From NCBI RefSeq assembly GCF_014197535.1, contig NZ_JACIFV010000003.1, forward strand, positions 186,001-250,000: a stretch of 64,000 bases of DNA, read 5' to 3'. The notes below the pieces were generated by a model, which saw only the letters and a list, made by a program, of their open reading frames with translations, was not told the DNA's origin and searched no databases. The translations under genes and the position numbers were made by a program. This DNA is from Rhizobium aethiopicum. Lineage in GTDB: Bacteria; Pseudomonadota; Alphaproteobacteria; Rhizobiales; Rhizobiaceae. Below are positions 1 through 64,000 of this stretch, piece by piece (position 1 is the stretch's first letter; each line of letters begins with the position of its first letter).

Positions 1-1
1 T

Positions 2-400
2 GCGCAGCAGGTCCCCATCATCGGCGTGCAGAATGCCGCCCCCGCCCGCGACGTCGGCGCTGCGACCGGCTCGGTGACGCTCTCGCGCATGGGCGGCGCC
101 TCGATCGCCATTTCGATCTATGGCGCGATCATCGCCTCCGGGCTCGGCAAGGTCGGCGCTCCCATTCCCGGTGTTGTCGATATCGAACAGCTGACGCCGA
201 AGATGATGGCTGCCCTTCCCGAAGCGAGCCGCCAGGCCGTCGCAGATGTCTATGCCGCCGCCTTCTCGCCCCTTTTCATGACTTCCTGCGCCATTGCCCT
301 GATCGGCCTTGCTGCCGCAATGACGCTGAAGCCCGTGCAGCTGCCGCGCAGCGGGGAAATGAAGCGACCGCAATCGGCGGCGGCGGAAGCGGCGGAATAG
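2..400 (+). CDS. MFS drug-efflux-type transporter, C-terminal fragment
   Basis: The window opens inside this gene, in reading frame 2, and only the last ~132 residues are visible. They include a motif region around GAATGSVTLSRMGGASI, a stretch of small and hydrophobic residues, and a last membrane segment near FMTSCAIALIGLAAAMTL, followed by a short polar tail. This pattern is typical of the last two helices of DHA2/EmrB-QacA type proton-driven exporters. Substrate cannot be told. No partner gene is visible because the upstream part is cut off. Confidence 0.75.
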   Translation, partial: AQQVPIIGVQNAAPARDVGAATGSVTLSRMGGASIAISIYGAIIASGLGKVGAPIPGVVDIEQLTPKMMAALPEASRQAVADVYAAAFSPLFMTSCAIALIGLAAAMTLKPVQLPRSGEMKRPQSAAAEAAE

Positions 401-786
401 CGGGCGGCATAACGGGAATATTCACCAGCAAACGTTCCATTATCGCGTAAATAAATTAAAAGTTGCGATTTTCTCGCGGGGCTGCCGTTTTCCAGCCTGT
501 TGCTTCAATCAAACCGTTCTTTTTCCGTGCCGCCGACAAATCTATGCCTGCTGACGGAACTTTCGCCATAATTTCATCCGAGCGAAGGGAACCTCGATGC
601 CTGAGGCTTGCTAAAATGCAACGGCGCCATAATTAAACAGAGTCTCGCTATGCAACCGATGCGTAAATCAGTTACAGCAACGACGTGTATCGGCCTAGCA
701 TGCGGCGCGAGATCAGGGGTGCGCACCTGTTGAGTTCCCCTTGCCAAGGCCGGTCCCTATCTGCGGCAAACCGGCAAAACAGCGAC
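401..786. other. intergenic, upstream of M48 protease gene
   Basis: This 386-base stretch holds no convincing gene, RNA or repeat. It is AT-richer than the flanks, as expected for a promoter region of the downstream protease gene. An in-frame GTG at 685 could extend that gene, but the encoded extension is arginine-rich and precedes a good lipoprotein signal, so I treat it as leader. Confidence 0.5.
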
Positions 787-2331
787 ATGATGCGGAGAAC
801 CAGACTGGACAGCTTGACGACGTGGAAATCGCCCGCGCTTTCCAGTGATGCCATCTCTGCGGCGCGTCGCTTCACCCGTCGCCTCGTGCTGCTTTCAGCT
901 GTCGCAATGGTGCTGAACGGGTGTCAGTCGCTGATCGAACAATCCTACCAGCCGAGCATCTCGCCGTCCTCCAATCCCCAGATCGTCGACGAGGTGCAGA
1001 AGAACGATCCGCGCGCGGCGATGGGCGCCCGTGAGCATCCGCGTATCGTGGCAAGCTACGGCGGCGAATATAAGGATGCCAGGACCGAGCGCCTCGTCGC
1101 CCGTATTGCCGGCGCGCTGACGGCGGTGTCGGAAAATCCGAGCCAGTCCTACCGCATCACCATCCTGAATTCGCCTGCGATCAACGCATTTGCGCTGCCG
1201 GGCGGGTATCTCTACGTCACCCGCGGCCTGCTCGCCCTTGCTAACGATGCCTCGGAAGTCGCCGCTGTGCTGTCGCACGAAATGGGCCACGTGACAGCGA
1301 ATCACGGTATCGAGCGGCAGAAGCGCGAAGAAGCTGAAGTCATCGCCAGCCGCGTCGTCGCCGAGGTCCTCTCGAGCGACATCGCCGGCAAGCAGGCGCT
1401 TGCCCGGGGCAAGCTCAGGCTTGCCGCCTTCTCCCGCCAGCAGGAGCTGCAGGCCGATGTCATCGGCGTGCGCATGCTCGGCGAAGCCGGTTACGACCCC
1501 TATGCCGCCGCCCGCTTCCTCGATTCCATGGCGGCCTACAGCCGCTTCATGTCGGTCGACCCCGAAGCCGACCAGAGCCTCGACTTCCTCTCGAGCCATC
1601 CGAACTCCGCCCAGCGCATCGAGCTTGCCCGCACCCATGCGCGCGCCTTCGGCCAGGAGGGGACGGTCGGCGACAAGGGCCGCGATTATTATCTCGACGG
1701 CATTGACGGCCTGCTCTATGGCGACAGCCCGGAAGAAGGTTACGTACGCGGCCAGACTTTCCTGCATGGCGGCCTCGGCATCCGCTTCGACGTGCCGGTG
1801 GACTTCAAGATCGACAATAAGGTCGAAGCCGTGATGGCCACCGGTCCCAACGACATCGCCGTCCGCTTCGATGGCGTCGCCGACAACCAGAACCAGAGCC
1901 TCACAAACTACATCTCGAGCGGCTGGGTGACCGGTCTCGACCCATCGACCATTCAGCAGATCACCGTCAATGGCATGGAAGCAGCCACCGCGCGCGCAAG
2001 TGCCGACCGCTGGGATTTCGATGTCACCGTCATCCGCAACAATGCGCAGATCTTCCGTTTCCTGACCGCCGTGCCGAAAGGCAGCGACGCCCTCGAACCG
2101 ACGGCCAATGTTCTGCGCGCCAGTTTCCGGCGCATGACGCCGGCTGAAGCTGCCTCGCTGAAGCCGCTGCGCATTCGTGTCGTCACCGTGCGGCCCGGCG
2201 AGAACATCTCGACGCTTGCCGCCCGGATGATGGGTACCGACCGCAAGCTCGATCTCTTCAAGCTCATCAATGCCCTGCCGACGGGTGCGGCCGTTTCCCC
2301 TGGCGATCGCGTCAAAATCATCGCCGAATAA
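787..2331 (+). CDS. M48-family periplasmic metalloprotease lipoprotein
   Basis: Predicted zinc endopeptidase of about 514 residues, of the M48 family used in envelope protein quality control (BepA/LoiP-like). The N-terminus has a basic stretch, a hydrophobic segment and a lipobox ending LNGC, so it is probably a lipoprotein. The zinc site HEMGH lies near residue 163, and the third ligand is probably the Glu in QELQAD near residue 218. The region NAFALPGGYLYVTRGLL before HEMGH is typical of M48. The last ~55 residues (VRPGENISTLAARMMG ... VSPGDRVKII) resemble a LysM-like fold. I chose the ATG at 787, just ahead of the signal sequence; 685 (GTG) or 790 are alternatives. A hairpin serving the opposite gene follows immediately. 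Confidence 0.88.
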   Translation: MMRRTRLDSLTTWKSPALSSDAISAARRFTRRLVLLSAVAMVLNGCQSLIEQSYQPSISPSSNPQIVDEVQKNDPRAAMGAREHPRIVASYGGEYKDARTERLVARIAGALTAVSENPSQSYRITILNSPAINAFALPGGYLYVTRGLLALANDASEVAAVLSHEMGHVTANHGIERQKREEAEVIASRVVAEVLSSDIAGKQALARGKLRLAAFSRQQELQADVIGVRMLGEAGYDPYAAARFLDSMAAYSRFMSVDPEADQSLDFLSSHPNSAQRIELARTHARAFGQEGTVGDKGRDYYLDGIDGLLYGDSPEEGYVRGQTFLHGGLGIRFDVPVDFKIDNKVEAVMATGPNDIAVRFDGVADNQNQSLTNYISSGWVTGLDPSTIQQITVNGMEAATARASADRWDFDVTVIRNNAQIFRFLTAVPKGSDALEPTANVLRASFRRMTPAEAASLKPLRIRVVTVRPGENISTLAARMMGTDRKLDLFKLINALPTGAAVSPGDRVKIIAE

Positions 2332-2354
2332 AAAAAGCCCGGCTTGCGCCGGGC
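2331..2354 (-). terminator. rho-independent terminator of rpoH2
   Basis: A GCCCGGC/GCCGGGC stem with a 4-nt loop is followed on the minus strand by six T residues. It sits 30 bases beyond the rpoH2 stop and overlaps the stop codon of the convergent protease gene. Confidence 0.85.
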
Positions 2355-2383
2355 CAGTCGGTGCTGCTGGAGGGTAAAGAAGT

Positions 2384-3247
2384 TCAAGCGTAGGCCGCCA
2401 TATGGGGGTCGGCGCTGACCAGTGCGCTGCGAAGCTTTTCCATCGCCCGGCTTTCGATCTGGCGCACGCGCTCCTTGGAAATGCCGAGATCGGCGCCAAG
2501 TTCTTCGAGCGTCGCGCCGTCTTCCGCCAGGCGCCGGGCGCTGATGATCTTCATCTCGCGTTCGTTGAGATGTTTCAGCGCCGAGGCGAGCCAGACGCGG
2601 CGGCGTTCGCCGTCGATCATATTGGAAACCTGCTCGTCCGGCAGCGGATCGTCGCTGACGAGAAAATCCATCTTCTCCGCGCTCTCGGCATCGCCGGAGA
2701 CGGAAGGCGCCTGCAGCGAAGCGTCGTTGCCGGAAAGCCTGGCATCCATGGTCTGCACATCAGCGAGGCTGACGCCGAGGGCCGCCGCGATTTCCTGATG
2801 AATGGATTGCAGCGTCAGTTGCGTATCGCCCCTGGCGAGCTTGGCGCGCAGGCGGCGCAGATTGAAGAACAGCGCCTTCTGCGCCGAACTGGTGCCGCCG
2901 CGCACGATCGACCAGTTGCGCAGGATATAATCCTGGATCGACGCCCTGATCCACCAGCTGGCATAGGTCGAAAAACGCACGTCACGTTCTGGTTCGAAAC
3001 GCGCGGCGGCTTCCAGCAGGCCGACATAGCCCTCTTGCACGAGGTCGCTCATCGGCAGACCGAAATTGCGGAATTTGCCGGCCATGGAGATAACCAGGCG
3101 CATATGCGCCATGGCGATTTGGTTGCGCGCACCGCGATCGTCGTGATCTTTCCAGCGGGTGGCGAGATCGTGCTCTTCCTGGCGGGCGAGATAGGGGGCG
3201 GCCATCGCGATTTTGATCATGCGCCGATCTGCAGACATGTTCTTCAT
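2384..3247 (-). CDS. rpoH: RNA polymerase sigma-32 factor, RpoH2 type
   Basis: Alternative sigma factor of 287 residues. Region 2 contains LVQEGYVGLLEAAARFEP and RFSTYASWWIRASIQDYILRN (core binding and -10 recognition). Region 4 ends with the helix-turn-helix LEELGADLGISKERVRQIE. The start at 3247 is set by a GGGAGA Shine-Dalgarno sequence 5 bases upstream; a TTG at 3343 would add an unlikely extension. Rhizobia usually have two rpoH genes, and the sequence start MKNMSADRRMIKIAM suggests the RpoH2 paralogue, which in related species is under the general-stress EcfG/RpoE2 sigma factor. An excellent EcfG promoter lies upstream at 3544-3568, separated from the gene by a small ORF and a terminator-like hairpin. 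Confidence 0.93.
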   Translation of the reverse strand: MKNMSADRRMIKIAMAAPYLARQEEHDLATRWKDHDDRGARNQIAMAHMRLVISMAGKFRNFGLPMSDLVQEGYVGLLEAAARFEPERDVRFSTYASWWIRASIQDYILRNWSIVRGGTSSAQKALFFNLRRLRAKLARGDTQLTLQSIHQEIAAALGVSLADVQTMDARLSGNDASLQAPSVSGDAESAEKMDFLVSDDPLPDEQVSNMIDGERRRVWLASALKHLNEREMKIISARRLAEDGATLEELGADLGISKERVRQIESRAMEKLRSALVSADPHMAAYA

Positions 3248-3340
3248 TTCGATCTCCCGAAACAGGCCTTCGCCCTCAAAATGAACAATAAAACTCACCT
3301 TCCGGAACATCGCTGTCCGGACTGAATGGGGTTCCGAATG

Positions 3341-3379
3341 CAAAAGGGCCTCACCCTAGACTTTTCAGGGAAAGGCCCT
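3341..3379 (-). terminator. terminator-like hairpin upstream of rpoH2
   Basis: AGGGCCT (3345-3351) pairs with AGGCCCT (3373-3379), with an additional inner CCCT/AGGG pairing, and the minus strand continues into TTTTG. It would end a transcript started at the EcfG promoter at 3544-3568, or act as a partial terminator or attenuator ahead of rpoH2. Confidence 0.55.
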
Positions 3380-3387
3380 ATTTCTCA

Positions 3388-3459
3388 TCATGTGCCGCTA
3401 AGACGGCTGGGTCGGACCTGTTTCTTCACGTTGCCGGACGGGCAATATTGAAAAGGCAT
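3388..3459 (-). CDS. possible 23-residue small protein in rpoH2 leader
   Basis: The ORF begins with ATG 6 bases after a strong GAGGAG ribosome-binding site and encodes MPFQYCPSGNVKKQVRPSRL plus SGT before TGA. It lies about 80 bases downstream of a consensus EcfG promoter and ends just before the hairpin at 3341-3379, so promoter, ORF and terminator form a self-contained unit of about 195 nt. I recognise no family. It could instead be a small RNA in which the ORF is accidental. No measure of codon bias or conservation is possible here. Confidence 0.4.
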   Translation of the reverse strand: MPFQYCPSGNVKKQVRPSRLSGT

Positions 3460-3543
3460 GAGCCGCTCCTCACCGAATATTGACGGAATAGCAGTTCGCC
3501 CGACGAGCCAGCGCCCGACGGCAGTCCGCAATTACGTGTAGTA

Positions 3544-3568
3544 AACGCGTCAGTCGGGAAAAAGTTCC
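3544..3568 (-). promoter_or_regulatory. EcfG/RpoE2-type general stress promoter
   Basis: On the minus strand GGAAC (3568-3564) is followed after exactly 16 bases by CGTT (3547-3544). This matches the alphaproteobacterial EcfG consensus GGAAC-N16-cGTT perfectly. It sits just past the carD terminator and points to rpoH2, with an expected start near 3537, i.e. about 290 nt ahead of the rpoH2 start codon. Confidence 0.8.
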
Positions 3569-3571
3569 AAT

Positions 3572-3600
3572 AAAAAACCCGGCGCGAAGGCCGGGTTTTT
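3572..3600 (-). terminator. carD terminator
   Basis: The stem CCCGGC/GCCGGG is flanked by A6 on one side and T5 on the other, so it can terminate in both directions. It lies 23 bases after the carD stop codon. Confidence 0.88.
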
Positions 3601-3622
3601 AGTTGGGAGAGACAGGCTTGCC

Positions 3623-4195
3623 TTAAGCGGCTTCGTCCTGCGAATCGTCTTCTTCGATCGCCTTGCCGCGCTTCGGACCCTTGTTGAGGTTGCTCTCGAC
3701 GAGGCGGACGGCTTCGGTTTCCGACATCTTGTTGACGGCGGCAATTTCACGCGCCATGCGATCGAGCGCTGCTTCGTAGAGCTGGCGCTCGGAATAGGAC
3801 TGCTCGGGCTGGTTTTCTGCACGATAGAGATCACGCACGACTTCAGCGATGGAAATCAGATCGCCGGAATTGATCTTGGCATCATATTCCTGGGCGCGGC
3901 GGGACCACATGGTGCGCTTGACGCGCGCCTTGCCCTGCACAACCTTCAACGCACGATCGACGAAATCCGTTTCCGAAAGCTTGCGCATTCCGATGCTCAT
4001 CGCCTTGGCGACCGGAACCTTCAGGCGCATCTTGTCCTTTTCGAAATCGATAACGAAAAGTTCAAGCTTCATGCCGGCAACTTCTTGCTCTTCGATAGCG
4101 GTGATGGTACCGACGCCATGAGCGGGGTAGACGATCGATTCACCGGTCTTGAAGCCGTGACGTGCTGTAGAAGGTTTTTTCTGCTGAGTCGTCAT
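3623..4195 (-). CDS. carD: CarD/CdnL-family RNA polymerase-binding regulator
   Basis: Protein of about 190 residues. The N-terminal RNA-polymerase-interacting (Tudor-like) domain is visible in GESIVYPAHGVGTITAIEEQEVAG and ends near residue 70. It is followed by the helical C-terminal domain with WSRRAQEYDAKINSGDLISIAEVVRDL, typical of CdnL proteins, which stabilise the open complex at housekeeping promoters. The C-terminal 20 residues are acidic. I chose ATG 4195 (MTTQQKK); a TTG at 4204 with a closer AGGGAG site is an alternative. The gene is monocistronic, with its own terminator at 3572-3600. Confidence 0.92.
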   Translation of the reverse strand: MTTQQKKPSTARHGFKTGESIVYPAHGVGTITAIEEQEVAGMKLELFVIDFEKDKMRLKVPVAKAMSIGMRKLSETDFVDRALKVVQGKARVKRTMWSRRAQEYDAKINSGDLISIAEVVRDLYRAENQPEQSYSERQLYEAALDRMAREIAAVNKMSETEAVRLVESNLNKGPKRGKAIEEDDSQDEAA

Positions 4196-4588
4196 TCTAT
4201 TCAAAAACTCCCTGTTACGCTTCCGGCGGCGGCCGGAGCCGGGTCAGTCAGGCCCGGTTGAGACGGTTGCATCCGTCGGGTGACTTCACTCTGGTCCCAT
4301 CAGGCAAAAGCAAGGACTTCTTGCGCGCGATCTGGGGGACCCGGCGCTCAAAGCGTTGATATGTCACGGAAACCGCGTACGGATTGGTTTTGCTTTCGTG
4401 ATGGTTTTGGGCATGCGTCATGCCACAAATGGAACAGTAGGCGAAACCTATCACAAAAATATGAGGAAATCAATAATTTGCTTCGTCTGAGTCATGCGGG
4501 CAACACAGATCACCCATATGCCAGACGCAGATTTAAAACGTTTCACCGCATGGCCGCTCAAATGCGGCGGCCGAATCGCGCAACCGTC
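4196..4588. other. intergenic between fdxA and carD
   Basis: About 390 bases carrying the carD promoter region on the minus strand. There is a GC-rich palindromic patch near 4221-4238 in the carD leader and a GGCCGC/GCGGCC pairing near 4553-4575 after fdxA without a clear T run. I see no gene that I can support. Confidence 0.4.
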
Positions 4589-4927
4589 TTAGTCGCCGGA
4601 ACCGGGTTTTTCGGAGAAGTATTTCTCGAATTTTCCGGTCTGGCCATCCATTTCCTTGGCCTCCGGCAACGGGTCTTTCTTGACCGTGATATTCGGCCAG
4701 ATGCTGGCATACTCGGTATTGATCTTCAGCCATTTGTCGAGGCCCGGCTCGGTATCCGGCTTGATCGCCTCGGCGGGACATTCCGGTTCGCAGACGCCGC
4801 AATCGATGCATTCGTCGGGATGGATGACGAGAAAATTCTCGCCTTCATAAAAGCAGTCGACGGGGCAGACTTCCACGCAATCGGTGTATTTGCACTTGAT
4901 GCAATTGTCGGTCACGACATAGGTCAT
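4589..4927 (-). CDS. fdxA: 7Fe-8S ferredoxin
   Basis: Ferredoxin of 112 residues of the FdxA type, carrying one 3Fe-4S and one 4Fe-4S cluster. The ligands appear in [19 protein letters not shown] and [14 protein letters not shown] in the first 55 residues; the rest is the C-terminal extension usual for the alphaproteobacterial FdxA. ATG 4927 is preceded by GGAG at good spacing, whereas the longer reading frame has no such support. It is a soluble cytoplasmic electron carrier whose partner enzymes are not nearby. Confidence 0.95.
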
Positions 4928-5120
4928 GAAGAACTCCAGGATTTCATGCGGATGGGGCCGGGCAACCTGGAACGTCGCGCCTATCCCCTTGCCGGGCGAA
5001 AAGCGTGGACAGGCTTGGCAGGCAAGCACGCTTCCGGCAAGTTGTCAGTGACCTATCGGCTTTAGCGCCGGATTTCAAGGATAAACGATCTGCAAAAGCC
5101 GCCACCACAGACAGAGTTTT

Positions 5121-5525
5121 CTAATCCTCGTCCGACATCAGCCTGTCGATTGCACGTCTTTCCTTCTTGGTCGGACGGCCGGTACCGGTCGCACGGGTCG
5201 CTTGCTCAAACGGCGTGAGACGTTTTGTCTCATCCGGCGGTGGGGATTGGTCGTCGTAGAGCAGGCGAGCCTCCTCATAGGGACCCCGCCGCTCCCCGGC
5301 GAGACGCACGACGAGGATGACGTCGCGCCGCTCCAGCGTCAGTTCGACACGGTCGCCCGGCTTGACCATCTGGCTCGGGTGACTGCAGCGCTCGCCGTTG
5401 ATGCGCACGTGCCCCGACTGGACATGGCTCTGGGCCAGCGAGCGCGACTTCACCATGCGCGTGAAGAACAGCCACCTGTCGATGCGCTGGCGCGAACCGC
5501 TTGCCGGCTGTGTCTCCCCGCCCAT
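5121..5525 (-). CDS. S4-domain RNA-binding protein, HslR/Hsp15-like
   Basis: Protein of 134 residues with an S4 RNA-binding domain at about residues 14-75 (RIDRWLFFTRMVKSRSLAQSHVQSG and HVRINGERCSHPSQMVKPGDRVEL) and a basic, charged tail. This is the layout of Hsp15 (HslR), which binds stalled 50S subunits carrying peptidyl-tRNA. Its start lies 3 bases after the stop of the upstream RNA helicase gene, so the two are almost certainly co-transcribed and both act on RNA. Confidence 0.88.
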   Translation of the reverse strand: MGGETQPASGSRQRIDRWLFFTRMVKSRSLAQSHVQSGHVRINGERCSHPSQMVKPGDRVELTLERRDVILVVRLAGERRGPYEEARLLYDDQSPPPDETKRLTPFEQATRATGTGRPTKKERRAIDRLMSDED

Positions 5526-5527
5526 GA

Positions 5528-8500
5528 TTACTTCTTCATCTGTTCCTTGAGAGCTGCGAGCTTGGCGAAGGGCGAATCCGGATCGATCGGCTTCTCCTTG
5601 CGCGGCGGCTTAGCCTCGAAGCGCAGCGGCTGGGCGCCGCGATTGTTGTTGCGGTCGTTGCGGTCATTGCGATCGTTACGCTCGCCGCGGTCCTTCCGGT
5701 CGCCACGATCCTGACGATCACCGCGCGGCTGGTCCTTGCGCTCGCCCCTTGCCTGCTGCGGCCTGCCGCCGTCGCGGCCGCCACCGTCCTTGCCGCGGCC
5801 GTGGCGGTTGTCGCGCCCGTCGCCGCCACGGTTGCCCTCGCCGCCTTCACCACCGTTCGGACGGCGATTGCGCTCGCCGCGCTCCTGGTTCTGGCCGCCC
5901 CGGCGTTCGCCATGGCCGCCGCGTGCCTGGCGATGATTGTCATTGCGGCCGCCGAGACGCCACAAAAGAACCGGCTTCGGTTCCGCCGGCTCGCCAGCTT
6001 CCCCGGAAGCGGCAGCCTCTGCTGTAGCGGTTGCCTCAGTCACTTCGGCCGCAGCGTTGCCGTCGTTCGCTTCTGTCGCGGGGACATCGGCCGCCGTCGA
6101 AGCCGGCTCGGCTGCGGATGGCTCGGAAGCAGCCTCTTCGCTCGCTCCGTCGGCATCATCGTGATCGGCTTTTTCCGCCGCTTCTTCCGCGGATGCTTCC
6201 GCGGAGGCGGCAGGGGCTGAAGCTGCGTCTTGCGCCGCAAGATGGGCCGACGCCTCTTCCGCCTTCACGGCATCGGCGCGATAGCCGAGGCCCTTGAGGA
6301 TCTCTTCCATGTCCTCGAGCGTCGCCCCAAGAATCGACAGCATCGCCGTCGTCGTCGTGAAACGGCGACCGTCATAGGCGCCTTCCGGACGATTGCTCTG
6401 ACCGGGCTTCCATTGCAGCAGCGGACGAATGATATCGGCGAGCCGCTCCAGAATGTCGATGCGCACGGCGCGCTTGCCGAGGAAACGGAAGCCGGCGAGC
6501 TTGTAGAACATCCGCTCGAAGCTCGGATCGGTGACGACCGAGGTGCGCCCGGCGGCAAGCACGGGAATGAGATCGCCGTAGCCCGGCTTGTCGAGACCGT
6601 CGTTCTTCAACGCCCAGAGCAGCGTGATCAGTTCGGCCGGTGCCGGCTTCAGAAGGGCCGGAACAAAGATATGATAGGCACCGAAACGCACGCCGTAGCG
6701 GCGCATGGAGGCGCGAGCCTCCTGATCCAGCGACTTCACCTCCTCGGTGACGTCACGGCGGAAGAGCACGCCGAGATTTTCGACCAGCTGGAAGGCAAGG
6801 CCCTTGGCAAGACCCTGCAGGTCTTCGGCGCGCGACAGATCGTCCAGCGGCTTCAATACCGTGCTGATGTGATGATTGACGAAACGTTCGATACGGGCGG
6901 CGACGTGATCGCGGGCGTTGCCCGTCAACTGCTCGTCGGCAAGCAGGATCACACGCGGACGCATGACGTGGTCGCTGCCCGAAAGCCGCGCCACCGGATC
7001 GCCGAGCCAACGGATCAAGCCATCCGAACCGATCGCCAGATCGCTGTTGCCCGCGGCATGCAGCCGGGCCGCACGGGCCTCGAACTCGAGCGCGAGCGCC
7101 TTCTGCGACGCAGCCTGAACCGCCTTGGCATCCGGTCCATCCGTTCCCGCCACCGGGGTGAAACGGAATCCGCTCAACTGCCCTACATGATGTCCTTCAA
7201 CGAAGACATCGCCATTCACACTGATTTCAGCTTCCAGCATCGCATTCTCTCTCAGGCGCTTCATGAGCACAGATGTCCTGCGATCAACAAAGCGTTTCGT
7301 CAACCTTTCATGTAACGCATCGGACAATCGATCTTCGATTTCCCGCGTCTTTTCCTGCCAATGTGTCGGATCGGCAAGCCAGCCGGGCCGATTCGAAACG
7401 TAGGTCCAGGTCCTTATCTGCGCGATTCGCGCCGAAAGCGTGTCAATTTCCCCATCAGTTCGATCCGAGCGATGAACCTGCTCCGCAAGAAACTGCTCGT
7501 TCACCGTGCCATAGCGCACGAGATCGGAAAAGAGGGTCGAAATAAGATCGGCATGTTGGGCCGGAGTGATACGCCGGTAGTCGGGCAGGGCGCAAGCCTC
7601 CCAGAGTTTTTCGACGCGGGCCGGCCTGTCGGCGAGGTCCATTACCTCGGGGTAGCGCGAAAGCTGCTCGAGCGCCTGCTGGTCGACCGCCGGCAGCGTC
7701 CGCGTCAGGCCGGGCACGCGCGGCCCGGCCTCCAGGCTGGCTCGCAGCGACTGAATCGAGGAGAAGTCCATCTCCGTCGTGCGCCACTGCAGAACCTTGA
7801 CGTTGTCGAATTCATGTCCCTCGATGCGCTGCACCAGTTCCTCGTCGAAGGGCGAGACCTGTCCGGTGACGCCGAAGGTGCCGTCCCGCACGTGCCGGCC
7901 GGCGCGGCCGGCGATCTGGCCGAGTTCGGCCGGATTGAGGTTGCGGAATTGGTAGCCGTCGAATTTCCGGTCCTGGGCGAAGGCGACGTGATCGACATCG
8001 AGGTTGAGGCCCATGCCGATCGCATCGGTCGCCACCAGATATTCGACGTCGCCCGCCTGATAGAGCGCGACCTGTGCATTGCGGGTGCGGGGGCTGAGCG
8101 CCCCCAGCACGACCGCCGCGCCGCCGCGCTGCCGGCGGATGAGCTCGGCGATGGCATAGACCTCATCGGCGGAAAAGGCGACGATCGCGGAACGCTGCGG
8201 CAGCCGGGTGATCTTCTTCTGCCCGGCGTAAAGGAGGTGCGAAAGCCGCGGCCGCTCGACGATCGTAATCCCGGGCAGGATGTGCTGCAGGATCGGCCGC
8301 ATCGTCCCTGCACCCAGCAGCAGCGTTTCATCACGGCCGCGAAGGTGCAGGATGCGGTCGGTGAAGATATGGCCACGCTCGAGATCGCCGGCGAGCTGCA
8401 CCTCGTCGATCGCGACAAAGGAGGCTTTGGTCTCCCGCGGCATCGCCTCGACCGTGCAGACGGAAAAACGCGCATTGGGCGGCGAAATCTTTTCTTCGCC

Positions 8501-8710
8501 GGTGACCAGCGCCACGTTCTGCAAACCGACCTTCTCCACCACCCGCGTATAGACCTCGCGGGCCAGGAGCCTAAGCGGCAGGCCGATCACGCCGGTCCCG
8601 TGTGCGACCATGCGCTCGATGGCATAATGGGTCTTACCGGTATTGGTTGGTCCAAGCACCGCGGTCACACCGCGCCCGCTCAGAATCATCGGCTGCGAAG
8701 TCAGAGTCAT
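5528..8710 (-). CDS. SUV3-like superfamily 2 RNA/DNA helicase with repetitive tail
   Basis: Helicase of about 1060 residues, similar in layout to the mitochondrial degradosome helicase SUV3. Walker A is GPTNTGKTH near residues 20-28, motif II is DEVQ (FVAIDEVQLAGD), and motif VI is in QIAGRAGR. The helicase core spans roughly residues 10-460, followed by a helical C-terminal region to ~780. The last ~270 residues are low complexity: an Ala/Glu-rich linker, then Arg/Gly and Asn-Asp-Arg repeats and a short conserved tail DPDSPFAKLAALKEQMKK. I chose ATG 8710 (MTLTSQPM) because the upstream extension to 8803 lacks helicase similarity. The S4-protein gene follows at once. Confidence 0.9.
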   Translation of the reverse strand: MTLTSQPMILSGRGVTAVLGPTNTGKTHYAIERMVAHGTGVIGLPLRLLAREVYTRVVEKVGLQNVALVTGEEKISPPNARFSVCTVEAMPRETKASFVAIDEVQLAGDLERGHIFTDRILHLRGRDETLLLGAGTMRPILQHILPGITIVERPRLSHLLYAGQKKITRLPQRSAIVAFSADEVYAIAELIRRQRGGAAVVLGALSPRTRNAQVALYQAGDVEYLVATDAIGMGLNLDVDHVAFAQDRKFDGYQFRNLNPAELGQIAGRAGRHVRDGTFGVTGQVSPFDEELVQRIEGHEFDNVKVLQWRTTEMDFSSIQSLRASLEAGPRVPGLTRTLPAVDQQALEQLSRYPEVMDLADRPARVEKLWEACALPDYRRITPAQHADLISTLFSDLVRYGTVNEQFLAEQVHRSDRTDGEIDTLSARIAQIRTWTYVSNRPGWLADPTHWQEKTREIEDRLSDALHERLTKRFVDRRTSVLMKRLRENAMLEAEISVNGDVFVEGHHVGQLSGFRFTPVAGTDGPDAKAVQAASQKALALEFEARAARLHAAGNSDLAIGSDGLIRWLGDPVARLSGSDHVMRPRVILLADEQLTGNARDHVAARIERFVNHHISTVLKPLDDLSRAEDLQGLAKGLAFQLVENLGVLFRRDVTEEVKSLDQEARASMRRYGVRFGAYHIFVPALLKPAPAELITLLWALKNDGLDKPGYGDLIPVLAAGRTSVVTDPSFERMFYKLAGFRFLGKRAVRIDILERLADIIRPLLQWKPGQSNRPEGAYDGRRFTTTTAMLSILGATLEDMEEILKGLGYRADAVKAEEASAHLAAQDAASAPAASAEASAEEAAEKADHDDADGASEEAASEPSAAEPASTAADVPATEANDGNAAAEVTEATATAEAAASGEAGEPAEPKPVLLWRLGGRNDNHRQARGGHGERRGGQNQERGERNRRPNGGEGGEGNRGGDGRDNRHGRGKDGGGRDGGRPQQARGERKDQPRGDRQDRGDRKDRGERNDRNDRNDRNNNRGAQPLRFEAKPPRKEKPIDPDSPFAKLAALKEQMKK

Positions 8711-8885
8711 GGTCCATGCAAGTGAGGCAGGCGCGCCCCGGGAAAAGTTTTGCCATCTCGATAGAGGCACAGAACACATGGACAGCTGCCGCCGCAAACG
8801 CAAGGGCAGATTTCAAAATGCGCCGGGGATTGCGACCTTTGCGAGTCGTCCGGAAGGTCCGCATCTCCGATTTGGAACAGCGTGA

Positions 8886-9363
8886 GAACGAATCAGAGAC
8901 GAATCGCTGACTCCCGCTGATTCAGCTTTTGTTCACGGCTAAGTATTGATTTTGAATCACTTTTTCCTACTAAATGCTGAATCGCGGGACTCTCTCCTGT
9001 TCGCAATTTTGTCGCGCTGCCGGCGGTCAGTCATGCGCTTTTTGCTAAGTGAAAAATCCGCCGAAATTAACCCTTCGATCAAATCCGGAACGAATCGGCG
9101 ACGAATCGCCGACTGCGCTGTTTTCCCCTTTCGTTCACGGCCAAATCTGGTGGCGTCGTGATGTTCCGCCGCTAGATGCGGGGCAGGCGGAAAGGTCTCG
9201 TCACGTCGGTGTTAATATTCCGGCGAGCAAATTCACACAGCCTTAAGCCTGGCAGGCTTGCGCCACTGGGCCGATCAAAAACGGAACGAATCACCGACGA
9301 ATCGGAGACATCGAGACCTTCCCGCTTTGTTCACCGCAACATATTGTATTTAAATGCCTTTTT
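8886..9363. repeat. three ~55-80 bp GANTC-rich repeats, ~200 bp apart
   Basis: The 797-base gap between 8711 and 9508 contains no gene but has three related copies: 8886-8939, 9087-9141 and 9283-9338. Each starts with (G)GAACGAATC, a second GACGAATC about one helical turn later, and ends with GTTCACsGC. Copies 1 and 3 stay similar for ~25 more bases (TATTG ... CTTTTT). GANTC, the target of the CcrM methyltransferase, occurs twelve times between 8890 and 9411: at 8890, 8901, 8909, 8919, 8954, 8979, 8988, 9092, 9102, 9288, 9299 and 9407. Confidence 0.75.
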
Positions 9364-9441
9364 AACCATACAGGCGATTTGTGAGGGGTGACGGATCGCA
9401 AACCATGAATCGCCTTGCGTCCTAATTTACGCGCCCAACCG

Positions 9442-9466
9442 GGAACAAAAATCGCCAATGCGTGTT
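9442..9466 (+). promoter_or_regulatory. EcfG/RpoE2-type promoter for DUF3309 gene
   Basis: GGAAC (9442-9446), a 16-base spacer and TGTT (9463-9466) fit the EcfG consensus with one change in the first -10 base. The start codon of the downstream small gene is about 40 bases away, a sensible leader length. Confidence 0.65.
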
Positions 9467-9508
9467 TCTTGTCCATCCAGATTGCGGATGAAATGAAGGA
9501 AAAACACC

Positions 9509-9664
9509 ATGCTTGGCACGATACTTCTCGTTATCCTCATTCTGCTCTTGATCGGAGCTCTGCCAAACTGGGGTTATAGCCGTGGCTGGGGCTATGGACC
9601 TTCTGGCGGTTTGGGGCTAGTTCTCGTCATTATCATTATCCTTGTACTAATGGGCCGCATCTAA
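9509..9664 (+). CDS. DUF3309-type small membrane protein
   Basis: This 51-residue protein has an N-terminal hydrophobic helix (MLGTILLVILILLLIGALP), a short Trp/Gly/Tyr-rich loop (NWGYSRGWGYGPSGG) and a second hydrophobic helix (LGLVLVIIIILVLMGRI). This is the hallmark of DUF3309 proteins, of unknown function. AAGGA precedes the ATG. The gene follows a probable EcfG promoter, so stress induction is likely, and the glycine-zipper lipoprotein gene starts 26 bases downstream. Confidence 0.85.
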   Translation: MLGTILLVILILLLIGALPNWGYSRGWGYGPSGGLGLVLVIIIILVLMGRI

Positions 9665-9690
9665 AGCCCGACAACCTGGGGAGTTACGAC

Positions 9691-9951
9691 ATGATGAAGA
9701 AGATTGTTCTTATCGGCGCGCTCGTGGGCGCTCTCGCATCCTGCACGGCGACCGAGCAGGGCACGGCGATCGGCGCCGGCACCGGCGCGGTCATCGGTGG
9801 TGCCGTCACCAACAGCTGGGGTGGTGCCGCCGTCGGCGCCGTTGCCGGCGGTCTGACCGGCGCTCTCATCGGCCAGTCGGTCGAACGCCGCGGCTACTGC
9901 GTCTATCGCGACCGTTACGGCCGCCGCTACGAGGCCCGTTGCCGCTACTGA
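9691..9951 (+). CDS. glycine-zipper (2TM) lipoprotein
   Basis: An 86-residue protein with a lipoprotein signal ending LASC near residue 17, then two Gly/Ala-rich glycine-zipper segments (GTAIGAGTGAVIGGAV and GGAAVGAVAGGLTGALIG) and a Tyr/Arg-rich tail with two Cys. It resembles small outer-membrane 17-kDa-antigen or SlyB-like lipoproteins. A GGGGAG site precedes the ATG. It is probably co-transcribed with the DUF3309 gene and ends at a strong terminator, so the pair may be an envelope-stress unit. Confidence 0.85.
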   Translation: MMKKIVLIGALVGALASCTATEQGTAIGAGTGAVIGGAVTNSWGGAAVGAVAGGLTGALIGQSVERRGYCVYRDRYGRRYEARCRY

Positions 9952-9977
9952 CCGTCAAACGCATATCGGACTTCCCA

Positions 9978-10003
9978 ACGGGCGCTTCGGCGCCCGTTTT
10001 CTT
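9978..10003 (+). terminator. terminator after glycine-zipper gene
   Basis: ACGGGCGC and GCGCCCGT form an 8-bp stem closed by TTCG, followed by TTT-C-TTT on the plus strand. Confidence 0.88.
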
Positions 10004-10014
10004 TGCCGGCGGGT

Positions 10015-10031
10015 GTCAACGTGACGTTGAC
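10015..10031. promoter_or_regulatory. perfect 17-bp palindrome, possible operator
   Basis: GTCAACGT-G-ACGTTGAC is an exact inverted repeat with 8-bp arms and a single central base. It lies 12 bases after the preceding terminator and ahead of a small ORF at 10139. I do not recognise the cognate regulator. Confidence 0.45.
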
Positions 10032-10138
10032 GATTGGTCGTGAAAGTCAAATCTACCGGCGCCCACTTGCTGGGCGCATGTTTCCTTCGTGAGCGCAGGG
10101 CTGGCACCATGGCCCGAGGCACTGAAAGGAATATTCGC

Positions 10139-10222
10139 ATGGACCAGATTGACCTGAATTCCACCGTCGCTATTCTCGTCGCCGCGGCTTTCCCTGACAT
10201 CCGCGGTCTCAGCTCTTCGTAG
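10139..10222 (+). CDS. possible 27-residue small protein
   Basis: ATG follows AAGGA at 8 bases. The product begins MDQIDLNSTVAILVAAAFPD and ends IRGLSSS. It has a short hydrophobic centre (VAILVAAAF). No family is recognised. It stands alone between two terminators, downstream of a perfect palindrome, which suggests a separate small transcript, but chance cannot be excluded. Confidence 0.35.
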   Translation: MDQIDLNSTVAILVAAAFPDIRGLSSS

Positions 10223-10306
10223 CGGCGATCGCTCGCGGCAGCGAGTGCCGGTCAAGATTCGGGTTCAGCGGGATCGGAACACCGGCAACCGCTTCTGACC
10301 TCCCGA

Positions 10307-10343
10307 ACAAAAAGCAAAGGCGCGTCCTGCAACGCGCCTTTGC
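10307..10343 (-). terminator. terminator of the phbAB operon
   Basis: GCAAAGGCGCGT and ACGCGCCTTTGC form a perfect 12-bp stem with a 6-base loop; the minus strand continues into TTTTTGTT. It lies 25 bases after the phbB stop. Confidence 0.88.
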
Positions 10344-10367
10344 AAATCGACAAACGTTCGTCCTGTC

Positions 10368-11093
10368 TTAAACGAAGAACTGCCCGCCATTGGCCGTCAG
10401 CGTCGAACCGGTGATGAAGCCGGCATCGTCGGAGACGAGGAAGGTGACGCAGCGCGCGATTTCTTCCGGTTCGCCGAGACGGCCGACCGGGATCTGCGGA
10501 ATGATGCGTTCATTCAGCACTTTCTCCGGCACGGCAAGCACCATTTCCGTCCCGATATAACCGGGGCAGATGGCATTGACGGTGATGTTTTTCGCCGCGC
10601 CTTCCTGGGCAAGCGCCTTGGTAAAGCCGAGATCGCCCGCCTTGGCCGCGGAATAGTTTGCCTGGCCCATCTGGCCTTTCTGGCCGTTGATCGACGAGAT
10701 GTTGACAATGCGGCCGAAGCTGCGGTCGCGCATGCCTGTCCAGACCTGATGCGTCATGTTGAACAGGCCGGTGAGGTTGGTGTTGATCACCTCGTGCCAC
10801 TGTTGCGGCGTCATCTTGTGGAACATCGCGTCGCGGGTGATGCCGGCATTGTTGACGAGGATTTCGACCGGTCCGATCTCTCGTTCGACCTTGGTGATCC
10901 CTTCACCGCAGGCAGCGTAGTCCGAAACATCCCATTTGAATACCGCAACGCCGGTGACGTCGTGGAAGGCATGAGCCTTCTCGTCATTACCGGCATAAGT
11001 GGCCGCAACCCTGTAGCCGGCATTTTTCAGCGCCATGGATATCGCTGCGCCGATGCCGCGTGTACCTCCGGTGACCAGAGCCACTCTGCTCAT
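10368..11093 (-). CDS. phbB: acetoacetyl-CoA reductase
   Basis: NADPH-dependent short-chain reductase of 241 residues that reduces acetoacetyl-CoA to (R)-3-hydroxybutyryl-CoA for poly-hydroxybutyrate. The Rossmann motif is TGGTRGIG (residues 8-15), NNAG follows near residue 85, and the catalytic Ser (NISSINGQKGQMGQ), Tyr and Lys (YSAAKAG) are all present. The start at 11093 (MSRVALVTGG) fits the family; the longer frame adds an unrelated 17-residue extension. It lies about 70 bases downstream of phbA and shares its terminator. Confidence 0.95.
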   Translation of the reverse strand: MSRVALVTGGTRGIGAAISMALKNAGYRVAATYAGNDEKAHAFHDVTGVAVFKWDVSDYAACGEGITKVEREIGPVEILVNNAGITRDAMFHKMTPQQWHEVINTNLTGLFNMTHQVWTGMRDRSFGRIVNISSINGQKGQMGQANYSAAKAGDLGFTKALAQEGAAKNITVNAICPGYIGTEMVLAVPEKVLNERIIPQIPVGRLGEPEEIARCVTFLVSDDAGFITGSTLTANGGQFFV

Positions 11094-11162
11094 GTTCCGC
11101 TCCCCCTCTGTGTTTTCGCCCGCTCGTGGCGGCATTTCAATCAATGACGGATCGTATGCTAT

Positions 11163-12344
<1,182 letters not shown>

Positions 12345-12582
12345 GGGGAGGCTCCTCGTTTTTCGTCCCACTTACATAAGGGGAAACTGGCAAAGCTTTG
12401 AGCACAAGTCAAACGCGAAGACCGGCCGCCGGCATTTTTCGCCGGCGGCCCGCAAAGCCAATTCGTATGATCTGTTAAAGGTTTGCCGCAACGCACAAAG
12501 AGATTGTCACCAGCCTTCTTTTGCGTTTACAGTCTGAAGTGGAGGAACATCCAAAAATCAGACGGGGGTTCAGGAGGCTGAT

Positions 12583-13158
12583 ATGGCGAAGAACGAGGGT
12601 CAGATAGTCATCAAGAAATACGCCAATCGCCGCCTATACAATACAGGCACCAGCACCTACGTGACGCTGGAAGATCTGGCGGAGATGGTGAAGAAGGGCG
12701 AAGATTTTACCGTCCAGGACGCAAAAAGCGGGGATGACATCACCCATTCGGTGCTGACCCAGATCATCTTCGAGCAAGAATCGAAGACCGGCAACACACT
12801 GCTTCCGATCTCCTTCCTGCGCCAGCTGATCACCTATTACGGTGACCAGATGCAGATGGTCGTGCCGAGCTTCCTCGAACATTCGATGCGCGCCTTCAGC
12901 GAGCAGCAGTCCCAGATGCGCGAACAGGTAAACCGTGCCTTCGGCGAAACGCCGCTCGGCAAGAACCTGCAATTGCCGATGCAGATGGTCGAGGACCAGG
13001 TTCGCCGCAATACCGAGCTGTTTCAGCAGGCAATGCAGATGTTCTCGCCTTTCATGACACCGCCGGCGGCCAAGGAGAGCCGCAAGGCCGAGGCCAAGGA
13101 TATCGACGAGCTGAAGGAGCAGCTCCGCGCTCTCCAGAACAAACTCGACAACCTATAG
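12583..13158 (+). CDS. phaR: polyhydroxyalkanoate synthesis repressor
   Basis: A 191-residue protein with the N-terminal PHB/PHA accumulation DNA-binding domain (IVIKKYANRRLYNTGTSTYV, then LEDLAEMVKKGEDFTVQDAKSG) and a central PHB-binding segment, ending in a short coiled coil (DIDELKEQLRALQNKLDNL). PhaR represses phasin and PHB genes and is released when polymer granules titrate it (called AniA in R. etli). It is divergent from phbA, so autoregulation in the ~240-base shared region is plausible. Its last 6 bases overlap the convergent membrane-protein gene. Confidence 0.94.
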   Translation: MAKNEGQIVIKKYANRRLYNTGTSTYVTLEDLAEMVKKGEDFTVQDAKSGDDITHSVLTQIIFEQESKTGNTLLPISFLRQLITYYGDQMQMVVPSFLEHSMRAFSEQQSQMREQVNRAFGETPLGKNLQLPMQMVEDQVRRNTELFQQAMQMFSPFMTPPAAKESRKAEAKDIDELKEQLRALQNKLDNL

Positions 13159-13560
13159 GCCGATAGAGACATCCCGCCCGGCGCTTCGGATCGAAACGGC
13201 AAAACCGCCGATCACATCGATCAGAGCGATCGTCATCAAAATGAAGAACACTTGCGTCGCAGCGTCCTGGACGAGCAGAAACTCGACCAGGAAAGCGATG
13301 AAGACCAGCATCGACAATATGTGGTTGAGCAGGTTGCCCGGCCCGGTTCGGGTTGCTTTCAGGATTTCGAAGAACAACACGACAAGGGCGACGACGATGA
13401 AGAGATCGCCGAGCGCCATGCTCCAGATCGCGCCCGAGAGCATCGATAGCACGATGATGTCATGTTGTAAGGCGGCGATGCCGCCGCCGCCCATCAGGCC
13501 GAGCATCGCCAGATTGTAAAGAACAAACGGAATAATCATCAGCGGCATTGCGGTTACCAT
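13153..13560 (-). CDS. four-helix inner-membrane protein of unknown function
   Basis: A 135-residue protein with four predicted membrane segments (PLMIIPFVLYNLAMLGLM, AIWSMALGDLFIVVALVVLFF, ILSMLVFIAFLVEFLLV and VFFILMTIALIDVIGGFAV). AGGAG precedes ATG 13560, favouring it over the longer frame. I recognise no functional motif; it looks like a conserved rhizobial hypothetical. Its 3' end overlaps the end of phaR. Confidence 0.8.
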   Translation of the reverse strand: MVTAMPLMIIPFVLYNLAMLGLMGGGGIAALQHDIIVLSMLSGAIWSMALGDLFIVVALVVLFFEILKATRTGPGNLLNHILSMLVFIAFLVEFLLVQDAATQVFFILMTIALIDVIGGFAVSIRSAGRDVSIGL

Positions 13561-13644
13561 CGGCAATCTCCTTGCGCAGGAAGAATACTGCCGCAAACCG
13601 CTGTCCTACTGCAAGTCGTTGCAAATATTATCTTGCCGAAATGC

Positions 13645-13669
13645 AAAAGGCCGGCATGAAGCCGGCCTT
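13645..13669 (-). terminator. rpmF terminator
   Basis: AAGGCCGGC and GCCGGCCTT pair around a short loop, followed on the minus strand by TTTT; it is 34 bases past the rpmF stop. Confidence 0.75.
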
Positions 13670-13702
13670 GAAACTTGCGATCGGATGATCCAGATCTGAA
13701 AA

Positions 13703-13888
13703 TTATGCGCTTTCCTTCGGCGTCAGAACCTGGCGGCCGCGATACATGCCGGTCTTCAGATCGATATGGTGCGGGCGGCGCAGTTCGCCGGAATTCTTGT
13801 CTTCGACGTAGGTCGGAGCCTTCAGCGCGTCAGCCGAACGGCGCATGCCGCGCTTGGACGGGCTCGTTTTTCTCTTCGGTACAGCCAT
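13703..13888 (-). CDS. rpmF: 50S ribosomal protein L32
   Basis: A 61-residue basic protein starting [20 protein letters not shown], the classical L32 N-terminus, and ending in VLTPKESA. It lacks the zinc-ribbon cysteines found in some bacteria, as is normal for alphaproteobacteria. ATG 13888 is fixed by homology to the family. It has its own terminator. Confidence 0.97.
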
Positions 13889-14044
13889 TTTTCTTACTCC
13901 ACTTGCGGGCAAAACATTCCCACGGCCAGACTGGCGGCCGAAACGGACATGTCGCGATTTCGGAAATTTTGCGCGCTTATACATGCAAGGGGCGGCCTTG
14001 ACCAGTCCCCATGCATATTTTTTGCGAAGCCGATGATTCGAGCC

Positions 14045-14692
14045 TCAGACCTCGTCTTCCGCCACGATCCAGGGCTCGGCACGGGCCGCTTCTTCCCATT
14101 TCCGCCAGGCCGAATGCGACTTCATCGTCTCCATATAGATGAGTGTATCTTCCCGGCTGACGAGATCATAGACGTCGAACCGGTTGACCACAGGCGCAAA
14201 CATCGCATCCGCGCCACTGAAGCGCCCAAAGAGAAACGGTCCGCCGGATTTCTGAAGGAGGTCTCGCCAGATCGTCTCGATACGGCCGACATCGGCGTCG
14301 ACGCCGTCAGGCAATGCGATCCCGCCTCTCGGCCGACGAATATTCATCGGGCAGGCATTGCGCAGGGCTCGGAAGCCTGAAAGCATTTCCATCGAAACAG
14401 AACGGGCGAGCGCCCGTTCGGCACGGTCGCGCGGCCAAAGGCCGGCGTCCGGATAAAGCTCGGCGGCATATTCGATGATCGCCAGAGATTCCCAGATCTT
14501 CAAACCACCATGCTGCAGGACCGGAACCCTGCCGCTCGGCGATATCGCCTTGATGTTGGGATTGCCGCCCGCATCGTCGAAGGGGATCAGGACTTCCTCG
14601 AAATCGACGCCGGCGCCCGTCAGCGCCATCCACGGCCGGAACGACCAGGAAGAATAATTCTTGTTGGCGATGTAGAGCGTCGGTCTGTCCAT
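14045..14692 (-). CDS. glutathione S-transferase family protein
   Basis: Protein of 215 residues. The N-terminal thioredoxin-like domain (LYIANKNYSSWSFRPWMALTG) carries the probable glutathione-activating Ser/Tyr region, and SGRVPVLQHGGLKIWESLAIIEYAAELYP is the usual cis-Pro and Ser-binding motif. The helical C-terminal domain follows from about residue 85. The start at 14692 has a GGGAG site. It lies 13 bases after the 2H-type gene and is likely co-transcribed with it. Confidence 0.9.
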   Translation of the reverse strand: MDRPTLYIANKNYSSWSFRPWMALTGAGVDFEEVLIPFDDAGGNPNIKAISPSGRVPVLQHGGLKIWESLAIIEYAAELYPDAGLWPRDRAERALARSVSMEMLSGFRALRNACPMNIRRPRGGIALPDGVDADVGRIETIWRDLLQKSGGPFLFGRFSGADAMFAPVVNRFDVYDLVSREDTLIYMETMKSHSAWRKWEEAARAEPWIVAEDEV

Positions 14693-14705
14693 AGGCCTCT
14701 CCCGT

Positions 14706-15428
14706 TCAGGCATCGAAATCGAAGATCAACAGTTCGTGGAAGTGGTTCATGTCCTCGAACACGCAGAACGCCGGCGGCGCAAGCTCGAAAACAGGGGCCC
14801 TGCGGCGGATATCCTCGGCCACCTCGTCGAGCATTGCCTGCCATCGCGGCAAGGCTTCATCCTCCAGCCGCTCGATCACATAGGCGAAGGTGATGTGGAA
14901 CTTGTAATCCATATGGTTGGGCTGGCGATAGCCGAGAAGATCGGCAAGCGCGTTGCGCCAGGCGCGCATGACCTTGCGGTCCTTCTCCGTCGCTCCGTCG
15001 ACAAGCAGGCCCGACGGCCGGGCTTCGACGACGGCGACTTTGAAGGGCTCCGCCATCGAGAAACCTTCGAACCGCGCCGCCATGAGTTCGGTCATATCGT
15101 CGATCGGCGTCTCGAGAGGGAGGTCTATAGGCCAGCAGTCCTGCCGGCGCCTGGTCTCGATGACGCCCTCGAAAAGCGTCATGTGAAGGCTCGAGATCGG
15201 CGTGAAGAGAAATTGCGGCGCCTCGGGCATCGCCAGATATTTCTCACGCGCCTCTATCAGCGCCGTCAGCGTTCTTGAACCCTTCTCGGGGTGGCAGACG
15301 ATGGTGTTGCCGGCTTCGGGCAGGAAGCCGCCGATCTTGCCATAGCGGCTGCCGAGATGGGAGGGCGGGTTCGAATTGTGTGTCTTCGAGTACAGCAGAA
15401 GCTCGGGAGAAAAGGTCGGGGCGGTCAT
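14706..15428 (-). CDS. DUF1868-type protein, 2H phosphoesterase-like
   Basis: A protein of about 240 residues with two H-x-T motifs, SSLHMTLFEG (~residue 84) and YKFHITFAYV (~181). Two such motifs about 100 residues apart define the 2H phosphoesterase superfamily, which includes RNA ligase/cyclic phosphodiesterases. This suggests a cyclic phosphodiesterase or ligase activity on nucleotides or RNA, but the substrate is unknown. The start is uncertain: ATG 15428 and 15458 are both weakly supported. It is followed directly by the glutathione transferase gene. Confidence 0.75.
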   Translation of the reverse strand: MTAPTFSPELLLYSKTHNSNPPSHLGSRYGKIGGFLPEAGNTIVCHPEKGSRTLTALIEAREKYLAMPEAPQFLFTPISSLHMTLFEGVIETRRRQDCWPIDLPLETPIDDMTELMAARFEGFSMAEPFKVAVVEARPSGLLVDGATEKDRKVMRAWRNALADLLGYRQPNHMDYKFHITFAYVIERLEDEALPRWQAMLDEVAEDIRRRAPVFELAPPAFCVFEDMNHFHELLIFDFDA

Positions 15429-15523
15429 GGGCGACTCGGGGGCTCTGGTGGATTGCATTCGCCCATATGGCAGAACCAAGAATGTCAGATGACGGCCACC
15501 GCTTCTAATGACAAGTTATGATC

Positions 15524-16261
15524 TCACTCATAGATGCACTTGATGTAGTCGCCCGAACCCTGCGCGCGTCTCTCGATGACACCGGCTAGCCGGCGAAGGC
15601 CTCGTCCGGGCTTGCCTGCTTTGCGGTCGATCGGGTTCGGCAGCGAAACGGCAAGCAGCGATGCCTGGCGCCGCGTCAGCTTCGAGGCAGGTACCTTGAA
15701 ATGATGCTGGGCGGCGGCCTCGATGCCGTAAATGCCGGGACCCCATTCGGCGATATTGAGATAGATTTCCATCAGCCGCCGTTTCGACAGGACGAAATCC
15801 GTGGTGACGGCGAGCGGAAGCTCCATCGCCTTGCGCACGAAGGAGCGGCTGTTCCAGAGAAAGAGGTTCTTGGCCGTCTGCATCGGGATCGTGCTGCCGC
15901 CGCGTGTCGCCTGACCTTTCAGCGTGTCCTCGACCAGCATGCGCATCTCCGCCCAGTCGACGCCGCCATGGAAACAATATTGCCCGTCTTCGGACATCAT
16001 CACCGATTGCACCAGGACCGGAGAGATCTCGTCAAGCGACACCCATCGGCGGTCATAGCCGCGCAGCAGCACCAGATCGCGCAGCATCAGCGTCGAGACG
16101 GGATGGATGAAGGGCAGCAGGTAGAGGAAGATCAGCGCGTAAGGAAGGATCAGCACGGCCAGCAAGCCAAGAACGATACGCTTCAGCACAGGCCGATCTT
16201 CGAACCATCGCCGACGGGCCGGCATGTCGGCGATATCCTCTCTCTCCGTCGCTATATCCAA
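15524..16261 (-). CDS. mtgA: monofunctional peptidoglycan glycosyltransferase
   Basis: A 245-residue inner-membrane enzyme of family GT51 that polymerises lipid II glycan strands. One N-terminal membrane anchor ([22 protein letters not shown]) precedes the catalytic domain with the Glu in [16 protein letters not shown] and further motifs [16 protein letters not shown] and [19 protein letters not shown]. No transpeptidase domain follows. The gene is divergent from the prenyl synthase gene; the start codons of the longest frames share a base at 16261. Confidence 0.94.
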
Positions 16262-16395
16262 TGTCCCCAGCCCATTTTGCTCCCTTTCGTTCTCATAACG
16301 CCTGTGAGCCGCTTATGCCAGAGCACAAGGGAAATCTTGCGGCAGTCATCGACAATTCCGTTGCAAGCCCCGATGCCCCATGCCAAACAGCGCCC

Positions 16396-17310
16396 ATGGA
16401 CGCGAACCGGGACACTTTCGAGACGAGGCTTAGCAACAACGCGCGAGAAATCGAGGCGCTGCTCGATACATTGCTTTCACCGAGCCCTCTTTCCGATGAA
16501 ATCGTCAGGCCCGACACCCTGCGCAGCGCCATGCATTATGCCGTGCTGAACGGCGGCAAGCGATTGCGCCCATTCCTTGTTGCCGAAAGTGCGGCCCTTC
16601 TCGGCGGCGATGTGCAAGCGGCCCTTCGGGTCGGCGCCGCACTCGAATGCGTTCACTGCTATTCCCTCGTGCATGACGACCTGCCGGCGATGGACGATGA
16701 CGATCTGCGCCGCGGCAAACCGACAGTGCACATCAAGTTCGACGAAGCCACCGCAATCCTCGCCGGCGACAGCCTGCTGACCTACGCCTTCGACATCGTT
16801 GCCGCGCCGGAAACGGCCCTTCCCGATACGAGCAAAGCGGCGCTGGTGCTTGCCCTCGCCCGGGCAGCCGGTCTTGGCGGCATGGCCGGGGGCCAGGCGC
16901 TCGATCTTGCCGCGGAAAAGCAGGCTCCCGACGAAGCCGGCATCATCCGCCTACAGGCGATGAAAACCGGCGCGCTGATCCGCTTCGCCTGCGAGGCTGG
17001 CGCCATTATCGCGGCAAGCCCGCCCGAAGATCGCCGTCGCCTGCGCGCCTTCGGCGAAAAGATCGGCCTCGCCTTCCAGCTGGCCGATGATATTCTCGAC
17101 CTGACTTCGGATACTGAGACCATGGGCAAGGCGACGGGCAAGGACGCAGGCCGTGGCAAGGGCACGCTCGTGGCGCTCCACGGCATGGAATGGGCCGAGG
17201 CCGAGCTTCGTCGGCATGTGCACGATGCCGAAGATCTGCTTGCTCCCTACGGTGCTCGCGCCTTTGTTCTCACCGCCGCGGCGCATTTCATCGCCGACCG
17301 TAAGAGCTAA
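16396..17310 (+). CDS. ispA: polyprenyl synthetase, farnesyl diphosphate synthase type
   Basis: An all-helical prenyltransferase of about 304 residues making farnesyl (C15) diphosphate for undecaprenol, quinone and heme O side chains. The motifs are GGKRLRPFLV, the first Asp-rich motif DDLPAMDDDDLRRG and the second, LADDILD. ATG 16396 gives the usual length; upstream in-frame ATGs at 16315 and 16261 would add up to 45 residues without family similarity, and ribosome-binding signals are weak for all. ispG of the same pathway lies 1 kb downstream on the other strand. Confidence 0.88.
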   Translation: MDANRDTFETRLSNNAREIEALLDTLLSPSPLSDEIVRPDTLRSAMHYAVLNGGKRLRPFLVAESAALLGGDVQAALRVGAALECVHCYSLVHDDLPAMDDDDLRRGKPTVHIKFDEATAILAGDSLLTYAFDIVAAPETALPDTSKAALVLALARAAGLGGMAGGQALDLAAEKQAPDEAGIIRLQAMKTGALIRFACEAGAIIAASPPEDRRRLRAFGEKIGLAFQLADDILDLTSDTETMGKATGKDAGRGKGTLVALHGMEWAEAELRRHVHDAEDLLAPYGARAFVLTAAAHFIADRKS

Positions 17311-17319
17311 ACTGTCGGA

Positions 17320-18381
17320 TCAAGCCGCCAATATTTCCTTGAGAGCGGCAACCAGCCGCGCGCATTCTGCGTCGGTGCCGATGCTGATGCGCAGGAACTC
17401 CGAAATGCGCGGCTCGGCGAAGCGCCTGATGAGAACATCGCGCTCCCGCAAAGCGGCTTGAAGGGCTACGCCCGGCCGGCTTGCGTGCCTCACAAAAATG
17501 AAATTCGCCTGCGACGGCAGCACCTCGAAATCCAGCGCCTCAAGCTCCCGGACGAGGTTTTCCCGGCTGGTGATGATTTTCCGCCGGCATGTCTCGAACC
17601 ACGCCTCGTCTTTGATCGCCGCCGTCGCGCCGACCTGTGCCAGGCGATCGAGCGGATAGGAATTGAAACTGTCCTTGACCCGCACCAGCGCCTCGATCAG
17701 ATCCCGGTGCCCCAGGGCGAAGCCGACGCGTAGACCTGCGAACGAACGAGATTTCGACAAGGTTTGGATGACCAGCAGGTTGGGATAGCGAGAAATGAGC
17801 GGCACGGCGCTTTCCCCGCCGAAATCGACATAAGCCTCGTCGATCACGACGACCGCATCCGGATGGGCGGCAAGAAGCGCCTCGATCCCGGCCAGCGGCA
17901 GGCCGATACCTGTCGGTGCATTCGGATTGGGGATGATGATCGCGCCGCATGGTCTGTCGTAATCCGACAGCCGCATCCGGAACTGATCGTCGAGAGGTAT
18001 CTCGATAGTCTCGACACCATATAGCAGGCTATAGGTCGGATAGAAGCTGTAGGTCACATCGGGATAGAGAAGCGGCAGATCGTGGTTCAGCAGCGCCTGG
18101 AACGTATGGGCGAGAACCTCATCGGAGCCGTTGCCGACGAATACTTGTTCGGCCGTCAGCCCGAAACGGGCGGCGATCGCCTCGCGCAACTCGGTGGCGG
18201 CGGGATCGGGATAGAGCCGCAGACGATCGTCCGTCGCTTGCCTGATCGCCTCGATCGCCTTTGGGGACGGCCCGTAGGGATTCTCATTGGTGTTGAGCTT
18301 GACCAGGCCGGGAATGCGCGGCTGCTCGCCCGCGATGTAGGGCCGAAGCTTGCTAACGATATCAGACCAATACCGGCTCAT
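17320..18381 (-). CDS. hisC: histidinol-phosphate aminotransferase
   Basis: A PLP-dependent fold-type I aminotransferase of 353 residues. N-terminal [25 protein letters not shown], the substrate/PLP Asp region [12 protein letters not shown] and the lysine-bearing [19 protein letters not shown] are all present, with the conserved Arg near FLRISIGT. It is placed 16 bases downstream of ispG, so probably co-transcribed although functionally unrelated. Rhizobia often have more than one HisC-like copy; an aromatic or tyrosine aminotransferase role cannot be excluded. Confidence 0.9.
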
Positions 18382-18397
18382 TCGAACGCGCGGGCCT

Positions 18398-19648
18398 TCA
18401 TTCCGCCGCCGTCCGCTGGCCGAAGCGCTGCTCGATATAATCGATGACAAGTGCCTCGAAATCGGCGGCGATGTTGGGGCCGCGCAGCGTCAGCGCTTTC
18501 TTGCCGTCGATGAAAACGGGAGCGGCTGGCGTCTCACCGGTGCCGGGAAGCGAAATGCCGATATCGGCATGTTTGCTTTCGCCAGGCCCGTTGACGATGC
18601 AGCCCATGACGGCGACGTTCAGCGCCTCGACGCCTGGATATTTCTCACGCCAGACCGGCATGTTCTTGCGAATGTCGTTCTGGATGTTCTGCGCCAGCTC
18701 CTGGAACACCGTCGAGGTCGTGCGTCCGCAGCCGGGACAGGCGGCAACCACCGGTACGAACTGCCGGAAGCCCATGACCTGCAGAATTTCCTGCGCCACC
18801 TGGACTTCGCGGGTGCGGTCGCCGTTCGGCTCGGGCGTCAGTGAGACGCGGATCGTATCGCCGATGCCGTGCTGCAGCACGAAGCCCATGGCAGCCGACG
18901 AGGCAACGATGCCCTTGCTGCCCATGCCGGCTTCGGTCAGGCCGAGATGCAGCGCATGGTTCGAACGCTCGGCGAGCATCGAATTGACGGCGATCAGGTC
19001 CTGCACCTGGCTGACCTTGGCCGACAGGATGATGCGGTTGCGCGGCAAGCCGATTTCCTCGGCAAGGGCGGCCGAAAGCAGCGCCGACTGCACGATCGCC
19101 TCGCGCGTCACCTGCCTGGCCGACTGCGGCGAGCCGGCCTCGGCATTCTGATCCATCAGCGCCGTCAACAGGTCCTGATCGAGCGAGCCCCAGTTGACGC
19201 CGATGCGCACCGGCTTGTCGTAGCGGATCGCCATCTCGATGATCTCGGCGAACTGCTTGTCCTTCTTGTCCTTGAAGCCGACATTGCCGGGATTGATGCG
19301 GTATTTCGCCAGCGCCTCGGCACAGGCAGGATGATCGGCAAGCAGCTTGTGGCCGATATAGTGGAAGTCGCCGATCAGCGGCACGTCCATGCCGAGCCGC
19401 AGCAGCCGCTCGCGGATCTTCGGCACGGCAGCCGCACTCTCGTCGCGATCGACGGTGATGCGCACCAGTTCCGAGCCCGCCCGGTGAAGGGCCGCGACCT
19501 GCGCAACGGTCGAATCGATATCGGCCGTGTCGGTATTCGTCATCGATTGCACGACGATCGGCGCGCCGCCGCCAACGATGACGCCGCCGACGTCGACGGC
19601 GACGGAAGCGCGGCGCGGTTTCGGATCAAAATCGGCGGCTGACAACAT
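18398..19648 (-). CDS. ispG: 4-hydroxy-3-methylbut-2-enyl diphosphate synthase
   Basis: GcpE/IspG, the [4Fe-4S] enzyme of the penultimate MEP-pathway step, about 416 residues. The N-terminal barrel contains [15 protein letters not shown] and [12 protein letters not shown], and the cluster ligands lie in ACPGCGRTT and [14 protein letters not shown] chose ATG 19648 (MLSAADF); a GTG at 19663 is possible. It heads an ispG-hisC pair and works in the same isoprenoid pathway as the nearby prenyl synthase. Confidence 0.95.
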
Positions 19649-19744
19649 GCAGAGTTCTTGCACCCCTAAAAACAGTGCCTTTCAGGTGGATCAAGCCCGG
19701 CTGCTTGTCAACCGCCTCCCATATCACTTTTGTTCCGGGGCGGC

Positions 19745-20938
19745 TCAGTGGCCGCCTCCGGAGACCCCGTCGGCATAATGGGCCAGCTTGGAGAACATGA
19801 GAACGAACAGCAGCAGCACCGGCAGCGCCATAAAGACGACGGCAAAGCCGATATGCTCGGCAACGAAGCCGATCACCGACGGCGCGACCAGCATGCCGGA
19901 ATAGCCCATCGTCGTGACGACCGAGATGCCGATGCCGGGTTTGAGGCCGGGAATATTGCCTGCAGCCGAGAAAGCGATCGGCACCATGTTTGATATGCCG
20001 ATGCCGCAAAGGGCAAAGCCCAGAATGGCGATCTCTGCGTCCGGCGCGAGGCTCGCCAGCAACATGCCGACAATGGCAAACAGCGTGCAGATGCGCAGTG
20101 TCTTGACGCCTCCGAGGCGGTCGCGCACCAGATCGCCGGCAAAGCGCATGGTCGCCATGGTCGCCGAAAAGGCTGCGAAACCGAGACCTGAAAGCGCCAC
20201 CGACGCATCCATGTCCTGCCGGAGATAGAGCGCGCCCCAATCCAGAACCGCGCCTTCCGGCACCATGGAGAACAGCGCCATCAAGCCGAGCAGCCACGGC
20301 AGCGGCACCATCGGCAGCCTCGTCTTCTCTTTTTTGGCGTCGGGATGGGGCGGATCCGCAAGGATCATCGGCCATGCCAGAGCGAGGAAGATCGCCGCCA
20401 GCACGGTCGCGAGCTGGGCATGGCCGAGAACGCCGAGTTTGGCGATCACGATGCCGCCGAGGCCCGAGCCGATCAAGCCGCCGAGGCTCCAGAAGGCATG
20501 ACAGGACGACATGATGGCGCGGCGCATGGATTTTTCGACAGACACCGCATTGGCGTTCATCGCCACATCCATGGCGCCGATGAAGCCGCCGAACAGGAAG
20601 AGCGAGATTGCCGCGGTAATCACATTCGGCGCGAGCGTCAGAGCCAGGAGCAGCGGCAGCACGCAGACGGCGGTTGCCCGAACAACGACCCGTGAGCCAT
20701 GCCTGGCAATCTGCGCACCCGCGATCGGCATCATGACCAGCGAGCCGACGCCGAACACGATGATCATCAGCCCGAGCTCGAACTTGCTCAGCCCGAGCCG
20801 CTCGGCAAAATCCGGGATCTTCGGCGCCCAGCAGCCGACGACAAAGCCGTTCATGAGAAAGAGCAGGGAAACCGCCGCCCTGCTTCTGGTGATGAAGCCG
20901 CTGCGGACCCCCGACGGCGCATTCACATGACTGTCCAT
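19745..20938 (-). CDS. MFS transporter
   Basis: A 397-residue protein with about 12 membrane helices. Typical features are NGFVVGCWAPKIPDFAERLGLS after the first helix, the GxxxD/R-type loop GAQIARHGSRVVVRA, and a C-terminal half beginning after PDAKKEKTRLPMVPLPWLLG. It resembles FucP/YbjJ-like sugar or drug MFS proteins; the substrate is unknown. The gene follows a DeoR-type regulator by 80 bases, which suggests regulation by it and perhaps a sugar-related substrate. A 17-bp tandem duplication lies exactly at its ribosome-binding site. Confidence 0.85.
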   Translation of the reverse strand: MDSHVNAPSGVRSGFITRSRAAVSLLFLMNGFVVGCWAPKIPDFAERLGLSKFELGLMIIVFGVGSLVMMPIAGAQIARHGSRVVVRATAVCVLPLLLALTLAPNVITAAISLFLFGGFIGAMDVAMNANAVSVEKSMRRAIMSSCHAFWSLGGLIGSGLGGIVIAKLGVLGHAQLATVLAAIFLALAWPMILADPPHPDAKKEKTRLPMVPLPWLLGLMALFSMVPEGAVLDWGALYLRQDMDASVALSGLGFAAFSATMATMRFAGDLVRDRLGGVKTLRICTLFAIVGMLLASLAPDAEIAILGFALCGIGISNMVPIAFSAAGNIPGLKPGIGISVVTTMGYSGMLVAPSVIGFVAEHIGFAVVFMALPVLLLFVLMFSKLAHYADGVSGGGH

Positions 20939-20946
20939 TTTCGGTC

Positions 20947-20980
20947 TTTCCTCGCTCTCGGGCTTTCCTCGCTCTCGGGC
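20947..20980. repeat. 17-bp perfect tandem duplication at ribosome-binding site
   Basis: Two exact adjacent copies, 20947-20963 and 20964-20980, each read GCCCGAGAGCGAGGAAA on the minus strand. The copy nearest the gene supplies the AGGAAAG Shine-Dalgarno sequence of the MFS gene; the other is a second, displaced copy. Confidence 0.9.
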
Positions 20981-21018
20981 TTGGGAGCACCCGTTTTTCT
21001 AAACTCCGCGACGGCGGC

Positions 21019-21795
21019 TCAGTTCGTTTTTTCGGCGATGACGGTGCGGCAGCCGCGCTCGCGATAACCCGCAAGAATGGCGGGATCGACGTCGTGCTCG
21101 ACGACCAGGCACTCGCAATGCGCAACCGGAAGGATGCTGTGGGGCGCAGCCGTGCCGAATTTCTCCGAGGTCACCGCCGCCATAACCCTTTTGCTTCTCG
21201 ATGCTGCAAACCGCTTGAACTCCGCATCCTCGAAACCGAAGGTCGTGATGCCGGCCTCGAGATCGATGCCGCAGGCGCCGAGAATGCAGAGATCGGGCGA
21301 AATCTGTTCCATATCCCGCAAGGCCTTGGCGCCGAGGGCGCCGCCTGTCTGCCGGTCCACCATGCCGCCGATCAGGATGACGTTGACGGCGGGTTTGTCG
21401 ATGAGCGCTGCGGCGATCACCGGCGCATTCGTCGCAGCCGTCAGTTCGAGTTCGGCAGGCAGGGCATTGGCAATCGCCAGATTGGTGCTGCCGGCATCGA
21501 AAAACACGCAGGAACCGGCAGCGATCTGCTTTGCCGCAGCCCGCGCCACGGCCTGCTTGCGGTCGGCAGCAAATCCCGTGCGCTGCGTCAGGCTTCCATG
21601 CGCCGGCGACACCGGCAATGCGCCGCCATAGACCCGCTCGCAGAGGCCTGCCGCCGCCATCTCGCGCAGGTCGCGCCGCACCGTATCCTCGGAGACGCCG
21701 AATTCGAGCGCAAGCTCCGCCGCCAGCACCCGGCCATTCAGCCGCAGCCGCTCGGAAATAACGCCTTGACGCTCTCGCAACAGAAAATCCTGCAT
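21019..21795 (-). CDS. DeoR-family transcriptional regulator
   Basis: A 258-residue regulator. The N-terminal helix-turn-helix is in RQGVISERLRLNGRVLAAELALEFG and VSEDTVRRDLREM, followed by the sugar-phosphate-binding DeoRC domain with FFDAGSTNLAIANAL, NAPVIAAAL and ILGACGIDLEAGITTF. Such regulators usually sense phosphorylated sugars. The downstream MFS gene is the likely target, and a CGTGCA/TGCACG inverted repeat in its upstream region is a candidate operator. Confidence 0.92.
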   Translation of the reverse strand: MQDFLLRERQGVISERLRLNGRVLAAELALEFGVSEDTVRRDLREMAAAGLCERVYGGALPVSPAHGSLTQRTGFAADRKQAVARAAAKQIAAGSCVFFDAGSTNLAIANALPAELELTAATNAPVIAAALIDKPAVNVILIGGMVDRQTGGALGAKALRDMEQISPDLCILGACGIDLEAGITTFGFEDAEFKRFAASRSKRVMAAVTSEKFGTAAPHSILPVAHCECLVVEHDVDPAILAGYRERGCRTVIAEKTN

Positions 21796-22120
21796 GTTCC
21801 TACCGGATCAAATGGCTGAACTGATGTAAACGTGTATAAACGCTTACGATCGTGCAGACAATATGCACGGTTACACATTTTCTGACGCAGTGACACAAAG
21901 CTGCATGATCACAGCGCACGGGCTTCGATCGGTCGATGAGCAAAAGACCGCAACGCGACCGCGGCGACGCCAATTCCGTGGAATTCGTGCGTGGAGTTGA
22001 CCGATTGAGAAAAATATTTGCAGTTGCTGCTTTTATTCGCAGTTTTCTACGCTTCCGGCGCCCTAGTTTTCTGCAAAGTATCGCTCATCCGATCGCAACC
22101 TTCCAAGGATGGATAGAACA
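21796..22120. other. divergent promoter region, DeoR-type regulator / ABC transporter
   Basis: A 325-base AT-rich region between divergent genes. It holds the inverted repeat at 21851-21869 and further GTGTA ... TACAC elements around it, but no ORF that I can support. Confidence 0.5.
21851..21869. promoter_or_regulatory. inverted repeat, candidate regulator operator
   Basis: CGTGCA, a 7-base spacer and TGCACG form an exact inverted repeat 56 bases ahead of the DeoR-type gene. It is nested between GTGTA (21833-) and TACAC (21872-) segments. Binding by the adjacent regulator is inferred only. Confidence 0.4.
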
Positions 22121-22894
22121 ATGAACTGGTTGAAAACCGTTGCCGCCGCTGCCCTTATTCAGGCCGCAGCCCTCCTGCCCGCCCATGCCGGCGAAAACCT
22201 CGCCGCCATCAAATCGGCCGGCATCTTCAAGATCGGCACCGAGGGCACCTATGCGCCCTTCACCTATCATGACGAAAGCGGCAAGCTCGTCGGCTTCGAC
22301 GTGGAGATCGGCGAAGCCATCGCCGCCAAGCTCGGCGTCCAGGCAGAATTCGTCGAAGGCAAGTGGGACGGCCTGATCGCCGGCCTCGACGCCAAGCGCT
22401 ACGACACTGTCATCAACCAGGTCGGCATCACCGAAGCTCGCAAGCAGAAATACGATTTCTCCGAACCCTATATCGCCTCCAAGGCCGTGCTCATCGTTCG
22501 CGAGGGCGACGACAGCATCAAGACCTTCGCCGACCTGAAGGGCAAGAAATCAGCCCAATCGCTAACCAGCAACTTCGGCAAGATTGCCACCGAATCCGGC
22601 GCCGAGCTCGTCGGCACCGATGGTTTCGACCAGTCGATCCAGCTCGTGCTGACCAAGCGCGCTGATGCGACGATCAACGACAGCCTGTCCTTCCTCGATT
22701 TCAAGAAGCACAAGCCGGATGCGCCGGTAAAGATCGCCGCCGAGCAGGAGAATGCCGATTATTCCGGCATCATCATCCGTAAGAACGAGCCGGAGCTTCT
22801 CGCCGAAATCAACAAGGCGCTTGCCGATATCAAGGCCGACGGCACTTACAAGAAGATCGCCGACAAATATTTCGGCCAGGACGTTTCGAAGTAA
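22121..22894 (+). CDS. polar amino acid (cystine-like) ABC transporter, binding protein
   Basis: A 257-residue periplasmic binding protein with a cleaved signal peptide (LKTVAAAALIQAAALLPAHA). The family-3 solute-binding fold shows in FKIGTEGTYAPFTYHDESGKLVGFDVEI, KWDGLIAGLDAKRYDTVINQVGIT and YDFSEPYI. The closest look is to TcyA/FliY-like cystine binding proteins, but ligand specificity is inferred. ATG 22121 has AAGGA at 11 bases; ATG 22109 sits too close to that site. A large inverted repeat separates it from the permease gene. Confidence 0.88.
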   Translation: MNWLKTVAAAALIQAAALLPAHAGENLAAIKSAGIFKIGTEGTYAPFTYHDESGKLVGFDVEIGEAIAAKLGVQAEFVEGKWDGLIAGLDAKRYDTVINQVGITEARKQKYDFSEPYIASKAVLIVREGDDSIKTFADLKGKKSAQSLTSNFGKIATESGAELVGTDGFDQSIQLVLTKRADATINDSLSFLDFKKHKPDAPVKIAAEQENADYSGIIIRKNEPELLAEINKALADIKADGTYKKIADKYFGQDVSK

Positions 22895-22913
22895 GCACCA
22901 CTTGAAAAGAAGT

Positions 22914-23067
22914 CCCCTCCCCAACCCCTCCCCACAAGGGGGAGGGGCTTTAGTGGCGCACCGCCTCATTTCAAAATAACGTCCCGACTTGCAGCTCCGT
23001 CGCTGTTTAATGCAGCGCGGGAGGCGGATTAAGCCCCTCCCCCTTGTGGGGAGGGGTTGGGGAGGGG
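22914..23067. repeat. 37-bp perfect inverted repeat (arms 22914-22950, 23031-23067)
   Basis: The two C/G-rich arms are exact reverse complements over 37 bases, separated by 80 bases. The unit beginning CCCCTCCCCAACCCC resembles dispersed rhizobial palindromic elements. In the mRNA it would fold into one long stem between the binding-protein gene and the permease gene, which could stabilise the upstream message and reduce expression downstream. Confidence 0.9.
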
Positions 23068-23110
23068 TATTCCGAGATATCACCACTCAATCCATGAGAG
23101 GGAATGTCCC

Positions 23111-23791
23111 TTGGCGCACTGGCTCCAACTGATGGCGGAATCGCTTCCCTCGCTCCTCTGGGCGGGATTGATCTTCACCATTCCGCTGACGCTGCTCTCC
23201 TTCACCTTCGGTCTGATCCTCGGCCTGATCACGGCGATCGCCCGTCTTTTCGGTCCGGCGCCCGTCGCGGCGATTGCCCGGTTTTATGTCTGGGTTATTC
23301 GCGGCACGCCACTGCTCGTTCAGCTCTTCGTGATCTTTTACGGCCTGCCGAGCATCGGCATCCTGCTCGACGCCTTTCCTGCCGCGCTGATCGGCTTCAC
23401 CCTGAATATCGGCGCCTACAGCTCCGAAATCATCCGCGCGGTCATCTCCTCCGTGCCGAAGGGCCAGTGGGAAGCAGCCTATTCGATCGGCATGAGCTGG
23501 CGTCAGGCGATGAGCCGGACGATCCTGCCGCAGGCAGGCCGCGTCGCCGTGCCGCCTCTGTCGAACACCTTCATCTCGCTGGTCAAGGATACCTCGCTTG
23601 CCGCCGCCATCACCGTGCCGGAGCTCTTCCAGGCGGCGCAACGCATCGTCGCCACCACCTACGAGCCGCTGATCCTTTATATCGAGGCGGCGCTGATCTA
23701 TCTCGTCCTCAGCTCCGTCCTCTCGCAGCTGCAGGTGCGGCTGGAACGTCGTTTCGCGCGTTATGGCGGCATGCTGGAGGCAAACGCATGA
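23111..23791 (+). CDS. polar amino acid ABC transporter, permease
   Basis: A 226-residue inner-membrane protein of the HisMQ type with about five helices. It has the EAA-loop signature EAAYSIGMSWRQAMSRTILPQAGRVAVPP and the upstream RGTPLLVQLF motif. I chose a TTG start at 23111 because GAGAGGGA lies 7 bases upstream and the product then begins MAHWLQLMAES, as in homologues; ATG 23132 is the alternative. Its stop overlaps the start of the ATPase gene (ATGA). Confidence 0.88.
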   Translation: MAHWLQLMAESLPSLLWAGLIFTIPLTLLSFTFGLILGLITAIARLFGPAPVAAIARFYVWVIRGTPLLVQLFVIFYGLPSIGILLDAFPAALIGFTLNIGAYSSEIIRAVISSVPKGQWEAAYSIGMSWRQAMSRTILPQAGRVAVPPLSNTFISLVKDTSLAAAITVPELFQAAQRIVATTYEPLILYIEAALIYLVLSSVLSQLQVRLERRFARYGGMLEANA

Positions 23792-24549
23792 TCGAGCTTT
23801 CCAACATCGAGAAGCGCTTCGGCGATGCCGTCATTCTGAAGGATATCAGCATCCGCATTCCCGAGGGCAGCGTCACCGCGCTCGTCGGGCCGTCCGGCGG
23901 TGGCAAGAGCACGCTACTGCGCTGCATCAACCTGCTCGAGATCCCAACTTCGGGCGCGATCCGCCTCGGCGAGGAAGAGCTTTCCTTCGCGCCCGGCAAA
24001 CGCTTAGGCTGGCAGGCGATCCAGAAAATCCGCCGTCAGACCGGCATGGTCTTCCAGAATTTCCAGCTCTTTCCGCATCAGACCGCGATCGAAAACGTTA
24101 TGGAAGGTCTGGTCACGGTGCTGAAGTGGCCGAAGGAGAAAGCGCGCGAACACGCCATGGAACTGCTGACCAAGGTCGGCATGGCGCACAAGACCGATGC
24201 CTGGCCCTCGACCTTATCGGGTGGTCAGCAGCAACGCGTGGCAATCGCCCGAGCACTCGCGCCGTCGCCGCGGGTGCTTCTCTGCGACGAGCCGACCTCG
24301 GCGCTCGATCCGGAACTCTCGGCGGAAGTGGTCGATGTGCTGGGTCAGCTTGCCCGCGAAGGCACGACGATGGTCATGGCCACCCATGATCTCCGGCTCG
24401 CCTCGAAAATCGCCAATGACGTCGTCTTCCTGGAGGCTGGAAGCGTGGTGGAAACGGGCAGCGCGAAAGCCATTTTCAGCGCGCCCAAGCGCGAACGCAC
24501 CAAGCGCTTCATCTCAACGATCAACGCCGCCCATACTTACGATATCTGA
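23788..24549 (+). CDS. polar amino acid ABC transporter, ATP-binding protein
   Basis: A 253-residue ABC ATPase. Walker A is GPSGGGKST, the Q-loop lies in VFQNFQLFPHQT, the signature is LSGGQQQR, Walker B is VLLCDEPTSALD and the switch His is in ATHDL. It is translationally coupled to the permease by a 4-base overlap and completes a three-gene importer for polar amino acids. Confidence 0.93.
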   Translation: MIELSNIEKRFGDAVILKDISIRIPEGSVTALVGPSGGGKSTLLRCINLLEIPTSGAIRLGEEELSFAPGKRLGWQAIQKIRRQTGMVFQNFQLFPHQTAIENVMEGLVTVLKWPKEKAREHAMELLTKVGMAHKTDAWPSTLSGGQQQRVAIARALAPSPRVLLCDEPTSALDPELSAEVVDVLGQLAREGTTMVMATHDLRLASKIANDVVFLEAGSVVETGSAKAIFSAPKRERTKRFISTINAAHTYDI

Positions 24550-24551
24550 AA

Positions 24552-24583
24552 CGTCTCACGTGAATCGTGATTCACGTGAGACG
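24552..24583. terminator. perfect 32-bp palindrome after ABC operon
   Basis: CGTCTCACGTGAATC and its exact reverse complement flank a 2-base centre, followed on the plus strand by CTTTGCTT. It lies 2 bases after the ATPase stop and between convergent genes, so it most likely ends both transcripts. The lack of a long T run weakens the terminator call. Confidence 0.6.
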
Positions 24584-24606
24584 CTTTGCTTCTCGGCGAA
24601 CTGCCC

Positions 24607-25179
24607 TCAGGCTGAGGTGACGACAGAACGCGCTGCCTTCAACGCGTTGCCCCACCAGATGAGCTGATCGAGCTGGTTCTTGGCCGCCTCGTTGAGGTGC
24701 GGGTAATCGCCAAGGCTCTTGCCTTCCTTGAGCACGCTCAGATATTCGTTGAAAGCGATGTGCACGCCCGTTTTCACCGAGGCGGCGCCCATTTCCACGA
24801 AGATCAGCCTCAGATGCTCGACGGCGCGCGCACCGCCGACGCCGCCGTAACCGACGAAGGCGACCGGCTTGTGGATGAACTCGCCGAGATCGATAGCGTT
24901 CTTCAGAACCGCCGTCGGCGCATGATTGTACTCGGCGACGGTGAATATGTAGCCGTCAAATTCGCGCAGCTTCTTCTTCCAGTGCTCGGCGGTGTCGCTT
25001 TCCGCCGTGGTGGCGCGCTCTTCGCCAAAGAAATGCATGGGATAGTCGAGAAGATCGAGAACCTCGACTTCCAGATCGGAGCGCTGGCCGGCGAGCCCGG
25101 CAATCCATTTTGCCGGATGTTCGGCAAAACGGCCAATACGAGTGCTGCCGACAATGACGGCGATCTTCAATTTGCTCAT
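24607..25179 (-). CDS. NADPH-dependent FMN reductase family protein
   Basis: A flavodoxin-like protein of 190 residues. The phosphate-binding loop is GSTRIGRFAEHPAKW near residues 10-24; AEYNHAPTAVLKNAID and FVGYGGVGGARAVEHLR are the typical flavin-binding loops of this family (ChrR/YieF/azoreductase-like). Start 25179 gives the usual N-terminus MSKLKIAVIVGSTR. It probably reduces quinones, azo compounds or free FMN. It lies downstream of pyc beyond a strong terminator, so it is likely transcribed separately. Confidence 0.88.
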   Translation of the reverse strand: MSKLKIAVIVGSTRIGRFAEHPAKWIAGLAGQRSDLEVEVLDLLDYPMHFFGEERATTAESDTAEHWKKKLREFDGYIFTVAEYNHAPTAVLKNAIDLGEFIHKPVAFVGYGGVGGARAVEHLRLIFVEMGAASVKTGVHIAFNEYLSVLKEGKSLGDYPHLNEAAKNQLDQLIWWGNALKAARSVVTSA

Positions 25180-25228
25180 GAAATCGTTTCCTGATTGATC
25201 TTGGGAGGGGCAGGCAGGCAAGTCTACG

Positions 25229-25261
25229 AAAAAGCCTCCCCGCCGGGCAAGGCGAGGAGGC
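25229..25261 (-). terminator. pyc terminator
   Basis: GCCTCC and GGAGGC pair, with inner GCC/GGC pairing, and the minus strand continues into TTTTT. It lies about 110 bases past the pyc stop. Confidence 0.8.
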
Positions 25262-25368
25262 CATTCGCTTTTCGAAAAAGCCGGTCTTTTAACAGCCTGG
25301 CTCTACACAATCGGGTGATCAGCCCGACCTGGCAAGGACGGGCGGACGAAACCTTTCGTGCCGTTCGC

Positions 25369-28300
25369 TCATCCGCCGTAAACCACCAGCAGGTCCTTCG
25401 CATCGATCTGGTCGCCGGCCTTGACCAGCACTTCGGCAATGGTGCCGTCCTTTTCCGCATGGATCGCAGTTTCCATCTTCATGGCCTCGATCGAGACGAG
25501 CACGTCACCGGCGCTGACGACCTGGCCTGAAGAGGCGAAGACGCGGCTGATGACGCCGGGCATCGGCGCGCCGACCTGGGCGGCGTTGCCGACCTCGGCC
25601 TTGCGGCGCACGGCTGCCCCGGTCGCCCCATGGGCTCGATCGGGCACCTTGATGCGGCGCGGCTGGCCGTTGAGCTCGAAGAAGACGGTGACCATGCCCT
25701 GGCTGTCGGTCGCGCTCATCGCCTGGTTGACGATGACGAGCGTCTTGCCCTTTTCGATATCGGCAAACAGCTCCTCGCCGTCTGCCAGCCCATAGAAATA
25801 GGCGGGCGTCGGCAGCACCGAAACCGGGCCGTAGGTATCGGAGGCAAGCGCAAAGTCGGTGAAGACCTTCGGATACATCAGATAGGAAGCGAATTCGAAG
25901 TCGCTGACCTCACGCTCCAGCTTCTTCTCGATGACCTTGCGTTCCGCATCGAGATCGGCTTCCTTCAGCAGTGAGCCCGGACGCACCGTATAGGGTTTTT
26001 CGCCCTTCAATGCCTTCTTCTGCAGCGCTTCCGGCCATCCCGACGGTGGCTGGCCGAGATCGCCCTTCAGCATCGACACCACCGATTCCGGGAAGGAGAC
26101 TTCGCGGTCGGGGCTGACGACATCGGCGACCGTCAGGTCCTGGGAGACCATCATCAGCGCCATGTCGCCAACGACCTTGGAGGATGGCGTCACCTTGACG
26201 ATGTCGCCGAACATCTGGTTGGCGTCGGCATAGGCCTGCGCCACCTGATGCCAGCGGGTTTCCAACCCCAGCGAGCGGGCCTGCTCCTTGAGGTTGGTGA
26301 ACTGGCCGCCCGGCATTTCATGCAGATAGACCTCCGATGCCGGCCCCTTGAGATCGCTTTCGAAGGCGGCATACTGGTTGCGCACCGCTTCCCAATAGAA
26401 GGAAATGCGGCGGATCCATTCCGGATCCAGGCCGGGATCGCGCTCGGAGCCGGAGAGCGCCTCGACGATCGAGCCGAGACAGGGCTGCGAGGTATTGCCG
26501 GACAGCGCATCCATCGCCGCATCGACGGCATCGACGCCGGCTTCGACCGCGGCAAGAACGGTCGCCGCCGCGATGCCCGATGTATCATGCGTGTGGAAGT
26601 GGATCGGCAGGCCGGTCGCTTCGCGCAACGTCTTGAACAGAACCTTCGCCGCCGCAGGCTTCAGGAGACCCGCCATGTCTTTCAGCGCAATGATATGGGC
26701 GCCGGCCTTTTCGAGCTCGACGGCAAGATCGGTATAGTACTTCAAGTCGTACTTCGGCCGCGCCGAGTTCAGGATGTCGCCGGTATAGCAGATCGCCGCC
26801 TCGCAGAGCTTGTTCTCCTCGGCAATGGCATCCATCGATACCCGCATGTTCTCGACCCAGTTCAGGCAGTCGAAGACGCGGAAGAGATCGATGCCGCCCT
26901 TGGCAGCCTGGCGGACGAAGTATTTGACGACATTGTCGGGATAGTTGGTGTAGCCCACACCATTGGCGCCGCGGAGCAGCATCTGCAGGAGCAGGTTCGG
27001 CGCCCCCTCGCGGATCAGCGCCAGGCGCTCCCACGGGTCTTCCGTGAGGAATCGCATCGAGACGTCGAAGGTGGCGCCGCCCCAGCATTCGAGCGAGAGC
27101 AGGTTCGGCAGCGCGTGCGCATAGGTGCCTGCAATGCGGGCGATGTCATAGGTGCGCATGCGGGTGGCGAGCAGCGACTGGTGGCCGTCGCGCATCGTCG
27201 TGTCGGTCAGAAGCACCCGCTTCTCGTTGCGCATCCATTCGCCGAATTTCTTCGGGCCAAGCGTGTCGAGAAGCTGCTTCGTGCCATCCTTCACGCCGTT
27301 GCCATTGGCATAGGGCACCACCGGTCTGGCGGCATTTTCCAGCGGCTTCGGCCTGTCCTTGGCCTCGGGATGTCCGTTGACGGTGACGTCGGCGAGATAG
27401 GTCAGGAGTTTCGTCGCGCGGTCCTGGCGTTTGACCTGCTGGAAGAGCTCCGGCGTCGTGTCGATGAAGCGGGTCGTATAGCTGTTGTCGCGGAATTTCG
27501 GGTGGCCGATGATCGCTTCGAGGAAGGTCAGATTGGTGGCCACACCTCGGATACGGAATTCGCGCAGCGCCCGGTCCATGCGGGAAATGGCTTCCAGCGG
27601 GTTCGGCGCCCAGGCCGTGACCTTGACGAGCAGCGGATCGTAATAGCGGGTGATGATGGCGCCGGAATAAGAGGTGCCGCCGTCGAGGCGGATGCCGAAG
27701 CCGGAGGCCGAGCGATAGGCGGTGATGCGGCCGTAATCCGGAATGAAATTATGTTCCGGATCTTCCGTCGTCACGCGGCACTGCAGGGCGTGACCGTTGA
27801 GACGGATGTCTTCCTGCTTCGGCACGCCCGATTGCGGCGTGCCGATCGCAAAGCCGTCGAGGATGTGGATCTGCGCCTTGACGATATCGATGCCGGTGAC
27901 GACTTCGGTCACCGTGTGCTCGACCTGGATGCGCGGATTAACTTCGATGAAGTAGAATTTGCCGGTATCGGCATCCATCAGATATTCGACGGTGCCGGCG
28001 CCGATATAGTTCGTCGCCTCTGCGATCTTCAGCGAATAGCCGGCAAGCTCCTGGCGCTGCGCTTCCGAAAGATAGGGTGCCGGCGCGCGCTCGACGACCT
28101 TCTGATTGCGGCGCTGAACGGAACAGTCGCGCTCGAAGAGATGCACGACATTGCCGTGGGTGTCGCCGAGGATCTGGCTTTCGACGTGGCGGGCGCGCTC
28201 GACGAGCTTTTCGAGATAGACTTCATCCTTGCCGAAGGCGGCCATCGCCTCGCGCTTGGCTTCGGTCACCTCCTTGGCGAGATCGGCCTCGGAACGAATG

Positions 28301-28833
28301 ACGCGCATGCCGCGCCCGCCGCCGCCCCAGGAGGCCTTCAGCATAACGGGATAACCGATCTCGGCCGCCATTCTGGCGACTTCCTTCATGTCGTCCGGCA
28401 GCGGCTCGGTTGCCGGCACGACCGGCACGCCGACCGAGATCGCCAGGTTGCGCGCCGCGACCTTGTTGCCGAGCTGGCGCATCGTATCGGCCTTCGGACC
28501 GATGAAGATGATGCCGGCCTTGTTGCAGGCATCGACGAATTCCGGGCTTTCCGACAAGAGGCCGTAGCCCGGATGGATCGCGTCGGCACCGGAAAGCTTG
28601 GCGACGCGGATCACCTCGTCGATCGAAAGATAGCTTTCGATCGGCCCGAGATCACGCGCCAGATGCGGACCGCGTCCGACCTGATAGCTCTCGTCCGCCT
28701 TGAAGCGGTGCAGCGCCAGCTTGTCCTCCTCCGCCCAGATCGCCACCGTTTTTATTCCAAGCTCGTTGGCCGCGCGGAAGACGCGAATGGCTATTTCGGA
28801 GCGGTTGGCAACGAGTATCTTGGATATGGGCAA
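25369..28833 (-). CDS. pyc: pyruvate carboxylase
   Basis: A biotin enzyme of 1154 residues that carboxylates pyruvate to oxaloacetate, replenishing the TCA cycle. The biotin carboxylase domain (about 1-465) has the ATP loop KASWGGGGRGMRV and FIEVNPRIQVEHT. The carboxyltransferase domain (about 530-1000) has the metal/active-site motifs DTTMRDGHQS, HIIALKDMAG (carboxylated Lys) and HFHTHDTSG. The C-terminal BCCP domain has EAMKMET with biotinyl Lys1119. Length and motif positions match the structurally studied R. etli enzyme. It is monocistronic, with a terminator at 25229-25261. Confidence 0.98.
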   Translation of the reverse strand: MPISKILVANRSEIAIRVFRAANELGIKTVAIWAEEDKLALHRFKADESYQVGRGPHLARDLGPIESYLSIDEVIRVAKLSGADAIHPGYGLLSESPEFVDACNKAGIIFIGPKADTMRQLGNKVAARNLAISVGVPVVPATEPLPDDMKEVARMAAEIGYPVMLKASWGGGGRGMRVIRSEADLAKEVTEAKREAMAAFGKDEVYLEKLVERARHVESQILGDTHGNVVHLFERDCSVQRRNQKVVERAPAPYLSEAQRQELAGYSLKIAEATNYIGAGTVEYLMDADTGKFYFIEVNPRIQVEHTVTEVVTGIDIVKAQIHILDGFAIGTPQSGVPKQEDIRLNGHALQCRVTTEDPEHNFIPDYGRITAYRSASGFGIRLDGGTSYSGAIITRYYDPLLVKVTAWAPNPLEAISRMDRALREFRIRGVATNLTFLEAIIGHPKFRDNSYTTRFIDTTPELFQQVKRQDRATKLLTYLADVTVNGHPEAKDRPKPLENAARPVVPYANGNGVKDGTKQLLDTLGPKKFGEWMRNEKRVLLTDTTMRDGHQSLLATRMRTYDIARIAGTYAHALPNLLSLECWGGATFDVSMRFLTEDPWERLALIREGAPNLLLQMLLRGANGVGYTNYPDNVVKYFVRQAAKGGIDLFRVFDCLNWVENMRVSMDAIAEENKLCEAAICYTGDILNSARPKYDLKYYTDLAVELEKAGAHIIALKDMAGLLKPAAAKVLFKTLREATGLPIHFHTHDTSGIAAATVLAAVEAGVDAVDAAMDALSGNTSQPCLGSIVEALSGSERDPGLDPEWIRRISFYWEAVRNQYAAFESDLKGPASEVYLHEMPGGQFTNLKEQARSLGLETRWHQVAQAYADANQMFGDIVKVTPSSKVVGDMALMMVSQDLTVADVVSPDREVSFPESVVSMLKGDLGQPPSGWPEALQKKALKGEKPYTVRPGSLLKEADLDAERKVIEKKLEREVSDFEFASYLMYPKVFTDFALASDTYGPVSVLPTPAYFYGLADGEELFADIEKGKTLVIVNQAMSATDSQGMVTVFFELNGQPRRIKVPDRAHGATGAAVRRKAEVGNAAQVGAPMPGVISRVFASSGQVVSAGDVLVSIEAMKMETAIHAEKDGTIAEVLVKAGDQIDAKDLLVVYGG

Positions 28834-29006
28834 AACGGTCTCCTCCGTCGTTCAGACGCGGGCATGCTGCACCCGCGAAGAAAATTCTTAACTTCTTGTC
28901 ACGGGAAGTTCAATTTCTCTTGCGACTGCGAAATGCACTTTCTCGCCATGCCAGGACATGTCGGCCGGCGGTATGCAGCGATTTCCACCGAGATGGATAG
29001 AAAAGC

Positions 29007-29762
29007 CTAGCTTATCAGACCGTGGCGGAAGGCAAGCGCCACTGCCTGCTGCCTGTTCTTTGCCTTCAGCTTGCCCTGCAGACCGTTCATGTACCAGTCG
29101 ACGGTATGGTTTGAGATCTTCAACATTTTGCTGATCTCCATCGACGTCATGCCTTCGGCAAGATAGTGGAGGATTTCCATCTCGCGCCGCGTCAGCGGCG
29201 TCTCAGTCGGCAGCATCGTTTCCAGCGCCTCAGCCTCGCCTTTCAGGTCAAGCAATCGCCAGAAGGTCTTGCGCGCCACGGCCTCGAGCAGCGCGATTTC
29301 CACCGGCGACAAATCGATCGGCTTGCCGCCGAGGCTGAGGCTGCCGAGAATGCCGTTGCGCCCATGAATCGGAAAGAGATAGCCGTCCTCCAATCCGTGG
29401 CCGAAGGCATCGACCATCATCTGCTCCATGCGGCGCTGATGCGCGTCACCGTCGAAGGCTGCCATGCTCTCCCGCCAGCGGAAGGGCCGTTGCGCATGCG
29501 CGAGATAACGCACCATCGGATCGATCCGGACATATTTTTTTGCGGCATATATCTGTAGCCATTGTTCCGGCCAGCGGCCGGCAAGCGGCGCGGCGCGCAG
29601 TTCGATCTTCTGCTGCGCCGGGTTTTGCTGCAAATGTCGCAGCAGACCGTAATACTCGAAACCGGAACCGTGGAGGACCTGCTCGAGCTCGGTGACGACG
29701 GCGTCCGGATTTGGGCACTCTTCCAGAATGACAAGCAATTGAATTAAAGAATTAATATTCAC
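29007..29762 (-). CDS. LuxR-family quorum-sensing-type regulator (solo)
   Basis: A 251-residue regulator with an N-terminal autoinducer-binding domain and a C-terminal helix-turn-helix. The acyl-homoserine-lactone pocket residues conserved in TraR/LuxR are kept: Trp68, Tyr72, Asp81, Pro82, Trp96 and Gly127. The DNA-binding domain is LTRREMEILHYLAEGMTSME and ISKMLKISNHTVDWYMNGLQ. No luxI-type synthase is within the window, so it is a solo at this locus. It lies upstream of pyc on the same strand; its targets are unknown. Confidence 0.88.
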   Translation of the reverse strand: MNINSLIQLLVILEECPNPDAVVTELEQVLHGSGFEYYGLLRHLQQNPAQQKIELRAAPLAGRWPEQWLQIYAAKKYVRIDPMVRYLAHAQRPFRWRESMAAFDGDAHQRRMEQMMVDAFGHGLEDGYLFPIHGRNGILGSLSLGGKPIDLSPVEIALLEAVARKTFWRLLDLKGEAEALETMLPTETPLTRREMEILHYLAEGMTSMEISKMLKISNHTVDWYMNGLQGKLKAKNRQQAVALAFRHGLIS

Positions 29763-30146
29763 AAATAGCGCCCTTTGTCCGGACCTGATGCCCGCATCCA
29801 GGCCGTTGGCGGCTGTTCAGATTGGTCGCGTAACGGTCTTCTTCAAAAAATGCAGTCTCTAATTTAATGCTGCGCTAAACATCGATTAAAATGCAAGCGC
29901 AAATTGTCGCGAGATATAATCATGGTGGAATTCCGGCGCCAGACCCCGCGCCGAAAAATCTGAGGAGCCCGAGAACGCCTCCGTTCTATCCTATTGAGGC
30001 GGCTTCAAATTCGTCGCAGCTGTGATCGTGCAATCAAGTTAACCACCCGGCGGGTTGAATTCCGAATACTCCGTTAATCGCCGGTTCAGGTAGCCTTTTA
30101 TAGCATCCCATCATTCCCGTTTTCGCAGATGCACAAGAGGTTAGAC
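29763..30146. other. intergenic, LuxR-type / ndvA divergent promoters
   Basis: 384 bases between divergent genes. It is comparatively AT-rich, with short inverted segments near 29936-29955 (GGCGC ... GCGCC), and should carry both promoters. I see no gene, RNA or recognisable operator, in particular no clear 18-20-bp lux-box palindrome. Confidence 0.45.
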
Positions 30147-31910
30147 GTGTCGCTATTCAAGGTCTATGCAAGAGCTCTGCGCTATCTTGGCGCTTACAAG
30201 CTCCGCGTATCCCTGGTCGTTATCGCCAACATTGTTCTGGCGACCATCACCATTGCGGAACCGATCCTGTTCGGTCGCATCATCGATGCGATATCGGGCA
30301 AGGGTGAAGTCAAGCCCATCCTCTTCATGTGGGCTGGTTTCGCCGTGTTCAATACCGTCGCCTTCGTTCTGGTCTCCCGCGAGGCCGACCGGCTTGCCCA
30401 TGGCCGGCGGGCGACGTTGCTGACGGAAGCCTTCGGCCGGATCATTTCCATGCCGCTTGCCTGGCACCATCAGCGCGGCACCTCCAACGCGCTGCATACG
30501 CTGCTGCGTGCCTGCGAGACGCTGTTCGGCCTCTGGCTTGAGTTCATGCGCAATCACCTGTCGACGGTCATTGCGCTGTCCCTGCTGGTGCCGACGGCAA
30601 TGTCGATGGACTTGCGCCTCTCCGCGGTGCTGATCGTGCTTGGCATCGCCTATTGGCTGATCGGCCGCGTGGTCATGAGCCGCACCAAGGATGGCCAGGC
30701 TTCGGTCGAAAACCACTACCATACCGTCTTCTCGCATGTCAGCGATTCGATCAGCAACGTCTCCGTTCTGCATAGCTACAACCGCATCGAAGCGGAAACC
30801 AAGGCGTTGAAATCCTTCGCCAACCGGCTGCTGGAAGCGCAGTATCCGGTGCTCGACTGGTGGGCGCTCGCCAGCGCGCTGAACCGCATGGCCTCGACCA
30901 TCGCGATGATGGTGGTTCTGATCATCGGCACGATGCTCGTCCAGTCCGGCGAGCTGCGCATCGGTGACGTCATTGCCTTCATCGGCTTTGCCAACCTGCT
31001 GATCGCCCGTCTCGACCTGATGCGCCAATTCGCGACGCAGATCTTCGAGGCCCGCTCCAAGCTAGAGGACTTCTACACGCTCGAAGACTCGGTGCGCGAC
31101 CGTGAAGAGCCGGCCGGCAATAGCGAGATCAAGAACGTCAAGGGTGCGGTCGAATTCCGCGACGTCTCCTTCGGCTTCGGCAACAGCTCGCAGGGCCTGC
31201 ACAATGTCTCCTTCTCGGTGAAGGCAGGCCAGACGGTCGCCATCGTCGGCCCGACCGGCGCCGGCAAGACGACGCTGGTCAACCTGCTGCAGCGCGTCTA
31301 CGACCCGCAGGGCGGCCAGATTCTCGTCGACGGCACCGATATCACCAAGGTGACCCGGAAGTCGCTGCGTCGCCATATCGCGACCGTCTTCCAGGATGCG
31401 GGCCTGCTGAATCGCTCGATCAGCGACAATATCCGCCTCGGCCGCGAAGGTGCGAGCGAGGAAGACATGCGCCGTGCGGCCGAAGCCGCCGCCGCCGCCG
31501 ACTTCATCGAGACCCGTGAGGATCGTTACGATACCCATGTCGGCGAACGCGGCAACAAGCTCTCCGGCGGTGAACGTCAGCGCATCGCGATTGCCCGCGC
31601 CATCCTCAAGGATGCGCCGATCCTGGTGCTCGATGAAGCGACCTCGGCGCTCGACGTCGAAACCGAAGCCCGCGTCAAGGCCGCGATCGACAATCTGCGG
31701 CAGAACCGCACCACCTTCATCATCGCCCACCGTCTCTCGACGGTCCGCGAAGCGGACATGGTGCTCTTCCTTGACGACGGCCGTGTCGCCGAACAGGGCA
31801 GCTTCGATGAGCTCAGCCACAGCAACGGCCGTTTCGCCGCGCTGCTGCGCGCCAGCGGCATCCTGACGGACGAAGAAGTCCGCAAGGCCCACACCACCGA
31901 AGCCGCCTGA
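30147..31910 (+). CDS. ndvA: cyclic beta-1,2-glucan ABC exporter
   Basis: A fused exporter of 587 residues: six-helix membrane domain to ~residue 310, then an ATPase domain with Walker A GPTGAGKTT, signature LSGGERQR, Walker B ILVLDEATSALD and switch His in IIAHRLST. It matches NdvA/ChvA, which moves cyclic beta-1,2-glucan to the periplasm and is needed for hypo-osmotic growth, nodule invasion and attachment. I chose GTG 30147 (MSLFKVYARALRYLG) because AAGAGG lies 6 bases upstream; the ATG at 30129 would add six residues. A clear terminator follows. ndvB, the synthase, is 2.3 kb away on the other strand. Confidence 0.97.
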   Translation: MSLFKVYARALRYLGAYKLRVSLVVIANIVLATITIAEPILFGRIIDAISGKGEVKPILFMWAGFAVFNTVAFVLVSREADRLAHGRRATLLTEAFGRIISMPLAWHHQRGTSNALHTLLRACETLFGLWLEFMRNHLSTVIALSLLVPTAMSMDLRLSAVLIVLGIAYWLIGRVVMSRTKDGQASVENHYHTVFSHVSDSISNVSVLHSYNRIEAETKALKSFANRLLEAQYPVLDWWALASALNRMASTIAMMVVLIIGTMLVQSGELRIGDVIAFIGFANLLIARLDLMRQFATQIFEARSKLEDFYTLEDSVRDREEPAGNSEIKNVKGAVEFRDVSFGFGNSSQGLHNVSFSVKAGQTVAIVGPTGAGKTTLVNLLQRVYDPQGGQILVDGTDITKVTRKSLRRHIATVFQDAGLLNRSISDNIRLGREGASEEDMRRAAEAAAAADFIETREDRYDTHVGERGNKLSGGERQRIAIARAILKDAPILVLDEATSALDVETEARVKAAIDNLRQNRTTFIIAHRLSTVREADMVLFLDDGRVAEQGSFDELSHSNGRFAALLRASGILTDEEVRKAHTTEAA

Positions 31911-31932
31911 GCGCTTCAGGTTACAGGATAAA

Positions 31933-31963
31933 GCCGGAAGGAGCGATCCTTCCGGCCTTTTTG
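31933..31963 (+). terminator. ndvA terminator
   Basis: GCCGGAAGGA and TCCTTCCGGC form a 10-bp stem with a GCGA loop, followed by CTTTTTG on the plus strand. Confidence 0.92.
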
Positions 31964-32066
31964 TTTGGTGACGATTAAGGGCGTTGCATTGAACTCGGTT
32001 CATACGCCACGCTTGAAGACTTTGCTTCCTCCCAGAGCCGCTGCGGGCGACCATGCGTCGGCCACA

Positions 32067-32266
32067 TGCCGTGTGGCACCCCCCTCTGCCCTGCCGGGCA
32101 TCTCCCCCACAGGTCGGGAGATCGGCTGGTCGCAACGGTTTCGCCAAACAACAGTGCTTGCCAATCAGTAGAATCCTAGAAAGGGAACGAGCAATCGCCT
32201 CTTGCTGATCTCCACCCTTGTTGTGGGGGAGATGCCCGGCAGGGCAGAGGGGGGTGCCGCACGGCA
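32067..32266. repeat. 45-bp inverted repeat (arms 32067-32111, 32222-32266)
   Basis: The arms are reverse complements at 44 of 45 positions and are 110 bases apart. The unit includes GGCACCCCCCTCTGCCCTGC, which resembles a dispersed rhizobial palindromic element. It fills the otherwise gene-free stretch between ndvA and the glyoxalase-fold gene. Confidence 0.9.
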
Positions 32267-32353
32267 CAGCCTCTCCGCTGAGATCAAGACAGATTGATCC
32301 CCCTACCGTTCTTCCCTAACCTCCTGCTGTCCCCAAGCACAGGAGAAAAACCC

Positions 32354-32707
32354 ATGAAGGTCCTGCGTATTGTCGCCAACATCGAGGCGCCGGACATTAC
32401 TCCGGCCAAACGCTTCTATGAGGATATTCTGGGGCTTGATCTGATGATGGATCTCGGCTGGATCGTCACGTTCGGCGCGAATACTTCCATGAAGGTTCAG
32501 CTCAGTGTCGCCAGCCAAGGCGGCTCCGGGACTCCGGTGCCCGATCTCTCCATCGAGGTGGATGATCTCGATGCTGCTTTCGAGGCGATGACGGCCGCCG
32601 GCGTTCCGATCGAATACGGTCCGGCCGACGAGCCCTGGGGCGTCAGGCGCTTCTACGTGCGCGATCCTTTCGACCGGCTGGTGAATATTCTCGTTCATAA
32701 AAGTTGA
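32354..32707 (+). CDS. glyoxalase/bleomycin-resistance fold protein
   Basis: A 117-residue vicinal-oxygen-chelate fold protein. Two beta-alpha-beta-beta-beta modules are visible: MKVLRIVANIEAPDITPAKR with FYEDILGLDL, and SIEVDDLDAAFEAMTAAGVP with RRFYVRDPFDRLVNILVH. It could be a lyase, dioxygenase or antibiotic-binding protein; the metal ligands are not clear enough to decide. ATG 32354 follows AGGAGA. Confidence 0.85.
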   Translation: MKVLRIVANIEAPDITPAKRFYEDILGLDLMMDLGWIVTFGANTSMKVQLSVASQGGSGTPVPDLSIEVDDLDAAFEAMTAAGVPIEYGPADEPWGVRRFYVRDPFDRLVNILVHKS

Positions 32708-32750
32708 GCCGGCGGCATTACAGCGGGCCGATGTGCGGGCTCATAGTGTT

Positions 32751-32790
32751 AGAGCGTCCGTTGTGCGTCCGAAAGGACGCACAACGCTCT
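32751..32790. terminator. hairpin between convergent glyoxalase-fold gene and opgC
   Basis: GTTGTGCGTCC and GGACGCACAAC pair around a GAAA loop, and flanking AGAGC/GCTCT pair too with a 4-base bulge. It lies 43 bases after one stop and 39 before the other and may end both transcripts. There is no T run, and it resembles dispersed rhizobial hairpin repeats. Confidence 0.55.
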
Positions 32791-32828
32791 CAGCCCGTCG
32801 CTCTTCAATCAGATCAGACCAGGGATTC

Positions 32829-34067
32829 CTATTTCCGATTGGTCCGGCGATAGGTATTCGCCGCTCCGCCGACTCGCACAGGCACAGGGACGGCGGCAAT
32901 CTCCGTCACGAGCTTGTGCTTGATCTTGCCCAGCTGGCGCTTGTGCTCGAGGTAGTAGGCATAGGCGAATTGCGTCGCGATGCCCACGATCACGAAGAGC
33001 GGACCGACCAGCGGATCCTTGTTGGTGATATAGAGCACGACCTGGCCGATCATGGCGAGGATCGTGCCGGCAACGAAAATGTTCAGCGAATGCCGGCCGA
33101 GGATCGTCAGCGGGTGTTCGGCGGGGCGCCGCAGGATGCGCGAGAACGCCGGGATACTGATGATGAGATAGGTCAGCGCCAGCACATGCAGCAGCCGCGG
33201 CAGCGACAGGAAGGTCTTGTCGAAACCGGTGATGACGGTGGGCAGGCCGAGCGCCGCCAGCGAATTGCCGAAAATCCACAGATGGCCGGTTACCCAGACG
33301 AAGGACAGCAGGACATAGAAGGCGGCAGCCGCAAGCAGCAGCGGATGCCGCGGGATCGTGCCGCCGCGCTTGATATGCAGGATCGAAACAATTCCAATCG
33401 AAAACAGGAACTGCCAGGAGAGCGGATTGAGGAACCAGTAGCCCTCTATCAGCAAATTGTGCGGGGCCACCTCGTAAATGCCGGCCAGCAGCCAGACCGT
33501 GCCGGAAACGGCGAGCGCCAGAAGCGGGCTTCGCTCGTTGAGGAGCAGGATGATCGGCACCATCAGCAACAATGCGCCATACATCGGCAGGATATTGTTG
33601 TAGCCGATCTGGTGACCGAGCAGCAGCAGCGCCGGAATGCCTTCCTTCAGGTTCATCAGAACCGCCAGGATGTTGATCTCAACCAGCAGCCCCGGCCGGT
33701 GAAACAGCCAAGCACCACAGATGAAAAGCGCCAGCGTCATGAAGGTGGTGATCATATGCGCAAGGTAAAGCGTGAAGGCGCGCCGCGCCGCCTTGATCGC
33801 CGTCTTGATGCGGCCGCCCGGCTTGAAGCGGGAACCATAGGCGAGGCCGACGGCGATGCCGGAGATCAGGACGAAGGCCTCGGCGGCATCGGAAAAGCCG
33901 AAATTCTTCGTCGTCACATATTCGAAGATCTGTCCGGGAACATGATTGATGAAAATCATGATCAGGGCCAGGCCACGCAGCACGTCAAGCCTTGTGTCGC
34001 GCCCCGTCGCAGCAGCGGATGAGGAACTGCGCTCGGTGCCGATGGCTTCGGTCAGCGTGCTTGCCAT
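32829..34067 (-). CDS. opgC: OpgC-family glucan-modifying membrane acyltransferase
   Basis: A 412-residue polytopic membrane protein with about ten helices. The N-terminal RLDVLRGLALIMIFINHVPG motif is typical of the OpgC family, which adds succinyl groups to osmoregulated periplasmic glucans. ATG 34067 follows AGGAGA. The gene lies 101 bases downstream of ndvB on the same strand, so it very likely modifies the cyclic beta-1,2-glucan made by NdvB. The chemical group added is inferred from the family, not shown here. Confidence 0.9.
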   Translation of the reverse strand: MASTLTEAIGTERSSSSAAATGRDTRLDVLRGLALIMIFINHVPGQIFEYVTTKNFGFSDAAEAFVLISGIAVGLAYGSRFKPGGRIKTAIKAARRAFTLYLAHMITTFMTLALFICGAWLFHRPGLLVEINILAVLMNLKEGIPALLLLGHQIGYNNILPMYGALLLMVPIILLLNERSPLLALAVSGTVWLLAGIYEVAPHNLLIEGYWFLNPLSWQFLFSIGIVSILHIKRGGTIPRHPLLLAAAAFYVLLSFVWVTGHLWIFGNSLAALGLPTVITGFDKTFLSLPRLLHVLALTYLIISIPAFSRILRRPAEHPLTILGRHSLNIFVAGTILAMIGQVVLYITNKDPLVGPLFVIVGIATQFAYAYYLEHKRQLGKIKHKLVTEIAAVPVPVRVGGAANTYRRTNRK

Positions 34068-34103
34068 ATGGGTTTCTCCTGTTATCCGATTTTGCAAACG
34101 CGA

Positions 34104-34134
34104 CGGCGGCCAAAAGGGTTCCTTTTGGCCGCCG
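34104..34134 (-). terminator. intercistronic hairpin between ndvB and opgC
   Basis: CGGCGGCCAAAAGG and CCTTTTGGCCGCCG form a perfect 14-bp stem with a 3-base loop. No T run follows on the minus strand, so partial termination or mRNA 3'-end protection for ndvB is more likely than full termination. Confidence 0.6.
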
Positions 34135-34168
34135 CGAATCGCCGTGTTCTTCAGCGTGGAGAACGCTG

Positions 34169-37100
34169 TTATCCGAGCGGATATCCCTCTTCGGGATCGG
34201 TGACTTCGCTGCCGTTGATCGACAGAGTGTAGCCGCTGGCATTGGACGCTTTTGAGACCGAAATGCGGTATTTGACGCCGCCCCGCTCCACCTCCGCCGC
34301 AAAACCGTCCCATTCCGACGGGAGCGACGGACGCACATGGAGCCGGCCATCCTTCAACCGGATACCGAGAATGCCCTCGACGGCGGCCCGGTAGAGCCAG
34401 CCGGCCGATCCGGTATACCAGGTCCAGCCGCCGCGCGACGTATAAGGCTCATGCCCATAGACGTCGGCTGCCACGACATAGGGTTCGACCCGGTATTGTT
34501 CGGCCGAAGCCTTGTCGAGCGCATGCGTGATCGGATTGAGGATCTGGAAGCAGCGCAGCGCGTCGTCGCCACGCTTCAGCTCTGCGAGCGCCATCACCAC
34601 CCAGGTCGCGGCATGGGTATATTGGCCGCCGTTTTCACGCACGCCCGGGGGATAGGCCTTGATGTAACCGGGATCTCTGGCGGAATTGACGAAAGGCGGC
34701 GTGAACAGCCGAATGATGCGCGCCTCCTCATCGACCAGTTGGTCGAGTACGGCATCCATCGCCTTTCCGGCACGGGCTGGGTCGCCCTCGCCGGACAGAA
34801 CGCTCCAGGATTGCGCGATGGAGTCGATCCGGCATTCCGGGCTTTCCTTGGAGCCGAGCAACGCACCGTCATCGAATGTGCCGCGGCGATAGTAGCTGCC
34901 GTCCCACGCCGCAATTTCGAGCGCCTTCTTCAATTCGGCGAGATGGGCCGACCAGCGCTCCACCCGGGCCGTATCGCCGCGCTCTTCTGCATAGGGAATG
35001 AAGGCGCGCAATGCACCCGCCAGGAACCAGCCGAGCCAGACGCTGGTGCCGCGCCCGCCGATGCCGACGCGGTTCATGCCGTCGTTCCAGTCACCGCCGA
35101 GGAATAGCGGCAGACCGTTCGCGCCCTTGCGGGCGACGGCGAGATCGAGCGCCAGGGCCGCATGTTCATAGACACTCGCCTTGTCCTCCGAAATCTCCGG
35201 CTTGTAGAACGAGTCGTGCTGACCTTCGAGAAGAGCGGGGCCTTCCAGGAAGGCAAGCTCCTCGTCGAGTACGCTCTTGTCGCCGGTGACGCTGCAATAA
35301 TGCTGGATCGCGTAGCTCAGCCAGACGACGTCATCCGAAATCAAGGTGCGAACGCCCGCACCCGTTCCCGGCAGCCACCAATGCTGAACGTCGCCTTCGC
35401 GGAACTGCCGTGAGGCGGCATTCAGAATCTGCCGCCGGGCGATCGAGGGTTCGTGCATCAGGAAGGCCAGCGTATCCTGCAACTGGTCGCGGAAACCGAA
35501 GGCGCCGCTTGCCTGGTAGAAGGCGGTGCGGGCCATGATGCGGCAGCCGAGGCTCTGATAAGGCAGCCAGGTGTTGACGAGATTGTTCATCCCGCGATCC
35601 GGCGTCGAGATCTGCAGCCTGCCGGTGAAATCCCGCCAGAAGGCGCGGTTTGCCTCGACCGCATCGTCGAACGAAGACTTGCGGATCTCGGCGATCAAGG
35701 CGCGCGCTTCTTCTTCCGTCAGGGTATCGCCGAGGAAGAAGGTGACGTCGCGCTCTTCGCCGGCCCCGAGTTCGATGTCGATCGCCAGAGCCGCGGCCGG
35801 ATCGCCATCGAGATCGGTGACGCCCGAAAGCGGGGCTGCGGAGGTGACGGCCTGAGGCATCTGGATCGTGCCAGCCTTGCCGATAAATTCGCGCCGGCTA
35901 GCCGAGAAGCTTGAAAGCGTCTCGCTCGCCGCGAAGAAGGCGGTTCGGTTGGAAAAATCGATGCTGTAGGGATTGGTGGCAAAGAGCGCCCCCGTCTCCC
36001 CGTCATGGCTCGACAGGATGAAGGGTGCGGTGCGTCCGGGATTGCTGCCGAGAACCCATTCGACGTAGCCATAGAGACGCAGCTTGCGGCCGGTCGAACC
36101 GGTGTTGCGCAGGCGCAGGCGCTGCAGTTTCACCGGCTTCTCGCGGTCGATCGTTTGTGTCAGCTCGAGCGCAATTTCGTGCTGAACGGTGGAGAAGACC
36201 GAATAGCCGAGCCCGTGGCGGGCTTCGAAGCGGATATCCGGCCGGCGCGAAAGCGCTGCGAACGGCGTCATGACGGCGCCGCTTTCGAGATCGGCGAGAT
36301 AGAAGGCCTCGCCCGACCGGTTGACCACCGCATCGTTCGACCAGGACGTCAGCTGATAATCGCGCGAATTGACGCTCCAGGTGAAACCTGCGCCTTCGGC
36401 CGACACGTGGAAGCCAAACCTGTCGTTGGAGATGACGTTGATCCAAGGCTGCGGCGTCGCATGACCTCCGGGCAAGCGAACGACATATTCGCGGCCGTCG
36501 CGGGCAAAGCCGCCGATACCGTTCCAGAAGTCGAGATCGCCTTCTTCCTCGATGAGGACAGCGGGCACGACGGGCGGCGGCACCGGCGCGACACGCTTGA
36601 CCGGGACCTTGTTGCGCTCGGCCCGTTCCATCTCCTGCAGCTCCTCCTTGGAGGGGGCGAACAGTGCCACGGCGCGGTTGATCTGGTCGACCACCTTGCC
36701 GTTCTTCGCATGCAGGGTGACGCGGGAAGCCGCGATCAGTGCCTTGTAAGTTTCCTCCTCCATCAGGTCCTTGCGAACCGCGAAAATATGCTGGCGCAAG
36801 CCGTCGGCCTGACCCATGCGGCGTACGTTCTCGCACATGGCGTCGAGTGCGTGTTGCATGTCCTGCGCATAGGAAGAGGCGCGTTCGTTCATGATGACGA
36901 GATCGGCGGTGACGCCGCGCGAGCGCAGATATTCCTGCGCCAGCAATGCCTCGCGGGCGATATCGAGATCCATGTCGTCGTTGACGCGCAGCGTGAAGAG
37001 CGGGAAATCGCCGGAGATCGCCAGCGGCCAGAGCGCCGATTGCGATTGCAGGCCGGCCTCGACCGTCGCCTCATCCTTGCGCAGCTGCATGTCGGGATAG

Positions 37101-40100
37101 ACGAGGTAGCGCCCGAGATGCTGGAAGGCGGCCGCCTGCTGCGAGGTGACGCCGACATGGCGCATCTGCACTTGCGTGCGCGTCCAGGCCTGGACGAGCT
37201 CATGGTTGAAGGCGTCGGGGTGACGGTAGCGATTGACCGCCTTGTCGACCTCGTCGCGGCTTGGCGCGGCGATCGTCCAGAAGAACACGCTGACCTTCTT
37301 GCCGGCCGGCACCCGCACCGTGCGGCGCAGCGACATTACGGGATCGAGCGTGAAGCCGTCGCTGCCGGAAAGTGTCGCGCCCGGATCGAAGGCCGCCGCA
37401 TCGGCAAGGCTGCGGCCGCGGCCGATGAACTTGCGCCGATCGGTTTCGAATTCGGTGTGCCGGGTGTCGCCGGCATTGTCGACGATCAGATGCGCGATGC
37501 TGATGTTCGGCTCGTTCGGGTCACGCTTGTTGCGTTCGGCACGGATGACGTCGCCACGCTTGCCGATCTCGGTCTTGACGAACATGCGGGCGAATGCCGG
37601 ATGCGCATTGTCGGTATCGTCAGAGGTAATCACCGGTTCGAGATAGGACGTGACTTCGATGAAACGATCTTCCGTGCCCATGTTGAGCAGGGTGACACGG
37701 CGGGCTTCGGCATCGTGCTCTGTGGCGATGATGCACTCCACCTCGCTCGTCAGATCGCCGACCGTCTTGATGAACTGCGCCTTCTCGTCGGCGAATTCGA
37801 CTTTGATCTTTTCGCCCTCGACACCCTTCGGCTCCGCTGTCGCCGACCACCATTCGTTGGTGGCGGTATCACGCAGGAAGATGAAGGTGCCCCAGCGGTC
37901 TTCGGTCGGATCGGCCTTCCAGCGGGAAACGGAAAGACCGTTCCAGCGGGAATAACCGGCGCCCGTCGCCGTCAGCATCATGGAATAATGGCCGTTCGAC
38001 AGGAACACGAGCTCGCGGTCGCGCGAAAGGGGATCGCTGATCTTCCTGATTTCCGGCCGCATGAGATCCTCCTGGATGCTGGCCGGCGTATCGGATTCAT
38101 GCTTGCCGCTCATGACGGGAATGTCGCGCGGCGCCTTTTCCTGCAGCAGAAGCTCCGCCGCCTCGATCACCGGATCGGAGTGGAAGAGTTCGCGCAGATG
38201 GCCGTTGAAGGCGACGTTGGCGACGGCCGCGATCGACATGCCGTGATGGTGGGCATAATAATTGTAGACCACCGCACATTTCTTGCCTTCCGGCACGCGC
38301 GTCGGGGTGAAATCGACCGCGTCGTGGAAGCCGAACTTGCCGAGCGCGCCGACCTTGCGCAGTCTCTGCAGGTTTTCGAGTGCGCCCGGCGGGTCGTACT
38401 GGCTGGCCAGCAGCGAAGCATAGGGGGCGATGACGGCATTGTGGCCGAGGCCGCGCTTGAGACCGAGCGTCGGCACGCCGAAATTCGTGTACTGGTAATT
38501 GAGATTATGGTCGCGGGCATTGAAGGCCGCTTCCGAAATGCCCCACGGGATACCGAGCTTGCGGGCATAATTCATCTGCTCGACGACGACCAGATTGTTT
38601 GTCTGGTTCAGAATACCCCCGCCACGCTCCTGCATGACGAGCGGCGGCATCAGATATTCGAACATCGAGCCGGACCAGGAGACCAGCGCGCCGCGTGATC
38701 CCACCGGCACGACCTGGCGGCCGAGACGATACCAGTGTTCCGTCGGCAGATCTCCCTTGGCGATGCCGAAGAGACTGGTCAGGCGGCATTCCGAGGCAAG
38801 AAGGTCATAGCAGGCCTGGTCGAGCTCGCCGCTTTCGACGCGGTAGCCGATCGACAGCAGGCGCCGTTCCGGCCGGAACAGGAAGCCGAAATCCATCGAA
38901 AAGGCGAGATCGCGGGCCTTGTCGCGCAATGCCACCAGGCGCGGCCGGAGCGCGTCGACCTTGGAAAGATCGAAGGTGCTGTCTGATATATGCGCCTCGC
39001 AGACCTTCACCAGGGATGCCGCCCATTGGGTGACTTCCTCGCTCTGCTTCGACTTGACCTCGTGGTCGAGATTGGCGGCGAGCTTCTCGATGTCGCGTGC
39101 GAGAACGGCAAGGTTGATGATGCGGATCGAGGCGAATTCGTGTTCGCGCTTGACGGCGGCAAGCGCATTCTGGAAGCCGACGATGCGCTCTTCCAGGCGC
39201 CGGCGCAGCGGGCGCACGGTCTTGCGGTCGTCGGGCAGGTCCGCCAGCACTTCGCCGAGGATGCCGGCCGTGTCGCCGACACCGTCGAGATTGCCCTGCA
39301 TGTGGGCCGACGGGGCCTCGGCCCAGTTGCGGCAGGCCGAAGAAATCGCGATCAGATGGCCGGCGAGATTGCCGCTGTCGACGGCCGAGACGTAACGCGG
39401 CCCGAGCGTCTGCAGCGTATCGGTGTGATACCAGTTGAACAGATGGCCGCGGAATTTCTCCATTTTGTCGATCGTCGCGATCGTCTGCTCCAGCCGTTCG
39501 AGCGTCTCCTCAAAGGAGAACCAGCCGAAATGCCGGCCGGAAACGACGGAGAGCAGGTAGACGCCGATATTGGTCGGCGAGGTGCGCGCCGCCACGATGA
39601 CGTGCGGCGTTTCCTGGATATTGTCCGGCGGCAGATAATTCTGCTCGGGGGTGGTGAAGGTCTCGAAATAACGCCAGGTGCGCCGGGCGATCTTGCGCAG
39701 CTCGCTCGACACGGAATCGGCGACCTCGAGCCGGTCCTCGGTCTCGGCCGACTGGCTGACATACCAGGCGACGACAGGCGAGAGGATCCATAAGAGCGCG
39801 AAGGGGATGCCGACGAGGAAGGCGTTGCCGCCGGGAAGGGCTGCGAAACCGAGCGCCAGCAGCGCCAGTACCGGCGCATGCCACATCTGCTTGTAATAAG
39901 AGGCGAGGGTGCCTTGCCCGCCGGCCTGGACGCTGGCGGCGGTCCGCCACTGCAGCATCAGCTTGCGGCTGACGAGCAGCCGGTAGAGCGAACGGCCGAT
40001 CGCATCCGCCATCATAGCCACCGAATCGGCGATGAAGACGATTCGCAATGCGACCTGCGCATTGGCGGCGGTGATATCCGACCAGACCGTATAGAGATGG

Positions 40101-42688
40101 GCGCGGGCGACGATATCGCTGGTGCGCGGGATGATGCCGTTGATGAGCGATAGCGTCGGCGCCACGAACAGGCAGAAGATCAAGAGAATCTGCCAGACGA
40201 TCGCGCCGAGCGGACCCATGAAATACCAGCCGAGAACGGAGGCGAAGAACCAGGCGATCGGCGTCAGCGAACGGCGCAGATTGTCGAACATCTTCCAGCG
40301 GCCAAGCGCGGTCACGCCGTATTTCGGATTGAACATATAGGGCAGGAGCTGCCAGTCGCCGCGCGCCCAGCGATGCTGGCGCGAGGTCTCCACCTCGTAG
40401 CGGATCGGGAAATCCTCGACCAATTCGAGATCGGTGACGAGCGCACAGCGCGCCATCGAGCCTTCGAGAAGGTCGTGGCTGAGCACCGAGTTCTCCTCGA
40501 TGCGGCCCTTCAGCGAGGCTTCGAAAGCATCGACATGATAGAGACCCTTGCCGGTGAACGTGCCTTCGCCGGCCAGATCCTGATAGACGTCGGATACGGT
40601 GAAGACATAGGGGTCGAGACCGCGATTGATCGAGAAGACGCGTTGGAAGACCGAGGCATCCTTGCCCGTTGTCAGCGACGGCGTGACACGCGGCTGCAGC
40701 ACGCCGTAGCCGCTTTCGACGCGTCCGGTCTTCGGATTAATGACCGGGCGATTGATCGGATGGTAGAGCTTGCCGACGAGCTTGGTGACGGCATCGCGCA
40801 TCAGGCGTGTGTCGGCATCGAGCGTCATCACATATTGCACATTGGCCGGAACGGTGTTGGCGCCGGGCAGATAGGTCGTGTCGCGGTCGCCGCGCAGCAG
40901 CATGTTCAGCTCGTGCAGCTTGCCGCGCTTGCGCTCCCAGCCCATCCATACGCCTTCCGAGGGGTTATAGAGGCGGCGGCGATGCAGCAGGTAGAAACGG
41001 GTTTTGCCGTCATAGGCATAGCGGGCGGAAAGATTGGCGATCTCGCGTCTTGCATAATCGAGAACCTCGAGATCGGCAGGCGTTTCCTCGGCATCGCTGT
41101 CGGGCCAATCGCTGAGCATCGCGAAATAGATCTCTCCACGCGGATTGGCGAGATAATGAACTTCGAGATTGCGCACCTGATCGTCGACGCTGTCGCGGTT
41201 CGAGATCAGGCAGGGCACGACGAGCAGCGTGCGCGCATCCTCCGGAATGCCTTCCTTGAACTCGTAGCCGACGAGGCGGGCAGGCGTCACGAAGAAGGAC
41301 AGCAGGGTATTAAAGAGACCCGTTGCGCCCTCCGAGGCCGGCAATGAGAACATGATCAGCAAGATTGCGATTTCGATGGCGCCCATTCCGGCACTTGCCA
41401 TGAACCTGCCGACGATCGCCATGGCGATGATCGTCAGCAGCATGACGGGCAGCGCGATCGACAGCCAGTTGAACCGGCGCACGGCGCGCACGAAGTGCTG
41501 GGTGATCGTCGGGCGATAATTCGCCCGCGCCTCGAGCTTCGGCCGTTGCGCGCCGGACAGGAAGCCGCCGACATTCGGCTCATGCTGCTGCGGCTCGTCG
41601 GACGCCTTGGCGGCGTCGGTCATGTCGAGCGCCAGCTGGGCGATTTGCATTTCGGTCAGCGGCGAGCGCTTGGCCAGTTTCTCGATCTGCTTGCGGTATT
41701 TGTTGCGCGAGCCGGAATCGAGGATGCCGTAATCCGAATGTTCCCAGAGCAGCTTGTCGACATGGCTGACCTGCTCGACCCAGACCGACCATTCGGTATC
41801 GTCGATCTCGCGCAGGCTGCGGATGATGTTGCCCATCGTCACGTTGCCGGAAGACAGACGGCTGTGTTCGGCGGTCGTCGCCTCTTCGGTATTGCGACCG
41901 AGCTCTTCCAGGCGTTCATCGAGCCAGGTGATTGCCAGGCTCGACGTCTGTGAGCCGTCACGCAGGCGATAGAGGAACTGCGTCGAGAAGGTATTGTCTT
42001 CGGCAAGCGGTTCCAGCGTCTTCAGATAGGCGGCAGCTTTGGCCGGATCGGTCAGGCGTACCAATTCGTCGGCCGCCTCATTGGCGCGGCGGCGCAGGCG
42101 GCGGCTGGTTTCGACACGGCTCGAAATGCGGCGAAGGTTTTCCACCAGCACATAGCGCACCAGCGAGGGCAGAGCCCAGAGTTCACCGATCCTCAGCGTC
42201 TCGCTGGTCTGGAAGCCGTCGACCAGCGCCGTCAGGCTTTCCTGCGAGATCGTGCTGTGGGTATGGGCAACGTAGAGCCAGGCAAGCACCAGCGTGCGCG
42301 GAATGTCGACGCCGCCGACGCGCATGGTCGGCAATTCGCGGTAGAAGCGGCGGGGAAAGTCGCGACGAACCTCCTGGATCGCCTCTTCGACGATGTAGTG
42401 ATTATCCAGCAGCCATTCCGCCGCCGGCGTGATCGTCTCTCCGGCCTCGACGTCGGTTGCCGTGGTGCGGTAGACGCGCAGGATTTCCTTCTCGTTTTCC
42501 TTGTGGCGCGCGAAGAAATCAAAGGCGGCGAAAGCCGGCAGCTTGTCGACGCCGTTGACGGCGACGGCTTCGCCCATCGCCTTGATGTCCTCGATGGAAA
42601 GATAGGTCGAGCGGATCGAATCATTGTGATCGATCTGCTTCGTATCGGAGTCGCGTGGAAGGCTCGGAGAAAGATTGGCAATAGACAT
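34169..42688 (-). CDS. ndvB: cyclic beta-1,2-glucan synthase
   Basis: A giant inner-membrane enzyme of about 2839 residues that initiates, elongates, sizes and cyclises beta-1,2-glucan from UDP-glucose. Membrane segments are near residues 405-465, 805-850 and 940-975. The GT84 glycosyltransferase domain lies between, with MTLDADTRL (~620) and QHRWARGDW (~772, QxxRW). A glucoamylase-like domain follows (RTSPTNIGVYLLS, ~1037), then GH94 phosphorylase-like regions with GDWNDGMN (~2532), thought to set ring size. I use ATG 42688 (MSIANLSPS); the frame stays open further upstream. opgC follows, and ndvA encodes the exporter. Confidence 0.97.
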   Translation of the reverse strand: MSIANLSPSLPRDSDTKQIDHNDSIRSTYLSIEDIKAMGEAVAVNGVDKLPAFAAFDFFARHKENEKEILRVYRTTATDVEAGETITPAAEWLLDNHYIVEEAIQEVRRDFPRRFYRELPTMRVGGVDIPRTLVLAWLYVAHTHSTISQESLTALVDGFQTSETLRIGELWALPSLVRYVLVENLRRISSRVETSRRLRRRANEAADELVRLTDPAKAAAYLKTLEPLAEDNTFSTQFLYRLRDGSQTSSLAITWLDERLEELGRNTEEATTAEHSRLSSGNVTMGNIIRSLREIDDTEWSVWVEQVSHVDKLLWEHSDYGILDSGSRNKYRKQIEKLAKRSPLTEMQIAQLALDMTDAAKASDEPQQHEPNVGGFLSGAQRPKLEARANYRPTITQHFVRAVRRFNWLSIALPVMLLTIIAMAIVGRFMASAGMGAIEIAILLIMFSLPASEGATGLFNTLLSFFVTPARLVGYEFKEGIPEDARTLLVVPCLISNRDSVDDQVRNLEVHYLANPRGEIYFAMLSDWPDSDAEETPADLEVLDYARREIANLSARYAYDGKTRFYLLHRRRLYNPSEGVWMGWERKRGKLHELNMLLRGDRDTTYLPGANTVPANVQYVMTLDADTRLMRDAVTKLVGKLYHPINRPVINPKTGRVESGYGVLQPRVTPSLTTGKDASVFQRVFSINRGLDPYVFTVSDVYQDLAGEGTFTGKGLYHVDAFEASLKGRIEENSVLSHDLLEGSMARCALVTDLELVEDFPIRYEVETSRQHRWARGDWQLLPYMFNPKYGVTALGRWKMFDNLRRSLTPIAWFFASVLGWYFMGPLGAIVWQILLIFCLFVAPTLSLINGIIPRTSDIVARAHLYTVWSDITAANAQVALRIVFIADSVAMMADAIGRSLYRLLVSRKLMLQWRTAASVQAGGQGTLASYYKQMWHAPVLALLALGFAALPGGNAFLVGIPFALLWILSPVVAWYVSQSAETEDRLEVADSVSSELRKIARRTWRYFETFTTPEQNYLPPDNIQETPHVIVAARTSPTNIGVYLLSVVSGRHFGWFSFEETLERLEQTIATIDKMEKFRGHLFNWYHTDTLQTLGPRYVSAVDSGNLAGHLIAISSACRNWAEAPSAHMQGNLDGVGDTAGILGEVLADLPDDRKTVRPLRRRLEERIVGFQNALAAVKREHEFASIRIINLAVLARDIEKLAANLDHEVKSKQSEEVTQWAASLVKVCEAHISDSTFDLSKVDALRPRLVALRDKARDLAFSMDFGFLFRPERRLLSIGYRVESGELDQACYDLLASECRLTSLFGIAKGDLPTEHWYRLGRQVVPVGSRGALVSWSGSMFEYLMPPLVMQERGGGILNQTNNLVVVEQMNYARKLGIPWGISEAAFNARDHNLNYQYTNFGVPTLGLKRGLGHNAVIAPYASLLASQYDPPGALENLQRLRKVGALGKFGFHDAVDFTPTRVPEGKKCAVVYNYYAHHHGMSIAAVANVAFNGHLRELFHSDPVIEAAELLLQEKAPRDIPVMSGKHESDTPASIQEDLMRPEIRKISDPLSRDRELVFLSNGHYSMMLTATGAGYSRWNGLSVSRWKADPTEDRWGTFIFLRDTATNEWWSATAEPKGVEGEKIKVEFADEKAQFIKTVGDLTSEVECIIATEHDAEARRVTLLNMGTEDRFIEVTSYLEPVITSDDTDNAHPAFARMFVKTEIGKRGDVIRAERNKRDPNEPNISIAHLIVDNAGDTRHTEFETDRRKFIGRGRSLADAAAFDPGATLSGSDGFTLDPVMSLRRTVRVPAGKKVSVFFWTIAAPSRDEVDKAVNRYRHPDAFNHELVQAWTRTQVQMRHVGVTSQQAAAFQHLGRYLVYPDMQLRKDEATVEAGLQSQSALWPLAISGDFPLFTLRVNDDMDLDIAREALLAQEYLRSRGVTADLVIMNERASSYAQDMQHALDAMCENVRRMGQADGLRQHIFAVRKDLMEEETYKALIAASRVTLHAKNGKVVDQINRAVALFAPSKEELQEMERAERNKVPVKRVAPVPPPVVPAVLIEEEGDLDFWNGIGGFARDGREYVVRLPGGHATPQPWINVISNDRFGFHVSAEGAGFTWSVNSRDYQLTSWSNDAVVNRSGEAFYLADLESGAVMTPFAALSRRPDIRFEARHGLGYSVFSTVQHEIALELTQTIDREKPVKLQRLRLRNTGSTGRKLRLYGYVEWVLGSNPGRTAPFILSSHDGETGALFATNPYSIDFSNRTAFFAASETLSSFSASRREFIGKAGTIQMPQAVTSAAPLSGVTDLDGDPAAALAIDIELGAGEERDVTFFLGDTLTEEEARALIAEIRKSSFDDAVEANRAFWRDFTGRLQISTPDRGMNNLVNTWLPYQSLGCRIMARTAFYQASGAFGFRDQLQDTLAFLMHEPSIARRQILNAASRQFREGDVQHWWLPGTGAGVRTLISDDVVWLSYAIQHYCSVTGDKSVLDEELAFLEGPALLEGQHDSFYKPEISEDKASVYEHAALALDLAVARKGANGLPLFLGGDWNDGMNRVGIGGRGTSVWLGWFLAGALRAFIPYAEERGDTARVERWSAHLAELKKALEIAAWDGSYYRRGTFDDGALLGSKESPECRIDSIAQSWSVLSGEGDPARAGKAMDAVLDQLVDEEARIIRLFTPPFVNSARDPGYIKAYPPGVRENGGQYTHAATWVVMALAELKRGDDALRCFQILNPITHALDKASAEQYRVEPYVVAADVYGHEPYTSRGGWTWYTGSAGWLYRAAVEGILGIRLKDGRLHVRPSLPSEWDGFAAEVERGGVKYRISVSKASNASGYTLSINGSEVTDPEEGYPLG

Positions 42689-43139
42689 GGGTTCGGTTCT
42701 GGATCCAAACAAAGTTATGGCTGTTTTGCTCAGCCTTTTGCACTGCTTATCATGACTGCTACATGAACGGGGCCCGATTCTTTGAAGATCGATGAGGCCG
42801 GGGTGAATGACGTCTGGGCCAAGCGATGTAACCGGGCGTAGCCTTGGTCCAGCGCGAAGGTCGATCAATACCCTCTCCGCAAAACCATGGCGAAAAGTTG
42901 GACACTCTCGCGATAATTCAAGTCAAAAGTCGTGGGCCGAACGAGCCGGCGCGCTTGCGGCGCAAGGCAGAGCGCCGAGCATGTCGCCACTGGCGGCCCG
43001 GCAGGAGCTTTTCGATAAGAGGAAGGTTCGCCAGATCATCGTCTGGCCGCGCTTTGATCGGGCTTGCCCAAGCGCGGAAACGCGCCGCATGGATGGGCGC
43101 AAGCAGCCCCGGCACGTGCCGAGGCCTATCATCTGCCGA
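42689..43139. other. intergenic upstream of ndvB
   Basis: About 450 bases upstream of ndvB on the minus strand. Several overlapping open frames exist on both strands, but none has a ribosome-binding site or a recognisable product. It should contain the ndvB promoter; I see no specific operator. Confidence 0.45.
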
Positions 43140-43304
43140 CTATCCGAGGACGCCGCAGACCATTGCCACCACGAACAGGAATGCCGCGGTGAAGATCGTC
43201 CCATGGAGCACCGTCTGAAGCCTGTGGCGCGTCGCGTGCGGCTTCTTGGTGGCTACCGAACCATAGTGGTTCACGTGAGTATGCGAAATACCCAGCTCTG
43301 CCAT
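43140..43304 (-). CDS. small single-span membrane protein
   Basis: A 54-residue protein starting MAELGISHTHVNHYGSVATK. It is basic in the middle (KKPHATRHRLQTVLHG) and has one hydrophobic helix at the C-terminus (TIFTAAFLFVVAMVCGVLG). A strong GGAGG site lies 7 bases ahead of the ATG. This topology (His-rich cytoplasmic part, C-terminal anchor) is found in conserved rhizobial hypotheticals of unknown role. Confidence 0.7.
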   Translation of the reverse strand: MAELGISHTHVNHYGSVATKKPHATRHRLQTVLHGTIFTAAFLFVVAMVCGVLG

Positions 43305-43428
43305 GTGTCGCCTCCGTTGTTCTCGTGCGGCCGGTTGTGCGGCTCGCTGTTATATTTCTTATTCTCTATCAGGTAGGTAGAGATAAATTTCCGTCCAGAG
43401 TGAGCGGAAGAGAAAATTCAACCGCTCT

Positions 43429-43620
43429 TTAGCAGAGCGTGCGCCATGCCCAGATCAAGGAGCGCTCGATGGCGTTCTCGTTCTGCTGCAGATCGGAGGT
43501 CTCGGTCCCGATCAGGCGCCGGTCCTGTTCCGCCGGTATGGAGACCGTGATCTGTTCCTTGCGATCGGCTCTCACGGGAGGATCGAGATAGCCCATGGTC
43601 ATCCCACCGAGAAAGAACAT
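43429..43620 (-). CDS. hypothetical small protein
   Basis: A 63-residue protein (MFFLGGMTMGYLDPPVRADR ...) with a GGAGG site 7 bases ahead of the ATG at 43620. The middle is charged (RADRKEQITVSIPAEQDRRLIG) and the C-terminus ends IERSLIWAWRTLC. No family is recognised. Its good ribosome-binding site and position in a gap argue for a real gene, but conservation is untested. Confidence 0.5.
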   Translation of the reverse strand: MFFLGGMTMGYLDPPVRADRKEQITVSIPAEQDRRLIGTETSDLQQNENAIERSLIWAWRTLC

Positions 43621-43782
43621 GCCTCGACCTCCATCGATCACGAAAGCTAACAATCGTTAACAGGATCATGACAGAAGCGGGGCGGCTGTCAATAGTCTAG
43701 TCGAATGGTCGTCTTTTAAGGGAGCATTATCCTTAACGCCGCCACCAGCCTTTTCTTTTCAATGGCTTGAAATGATTGCCTT

Positions 43783-44532
43783 TCAGGCTTTGACGAAACC
43801 CTTGCTCGCGATCATCAAATTTTTCGTGTAATCCTCCTGGATCGCGCCCCGCGCCAGCTCTTCCGAGCTCAATCGTTCGACGACGGCGCCGTTGCGCATC
43901 ACCGCGAGCCTTTCGCACATATGGGTGATGACGCCGAGGTCATGGCTGACCATGACGAAGGTGAGCTTGCGGTCGCGGCGGATCTGTTCGAGCAGGTTCA
44001 GCACCTCCGCCTGCACCGAGGCGTCGAGCGCCGATGTCGGCTCGTCGAGCAGCAGGATCGACGGTTGCACGATCAGCGCCCTGGCGATCGCCACACGCTG
44101 TCGCTGACCGCCGGAAAGCTGATGCGGATAGCGGAAACGGAAACCATTGCCGAGGCCGACTTCGTCGAGCGCGCGGGCAATGCGCTTGTCGCTGTCGGTA
44201 ACGGCGTGGATCGCAAGCGGTTCGAGCAGCAGCCGGTCGATCGTCTGGCGCGGATGCAGCGAGCCGTAGGGATCCTGGAAGACCATCTGCACGCGCCGAT
44301 AGAAGGCCTTGCTGCGCTTTGAACCTTTCAGCTCTTCGCCGTCGATGCGGATCGCGCCGCCGCTGATCGGCGCAAGTCCGGCAACGGCGCGCAGCAAGGT
44401 CGATTTTCCCGACCCGGATTCACCGACGAGACCGAAGGATTCACCGCGCTCGACGCTGATGCCGACATCCTTCAGCGCATGAAAATCATCGTAGACGACA
44501 CTGAGATTGTCGACATGGAGGGCTGCGCTCAT
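43783..44532 (-). CDS. peptide ABC transporter, ATP-binding protein (DppF-like)
   Basis: A 249-residue ABC ATPase with Walker A GESGSGKST, Q-loop VFQDPYGSLHPRQT (the peptide/nickel subfamily hallmark), signature LSGGQRQR, Walker B ILLLDEPTSALD and switch His in VSHDL. It starts inside the stop codon of the preceding ATPase gene (ATGA overlap). It is the last gene of a five-gene peptide importer. Confidence 0.92.
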   Translation of the reverse strand: MSAALHVDNLSVVYDDFHALKDVGISVERGESFGLVGESGSGKSTLLRAVAGLAPISGGAIRIDGEELKGSKRSKAFYRRVQMVFQDPYGSLHPRQTIDRLLLEPLAIHAVTDSDKRIARALDEVGLGNGFRFRYPHQLSGGQRQRVAIARALIVQPSILLLDEPTSALDASVQAEVLNLLEQIRRDRKLTFVMVSHDLGVITHMCERLAVMRNGAVVERLSSEELARGAIQEDYTKNLMIASKGFVKA

Positions 44533-45362
44533 GCCGCCCACTCCGGCTTGCGGTCGAGCACCGGCAGCGGATGGCGATTCGCGCCGATCTCCGGCATGCA
44601 GTTCAATAGTCCCCTGGTATAGGGATGCTGCGCATGTTTGAGATCGGCGGCCGCGAGCTCTTCGACGATCTTGCCGGCATACATGACGATGACCCGGTCG
44701 CAGAAGGAAGAGACCAGTCTCAGATCATGGGAGACGAAGATCAGCCCCATGCCACGCTCGGAGACCAGCCTGTCCATGATCCGCAGCACATCGAGCTGCA
44801 CCGTCACGTCGAGCGCCGAAGTGGGCTCGTCGGCAATCAGCAGTTCAGGCCCGGCAATCAGCATCATCGCGATCATGGCGCGCTGTCCCATGCCGCCCGA
44901 AACCTCGTGCGGGTGCAGGTCGAAGACGCGTTGGGGGTCGCGGATCTGAACCGCTTCCAGCATGGCGAGCGCCCGTTCGCGCGCCTCCGCCTTGCCGATC
45001 TTCTCATGGGTGCGCAGCGTTTCGCAGATCTGCCGTCCGATCGTCATGACGGGGTCGAGCGAATATTTCGGATCCTGCAGGATCATGGCGATGCGCTTGC
45101 CGCGCAACCTGCGCCTTTCGCCGGCGGACGCCTTGAGGAGATCGATGCCGCTGAAATCGAGCCTGTCGGCCGTGACGATCCCGTGTTTCGGCGTCAGCCC
45201 CATGATCGCCCGGCCGGTCTGCGACTTGCCGGAGCCGGATTCGCCGACGATGCCGAGCCTTTCCCTGCCGAGCGTGAAGGAGACGCTGCGCACTGCCTCG
45301 ATCAGACCGGTGCGGGTGGGATAACTGACCTTGAGCCTGTCGACCGTCAGAAGCGCCGTCAT
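44529..45362 (-). CDS. peptide ABC transporter, ATP-binding protein (DppD-like)
   Basis: A 277-residue ABC ATPase with Walker A GESGSGKSQT, Q-loop ILQDPKYSLDPVMTIG, signature VSGGMGQR, Walker B LLIADEPTSALD and switch His in VSHDL. The C-terminus carries the HPYTRGLLNCMPE motif of peptide-transporter ATPases. The start ATG 45362 overlaps the permease stop. The reading frame is open much further upstream, but that part is antisense-frame shadow of the permease. Confidence 0.92.
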   Translation of the reverse strand: MTALLTVDRLKVSYPTRTGLIEAVRSVSFTLGRERLGIVGESGSGKSQTGRAIMGLTPKHGIVTADRLDFSGIDLLKASAGERRRLRGKRIAMILQDPKYSLDPVMTIGRQICETLRTHEKIGKAEARERALAMLEAVQIRDPQRVFDLHPHEVSGGMGQRAMIAMMLIAGPELLIADEPTSALDVTVQLDVLRIMDRLVSERGMGLIFVSHDLRLVSSFCDRVIVMYAGKIVEELAAADLKHAQHPYTRGLLNCMPEIGANRHPLPVLDRKPEWAA

Positions 45363-46294
45363 TGGCCGCTCTCCTTCGGATCGAGCGCGTCGCGCAGGCC
45401 GTCGCCCAGGAGGTTGAAGCCGAGGCTGACGATCAGGATGGCGATGCCGGGCATGGCCGCGACCCACCACTGATCGAGGATGAAGCGCCGGCCGGAGGCG
45501 ATCATCGCGCCCCATTCCGGCAGCGGCGGCTGTGCGCCGAGACCCAGAAAGCCGAGGCCGGCCGCCGTCAGGATGATGCCGGCCATATCGAGCGTCACGC
45601 GCACGATCAGCGAGGAAATGCAGAGCGGCATGACATGGCGCACGATGATGCGAAACGGTGAGGCGCCCATCAGCTTTACCGCCGAGATATAGTCGGAACG
45701 CCGGACCGTCAGCGTCTCGGCGCGAGCGATACGCGCATAGGGCGGCCAGGAGGTGATGGCGATGGCGATGACCGCGTTCTGGATGCCGGGGCCGAGAGCG
45801 GCGACGAAGGCGAGCGCCAATACCAGCTTCGGAAAGGCAAGAAAGATATCGGTGATGCGCATCAGCGTCGCATCCACCCAGCCTCCGGCATAACCCGAGA
45901 CGGTGCCGACGATCAGCCCGATCGGCGCGGAGATGATGGCGACGAGCGCGACGACGAACAGAGTCAATCGCGACCCGTAGATCAGCCGTGAATAGATGTC
46001 GCGGCCCTGATCGTCCGTGCCGAGCAGGTAGCCGGCCGTTCCCGGCGGCAGCAGGCGGGCATTGCGGAGATCGCCGACGACGGGGTTGTGTGTGGCGAGG
46101 AGATCCGCGAAAGCGGCGACGAGGAGCAGGGCGATGATGATCAGCAGGCCGACGACGGCGAGCCTGTTGGCCGTGAACTGCCGCCAGGTGACGTAAGCGC
46201 GACCGAGACGGGCCTGCCTGCGCGATTGCGGCCGGTCGGAAAGCAGCCATTCGCGGCGGCTCATCGCAGGAGAGGGGCTGGCAGGAGCCGTCAT
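45359..46294 (-). CDS. peptide ABC transporter, permease (DppC-like)
   Basis: A 311-residue inner-membrane permease with an N-terminal cytoplasmic extension (SRREWLLSDRPQSRRQARLG), a first helix, the GTDDQGRDIYSRLIYGSR motif typical of DppC/OppC, and an EAA-type loop around LTVRRSDYISAVKLMGASPF. It overlaps both neighbours by 4 bases, so the whole transporter is translationally coupled. Confidence 0.92.
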   Translation of the reverse strand: MTAPASPSPAMSRREWLLSDRPQSRRQARLGRAYVTWRQFTANRLAVVGLLIIIALLLVAAFADLLATHNPVVGDLRNARLLPPGTAGYLLGTDDQGRDIYSRLIYGSRLTLFVVALVAIISAPIGLIVGTVSGYAGGWVDATLMRITDIFLAFPKLVLALAFVAALGPGIQNAVIAIAITSWPPYARIARAETLTVRRSDYISAVKLMGASPFRIIVRHVMPLCISSLIVRVTLDMAGIILTAAGLGFLGLGAQPPLPEWGAMIASGRRFILDQWWVAAMPGIAILIVSLGFNLLGDGLRDALDPKESGQ

Positions 46295-47358
46295 CGATTT
46301 CGCGTCCTCGGATCGAGTGTCCGGTAGAGAAGATCGGACAGAAGGTTGATGCCGATGAAGATCGTCCCGATGACGATCGTGCCGCCGAGCACGGCGTTCA
46401 TATCGGCGTTCTGCAGCGAATTAGTGATGTAGAGCCCGATGCCCGGCCAGGAAAAGACGGTCTCGGTCAGCACCGATCCTTCGAGCAGCCCGGCATAGGA
46501 AAGCGCGATGACGGTGACGAGCGGCACGGCGGCATTGCGCAGCGCATGGCCCCAGATCACCCGTGTTTCCGAAAGCCCCTTGGCGCGCGCAGCGACGATA
46601 TATTCCTGCGAAAGCTCGTTCAGCATGAAGCTGCGGGTCATGCGACTGATATAGGCGAGCGAGAAATAGCCGAGCAGCGAAGCGGGCAGAATGATGTGGC
46701 GGAAGACGTCATAGAAGACATCCCATTGCCCCTGCCAGGCGCTATCCAGAAGATAGAAGCCGGTGATCGGCGTGAAGGTATATTCGAAGACGATGTCGAT
46801 GCGGCCGGGGAAGGCCACCCAGCGCAGCTGCGCATAGAAGATGACGAGCGAAATCAGCGCCAGCCAGAAAATCGGCACGGAGTAGCCGACGAGGCCGATG
46901 ACGCGCACGACCTGGTCGGCGATGCTGCCGCGACGCACGGCAGCGATAACCCCGAGCGGCACGCCGACGCAGGCGCCGATCAGCGTTCCCAACGTCGCGA
47001 GCTCGATCGTCGCCGGCATGACCCGGCGGATATCGACCATGACAGGATTGGTCGTCAGCACCGAATTGCCGAAATCACCGGACAGGACGCCTTTGATATA
47101 GATGTAGAACTGCTGATAGAGCGGCAGGTTGAAACCCATCTCCTGGCGCACCCGCTCGACGACATGGGTCGGGGCGCGGTCGCCGAGGATGGCGAGCACG
47201 GGATCGATCGGCACGACACGGCCGATGAAGAAGGTGACGGCCAGCAGGCCAAGATAGGTGGTGACGGCGGCGAACAGGAACCGCCCCAAAGCCTTGGCGA
47301 AGGCGCTGGCACGGCCCTTGCGGGGCCGCGCCTCCTGCCTGGTTTCGATGGTGCTCAC
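46291..47358 (-). CDS. peptide ABC transporter, permease (DppB-like)
   Basis: A 355-residue permease with the N-terminal helix and the FIGRVVPIDPVLAILGDRAP segment of DppB-type proteins, the periplasmic GDFGNSVLT motif and the EAA loop EYIVAARAKGLSETRVIWGHALRNA. It lies 18 bases after the binding-protein gene and is coupled to the second permease by a 4-base overlap. Confidence 0.92.
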   Translation of the reverse strand: MSTIETRQEARPRKGRASAFAKALGRFLFAAVTTYLGLLAVTFFIGRVVPIDPVLAILGDRAPTHVVERVRQEMGFNLPLYQQFYIYIKGVLSGDFGNSVLTTNPVMVDIRRVMPATIELATLGTLIGACVGVPLGVIAAVRRGSIADQVVRVIGLVGYSVPIFWLALISLVIFYAQLRWVAFPGRIDIVFEYTFTPITGFYLLDSAWQGQWDVFYDVFRHIILPASLLGYFSLAYISRMTRSFMLNELSQEYIVAARAKGLSETRVIWGHALRNAAVPLVTVIALSYAGLLEGSVLTETVFSWPGIGLYITNSLQNADMNAVLGGTIVIGTIFIGINLLSDLLYRTLDPRTRNR

Positions 47359-47376
47359 GCCCCTAATCCTGCCGGA

Positions 47377-49020
47377 TTATTCCTTGGCGATCGGGCCGAC
47401 GAAGTTGGTATCGAAGCTCGGACCCAGTTTGAACTCCTTCAGATTCTTCCGATAACCGGCGACCTCGGTTTGCTGGAAGATGATGACAAAGGGGCTGTTG
47501 GCGAGGAACTTCTTCTGGATATCCTCGTACATCGCCGCGCGCTTGGCGTTGTCACGTTCGAGAAGCGCAGCCTTGGTTTGCTTGTCGAGTTCCGGCGCTT
47601 CCCAGGTGTTGCGCCAGGCGAGTGTCTTCACCGTGCCCGCATCCGAATTGTCAGGATTACTTGTGAAGGTATCGGCATTGGAGTTCGGATCGAAGTAATC
47701 CGAGCCCCAGTTACCAATATAGATGTCGTGGGTGCGAGCGCGATATTTGGTCAGCGTCTGCTTGCCGTCACCCGGAATGATTTCCAGCTTGACGCCGGCC
47801 TGCGCCAGCGTCTGCTGCATGGATTCGGCAATACCGGTGACCGGCTGTGTGTTGCGCACGTCCATCGTCACCGAAAAGCCGTCAGGAACTCCGGCCTTGG
47901 CAAGTAGTTCCTTGGCCTTTGCGACATCGAGCTTGTACGGGTTTTCGTCGAGCGCGCCGAGCTGGCCCTTCGGCAGGAAAGTCTGGTGGATCTCGCCGAT
48001 CCCCTTGATCAAGGTTGCGCCGATCGCATCGTAGTCGACCAGATATTTGAAAGCCTCCTGAACTTCGGGCTTCTTCAGGTTCTCGTTCTTGTTGTTCAGG
48101 CTGACATAGTAGATCGTGCCCTTTGGCGCGCTGGTCGTCGCCAGATCGGCATTCTTGGAAACGGCGTCGATATCACCCGGCTCGAGATTGCGGGCGATGT
48201 CGATATCGCCGGCTTCGAGCGCCAGCCGCTGCGCCGAACTTTCCTTCATATAGCGGTAGATCACGCGGCTGAGCTTGGCCTTGTCGCCGTAATAATTATC
48301 GTTGCGCTCCAGCACGACGACTTCGTTGGCCCGCCATTCGCGCAGCTTGAAAGCGCCGGAGCCGGCATAGCCGGTTTTCAACCATTCGTTGCCGAAATCA
48401 TTGTCGTATTTGTGCTCGGCATCCGGCGTCACCGCCTTCACATGTTCCATCACCAGCTTCTTGTCGACGACGGAAGCGACGGTCGCCGTCAGGCAGTTGA
48501 GCACGAAGCTCGGCGCATAGGCCTTGTCCACGGTGAAGACGAAGGTATTGGCGTCGGCCGCCTTGGCCTTTTCGGTGACATTGTCGCCGGTCAGGCCGAA
48601 CTGAGTGAGGATGAAGGCCGGGCTTTTGTCGAGCTTGACGGCGCGTTCGAACGACCAGGCGACGTCTTCTGCGGTGATCGGATTGCCGGAGGCGAATTTC
48701 AGGCCGGGTTTCAGCTTGAAAGTATAGGTGAGACCGTCATCCGAAACGCTCCAGCTCTCGGCAAGATCACCCTTCACCTTGGACGTGTCGGCGAGATCGA
48801 GACGAACGAGCAGGCTGTAGCTGTTGCTGGTAATCTCCGCGGTCGAAAGCTCGAAAGCCTCGCCTGGATCCATGGTGATGATGTCGTCGATGGCAAAGCC
48901 TTCGACCAGCGTGTCCTTAGGCGTCTCGGCATAGGCGGCGGGTGCTGTCATCATCAGGAGCGAAAGGGCGGCTCCTGCAGAAAGCCGGCGGAAATTGCGG
49001 CTGAGCTTGGCGATCATCAT
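47377..49020 (-). CDS. peptide ABC transporter, substrate-binding protein
   Basis: A 547-residue family-5 periplasmic binding protein with a signal peptide ending AAYA. The family motif appears as LAESWSVSDDGLTYTFKLKPGLKFASGNPITAEDVAWSFER, given here only as its landmarks LAESW and GLTYTF. ATG 49020 is preceded by GGGGA. It is first in the operon, and the neighbouring M19 dipeptidase suggests di- or oligopeptide uptake, though the exact ligand is unknown. Confidence 0.9.
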   Translation of the reverse strand: MMIAKLSRNFRRLSAGAALSLLMMTAPAAYAETPKDTLVEGFAIDDIITMDPGEAFELSTAEITSNSYSLLVRLDLADTSKVKGDLAESWSVSDDGLTYTFKLKPGLKFASGNPITAEDVAWSFERAVKLDKSPAFILTQFGLTGDNVTEKAKAADANTFVFTVDKAYAPSFVLNCLTATVASVVDKKLVMEHVKAVTPDAEHKYDNDFGNEWLKTGYAGSGAFKLREWRANEVVVLERNDNYYGDKAKLSRVIYRYMKESSAQRLALEAGDIDIARNLEPGDIDAVSKNADLATTSAPKGTIYYVSLNNKNENLKKPEVQEAFKYLVDYDAIGATLIKGIGEIHQTFLPKGQLGALDENPYKLDVAKAKELLAKAGVPDGFSVTMDVRNTQPVTGIAESMQQTLAQAGVKLEIIPGDGKQTLTKYRARTHDIYIGNWGSDYFDPNSNADTFTSNPDNSDAGTVKTLAWRNTWEAPELDKQTKAALLERDNAKRAAMYEDIQKKFLANSPFVIIFQQTEVAGYRKNLKEFKLGPSFDTNFVGPIAKE

Positions 49021-49120
49021 GGTCTGTTCCCCTGTTCTTGATTGATTACGAAGCGTTTTGCGTGTCATATTCCATTAAAACTATTGTCCGTTTTCAGAGC
49101 GTCCAGGGGCGCGCGACACT

Positions 49121-50179
49121 TTAGGCGCGATCCTCCCGCCATGCTTGCGCCAGAATACGAAGCCAATTTTCACGGGCAAGTTTCGTCAGGTCGGCCTCAC
49201 CATATCCAACCTCCCGGAGAGCGGCAATCAGCTTCTGATTGCCGGCCGCATCGCCGATTTCCTCAGGAATGGTTGCACCGTCGAAGTCTGATCCGAGCGC
49301 CACGCAGTCGATGCCGATGCGGTTCACCAGATAGTCGATGTGGCGGATCATGTCGGCAAGCGGCGTATCGCTGTCCGAACGGCCGTCGGCGCGCAACATG
49401 GCGGTGGCATAATTGATGCCGACGAGCCCGCGGCTTTCTCGGATCGCGTCGAGCTGCCTGTCCGTCAGGTTGCGCGCGACCGGCGTCAGCGCATGCGCAT
49501 TGGAATGGCTGGCGACCAGCGGCTGGTCCGTCGTCTTCGCTACATCCCAGAAGCCTTTTTCGGTGATATGGGCAAGATCGATGAGGATACCGAGGCGATT
49601 GCACTCCCTCACCAGCTCGAAACCAGCGTCGGTGAGGCCGGGCGCCGTATCCGGTGACATCGGGAAGGCGAAGGGAACGCCGTGACCGAAGACGTTGTGC
49701 CGGCTCCAGACCGGGCCAAGCGATCGCAGTCCCGCTGCATAGAATACTTCGAGAGCCGAAAGATCGGGGCCGATCGCTTCGCAGCCTTCAATATGCATGA
49801 CGGCGGCAAAGATGCCGTCCTCTATGGCGCCGCGGATGTCCTTCACCGTCCGGCAGAGCCGCCAGGCGCCTGCCTGATCGAGCCGCAGCGCGATCGCCGC
49901 CATTTCGGTGGCGATGGTGAGGGACGGCAGCGGATCGAGAGGGGCCGCCATCGGTGTGATGTAGCGGCCATCGGCATCCGGATCGGCGAAGACAAGATCG
50001 CCCGAAGGAATGTAGATGGCGCAGAGACCGCCGGAAAGACCGCCCTCTTTCGCCCGGCGCGCATCGATATGGCCGGTCGTCGTGCCGTCTGCGAATTCCG
50101 CGATCGGGTCGCTGCCGTCTTTTGAATGTGTCCAGAGTCGAAGGAGAACGTCGTTGTGGCCGTCAAATACGAATTGCAT
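49121..50179 (-). CDS. M19 renal-dipeptidase-type metallopeptidase
   Basis: A 352-residue binuclear-zinc dipeptidase. The N-terminal metal motif is FDGHNDVLLRLW, the bridging Glu is in MHIEGCEAIG, and the His ligands lie in IDLAHITEKGFWD and VASHSNAHAL, with the C-terminal Asp in ALGSDFDG. Start 50179 has AGGAAG 4 bases upstream. It is not secreted by any visible signal, so it acts in the cytoplasm. It lies just upstream of, and on the same strand as, the peptide transporter, so it may hydrolyse imported dipeptides. Confidence 0.92.
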   Translation of the reverse strand: MQFVFDGHNDVLLRLWTHSKDGSDPIAEFADGTTTGHIDARRAKEGGLSGGLCAIYIPSGDLVFADPDADGRYITPMAAPLDPLPSLTIATEMAAIALRLDQAGAWRLCRTVKDIRGAIEDGIFAAVMHIEGCEAIGPDLSALEVFYAAGLRSLGPVWSRHNVFGHGVPFAFPMSPDTAPGLTDAGFELVRECNRLGILIDLAHITEKGFWDVAKTTDQPLVASHSNAHALTPVARNLTDRQLDAIRESRGLVGINYATAMLRADGRSDSDTPLADMIRHIDYLVNRIGIDCVALGSDFDGATIPEEIGDAAGNQKLIAALREVGYGEADLTKLARENWLRILAQAWREDRA

Positions 50180-50300
50180 CTGTCTTCCTGCGCTGCCCGA
50201 GGCGGGCGTATGACCTGGCAGAATAGAAAAGCTGGCGGGATTCGCCATCCTTTTTTTAAAAAATCTGTCGTCGTCTCCAAGAGCTTCGCCGAAATGGAAA

Positions 50301-50318
50301 CGGGGGCCGAAGCCCCCG
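50301..50318 (-). terminator. terminator of the sugar/inositol ABC operon
   Basis: CGGGGGC and GCCCCCG form a 7-bp stem with a 4-base loop, followed on the minus strand by TTTCC. It lies 28 bases past the permease stop. Confidence 0.7.
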
Positions 50319-50345
50319 CAAATGATCGGTTCGCACTGCCTGAGA

Positions 50346-51371
50346 TCAGTGCTTGCGCCTTTTCTTCTGCCTGTAGACGTCGATGACGACGGCCGCGACG
50401 ATGATGAAGCCTTTGACGATCTCCTGGTAATAGGCGTCGATCCTGAGGAAGGTGAAGCCCGAGGTCATGACGCCGAGAATGATGGTGCCGATGACTGTGC
50501 CGGTGATGCGCCCGACGCCGCCAGTGAGCGAGGTGCCGCCGATGACGGTCGCGGCGATCGCGTCCAACTCATATCCGACGCCCATGCTTGCCTGCGCGGT
50601 TTCCGCACGCGCCGCCGTGACGATACCGGCGAGACCAGCAAGCAATCCAGCGATCACATAGACTTTGACGAGGTGCGCTTCGATGTGGATACCGGAAACG
50701 CGGGCGGCCTGGGGGTTCGCGCCGATGGCGTAGGTGAACTTTCCATAGCGGGTGTAGCGCAGCGCGATATGGAAGATCAGTGCAACGACGAGGAAGACGA
50801 CAACCGGCCACGCCTTCGTTCCAATGAAATGAAACTGCTCGGTGATGCCGGAAACCGGCTGTCCCTTCGTATACCACTTGGCAACACCTCTGGCGGAAAC
50901 GAACATGCCAAGCGTTGCAATGAACGGCGGGATCTTCGTATAGGCGATGAGCGCGCCGTTCGCGAGACCCGCCGCCGCTCCGATCAGCAGACCGATCACG
51001 ATGGGCACGAGCGCCGGAAGATCGGTCAGCGAAGGGAAGACGGCCCGCCCCCAGGTGGAGGACTGAGCGAAACTGGTTGCGATCATCGCCGTCATGCCGA
51101 CGACGGAGCCCGATGATAGATCGATGCCGCCTGTTATGATGACCTGCGTAACGCCAACGGCGATAATGCCGATGACGGAGACCTGCAGGATCATGATTGT
51201 CAGGCGCTGCGAATTCATCAGGAAGCTTTGGCCGATGAACATCCAGCCGAGCGCTTCATAGATGAGCGCGATGCCGACAAGCACCAGGAAGATGCTGAGT
51301 TCCGGCGGCATACGCCGCCGTCTCTGCCGGGTTGCGAGCGGGGCCGTACCCTCTGCTGCCTTGGTACTCAT
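50346..51371 (-). CDS. sugar / myo-inositol ABC transporter, permease
   Basis: A 341-residue RbsC-type permease with about eight to ten helices. Typical segments are VTQVIITGGIDLSSGSVVG, PPFIATLGMFVSARGVAKWY and the EAA-like loop YAIGANPQAARVSGI. It is last of a binding protein - ATPase - permease operon, the order found for the rhizobial myo-inositol transporter ibpA-iatA-iatP. Confidence 0.9.
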   Translation of the reverse strand: MSTKAAEGTAPLATRQRRRRMPPELSIFLVLVGIALIYEALGWMFIGQSFLMNSQRLTIMILQVSVIGIIAVGVTQVIITGGIDLSSGSVVGMTAMIATSFAQSSTWGRAVFPSLTDLPALVPIVIGLLIGAAAGLANGALIAYTKIPPFIATLGMFVSARGVAKWYTKGQPVSGITEQFHFIGTKAWPVVVFLVVALIFHIALRYTRYGKFTYAIGANPQAARVSGIHIEAHLVKVYVIAGLLAGLAGIVTAARAETAQASMGVGYELDAIAATVIGGTSLTGGVGRITGTVIGTIILGVMTSGFTFLRIDAYYQEIVKGFIIVAAVVIDVYRQKKRRKH

Positions 51372-51405
51372 ATCAAACCTCCCTTAGGCGATCGCAAGCT
51401 GCGCA

Positions 51406-52947
51406 TTACCGCGCAGCCAGCTCCATCACCTTGATCTGCGTTGCTTCATCGCGATTGAGGAAACCGGTCACCAGGCCCTCATGCATGACCATGATGCGGT
51501 CGCTCATGCCGAGAACCTCGGGCATTTCGGATGAGATCATGATGACTGCCACGCCGTTTCGCGCCATTTCCGTGACCAGCCGATGGATTTCCGCCTTGGC
51601 GCCGACATCGATGCCGCGTGTCGGTTCATCGAGGATCAGGATCTTCGGATGGGTGAGCAGCCAGCGCCCGATCAGCACTTTCTGCTGATTGCCACCCGAA
51701 AGGTTTTCCACCCGCTCGTAAAGATTGGGGGTTTTCACGCGCAGCCTTTTCGCCATGTCTTCGCAGGTCGCCTCGAGCGCTCCCTGCTGCACGAAACCAC
51801 CCTTGACAAATTTGTCCTGCAGGACGGCGATCTGCATGTTTTCCAGGATATCCAGGATCAATAGGCAGCCGGTGTCTTTGCGATCCTCCGTCAGGAATGC
51901 CATCTGGTGACGGATGGCCTCGGTCGGCGAGGAAATCGTCACCGGCTTGCCGAACAGTTCGATCGTGCCGGAGCTTGCCGGCGTCACGCCGAACAGCGTT
52001 TCGGCGACATTCGACCGTCCGGAGCCGACGAGGCCCGCCACACCGAGAATCTCGCCGGCTCTGACCTCGAAGGAAACATTGCGGAAGACGCCCTTGAGAC
52101 AGAGGTCTTTGACGGAGAGCACGACCTCGCCGATGGGCACCTCTTCCTTCGGAAACATCTGAGTGATCTCGCGCCCGACCATCATGCGGATGATGTCGTC
52201 GCGGGTGACGTCGGTCGAGGCATGCGTGCCGATATATCGGCCATCGCGGAAGACGGAAAACTCGTCGGCGATCTCGAAGAGCTCGTTCATCTTGTGGGTG
52301 ATGTAGACGATGCCGATGCCCTCAGACCTGAGATCGCGGATGATGCGGAAAAGATGCTCGACCTCGCGCTCCGTCAGGGCCGAAGTGGGCTCGTCCATGA
52401 TGAGGACATCGGAATTATAGGAAACCGCCTTGGCGATCTCGACCATCTGCCGGTTGGCGACCGAGAGGTGACGGACTTCGATATCGGGATCGATATCAAT
52501 ATTGAGCCGGGCAAACAGCTCCTCGGTCATGCTATGCATCATGCCATGGTCAATGAAACCGAAGCGGTTCTTCGGTTCGCGGCGGATCCAGATATTTTCA
52601 GCGACCGTCATGAACGGCATCAGGTTCAGCTCCTGATGGATCATGGCGATACCGTTCTCCAGCGCATCGAGCGGAGATTTCAGCTGGATCTCGACCCCTT
52701 TGAGGCGAATATCGCCTTTATCGGGCGTATAGATGCCGGCGAGAATCTTCATCAATGTCGATTTGCCGGCGCCATTTTCGCCCATCAGCGCATGCACGGA
52801 GGCGCGCTTCAGCCGGAACTGCACGTCATCGAGGGCGACGACACCGGGAAACTCCTTGCGAACGCCCTCGGCGCTCAGCAGATATTCCGCATTCGGAACT
52901 GCGCCGCTCGCACGCACGGCGGCCATGGTTGTCGGGCTGACGGCCAT
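51406..52947 (-). CDS. sugar / myo-inositol ABC transporter, ATP-binding protein
   Basis: A 513-residue duplicated RbsA/MglA-type ATPase. The first half has Walker [10 protein letters not shown], Walker [13 protein letters not shown] and switch His in ITHKM. The second half has a degenerate P-loop (GLVGSGRSN), signature LSGGNQQK and Walker [16 protein letters not shown] 52947 follows GGAGGAG. It is the middle gene of the operon. Confidence 0.92.
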
Positions 52948-52978
52948 ATCATCTCCTCCAAATACGGACAGGCGGAAA

Positions 52979-53001
52979 GGATGCGGGCAGAGCCCGCATC
53001 C
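52979..53001 (-). terminator. intercistronic hairpin after binding-protein gene
   Basis: GGATGCGGGC and GCCCGCATCC form a perfect 10-bp stem with an AGA loop between the binding-protein and ATPase genes. Such hairpins usually stabilise the binding-protein mRNA and lower transporter expression. Confidence 0.65.
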
Positions 53002-53015
53002 TGTTGGCACTCGTC

Positions 53016-53945
53016 TCAGTTCTTGGTGACGAAGTCCTTGACGTTTTCAGGCGTGACGAGCTGGAAGGGAATGTACACCTTCTTCTCGGTCTTTTCGCCC
53101 TTGGCGATCTTGAGCGCCGTGTCGAGTGCGCCCTTGCCCTGGCCGGCAGCGTCCTGGAAGACGGTGACGTCGAGGTCGCCTGCCTGCATGGCGGCAAGCG
53201 CGTCCTGGGTGGCGTCGACGCCGCCGATGACGACCTTCTTCATATCCTTGCCGGCTGCCTTCAGTGCCTGGATGGCGCCGATCGCCATTTCGTCGTTGTT
53301 GGAGATCACCGCGTCGAACTCGATGCCGCTGGAGAGCCAGTTGGTCATCAGGTCGGCGCCCTGGGTGCGGTCCCAGTTGGCCGTCTGCTCTTCGACAATT
53401 TCAAGGCCCTTGCACTCGTCGGTCTTGACGACGTCGTGGACGTCCTGGGTGCGCATGCGGGCAGCCTGGTTGGAAAGCTCGCCCATGATGACGACGGCCT
53501 TGCCCTTGCCACCGAGAATGCGGCAGATTTCCTTGGTTTCCAGCGTGCCGGATTCCTGCTCGTTGGAAGCGACGAAGGCCTGCTTTTCCGGAAGCGTGTC
53601 GACGTTGACCGGCTGGCGGTTGACGTAAACCAGCGGAATGCCGGCATCGGCGGCAAGCTTGGACATTGCCGTGGTCGCGTCGGTATCGACAGGGTTGACG
53701 ATGATTGCATCGACCTTGGAGGCGATGAAATTCTGGATCTGGCTCTGCTGCTTGGAAACGTCGTTCTGCGCGTCTTCGACCTGCAGCGTGACGCCGCTCA
53801 GCGTTTTGGCATAATCGGTCATGCCGTTGCGCAGAACGGTCAGGAAGTTGTCGTCGAACTTCGCCATCGACACGCCAACCGTTTCCGCGTGGGCGGCCGT
53901 CGACATGACGAGCGCCATCGCAGTGCCCAGGATAAACTTTTTCAT
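53016..53945 (-). CDS. sugar / myo-inositol ABC transporter, binding protein
   Basis: A 309-residue periplasmic-binding-protein type I (RbsB-like) with a signal peptide ending AAHA. Ligand-contact regions are [47 protein letters not shown] and [20 protein letters not shown]. It resembles inositol/rhizopine-binding proteins (IbpA/MocB) more than plain ribose-binding proteins. A GGAA-N6-TTCC element upstream, the IolR motif of S. meliloti, supports inositol as the ligand. GGAGGAAG precedes ATG 53945. Confidence 0.82.
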
Positions 53946-54047
53946 TTTTACTTCCTCCACAAAGCGGTGCCCGGCTGCACCCTCCTCACGCCGGAGCTCC
54001 AGGCATCTGCCCTGAAGCCGCAATTGCTGCGCCACCTCTCCCGCGGC

Positions 54048-54063
54048 GTTCCGAAAACGGAAC
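54048..54063. promoter_or_regulatory. palindrome GTTCCG-N4-CGGAAC upstream of binding-protein gene
   Basis: An exact inverted repeat with 6-bp arms, 103 bases ahead of the binding-protein start and 26 bases from the IolR-like site. It may be a second operator or half of a composite site. Confidence 0.4.
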
Positions 54064-54088
54064 AAACAAACCGTAAAATTTGTTATGC

Positions 54089-54102
54089 GGAATATTCATT
54101 CC
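54089..54102. promoter_or_regulatory. IolR-like operator GGAA-N6-TTCC
   Basis: GGAATATTCATTCC fits the GGAA-N6-TTCC motif described for the inositol repressor IolR in S. meliloti. It lies in the promoter region of the binding-protein gene. No iolR gene is in this window. Confidence 0.55.
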
Positions 54103-54312
54103 ATTTTCTGGGAACGACGTCAAGCCTCTCTTTAGCGGCACTCGGGATATTGATGGGGCAATGCATGGGAATTGCGCGCGGCACACGCGTTCGGCGGCAT
54201 TGCGCACGAAGTGGGCAGCCTCCATCTATGGGAAGGTCGAAGACAGGCTCACCGCCGCAGGCCCTTCGACATCCGCCGCGGCCGCCCATTGAAGATTTTG
54301 GAGACAGGACTG

Positions 54313-54810
54313 ATGTCCATTTCGATCTATCGCCTTACCGTTCCGATGTTCCAGCGCGGCCTCGCCAGCCTGAAGACCTATCTCGACAAGGCTGAAGCCT
54401 ATGCGAAGGAAAAGAATATCGATCCCGCCATACTCGTCTCCGCCTGGCTTGCGCCCGACATGCTGCCACTCGCCGGTCAGTATCAGCGGGCCAGCGACAG
54501 CGCCAAGTTCACGCTCGCTCGTCTGACCGCAACCGACGCGCCGAAGTTCGAGGATAACGAGACGACGATCGAGCAGTTGCGCGAGCGCCTGGCAAAGACC
54601 GAAGCCTATCTCGCCACCTTTTCGGCGCAAGCGCTGGAGGGCGCGGAAAGCCGCCAGATCACTCTGCCGGGCAAGAGCGGCATCGTGCTGCAGGGTGACG
54701 AATATATCACCACCTTCGCCCTGCCGAACTTCTACTTTCACGTCGCTACCGCCCACGCCATCCTGCGCAACCAGGGCGCACCGATCGGCAAGCGCGATTA
54801 TCTCGGTTGA
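54313..54810 (+). CDS. DUF1993 domain protein
   Basis: A 165-residue helical protein with the DUF1993 start MSISIYRLTVPMFQRGLASL and the later ALPNFYFHVATAHAILRNQG segment containing conserved His residues. This is reminiscent of DinB-like four-helix bundles. Function is unknown. ATG 54313 has GGAG at 8 bases. It converges on the hydrolase gene downstream. Confidence 0.88.
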   Translation: MSISIYRLTVPMFQRGLASLKTYLDKAEAYAKEKNIDPAILVSAWLAPDMLPLAGQYQRASDSAKFTLARLTATDAPKFEDNETTIEQLRERLAKTEAYLATFSAQALEGAESRQITLPGKSGIVLQGDEYITTFALPNFYFHVATAHAILRNQGAPIGKRDYLG

Positions 54811-54817
54811 TTCAAGG

Positions 54818-54857
54818 CAATTCCAGCAAAAGCGCACAGCGGGTCTTGCTGGAATTG
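54818..54857. terminator. bidirectional hairpin between convergent genes
   Basis: CAATTCCAGCAA and TTGCTGGAATTG are exact reverse complements around a 16-base loop. The unit resembles a hairpin element dispersed in rhizobial genomes and lies between two convergent stops (54810 and 54872). There is no T run. Confidence 0.55.
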
Positions 54858-54871
54858 CGTACGGAAATGCT

Positions 54872-56434
54872 CTACCGGGGTCGGAGCGTTACCGGCCCCT
54901 TTTCCGTCAGTTCGGTATAGGCAAGCGTCTGGTCGAGATGCCGGGCTCTCAGCGAGAGCAACTTCTCGGCATATTCAAGCCGGATCGCCGCATAGGCCGG
55001 ATCAGCCGCGACGTCGTCGAGTTCCATCGGATCATTGCCGAGATTGAAGAGCAGCGGCGGCAGTGCGGTAAAATGCACATATTTGAACCGACCGTCGCGG
55101 ATCACCGCGAGATTGCATTGGTTCGACCTCAGCCCGAAATGCCGCTCCGCCTCACCGTTGGCAATGTCGCGAAAATCGAATTCCCAGAATATCGCGTCGC
55201 GCCAGCCTTCCGCGCGCTCGCCCCGGATGAACCCCATCAGCGACCGGCCGTCGAGCCCGTTCTTTGCCTCGATGCCGAGCCTTGCGCACAGGGTGGGAAA
55301 AATATCCGCAGCGCTGGTGAAATCGTCAACGATCCTGCCGGCCGCAGCATTCGCCGGATCGCGGATTATCAGCGGGATATGGTAGCTGCCATCGAAGAAG
55401 CCACCCTTGCCGAGCGTCCAGTGATCTCCCGCCATCTCGGCGTGGTCCGAGGTGAAGACGACGAGCGTATTCTCCCAAGACCCTGCATCCTTCAGCGCCT
55501 GCCAGATCCGGCCGAGCTGCGCATCGACCTCTGAGATCATCCCGTAATAAATCGCCCGGATCGCCGCGAAATTCTCACTGCTCCAGGCGCTGAGCGGCCC
55601 TTGCGCCCCGTGAATGAAGCTGCCCTTGTCGGTGAGCGACATGGCATAGGCGAGATAGGAATGAGCCTCCTGTTCCGCTTCGCGATTTTCCGCACGCGCA
55701 AAGGCCGGCCCGTCACCCGGCTTGTACATCCGGTTGAACGGCGCCGGCACGGAAAATGGCGGGTGCGGACGCAAGAAAGAAACATGCGCAAACCACGGTC
55801 GGTCCTGTTCTCCCATCCAGCGAATGAACTCGCCGGCCAGGAAGGCGGTCTGGGTCTCATCGCTGGAATAGGCTGGCGCCGCATCGGAAATTACGCCGGC
55901 TTGCGCACCGACGGGGATATGGATGTCGCGGCTGACGGCATTTGCATGGCCACGTGACCTGAGCCATGAGAGCCATTGCCGCTCATGCTCGGGCAGGAGC
56001 TGGCGAGCGGTAAAACCCGGCAACACGCCTTCATAGGTCGTCAGATGCGGGTCGGCCGCATCCATGCCGCGCGGATCGGGCGCCGTGTCGGTATAGCCGA
56101 ACAGCGTCGGGTCGTATCCCGCCCGCCGGGCCGCCAGCGCCAGATTGTCGAAGCGCGCGTCGAGCGGCGAACCATTGCGGCAGACGCGGTGGTTCATCTG
56201 ATAAAGGCCGGTATAGAGCGTGGCCCGGGCCGGCGAGCAGGGGGCCGCCCCGGCATAATGCTGCCGGAAGAGCGTGCCTTCGCGTGCCAGCGCATCGATG
56301 TGAGGTGTTTTCACACAAGCATGACCGACCGCCGATAGGCAGCCGCCACGCCATTGGTCCGCAGTGATCAGCAGAATATTGGGCCGGCGGAGCTTCTCAA
56401 TGCGTTTCGGCTCAATGCTGGTTGGATTTTGCAT
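54872..56434 (-). CDS. formylglycine-dependent sulfatase / phosphonate monoester hydrolase-like
   Basis: A 520-residue alkaline-phosphatase-superfamily hydrolase. The formylglycine site is CSPAR in GAAPCSPARATLYTGLY (~residue 66). Metal ligands appear in LLITADQW and FTSDHAEMAGDHW. HVSFLRPHPPFSVPAPF, EFDFRDIANGE and YVHFTALPPLLFNLGNDP closely resemble the R. leguminosarum phosphonate monoester hydrolase family. The substrate (sulfate ester, phosphate diester or phosphonate) is unresolved. Its start overlaps the end of galE by 23 bases, implying co-translation. No formylglycine-generating enzyme gene is in the window. Confidence 0.85.
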   Translation of the reverse strand: MQNPTSIEPKRIEKLRRPNILLITADQWRGGCLSAVGHACVKTPHIDALAREGTLFRQHYAGAAPCSPARATLYTGLYQMNHRVCRNGSPLDARFDNLALAARRAGYDPTLFGYTDTAPDPRGMDAADPHLTTYEGVLPGFTARQLLPEHERQWLSWLRSRGHANAVSRDIHIPVGAQAGVISDAAPAYSSDETQTAFLAGEFIRWMGEQDRPWFAHVSFLRPHPPFSVPAPFNRMYKPGDGPAFARAENREAEQEAHSYLAYAMSLTDKGSFIHGAQGPLSAWSSENFAAIRAIYYGMISEVDAQLGRIWQALKDAGSWENTLVVFTSDHAEMAGDHWTLGKGGFFDGSYHIPLIIRDPANAAAGRIVDDFTSAADIFPTLCARLGIEAKNGLDGRSLMGFIRGERAEGWRDAIFWEFDFRDIANGEAERHFGLRSNQCNLAVIRDGRFKYVHFTALPPLLFNLGNDPMELDDVAADPAYAAIRLEYAEKLLSLRARHLDQTLAYTELTEKGPVTLRPR

Positions 56435-57395
56435 GCCAGTTCCAGGCGGAACTTATGATCTCGGACAGATCATACTGCGGCACCCAGCCGAGCACGTCGC
56501 GCGCCTTGTCGTTGTTGGCGACCAGCGTATGCGAATCCCCTTCGCGCCGGCCGATATATTCGACCGGAAAGGGGCGGTTCGACACGTCCTCGATCGCCCC
56601 GAGCAATTCCCTGACCGTCGTGCCCGTGCCGGTGCCGAGGTTGAGCGCGACGGAATCGCCGCCCTTCAGCAGATATTCGACGGCGCGCACATGCGCGTCG
56701 GCAAGATCCAGCACATGGATGTAGTCACGCACGCAGGTGCCGTCGCGCGTCTCGTAGTCGCTGCCGAACACCTTGAAACCCTGGCGACGGCCGAGTGCGG
56801 CGTCGATCGCCAAGGGAATCGCATGCGTTTCCGGCTGGTGCCATTCGCCGATCCGGCCTTCGAAATCGGCGCCGGCCGCATTGAAATAACGCAGCACCAC
56901 CGAGCGCAGGTCCTTGTACTGGTCGTAATCGGCAAGCGCCTGTTCGACGATATATTTCGTCCGGCCGTAGGGATTGATCGGCACTTGCCGGTGCGTCTCG
57001 TCGAGCGGCACGCTCTGCGGCAGGCCATAGGTGGCGCAGGTGGAGGAGAAGACGAAGGCATTGATGCCGGCCGCTTGCGCTGCCGAAAGCAGCGTCAAAG
57101 TGCCGATGACATTGTTTTCATAGAAGGAAACCGGATCCTTGACCGACTCGCCGACCTCGATCAGCGCCGCAAAGTGTAGGATGGCCGCCGGCTTGTGTTT
57201 GGCCAGCACCTCGTCCAGCCGGGCACGATCGCGAATGTCGCCCTCTTCCGCCGGCCCCCATTTGACGAACTCGCGATGGCCGTTTGAAAAATTATCGAAG
57301 ACGACAGGCCTATAGCCCTTGTTCGCCAGGTCGAGGCACGTATGCGAGCCGATATAACCGGCGCCGCCGACCACAAGAACCGTTTCACCTGCCAT
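56412..57395 (-). CDS. galE: UDP-glucose 4-epimerase
   Basis: A 327-residue extended short-chain dehydrogenase interconverting UDP-glucose and UDP-galactose for exopolysaccharide and LPS (ExoB in rhizobia). NAD loop VVGGAGYIGSHT near residue 8, catalytic Ser/Thr in FSSTCATYG, Tyr/Lys in YGRTKYIVEQ, and substrate loops RYFNAAGAD and RDYIHVLDLADAH are present. The start MAGETVLVVGG at 57395 fits the family. The next gene begins within its last codons. Confidence 0.95.
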   Translation of the reverse strand: MAGETVLVVGGAGYIGSHTCLDLANKGYRPVVFDNFSNGHREFVKWGPAEEGDIRDRARLDEVLAKHKPAAILHFAALIEVGESVKDPVSFYENNVIGTLTLLSAAQAAGINAFVFSSTCATYGLPQSVPLDETHRQVPINPYGRTKYIVEQALADYDQYKDLRSVVLRYFNAAGADFEGRIGEWHQPETHAIPLAIDAALGRRQGFKVFGSDYETRDGTCVRDYIHVLDLADAHVRAVEYLLKGGDSVALNLGTGTGTTVRELLGAIEDVSNRPFPVEYIGRREGDSHTLVANNDKARDVLGWVPQYDLSEIISSAWNWHAKSNQH

Positions 57396-57639
57396 GCACC
57401 ACCCTTAATCATCAGTGAGAGATGGAAGAAACCTAGACGAGATACACGTCAATAAAAAGAAGGAACTGCGATCGGCACGAGCGGACAATACGTCAAATGC
57501 CGAAACCGGCGGTTTGCGATTGGCCGAAACGGCGAAATCGATCAATTATTCGCGTGATTTGCATGACCGCCCGATTTAAGCGGCTTGTATCATCGGGTGA
57601 TGATCAACGATCCACAGCAATCAGTCAGGGAGACCGGGA

Positions 57640-58284
57640 ATGAGGAAGGCATTGATCGTCTGGGGCGGCTGGCAGGGCCACGAGCCGGAACAATGCGCCC
57701 ATATCGTCGCCGATCTCCTGCGCGAGGACGATTTTGCGGTGGAGGTGACCGGCGATCTCGGCATATTCGGGTCTCCGACCCTGGCGAAGGCAGATCTGCT
57801 GGTGCCCATCATCACCGGCGAAACGCTGGAAAAGCCCCATGCCAGCGCCCTGGTCGAGGCCGTGCGCGGAGGTCTCGGACTCGCCGGCCATCACGGCGCG
57901 CTCGCCACCTCCTTCAAGGAAAGCGCGCCTTTCCGCTACGTCTGCGGCGTCACCTGGGTCGCCCATCCCGGCAACATCATCGATTTCCGTGTCGCCGTCA
58001 CTCGCCAGGACGATCCTGTCATGGAGGGCATTCCCGACTTCGACTACCGTTCGGAGCAATATTATCTGCATTATGATCCGACAGTCGAAATCCTGGCGAC
58101 CACCACCTTCACCGGCGCCTACGATCCGGCGGCGCGCAACGTGGTGATGCCCGTCGTCTTCAAACGCCATTTCGGCGCCGGCCGCATCTTCTATTCCGCT
58201 CTCGGCCATGTCGCTGCCGAGTTCGACCACCCCTACATGCCGCTCATCCTGCGGCGCGGCCTCGGCTGGGCCGCCCGCCAATAG
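57640..58284 (+). CDS. ThuA-like domain protein
   Basis: A 214-residue protein of the ThuA/class I glutamine-amidotransferase-like fold: ALIVWGGWQGHEPEQCAHIV at the start, GLAGHHGALATSFKES in the middle, PVMEGIPDFDY, and a late FKRHFGAGRIFYSALGHVA. ThuA is linked to trehalose and related disaccharide metabolism in rhizobia, but no sugar transporter or dehydrogenase lies next to it, so its role here is unknown. AGGGAG precedes the ATG. Confidence 0.88.
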   Translation: MRKALIVWGGWQGHEPEQCAHIVADLLREDDFAVEVTGDLGIFGSPTLAKADLLVPIITGETLEKPHASALVEAVRGGLGLAGHHGALATSFKESAPFRYVCGVTWVAHPGNIIDFRVAVTRQDDPVMEGIPDFDYRSEQYYLHYDPTVEILATTTFTGAYDPAARNVVMPVVFKRHFGAGRIFYSALGHVAAEFDHPYMPLILRRGLGWAARQ

Positions 58285-58346
58285 TATCAGGACGACACAT
58301 TGCCGCCTCCGGCGGTGTGAGTGCTTCAATCTGACAGGAAAATGTT

Positions 58347-58601
58347 TTAACGCGCCGCTTTCAGCTGCAGATCGTGCTCGACGGCGGGGGCCGCTCCGTC
58401 ATAGACCCGCATCAGCCGCCCGGCCGCCTTCAGCTTCTCGATAAGGTCGTTTCCGTCGGGCGAGGCTTTCGTCAGTTCCAGCTGCTCGAATTCCTTGAGC
58501 GCCTGCATCCAATGGCTTTCCCCGCGGCCTTCCGGCCTGCCTTCCGATTCCCACAGCGAATAAGCGCGCTGGCTGACCCAGGCGTCCTTATTGTGACTCA
58601 T
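58347..58601 (-). CDS. DUF2934-like small protein
   Basis: An 84-residue protein with RAYSLWESEGRPEGRGESHW near residue 12, the DUF2934 signature (Leu/Trp, Gly-Arg-Pro, His-Trp), then a helical acidic segment. Start 58601 (MSHNKDAW) is preferred because the 16-residue extension is unrelated. Such proteins are frequent in rhizobia and often stress-related; function is unknown. Confidence 0.78.
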   Translation of the reverse strand: MSHNKDAWVSQRAYSLWESEGRPEGRGESHWMQALKEFEQLELTKASPDGNDLIEKLKAAGRLMRVYDGAAPAVEHDLQLKAAR

Positions 58602-58823
58602 AACAAAACCCCAGCCGAAAATTTGGACGCAAATATCGAGTGCCGACAAGGTGCCAGACCTGGCTTTAGGAGTGGTTACGAGGCAGCGTTATTTTTTAGA
58701 TAATGCGAAGAGATGCGGATACTTAGGCCTTGATAAAGTAATATAAATCGGCGGCGGAATGGCATGCACCTACTGCTGCGGCCCTTGCCGATATGGCAAA
58801 GGCCGCAGCATTGCCGCAGGCAA

Positions 58824-60248
58824 TCAACGGCGTTCCCGTTTACGACGCCAGGGTGCATCCTTCTGCCAGTCACCGGCCATGATGCTTCCATAGGGAATGA
58901 CCTCGTCAACCACCTCGGCCAGACCGTAATGCTCGATCTGCGCACGCACATTGGCGGCAGACTTGTAGGCGCTCGGCAGTTCCGAGGCGTCGGCAAAGCC
59001 CGAGAAGAAGCGAACGTCCAGGCCCGCGGTCTCCTTTTCCAGGATCGCCGCCAGGTTGTTCGGGCTCAAGCCGCGGGCATCGGCGCCATATTCTTCCGCC
59101 AGGCGCCGCATATGGGCGCTGCGCGAAAAGTTACGGCCGGCGCCATGCGGCGAGAAGCCGAGGCCATGGGGGGCGTTGGAGCCGCGGACGATCAGGATCG
59201 GTTCCGCCATGTTGAGCGGAATGATCGTCAGATCGGTCGCATCCTCAGCCCATTTGTCGAAGGCGGGCGTCGCTCCCTTGCCGTGATAGAAGAGGCCGTC
59301 CGATTTCCGGAAAACGAAATTGTGCTCGTTCCAGAAACGATCGGCCACTTTTGCCGAGAGCGCCTCTGCTGCCATGTCATGCACGACATAGTGGTTTTCC
59401 CTCGTCCACTGCCTGATAGTCTGCAGAGCCGACCAGTAGAGCTCGCCCTCTTCGGTGTCGGCGGGGATCCAGGCATTGTCCCGCAGCGTTTCCGGCGAGA
59501 TCTGCTCGCGGAAGCGGTTCGCCGTCTTCATGCCCTTGTCGTAGAGCCGGGCACCCGGCGCACGCGACCCGTGATGGGTGACGAGTGCGGTCTCACCGGT
59601 CGATTTCATCGTGCCGACATAGGCGAAGTGATTGCCGTCGCCCTGGGTGCCGAAATGTTCGATGCCGGCACTGAGCGCCCCGTCCCGCAGGAACGGGTTC
59701 TGCTGGAAGGCCGACAGCGTCGCTTCGGAAGGCTTGATCTGCGCGCCGCGCGGACGGCCCCCGGGACCGAAATGCGTCACCGCATGCACGGCGTCCAGAA
59801 GTGATTTCGGATCGACATCCGGGAAGATCGAGATCGCCATGGAGCAGCAGATATCCGCCGAGTGCATGCCCGGATGGATCGCCTCCGATGCCACGACGCC
59901 ACCAACCGGAATGGTGCCGATCGGCCCGGCCGGGCAAGCATCGGGCATGATCGCTGCAGCCCGGACGACCGGCGTGCGTGCAAGCGCCCGCATCGTGGCG
60001 TTGACCTTCTCGACATTGTCCTGCTCGAAGGTGTTCTCGGCGCGGATATTGGAATAGATCTCGATATCGTTATTCGCCCTCAAGGCGAGCGTCGGCGCCG
60101 GCTGAAAAGCCCTTGCCGCTTCGAGCGCCTCTGCGGCCGAACCGCCTTGGCTCAAAACCCTGTTGGCCGCATCGAGGGCCGGGCGAAACCACTTGCCCTG
60201 GCTCATGCCTGCATCGATCAGATCCTGTCCGCTCATTATCTCGGTCAT
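58824..60248 (-). CDS. rtcB: RNA-splicing ligase RtcB
   Basis: A 474-residue Mn/GTP-dependent RNA ligase that joins 2',3'-cyclic-phosphate (or 3'-phosphate) ends to 5'-OH ends. Metal and guanylation residues by family position are Asp132 and Cys135 (SADICCSM), His207 (GDGNHF), His226 (THHGSRAPG), His286 (NHYV) and the GMP-accepting His368 (SPHGAGR). The C-terminus ends basic. The start is MTEIMSGQ at 60248, with an in-frame ATG 12 bases later and only a weak site. It is the last gene of the rsr - Y RNA - rtcB transcription unit. No rtcA cyclase gene is visible. Confidence 0.95.
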   Translation of the reverse strand: MTEIMSGQDLIDAGMSQGKWFRPALDAANRVLSQGGSAAEALEAARAFQPAPTLALRANNDIEIYSNIRAENTFEQDNVEKVNATMRALARTPVVRAAAIMPDACPAGPIGTIPVGGVVASEAIHPGMHSADICCSMAISIFPDVDPKSLLDAVHAVTHFGPGGRPRGAQIKPSEATLSAFQQNPFLRDGALSAGIEHFGTQGDGNHFAYVGTMKSTGETALVTHHGSRAPGARLYDKGMKTANRFREQISPETLRDNAWIPADTEEGELYWSALQTIRQWTRENHYVVHDMAAEALSAKVADRFWNEHNFVFRKSDGLFYHGKGATPAFDKWAEDATDLTIIPLNMAEPILIVRGSNAPHGLGFSPHGAGRNFSRSAHMRRLAEEYGADARGLSPNNLAAILEKETAGLDVRFFSGFADASELPSAYKSAANVRAQIEHYGLAEVVDEVIPYGSIMAGDWQKDAPWRRKRERR

Positions 60249-60298
60249 CTTCTTTTCTGCGTCTGCAGTCCTTCTTCTTCGTTACGTTTGATGCTCGC

Positions 60299-60391
60299 CT
60301 GGGCGACGATTTTCCCGGAGACCTTACCGCACGCATTCCATCACCGATGGCGCGATGCGGCCCTGTAGTCCGACCGGGGGCATTCGCCCAA
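60299..60391 (-). ncRNA. Y-RNA-like unit 5 (no tRNA mimic)
   Basis: 93 nt on the minus strand. TTGGGCGA at the 5' end pairs with TCGCCCAG at the 3' end. The shared motifs GAATGCC and GGACTACAG follow the 5' stem. Instead of a T-loop it has an extended hairpin (CCATC-GGT-GATGG inside CCGCA/TGCG pairs). It therefore keeps the closing stem and common motif but lacks the tRNA-like module. It is the unit nearest rtcB, 50 bases before its start codon. Confidence 0.6.
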
Positions 60392-60402
60392 GTTTCTTGC
60401 AT

Positions 60403-60538
60403 CCCGGTGACAACAGGTTGGCGGGATGATTGCTGAGCTACACGTCCCTTGCGGGAGATGGGATAATTTGAACATCCGACCTCTCCGCCGGAGATCGGCG
60501 GAGTGCTCTTTCCTGTAGTCCTGCCGGCATTCACCAGG
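60403..60538 (-). ncRNA. Y-RNA-like unit 4
   Basis: 136 nt. The ends CCTGGTGA and TCACCGGG pair with one wobble. GAATGCCGG and GGACTACAG follow. A T-arm mimic is present (GGATG, loop TTCAAAT, TATCC). It is followed by an acceptor-like stem CATCTCCC/GGGACGTG closed by a GCAA tetraloop with one mismatch, then TAGCTCAGC, the start of a D arm whose second strand is lost. An inner CAGG/CCTG pairing replaces the anticodon stem. Confidence 0.7.
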
Positions 60539-60545
60539 CATTACT

Positions 60546-60677
60546 TGCAGCGGCGACAAAGGTGGACGAACCTGTGTGGCCCCGCTCGTGCCAGAGAGCG
60601 CCGCCAAGGACAGGAGTCGAACCTGTCGGGCCACCTCAGGGTGGAGGCTGTAGTTCCGTCCGGCATTCGCCGCTGCA
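60546..60677 (-). ncRNA. Y-RNA-like unit 3
   Basis: 132 nt. The closing stem is 11 perfect pairs (TGCAGCGGCGA with TCGCCGCTGCA). GAATGCCGG and GGAACTACAG follow. GTGGCC/GGCCAC encloses a T-arm mimic (GACAGG, loop TTCGACT, CCTGTC) and a D-arm mimic (GCTC, loop TCTGGCAC containing GG, GAGC). The two arms are joined by a 7-base linker with no acceptor stem. Confidence 0.75.
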
Positions 60678-60685
60678 GTTTCGGT

Positions 60686-60810
60686 CATGGCGACAAGTCT
60701 TGAGGAAACATCTTGCGCATCCTCCTCCCTTTCGGGATTTGGGCGACAAGGCGGGCCTTGAACCCGCGCCCTTTCGGGTTACCGATGTAGTTTCCCCGGC
60801 ATTCGCCATG
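60686..60810 (-). ncRNA. Y-RNA-like unit 2
   Basis: 125 nt. CATGGCGA pairs with TCGCCATG. GAATGCCGG and AAACTACAT follow. A clear T-arm mimic has stem GCGGG/CCCGC and loop TTCAAGG. Next is a stem-loop CTTGTCGC/GCGCAAG with one bulge in acceptor position, containing CCC-GAAA-GGG. GGAAAC/GTTTCC replaces the anticodon stem. I cannot find a D arm. Confidence 0.72.
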
Positions 60811-60834
60811 TGGTTTGTATGTCATTCGATTGGT

Positions 60835-60970
60835 CCGTGACGACGAGATATGGTGGAACACCCGCTCTATCCGCTGAGCTACGGGTCCTTATTTTTGGGG
60901 GGACCCGACGGGATTCGAACCCGCGACCTGGAGAGTGACAGTCTGTAGTTCCATCCGGCATTCGTCACGG
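60835..60970 (-). ncRNA. Y-RNA-like unit 1, circularly permuted tRNA mimic
   Basis: 136 nt. The ends CCGTGACGA and TCGTCACGG pair perfectly. After GAATGCCGG and GGAACTACAG comes a T arm (GCGGG, loop TTCGAAT, CCCGT), then CGGGTCC, a 12-base loop CCCCAAAAATAA, and GGACCCG, which form a 7-bp acceptor stem. Then follows TA and a D arm (GCTC, loop AGCGGATA, GAGC). TGGAAC/GTTCCA takes the place of the anticodon stem and leads to the Ro-type closing stem. The D-loop GG and T-loop TTC needed for the tRNA elbow are present. This order (T arm, acceptor, D arm) is that of YrlA RNAs bound by Rsr. Confidence 0.85.
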
Positions 60971-60971
60971 T

Positions 60972-61001
60972 GCCTCGCGCCGTTCACTGGCGGCGCGAGG
61001 C
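60972..61001 (-). other. hairpin between rsr stop and first Y-RNA unit
   Basis: GCCTCGCGCCG and CGGCGCGAGGC form a perfect 11-bp stem with an 8-base loop, 4 bases after the rsr stop and 1 base before unit 1. No T run follows. It may mark or protect the 3' end of the rsr message after processing, or act as a partial terminator. Confidence 0.6.
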
Positions 61002-61005
61002 AATT

Positions 61006-62559
61006 TCAAAGATCGGTCGCCTCGATTCTGCGAACCCATTCGCCCGGACCGGACTTGCCGGCCGCGAAGCTGGCAATGGCTCCGTAGACGGCATCCGAGA
61101 AGCCGCCGATGTTCAGCACGTCCTCGGCCCTGGCTGGCGTCTGGACGTAAGGCTGGATGTCGAGGCAGACCAGCTTTGCAGCCGGGTTCAGCCTCTTGAT
61201 CCGCGCCCATTCGACCATCATCTCGGTCGCCTGGCCGTGCCCCTGCGCATCCATCCAGGACTGGTTGTCCGAGACGAAGACCACGAGGTCGACCGCCGCC
61301 TTCTCCTTTGCCAGCAGCCGCAGCGGCGCAGAGCAGTTCGTTCCGCCGCCGCCGACCGCCGCAAGCTTCGCCGCATTGGTCATCACGCTGTCACGCCCAT
61401 TCAGGCGGACGTTTACGACGTCCTGTTCGAACGGGATGATACGCGCATGCCGGTTACGTCGAAGGAACGACGCAGCCATGAGTGCTGCGATATCGATGCA
61501 GCGGACGGCTGATGTCGCGCCCTTCCGGTAACCGGTAACGGGGGACGACATGGAGCCGGAAACATCCGGGCAGACCACGACATTGCCGCCGATGGTCGGC
61601 ACGCTGGAGATTGCCACCTCCATCGCATCCTGCAGAGCATCCGCAACGACAGCCGGAACCGACCGGTTCGCCATATGCCACGCCACCATCAACTGGTAGG
61701 GGAAGACACGCGCCTTCCGCACCGCTTCCGGATCGGCGATCCGTGCAGCAAGCCGTTCGGCCATGCCATCCAGCTCGAACACCCCGTTTCGGGCAAAGGT
61801 GTTGAGGTTCTGGCGCACCATCTGCCACGAGCCCTTCAAGGCGATTTCCGACCACTGCTCCTTGCTCAAACCAAGCGAGGTCAACATCTGGAACGGCACG
61901 GGCGGCAGCGGCAAGCTGCTATCGCGCTTGAACGCTTCGAACGCCTTTGCCTCCGCCGGCAATGCGGCGATATCATACGGCTTGCCAATCGCCCAGGCGT
62001 AGAGCGCCTGACGTTTCGCATCCCGCGGCTTCGGATGCACCATCCGGATCACATCCGGCAGCGACGGATCATTGCCGACCATCGCCTGCAGGAACTGTTC
62101 CGTCGTCACCCGGTCGAACCAGGCCTGGACCATCTTCTTCGGCCGCGATCCGAGCGATTTCCGGCCGGTCACACCCGACCGCATGACCTGCACGAAGCCG
62201 CGCAACATCTTGCCGCTCTTTACCACACGCGGAAAAGCTCGCGCAAAGGCATCGCTTTCGAGGCCCGAAAGCATCGCCAGCAGCATGACCGGCATGTCCT
62301 TTATATGGCCCTTGTCCGCCGCGTAGACCGCGAGCTTTGCCAGGAATTCCGGCTCGACCTCCGCGCCAAGGCGCATCACGGCATCGAGCTGTTCCCCGGC
62401 ATCCGCATAGAAGGTGTCGCTGAATGTTCCGGTGACGGCATATTGCGCCAGGGCCTCACGCGGCGAGAGAGCATAGGCTGCTGCGCCTTCGTGGTTGGTC
62501 GTCGTCGTGCCGGCGAGCAGCTTTCCAAAATAGGATTTGAAAATTGCCTTGTTCACCAT
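61006..62559 (-). CDS. rsr: TROVE-domain Ro60 homologue (Rsr)
   Basis: A 517-residue ring-shaped RNA-binding protein of the Ro60 family. The N-terminal TROVE (HEAT-repeat) region covers about residues 1-320 (e.g. ALSPREALAQYAVTGTFSDT). It is followed by a von Willebrand A domain with the MIDAS motif DVSGSMS near residue 330 and GGGTNCSAPL. Ro60/Rsr binds Y RNAs and misfolded RNAs and, with PNPase, degrades structured RNA. ATG 62559 has AGAGGTG upstream. A sigma-54 promoter lies 37-53 bases upstream, and five Y-RNA-like units plus rtcB follow on the same strand. Confidence 0.95.
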   Translation of the reverse strand: MVNKAIFKSYFGKLLAGTTTTNHEGAAAYALSPREALAQYAVTGTFSDTFYADAGEQLDAVMRLGAEVEPEFLAKLAVYAADKGHIKDMPVMLLAMLSGLESDAFARAFPRVVKSGKMLRGFVQVMRSGVTGRKSLGSRPKKMVQAWFDRVTTEQFLQAMVGNDPSLPDVIRMVHPKPRDAKRQALYAWAIGKPYDIAALPAEAKAFEAFKRDSSLPLPPVPFQMLTSLGLSKEQWSEIALKGSWQMVRQNLNTFARNGVFELDGMAERLAARIADPEAVRKARVFPYQLMVAWHMANRSVPAVVADALQDAMEVAISSVPTIGGNVVVCPDVSGSMSSPVTGYRKGATSAVRCIDIAALMAASFLRRNRHARIIPFEQDVVNVRLNGRDSVMTNAAKLAAVGGGGTNCSAPLRLLAKEKAAVDLVVFVSDNQSWMDAQGHGQATEMMVEWARIKRLNPAAKLVCLDIQPYVQTPARAEDVLNIGGFSDAVYGAIASFAAGKSGPGEWVRRIEATDL

Positions 62560-62595
62560 GGCAGCACCTCTTTGATTTGGTTCTGCCTCATACAA

Positions 62596-62612
62596 TTCAA
62601 GTGGCGTGCCAG
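62596..62612 (-). promoter_or_regulatory. sigma-54 (-24/-12) promoter of rsr operon
   Basis: On the minus strand CTGGCACG, CCAC and TTGAA match the sigma-54 consensus TGGCACG-N4-TTGCW, with a perfect -24 element and one mismatch at -12. The expected start is near 62585, giving a ~26-nt leader to rsr. The divergent gene encodes RtcR, a sigma-54 activator, which makes the call coherent. Confidence 0.8.
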
Positions 62613-62670
62613 TTTCTAAGAACTGCGGCAAGCCTCCGCAAATCCGTTCATAAATCTTTGATTTTTAATA

Positions 62671-62695
62671 GCAAAAATTATCAGAGAATTTCTGC
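62671..62695. promoter_or_regulatory. inverted repeat, candidate RtcR activator site
   Basis: GCAAAAATT (62671-62679) and AATTTCTGC (62687-62695) pair with one mismatch over 9-bp arms, 7 bases apart. The site is centred about 100 bases upstream of the predicted sigma-54 start, a normal place for an enhancer-binding protein, and 85 bases before the rtcR start codon. Confidence 0.5.
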
Positions 62696-62767
62696 CCTGC
62701 AAAATTGCCAAGTTCGAGAAACCGGAATAGTCTATCTCATAATATATGTCTTTATAATTTTGGATAA

Positions 62768-64000
62768 ATGATGAAGCGCCGTGTCGCCATCAGCATTCTT
62801 GGAACGACTCTCGACGTGGGCCGGCGTGAAGACCGATGGACGCGCTGGCGGCCGAATGTCGGCCTTTGCCAACAGACCGGTCTTTTCATCGATCGGCTGG
62901 AACTGATCCACGACAACCATTCCGACTGGCTGGCCAAGACTGTGATCAGGGATATCGAGACGATTTCGCCCGCGACGGAGGTTCGCCAGCGCATCATCAA
63001 TCTGCGGGATCCCTGGGACTTTTCCGAAGTCTATACGAGCCTCAGGGATTTTGCCCGCGACTACAGTTTCGATCCCGAGGCCGAAGACTATCTCGTCAAC
63101 ATCACCACCGGCACTCACGTCGCCCAGATCTGCTGGTTCCTCCTGACCGAAGCGCGCATCATCCCCGGCAGGTTGCTGCAACTCTCTCCGCCGCGCGAGC
63201 GCGAGCCGGGACAGGATTTCGCGGGAACCCATCGCATCATCGATCTTGATCTCTCGCGCTATGACGAAATCGCCAAGCGCTTCGCATCCGAACAGGCTGA
63301 TGCCGCCTCGTTTCTGAAATCCGGTATTTCGACGCGAAACCCCGCCTTCAACCGAATGATCGATGAGATCGAGCGCGTTGTGATCCGTTCTACCGCACCC
63401 GTCTTGCTGACCGGCCCGACCGGCGCGGGAAAATCCCAGCTTGCCAAGCGCATCTACGAACTCAAGAGGGTCGAGCGAAAGGTCAGCGGCCCCTTCGTCG
63501 AGGTCAACTGCGCAACGCTGCGTGGGGATCACGCCATGTCGGCGCTTTTCGGCCATGTCAAAGGCGCCTTCACCGGCGCCGCAGGCGAACGGCCCGGCCT
63601 GCTGAAGTCGGCGGACAAGGGCGTGCTCTTTCTCGATGAGATCGGGGAACTCGGCCTCGATGAACAGGCCATGTGCCTGCGGGCGATCGAGGAGAAGCGC
63701 TTCCTGCCGGTCGGCGCGGACCGCGAAGTTTCCGCCGACTTCCAGCTTCTGGCGGGCACCAATCGCGATCTCGGTGACGCCGTCCATCATGGTCAATTCC
63801 GCGAAGATCTCTTTGCCCGGCTCAATCTATGGACTTTCCAGCTGCCGGCGTTGCGCGAGCGCAAGGAGGATATCGAGCCCAATCTCGATTTCGAGCTTCG
63901 ACGGTTCCTTGAACGTGAAGGGCAGAACGTGACGTTCAACAAAGAGGCGCGAAGCCGCTATCTCGCGTTTGCGACCGGCTCGGAGGCTGTCTGGAGCGCG
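62768..64000 (+). CDS. rtcR: RtcR sigma-54-dependent activator (C-terminus beyond window)
   Basis: The first 411 residues are visible. The N-terminal CARF-like sensor (residues ~1-180) has VAISILGTTLDVG and YLVNITTGTHVAQICWFLLT. The AAA+ domain has Walker A GPTGAGKS (~216), the sigma-54 loop GAFTGA (~266), Walker B GVLFLDEIGEL (~285) and REDLFARLNLW. The DNA-binding domain is cut off. RtcR activates the rtcB operon; in enteric bacteria its CARF domain senses tRNA fragments with 2',3'-cyclic phosphate ends. It is divergent from rsr. The ribosome-binding site is weak (GGAT). Confidence 0.93.
   Translation, partial: MMKRRVAISILGTTLDVGRREDRWTRWRPNVGLCQQTGLFIDRLELIHDNHSDWLAKTVIRDIETISPATEVRQRIINLRDPWDFSEVYTSLRDFARDYSFDPEAEDYLVNITTGTHVAQICWFLLTEARIIPGRLLQLSPPREREPGQDFAGTHRIIDLDLSRYDEIAKRFASEQADAASFLKSGISTRNPAFNRMIDEIERVVIRSTAPVLLTGPTGAGKSQLAKRIYELKRVERKVSGPFVEVNCATLRGDHAMSALFGHVKGAFTGAAGERPGLLKSADKGVLFLDEIGELGLDEQAMCLRAIEEKRFLPVGADREVSADFQLLAGTNRDLGDAVHHGQFREDLFARLNLWTFQLPALRERKEDIEPNLDFELRRFLEREGQNVTFNKEARSRYLAFATGSEAVWSA

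Follow-up and report, generated by a model that had tools for sequence, protein, structure and literature searches.

Y-RNA-like units in a rhizobial rsr–rtcB gap share one handle and carry heads of different kinds, one of them resembling a tRNA permuted at the D loop

Why a Ro protein should be accompanied by several Y RNAs, and what the heads of these RNAs do, are questions raised by a 64,000-nt stretch of Rhizobium aethiopicum DNA (hereafter the window), in which the 757-nt gap from the rsr stop to the rtcB start (60249-61005) is filled by five minus-strand units. A first-pass annotation had proposed a tandem array of Y-RNA-like genes at this place, and chance controls confirm that the five units are there: the real gap yields five at a stem score of at least 7, whereas 2000 dinucleotide shuffles averaged 0.002 and never held more than one. 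The shared GAATGCC motif gains a stem partner in 598 of 10000 trials on random 170-nt stretches of the window, so a single unit might be due to chance, while five of five would not. The sizes that had been given for the first four units were reproduced, namely 136 nt for unit A (60835..60970), 125 nt for B1 (60686..60810), 132 nt for C (60546..60677) and 136 nt for D (60403..60538), as was the spacing of 7-24 nt (24, 8, 7 and 10 nt). The fifth, unit E (60298..60392), is also present and gains one more pair, which makes it 95 nt long instead of 93 nt. Each unit has its own end-to-end stem, as had been proposed; in order from A to E the stems measure 9, 8, 11, 8 and 9 bp, so that the earlier range of 7-11 bp becomes 8-11 bp, a difference of one pair. 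GAATGCC and ACTACA are indeed common to the five units; GAATGCC forms the inner end of the 5′ arm, with its GA still paired, and ACTACA comes next. A YNG triplet before the TCG or TCA of the 3′ arm, found in 5/5 units, had gone unreported. The folding z-scores of the five units are −2.2, −3.5, −3.5, −3.3 and −3.7. Covariance models built for types D and E, with the window units among the building sequences of both, match nothing else in the 64-kb window: the type-D model finds four of the five units at E 0.001, and the type-E model finds the fifth.

The Rfam YrlA model (RF02553), scanned over the window, matched unit A with 64.5 bits and unit B1 with 42.9 bits, both below the gathering cut-off of 69, and gave no match to units C, D and E at E values up to 1. 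Among the arrays of eight relatives that were scanned, four (L012, L016, L028 and L044) contain one unit each above the cut-off, and the places of these four units in their arrays mark them as B2 or X and not as A, C, D or E. The array lies between rsr and rtcB in all 35 named relatives with a complete gap. As in the wider class of bacterial Y RNAs, the units adjoin the gene for a Ro60 homologue (Rsr) and are closed by an end-to-end stem, both strands of which have conserved sequences on the Rsr side, and unit A contains a tRNA-like domain (a T arm, an acceptor stem and a D arm). According to what Chen reportedly described in 2014, such a domain occurs in at least one of the Y RNAs that a species has. 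The Y-RNA identity that had first been proposed is thus supported by the YrlA covariance matches, by the position between rsr and rtcB and by closing stems that covary (see below). These comparisons support the view that the five units are Y-RNA-like, with one stem-and-loop handle in common. The handle is likely to be the Rsr-binding site, all five units presumably docking through the same stem.

The genes around the gap resemble an RtcR-controlled operon, with an rtcR that has CARF and σ54 domains, an rtcB and a promoter recognized by its consensus. The rsr gene (61006..62559, minus strand) encodes a Ro60-like ring protein of 517 amino acids; its open frame extends to 62631 (61006-62631), and from the promoter position and a conserved ATG it seems likely that translation starts at the ATG at 62559 and that the listed frame is too long. 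The protein scored 63.1 bits with Pfam vWA_Ro60 and 31.5 bits with TROVE, rsr being the one TROVE match in the genome, and its closest solved structure is Deinococcus radiodurans Rsr (2nvo, E 2.6e-19); with 81 of 900 bits it falls below the NCBIfam equivalog cut-off (NF041674). The rtcB-like RNA ligase gene (58824..60248, minus strand; Pfam RtcB, 104.8 bits) likewise lies below the RtcB equivalog cut-offs of NCBIfam. A DUF2934 gene (58347-58649) follows downstream of it on the same strand. The divergent rtcR gene, for a CARF/σ54 activator (62768..64000, plus strand), continues beyond the window end; its product matched Pfam RtcR with 266 bits as well as Sigma54_activat, and exceeded the NCBIfam RNA_repair_RtcR cut-off (664 versus 650 bits). 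No match to the RtcA cyclase family (PF01137) was found in the genome, and the same search was positive in 5 of 14 control genomes.

Upstream of rsr, a site on the minus strand (62596..62611), TGGCACG-N4-TTGAA, agrees at 11 of 12 positions with the σ54 consensus. The site begins 52 nt before the ATG from which rsr probably starts, and in 36 of 37 upstream regions the best such site (10-11 of 12) occupies the equivalent place, the exception being L041, where it lies inside the gene; only 5 of 2000 random window pieces scored at least 10. This was the third form of the scan, and the TTGAA variant emerged once GC at −12 was no longer required: with that requirement 6 of 36 regions reached at least 8, which is not above random pieces (170/1000). 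A 12-bp hairpin, an exact inverted repeat (60971..61002, minus strand), stands directly 5′ of unit A, and a GC-rich, strong hairpin is found at its place in the predicted folds of 36/36 gaps. An intrinsic terminator is ruled out in the window, where no T run follows the hairpin; a processing or stability element is possible. According to Hughes (2020; PMC7790460), the Salmonella rsr-yrlBA-rtcBA locus is similar in having a divergent rtcR, rsr, Y RNAs, rtcB and a σ54-type site. It differs in that two Y RNA units are described there as against five here, that the present genome lacks rtcA and that its Rsr and RtcB are divergent.

Could the array simply be a structured spacer of the rsr–rtcB messenger, with hairpins that set stability or translation and yield no separate RNAs? 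All units do lie in one gap of one operon, and promoter- and terminator-like sites within the region show no excess over shuffles, as a spacer would have it. We nevertheless regard this as very unlikely in view of the end-to-end stems that delimit units of 95-136 nt, the YrlA matches above the cut-off in relatives and a number of units that changes from three to seven while the handle is retained.

Searches of named genomes with Rsr gave 36 loci, 35 of them with a complete rsr–rtcB gap (L037 was lost to a contig end), and the comparison set, the window included, comprised 36 gaps of 521-1206 nt; that of L041 is given as 1045 nt because the Rsr match ends early. An automatic caller, which combines motif and stem, found three to seven units in each of the 36 gaps and 168 in total (three units in 8 gaps, four in 6, five in 14, six in 6 and seven in 2). 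The suggestion that five units in one operon would be a notable expansion is therefore only half borne out; the window is not peculiar in this respect. Among the called units, GAATGC is present in 161, CTACA in 159 and YNG before the 3′ arm in 167, figures to be read with the AATGC plus CTAC-like motif being part of the caller's search pattern and YNG being favoured by its score. Inspection of the larger left-over stretches by eye revealed extra units in 12 loci, up to eight in L012 and L022, which are excluded from the caller counts. Multi-unit arrays also occur in other families of the order. When 29 further stretches from the order were scored with a looser caller, 24 contained an rsr relative more than 50% identical, each followed by one to five called units, and in 17 of these 24 an rtcB relative lies further on, in some cases just 25-29% identical; L064 and L075 are the same place, and L051 is from the window's own family. 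L066-L069 and L081 have neither a proper rsr nor an array, with one stray call in L067.

Clustering of the called units gave types that succeed one another as A, B or X, C, D and E across the gaps. Type A is present in 36/36 gaps and is always first, and type C is likewise present in 36/36. For type D, 32 copies of at least 116 bits were found in 25 of 36 sources, 30 of these copies having been used to build the model, and type E was called in 18 of 36 gaps and found by its model in 20/36 sources at 66 bits or more. The B units were grouped by place and 5′ end (the names of the B and X forms are our own); the B1 form is present in 10/36 gaps and other B forms in 25 further gaps, with none called in L021. 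Duplications are seen as a second A unit in L022, before C, and as two D units in several loci. An extra type, which we term F and which the automatic caller missed, has a T-arm-like hairpin plus other hairpins and follows the B unit in L013, L014, L017, L022, L026, L032, L033, L038 and L042. In L032 (6475-6526) a type-E unit is reduced to the handle and a single short hairpin, so that it reads as a headless Y RNA.

Compensatory changes in the closing stems across relatives, which had been named as a check on the array, are present, and the stems covary. Changes on both sides of a pair were observed in 8 of 33 pairs of type A (shuffled mean 3.8), 9 of 37 of type C (3.5), 16 of 40 of type D (6.1) and 6 of 25 of type E (1.5), values that 0/500 shuffles reached in any of the four types. 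Paired cells amount to 97.0-99.2% in types A, C, D and E, compared with 27-59% when partners are slid, a control on which the structures are favoured, having been derived from the same alignments. A weaker measure, counting further pair types, was one of five and was reached by 42/500 shuffles for type A and 7/500 for type C; no both-side change was seen in the 11 rows of type B2. These data bear on whether the units are plain YrlA paralogues that all do the same job, their heads differing by drift after duplication. Duplications exist, as with the two A units of L022 and the two D units of several loci, and unit D of the window has drifted. Yet A and C are present in 36/36 gaps and D in 25, with each head covarying on its own, and drift would hardly keep the heads separate across genera; we therefore consider that paralogy of this kind is unlikely to account for the array.

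The heads themselves differ in kind. That of unit A, which we read as a known YrlA-type tRNA mimic, consists of a T arm, a 7-bp acceptor stem and a D arm, without an anticodon arm. NCCA follows the acceptor strand in 30 of 37 A units (CCCC in the window copy), as if an acceptor end had been sealed into a loop. Unit B1 has a T-arm-like hairpin plus other hairpins. Unit C seems to offer T- and D-like arms: beside its T arm stands a D-arm-like hairpin that hardly varies, CGCTC-TCTGGCAC-GAGCG, and no acceptor stem is recognizable in the unit. Unit E is one long hairpin with no T loop, D arm or other tRNA part, and unit D has all the cloverleaf parts in an order that suggests circular permutation at the D loop. 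YrlA (RF02553; Salmonella YrlA, 6CU1) resembles the array in standing beside rsr and in having a closing stem with conserved AUGC and UUGUCG, and unit A shares with it the circular permutation of T arm, acceptor stem and D arm. It differs in that the present gap has five units, C to E being unmatched by the Rfam model. Unit D, moreover, has its permutation at the D loop and retains an anticodon-arm-like hairpin; in the YrlA model the handle occupies the anticodon-arm position. Sequence and covariation show a common handle with five heads, separate types conserved in nearly fixed order and a permuted cloverleaf as one such type; the difference in kind among the heads, and the probable D-loop permutation of one, go beyond the first-pass annotation.

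From 5′ to 3′, type D runs through GG..A and GAGC, a single base, a first hairpin, AGGTC, the T arm (with TTCAAAT), a second hairpin, TA, GCTC and AG. With positions assigned according to tRNA numbering, this corresponds to the 3′ half of the D loop, the D stem, anticodon arm, variable loop, T arm and acceptor stem, followed by positions 8-9, the D stem and the 5′ half of the D loop. Judged by its sequence, type D is a whole tRNA opened in the D loop. In unit D of the window, on the minus strand, GAGC (60505..60508), the D-stem 3′ strand that comes 5′ in the RNA, is proposed to pair with 60435-60438. It is followed by an anticodon-arm-like hairpin of 8 bp with a 5-nt loop (60483..60503; 6/7 pairs covary), the T arm GGATG-TTCAAAT-TATCC with AGGTC before it (60461..60477), a loop-closed acceptor-stem-like hairpin (60441..60460; 5/8 pairs covary) and, after TA, GCTC (60435..60438), the D-stem 5′ strand that comes 3′ in the RNA. 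All arms are found in type D in permuted order, with a D stem from distant strands. A standard anticodon arm (5 bp with a conserved 7-nt loop) and a free CCA end are absent from unit D; the anticodon-like loops at other D places are of 3-10 nt, and the acceptor is closed by a loop.

The D stem is invariant in the rhizobial alignment of close relatives and so gives no proof of pairing there. In a wider sample of 17 D-type rows, chosen by eye and labelled by the tool as belonging to seven families, the stem is paired in 17/17 rows, with both-side change in 2/4 pairs; L046, L052, L057, L063 and L065, D-type by eye, are absent from this alignment. The variants are GAGC/GCTC, GCGC/GCGC and GAAC/GTTC, and the changes probably represent two events only, one shared by L051 and L087 and the other by L056 and L058. 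A descriptor of the permuted cloverleaf, composed after type D had been seen, found 15 strict places in the 36 gaps, all of them type D, and it misses about half of the D units. A further five places came from 19 other loci, and both strands of the window together gave a single one, unit D; on 2160 shuffled gaps the descriptor scored at least 24 once and never 27 or more.

As a test of the permuted cloverleaf, type-D heads were joined at the D loop and opened in the acceptor loop. With an ACCA end added, to the shuffled heads as well, ARAGORN called a tRNA on the given strand in 20 of 38 re-joined heads (16/30 rhizobial, 4/8 others), compared with 0/42 heads as encoded and 0/760 shuffled heads; the script failed to cut four of the 42 (L055-L058), and L052 was left out. 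The heads of R. sophoriradicis (L016) and Rhizobium sp. AC27/96 (L028) are among those called. The 18 uncalled heads of the 38 include both Leu-type ones described below. The called anticodons vary from unit to unit and several have an odd loop, from which it follows that decoding is not the feature that has been kept. For the permuted cloverleaf, the copy of unit D in the window is a weak example. Its re-joined head was not called a tRNA by ARAGORN, its minimum-energy fold omits the D stem, although both strands are present, its D loop has GGAAA where other copies have GGTA, and its model score is the second lowest among the 32 copies.

Two relatives, L063 (1501-1643) and L065 (1501-1651), have D-type heads with a long variable arm and a Leu-type D arm, as in a class II tRNA mimic, and on reading by eye appear to carry a Leu-like D head. 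The D arm of L065 is GGCGGAA/GGTAGACGC, that of L063 being identical but for one change; across the two heads the pattern is GGCGGAA ... GGTA(T or G)ACGC, and its exact form with G occurs at three places in the window's genome, each in a tRNA-Leu gene. The handle is altered in L063 and L065: GAGGATGCC, GAGAGATGCC.

Across the order, the type-D model at E 0.001 had matches in 34 of 297 genomes. Among the best 19 order-level places fetched, our own excluded, 14 are D-type by eye, three A-type and two B-like, and an rsr relative lies beside 19/19. At phylum level 30 of 349 genomes were matched, and of eight new places four are tandem tRNA genes (L090, L091, L092 and L094), two are other Y RNAs beside rsr and two are D-type beside rsr, L087 in the window's own family and L088 in another order of the class. 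Tandem tRNA genes are matched because, where one tRNA ends and another begins, the parts succeed one another as in type D, and since the phylum-level places are partly of this sort, type D is established within one class only. A wider spread drawn from weak matches was rejected, with 4/8 phylum-level places being tandem tRNA genes and 5/16 stretches lacking a proper rsr, and weak type-A matches were not accepted as Y RNAs for the same reason. Such matches, together with the 5/16 stretches around further matches that have no proper rsr, would suit decayed tRNA genes or a tRNA-derived repeat, but ARAGORN found no tRNA, ordinary tRNA genes included, in the region of the array, the closing stems and heads covary, and the 19/19 best fetched places of the order stand beside an rsr relative; decay of this sort is extremely improbable. 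The permuted heads may themselves derive from junctions between tandem tRNAs. The type-E model matched 2 of 249 genomes of the order. The operon is patchily distributed: of the 13 genomes listed in the family to which the window belongs, 3 gave type-A matches above 50 bits.

Permutation at this point of a tRNA has a parallel in type I circularly permuted tRNA genes, which, according to PMC3978253, have their junction at 20/21 in the D loop and are matured to tRNAs. The break is likewise in the D loop here; the differences are that a Y-RNA handle carries the grafted ends, that the acceptor forms a closed hairpin and that the anticodon loop is not conserved. The ARTEMIS paper (PMC11472068) reports that 6CU1 superposes on tRNA with a circular permutation. 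No earlier description of D-loop-permuted Y RNAs or long Y RNA arrays was found in our literature searches, and one may exist.

What could such an array do? RtcR is described as binding 5′ tRNA fragments with a 2′,3′-cyclic phosphate, and Rsr as acting with Y RNA and PNPase, in PMC7790460, PMC8394870 and PMC4726728; in D. radiodurans, according to PMC4726728 and PMC8394870, Rsr is tethered to PNPase by Y RNA. By analogy with this RYPER complex, our working model takes a Ro-like ring and Y RNA tethers as its basis. Broken tRNAs would activate RtcR, which would fire the σ54-type promoter before rsr; induction by broken tRNA is predicted from this site and the divergent rtcR. A single transcript would comprise rsr, the Y RNAs and rtcB, and excision at the end-to-end stems would release five RNAs from it. 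The Rsr ring would hold each of them by the common handle, and the heads would offer tRNA-like surfaces, namely a whole body, an elbow only, a body without the anticodon arm and a plain hairpin. In this way one ring could be linked to several tRNA-handling enzymes or give protection from them, with the exonuclease PNPase as the known case, while RtcB rejoined tRNA halves. The D head keeps the tRNA body but, lacking a conserved anticodon loop and a free acceptor end, would neither decode nor be charged; it might be a bait that an anticodon nuclease cannot cut, or a docking piece. Overall, we think it somewhat probable that the locus has one handle and five heads, the fourth a D-loop-permuted tRNA, and that its products are RtcR-induced ring adaptors facing tRNA-handling enzymes.

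A more specific form of this proposal, to which we give an even chance, is that one operon makes exchangeable RNA adaptors, a modular tool kit in which tRNA bodies have been grafted onto one handle at two breakpoints, the anticodon arm in type A and the D loop in type D. The bodies would come in short- and long-variable-arm (Leu-like) versions, beside elbow-only and non-tRNA heads, and the kit would present, protect or bait tRNA-handling enzymes when tRNAs are cut. The RNAs might instead be gates or decoys only: seated on the Rsr ring, they would let substrate RNA in or keep it out and would soak up enzymes that cut or modify tRNA, without tethering anything. Bait is what tRNA bodies without a conserved anticodon loop and free 3′ end would suit, and Hughes (2020; PMC7790460) raises a competitive-inhibitor role for the tRNA-like domain. 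Unit E, however, has no tRNA part and is kept in 20/36 sources, and we hold the gate or decoy explanation to be rather unlikely.

If the adaptor proposal holds, one stress-response machine could present several tRNA look-alikes, and the D-loop permutation would give this RNA class a second way to imitate a tRNA. The handle stays constant while the heads are distinct and covary, and the array thus forms a natural series in which head-specific partners could be fished side by side, and the permuted mimic would test which part of a tRNA a partner sees: body, elbow, anticodon arm or variable arm.

No copies of unit D were found in the phage collection; Rsr relatives are present there in 161 records, of which 123 are Streptomyces phages. 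Plasmid records matched the array in 52 cases, 43 of them Rhizobium, and 25 cover at least 80% of it. The array of R. etli CIAT 652 is 73% identical along its full extent. The window Rsr is 93% identical to R. aethiopicum, about 73-75% identical to most other Rhizobium loci found and 81-83% identical to Neorhizobium, Endobacterium, R. populisoli and Rhizobium sp. BK376. From this pattern of Rsr identity, the operon may have been exchanged between lineages.
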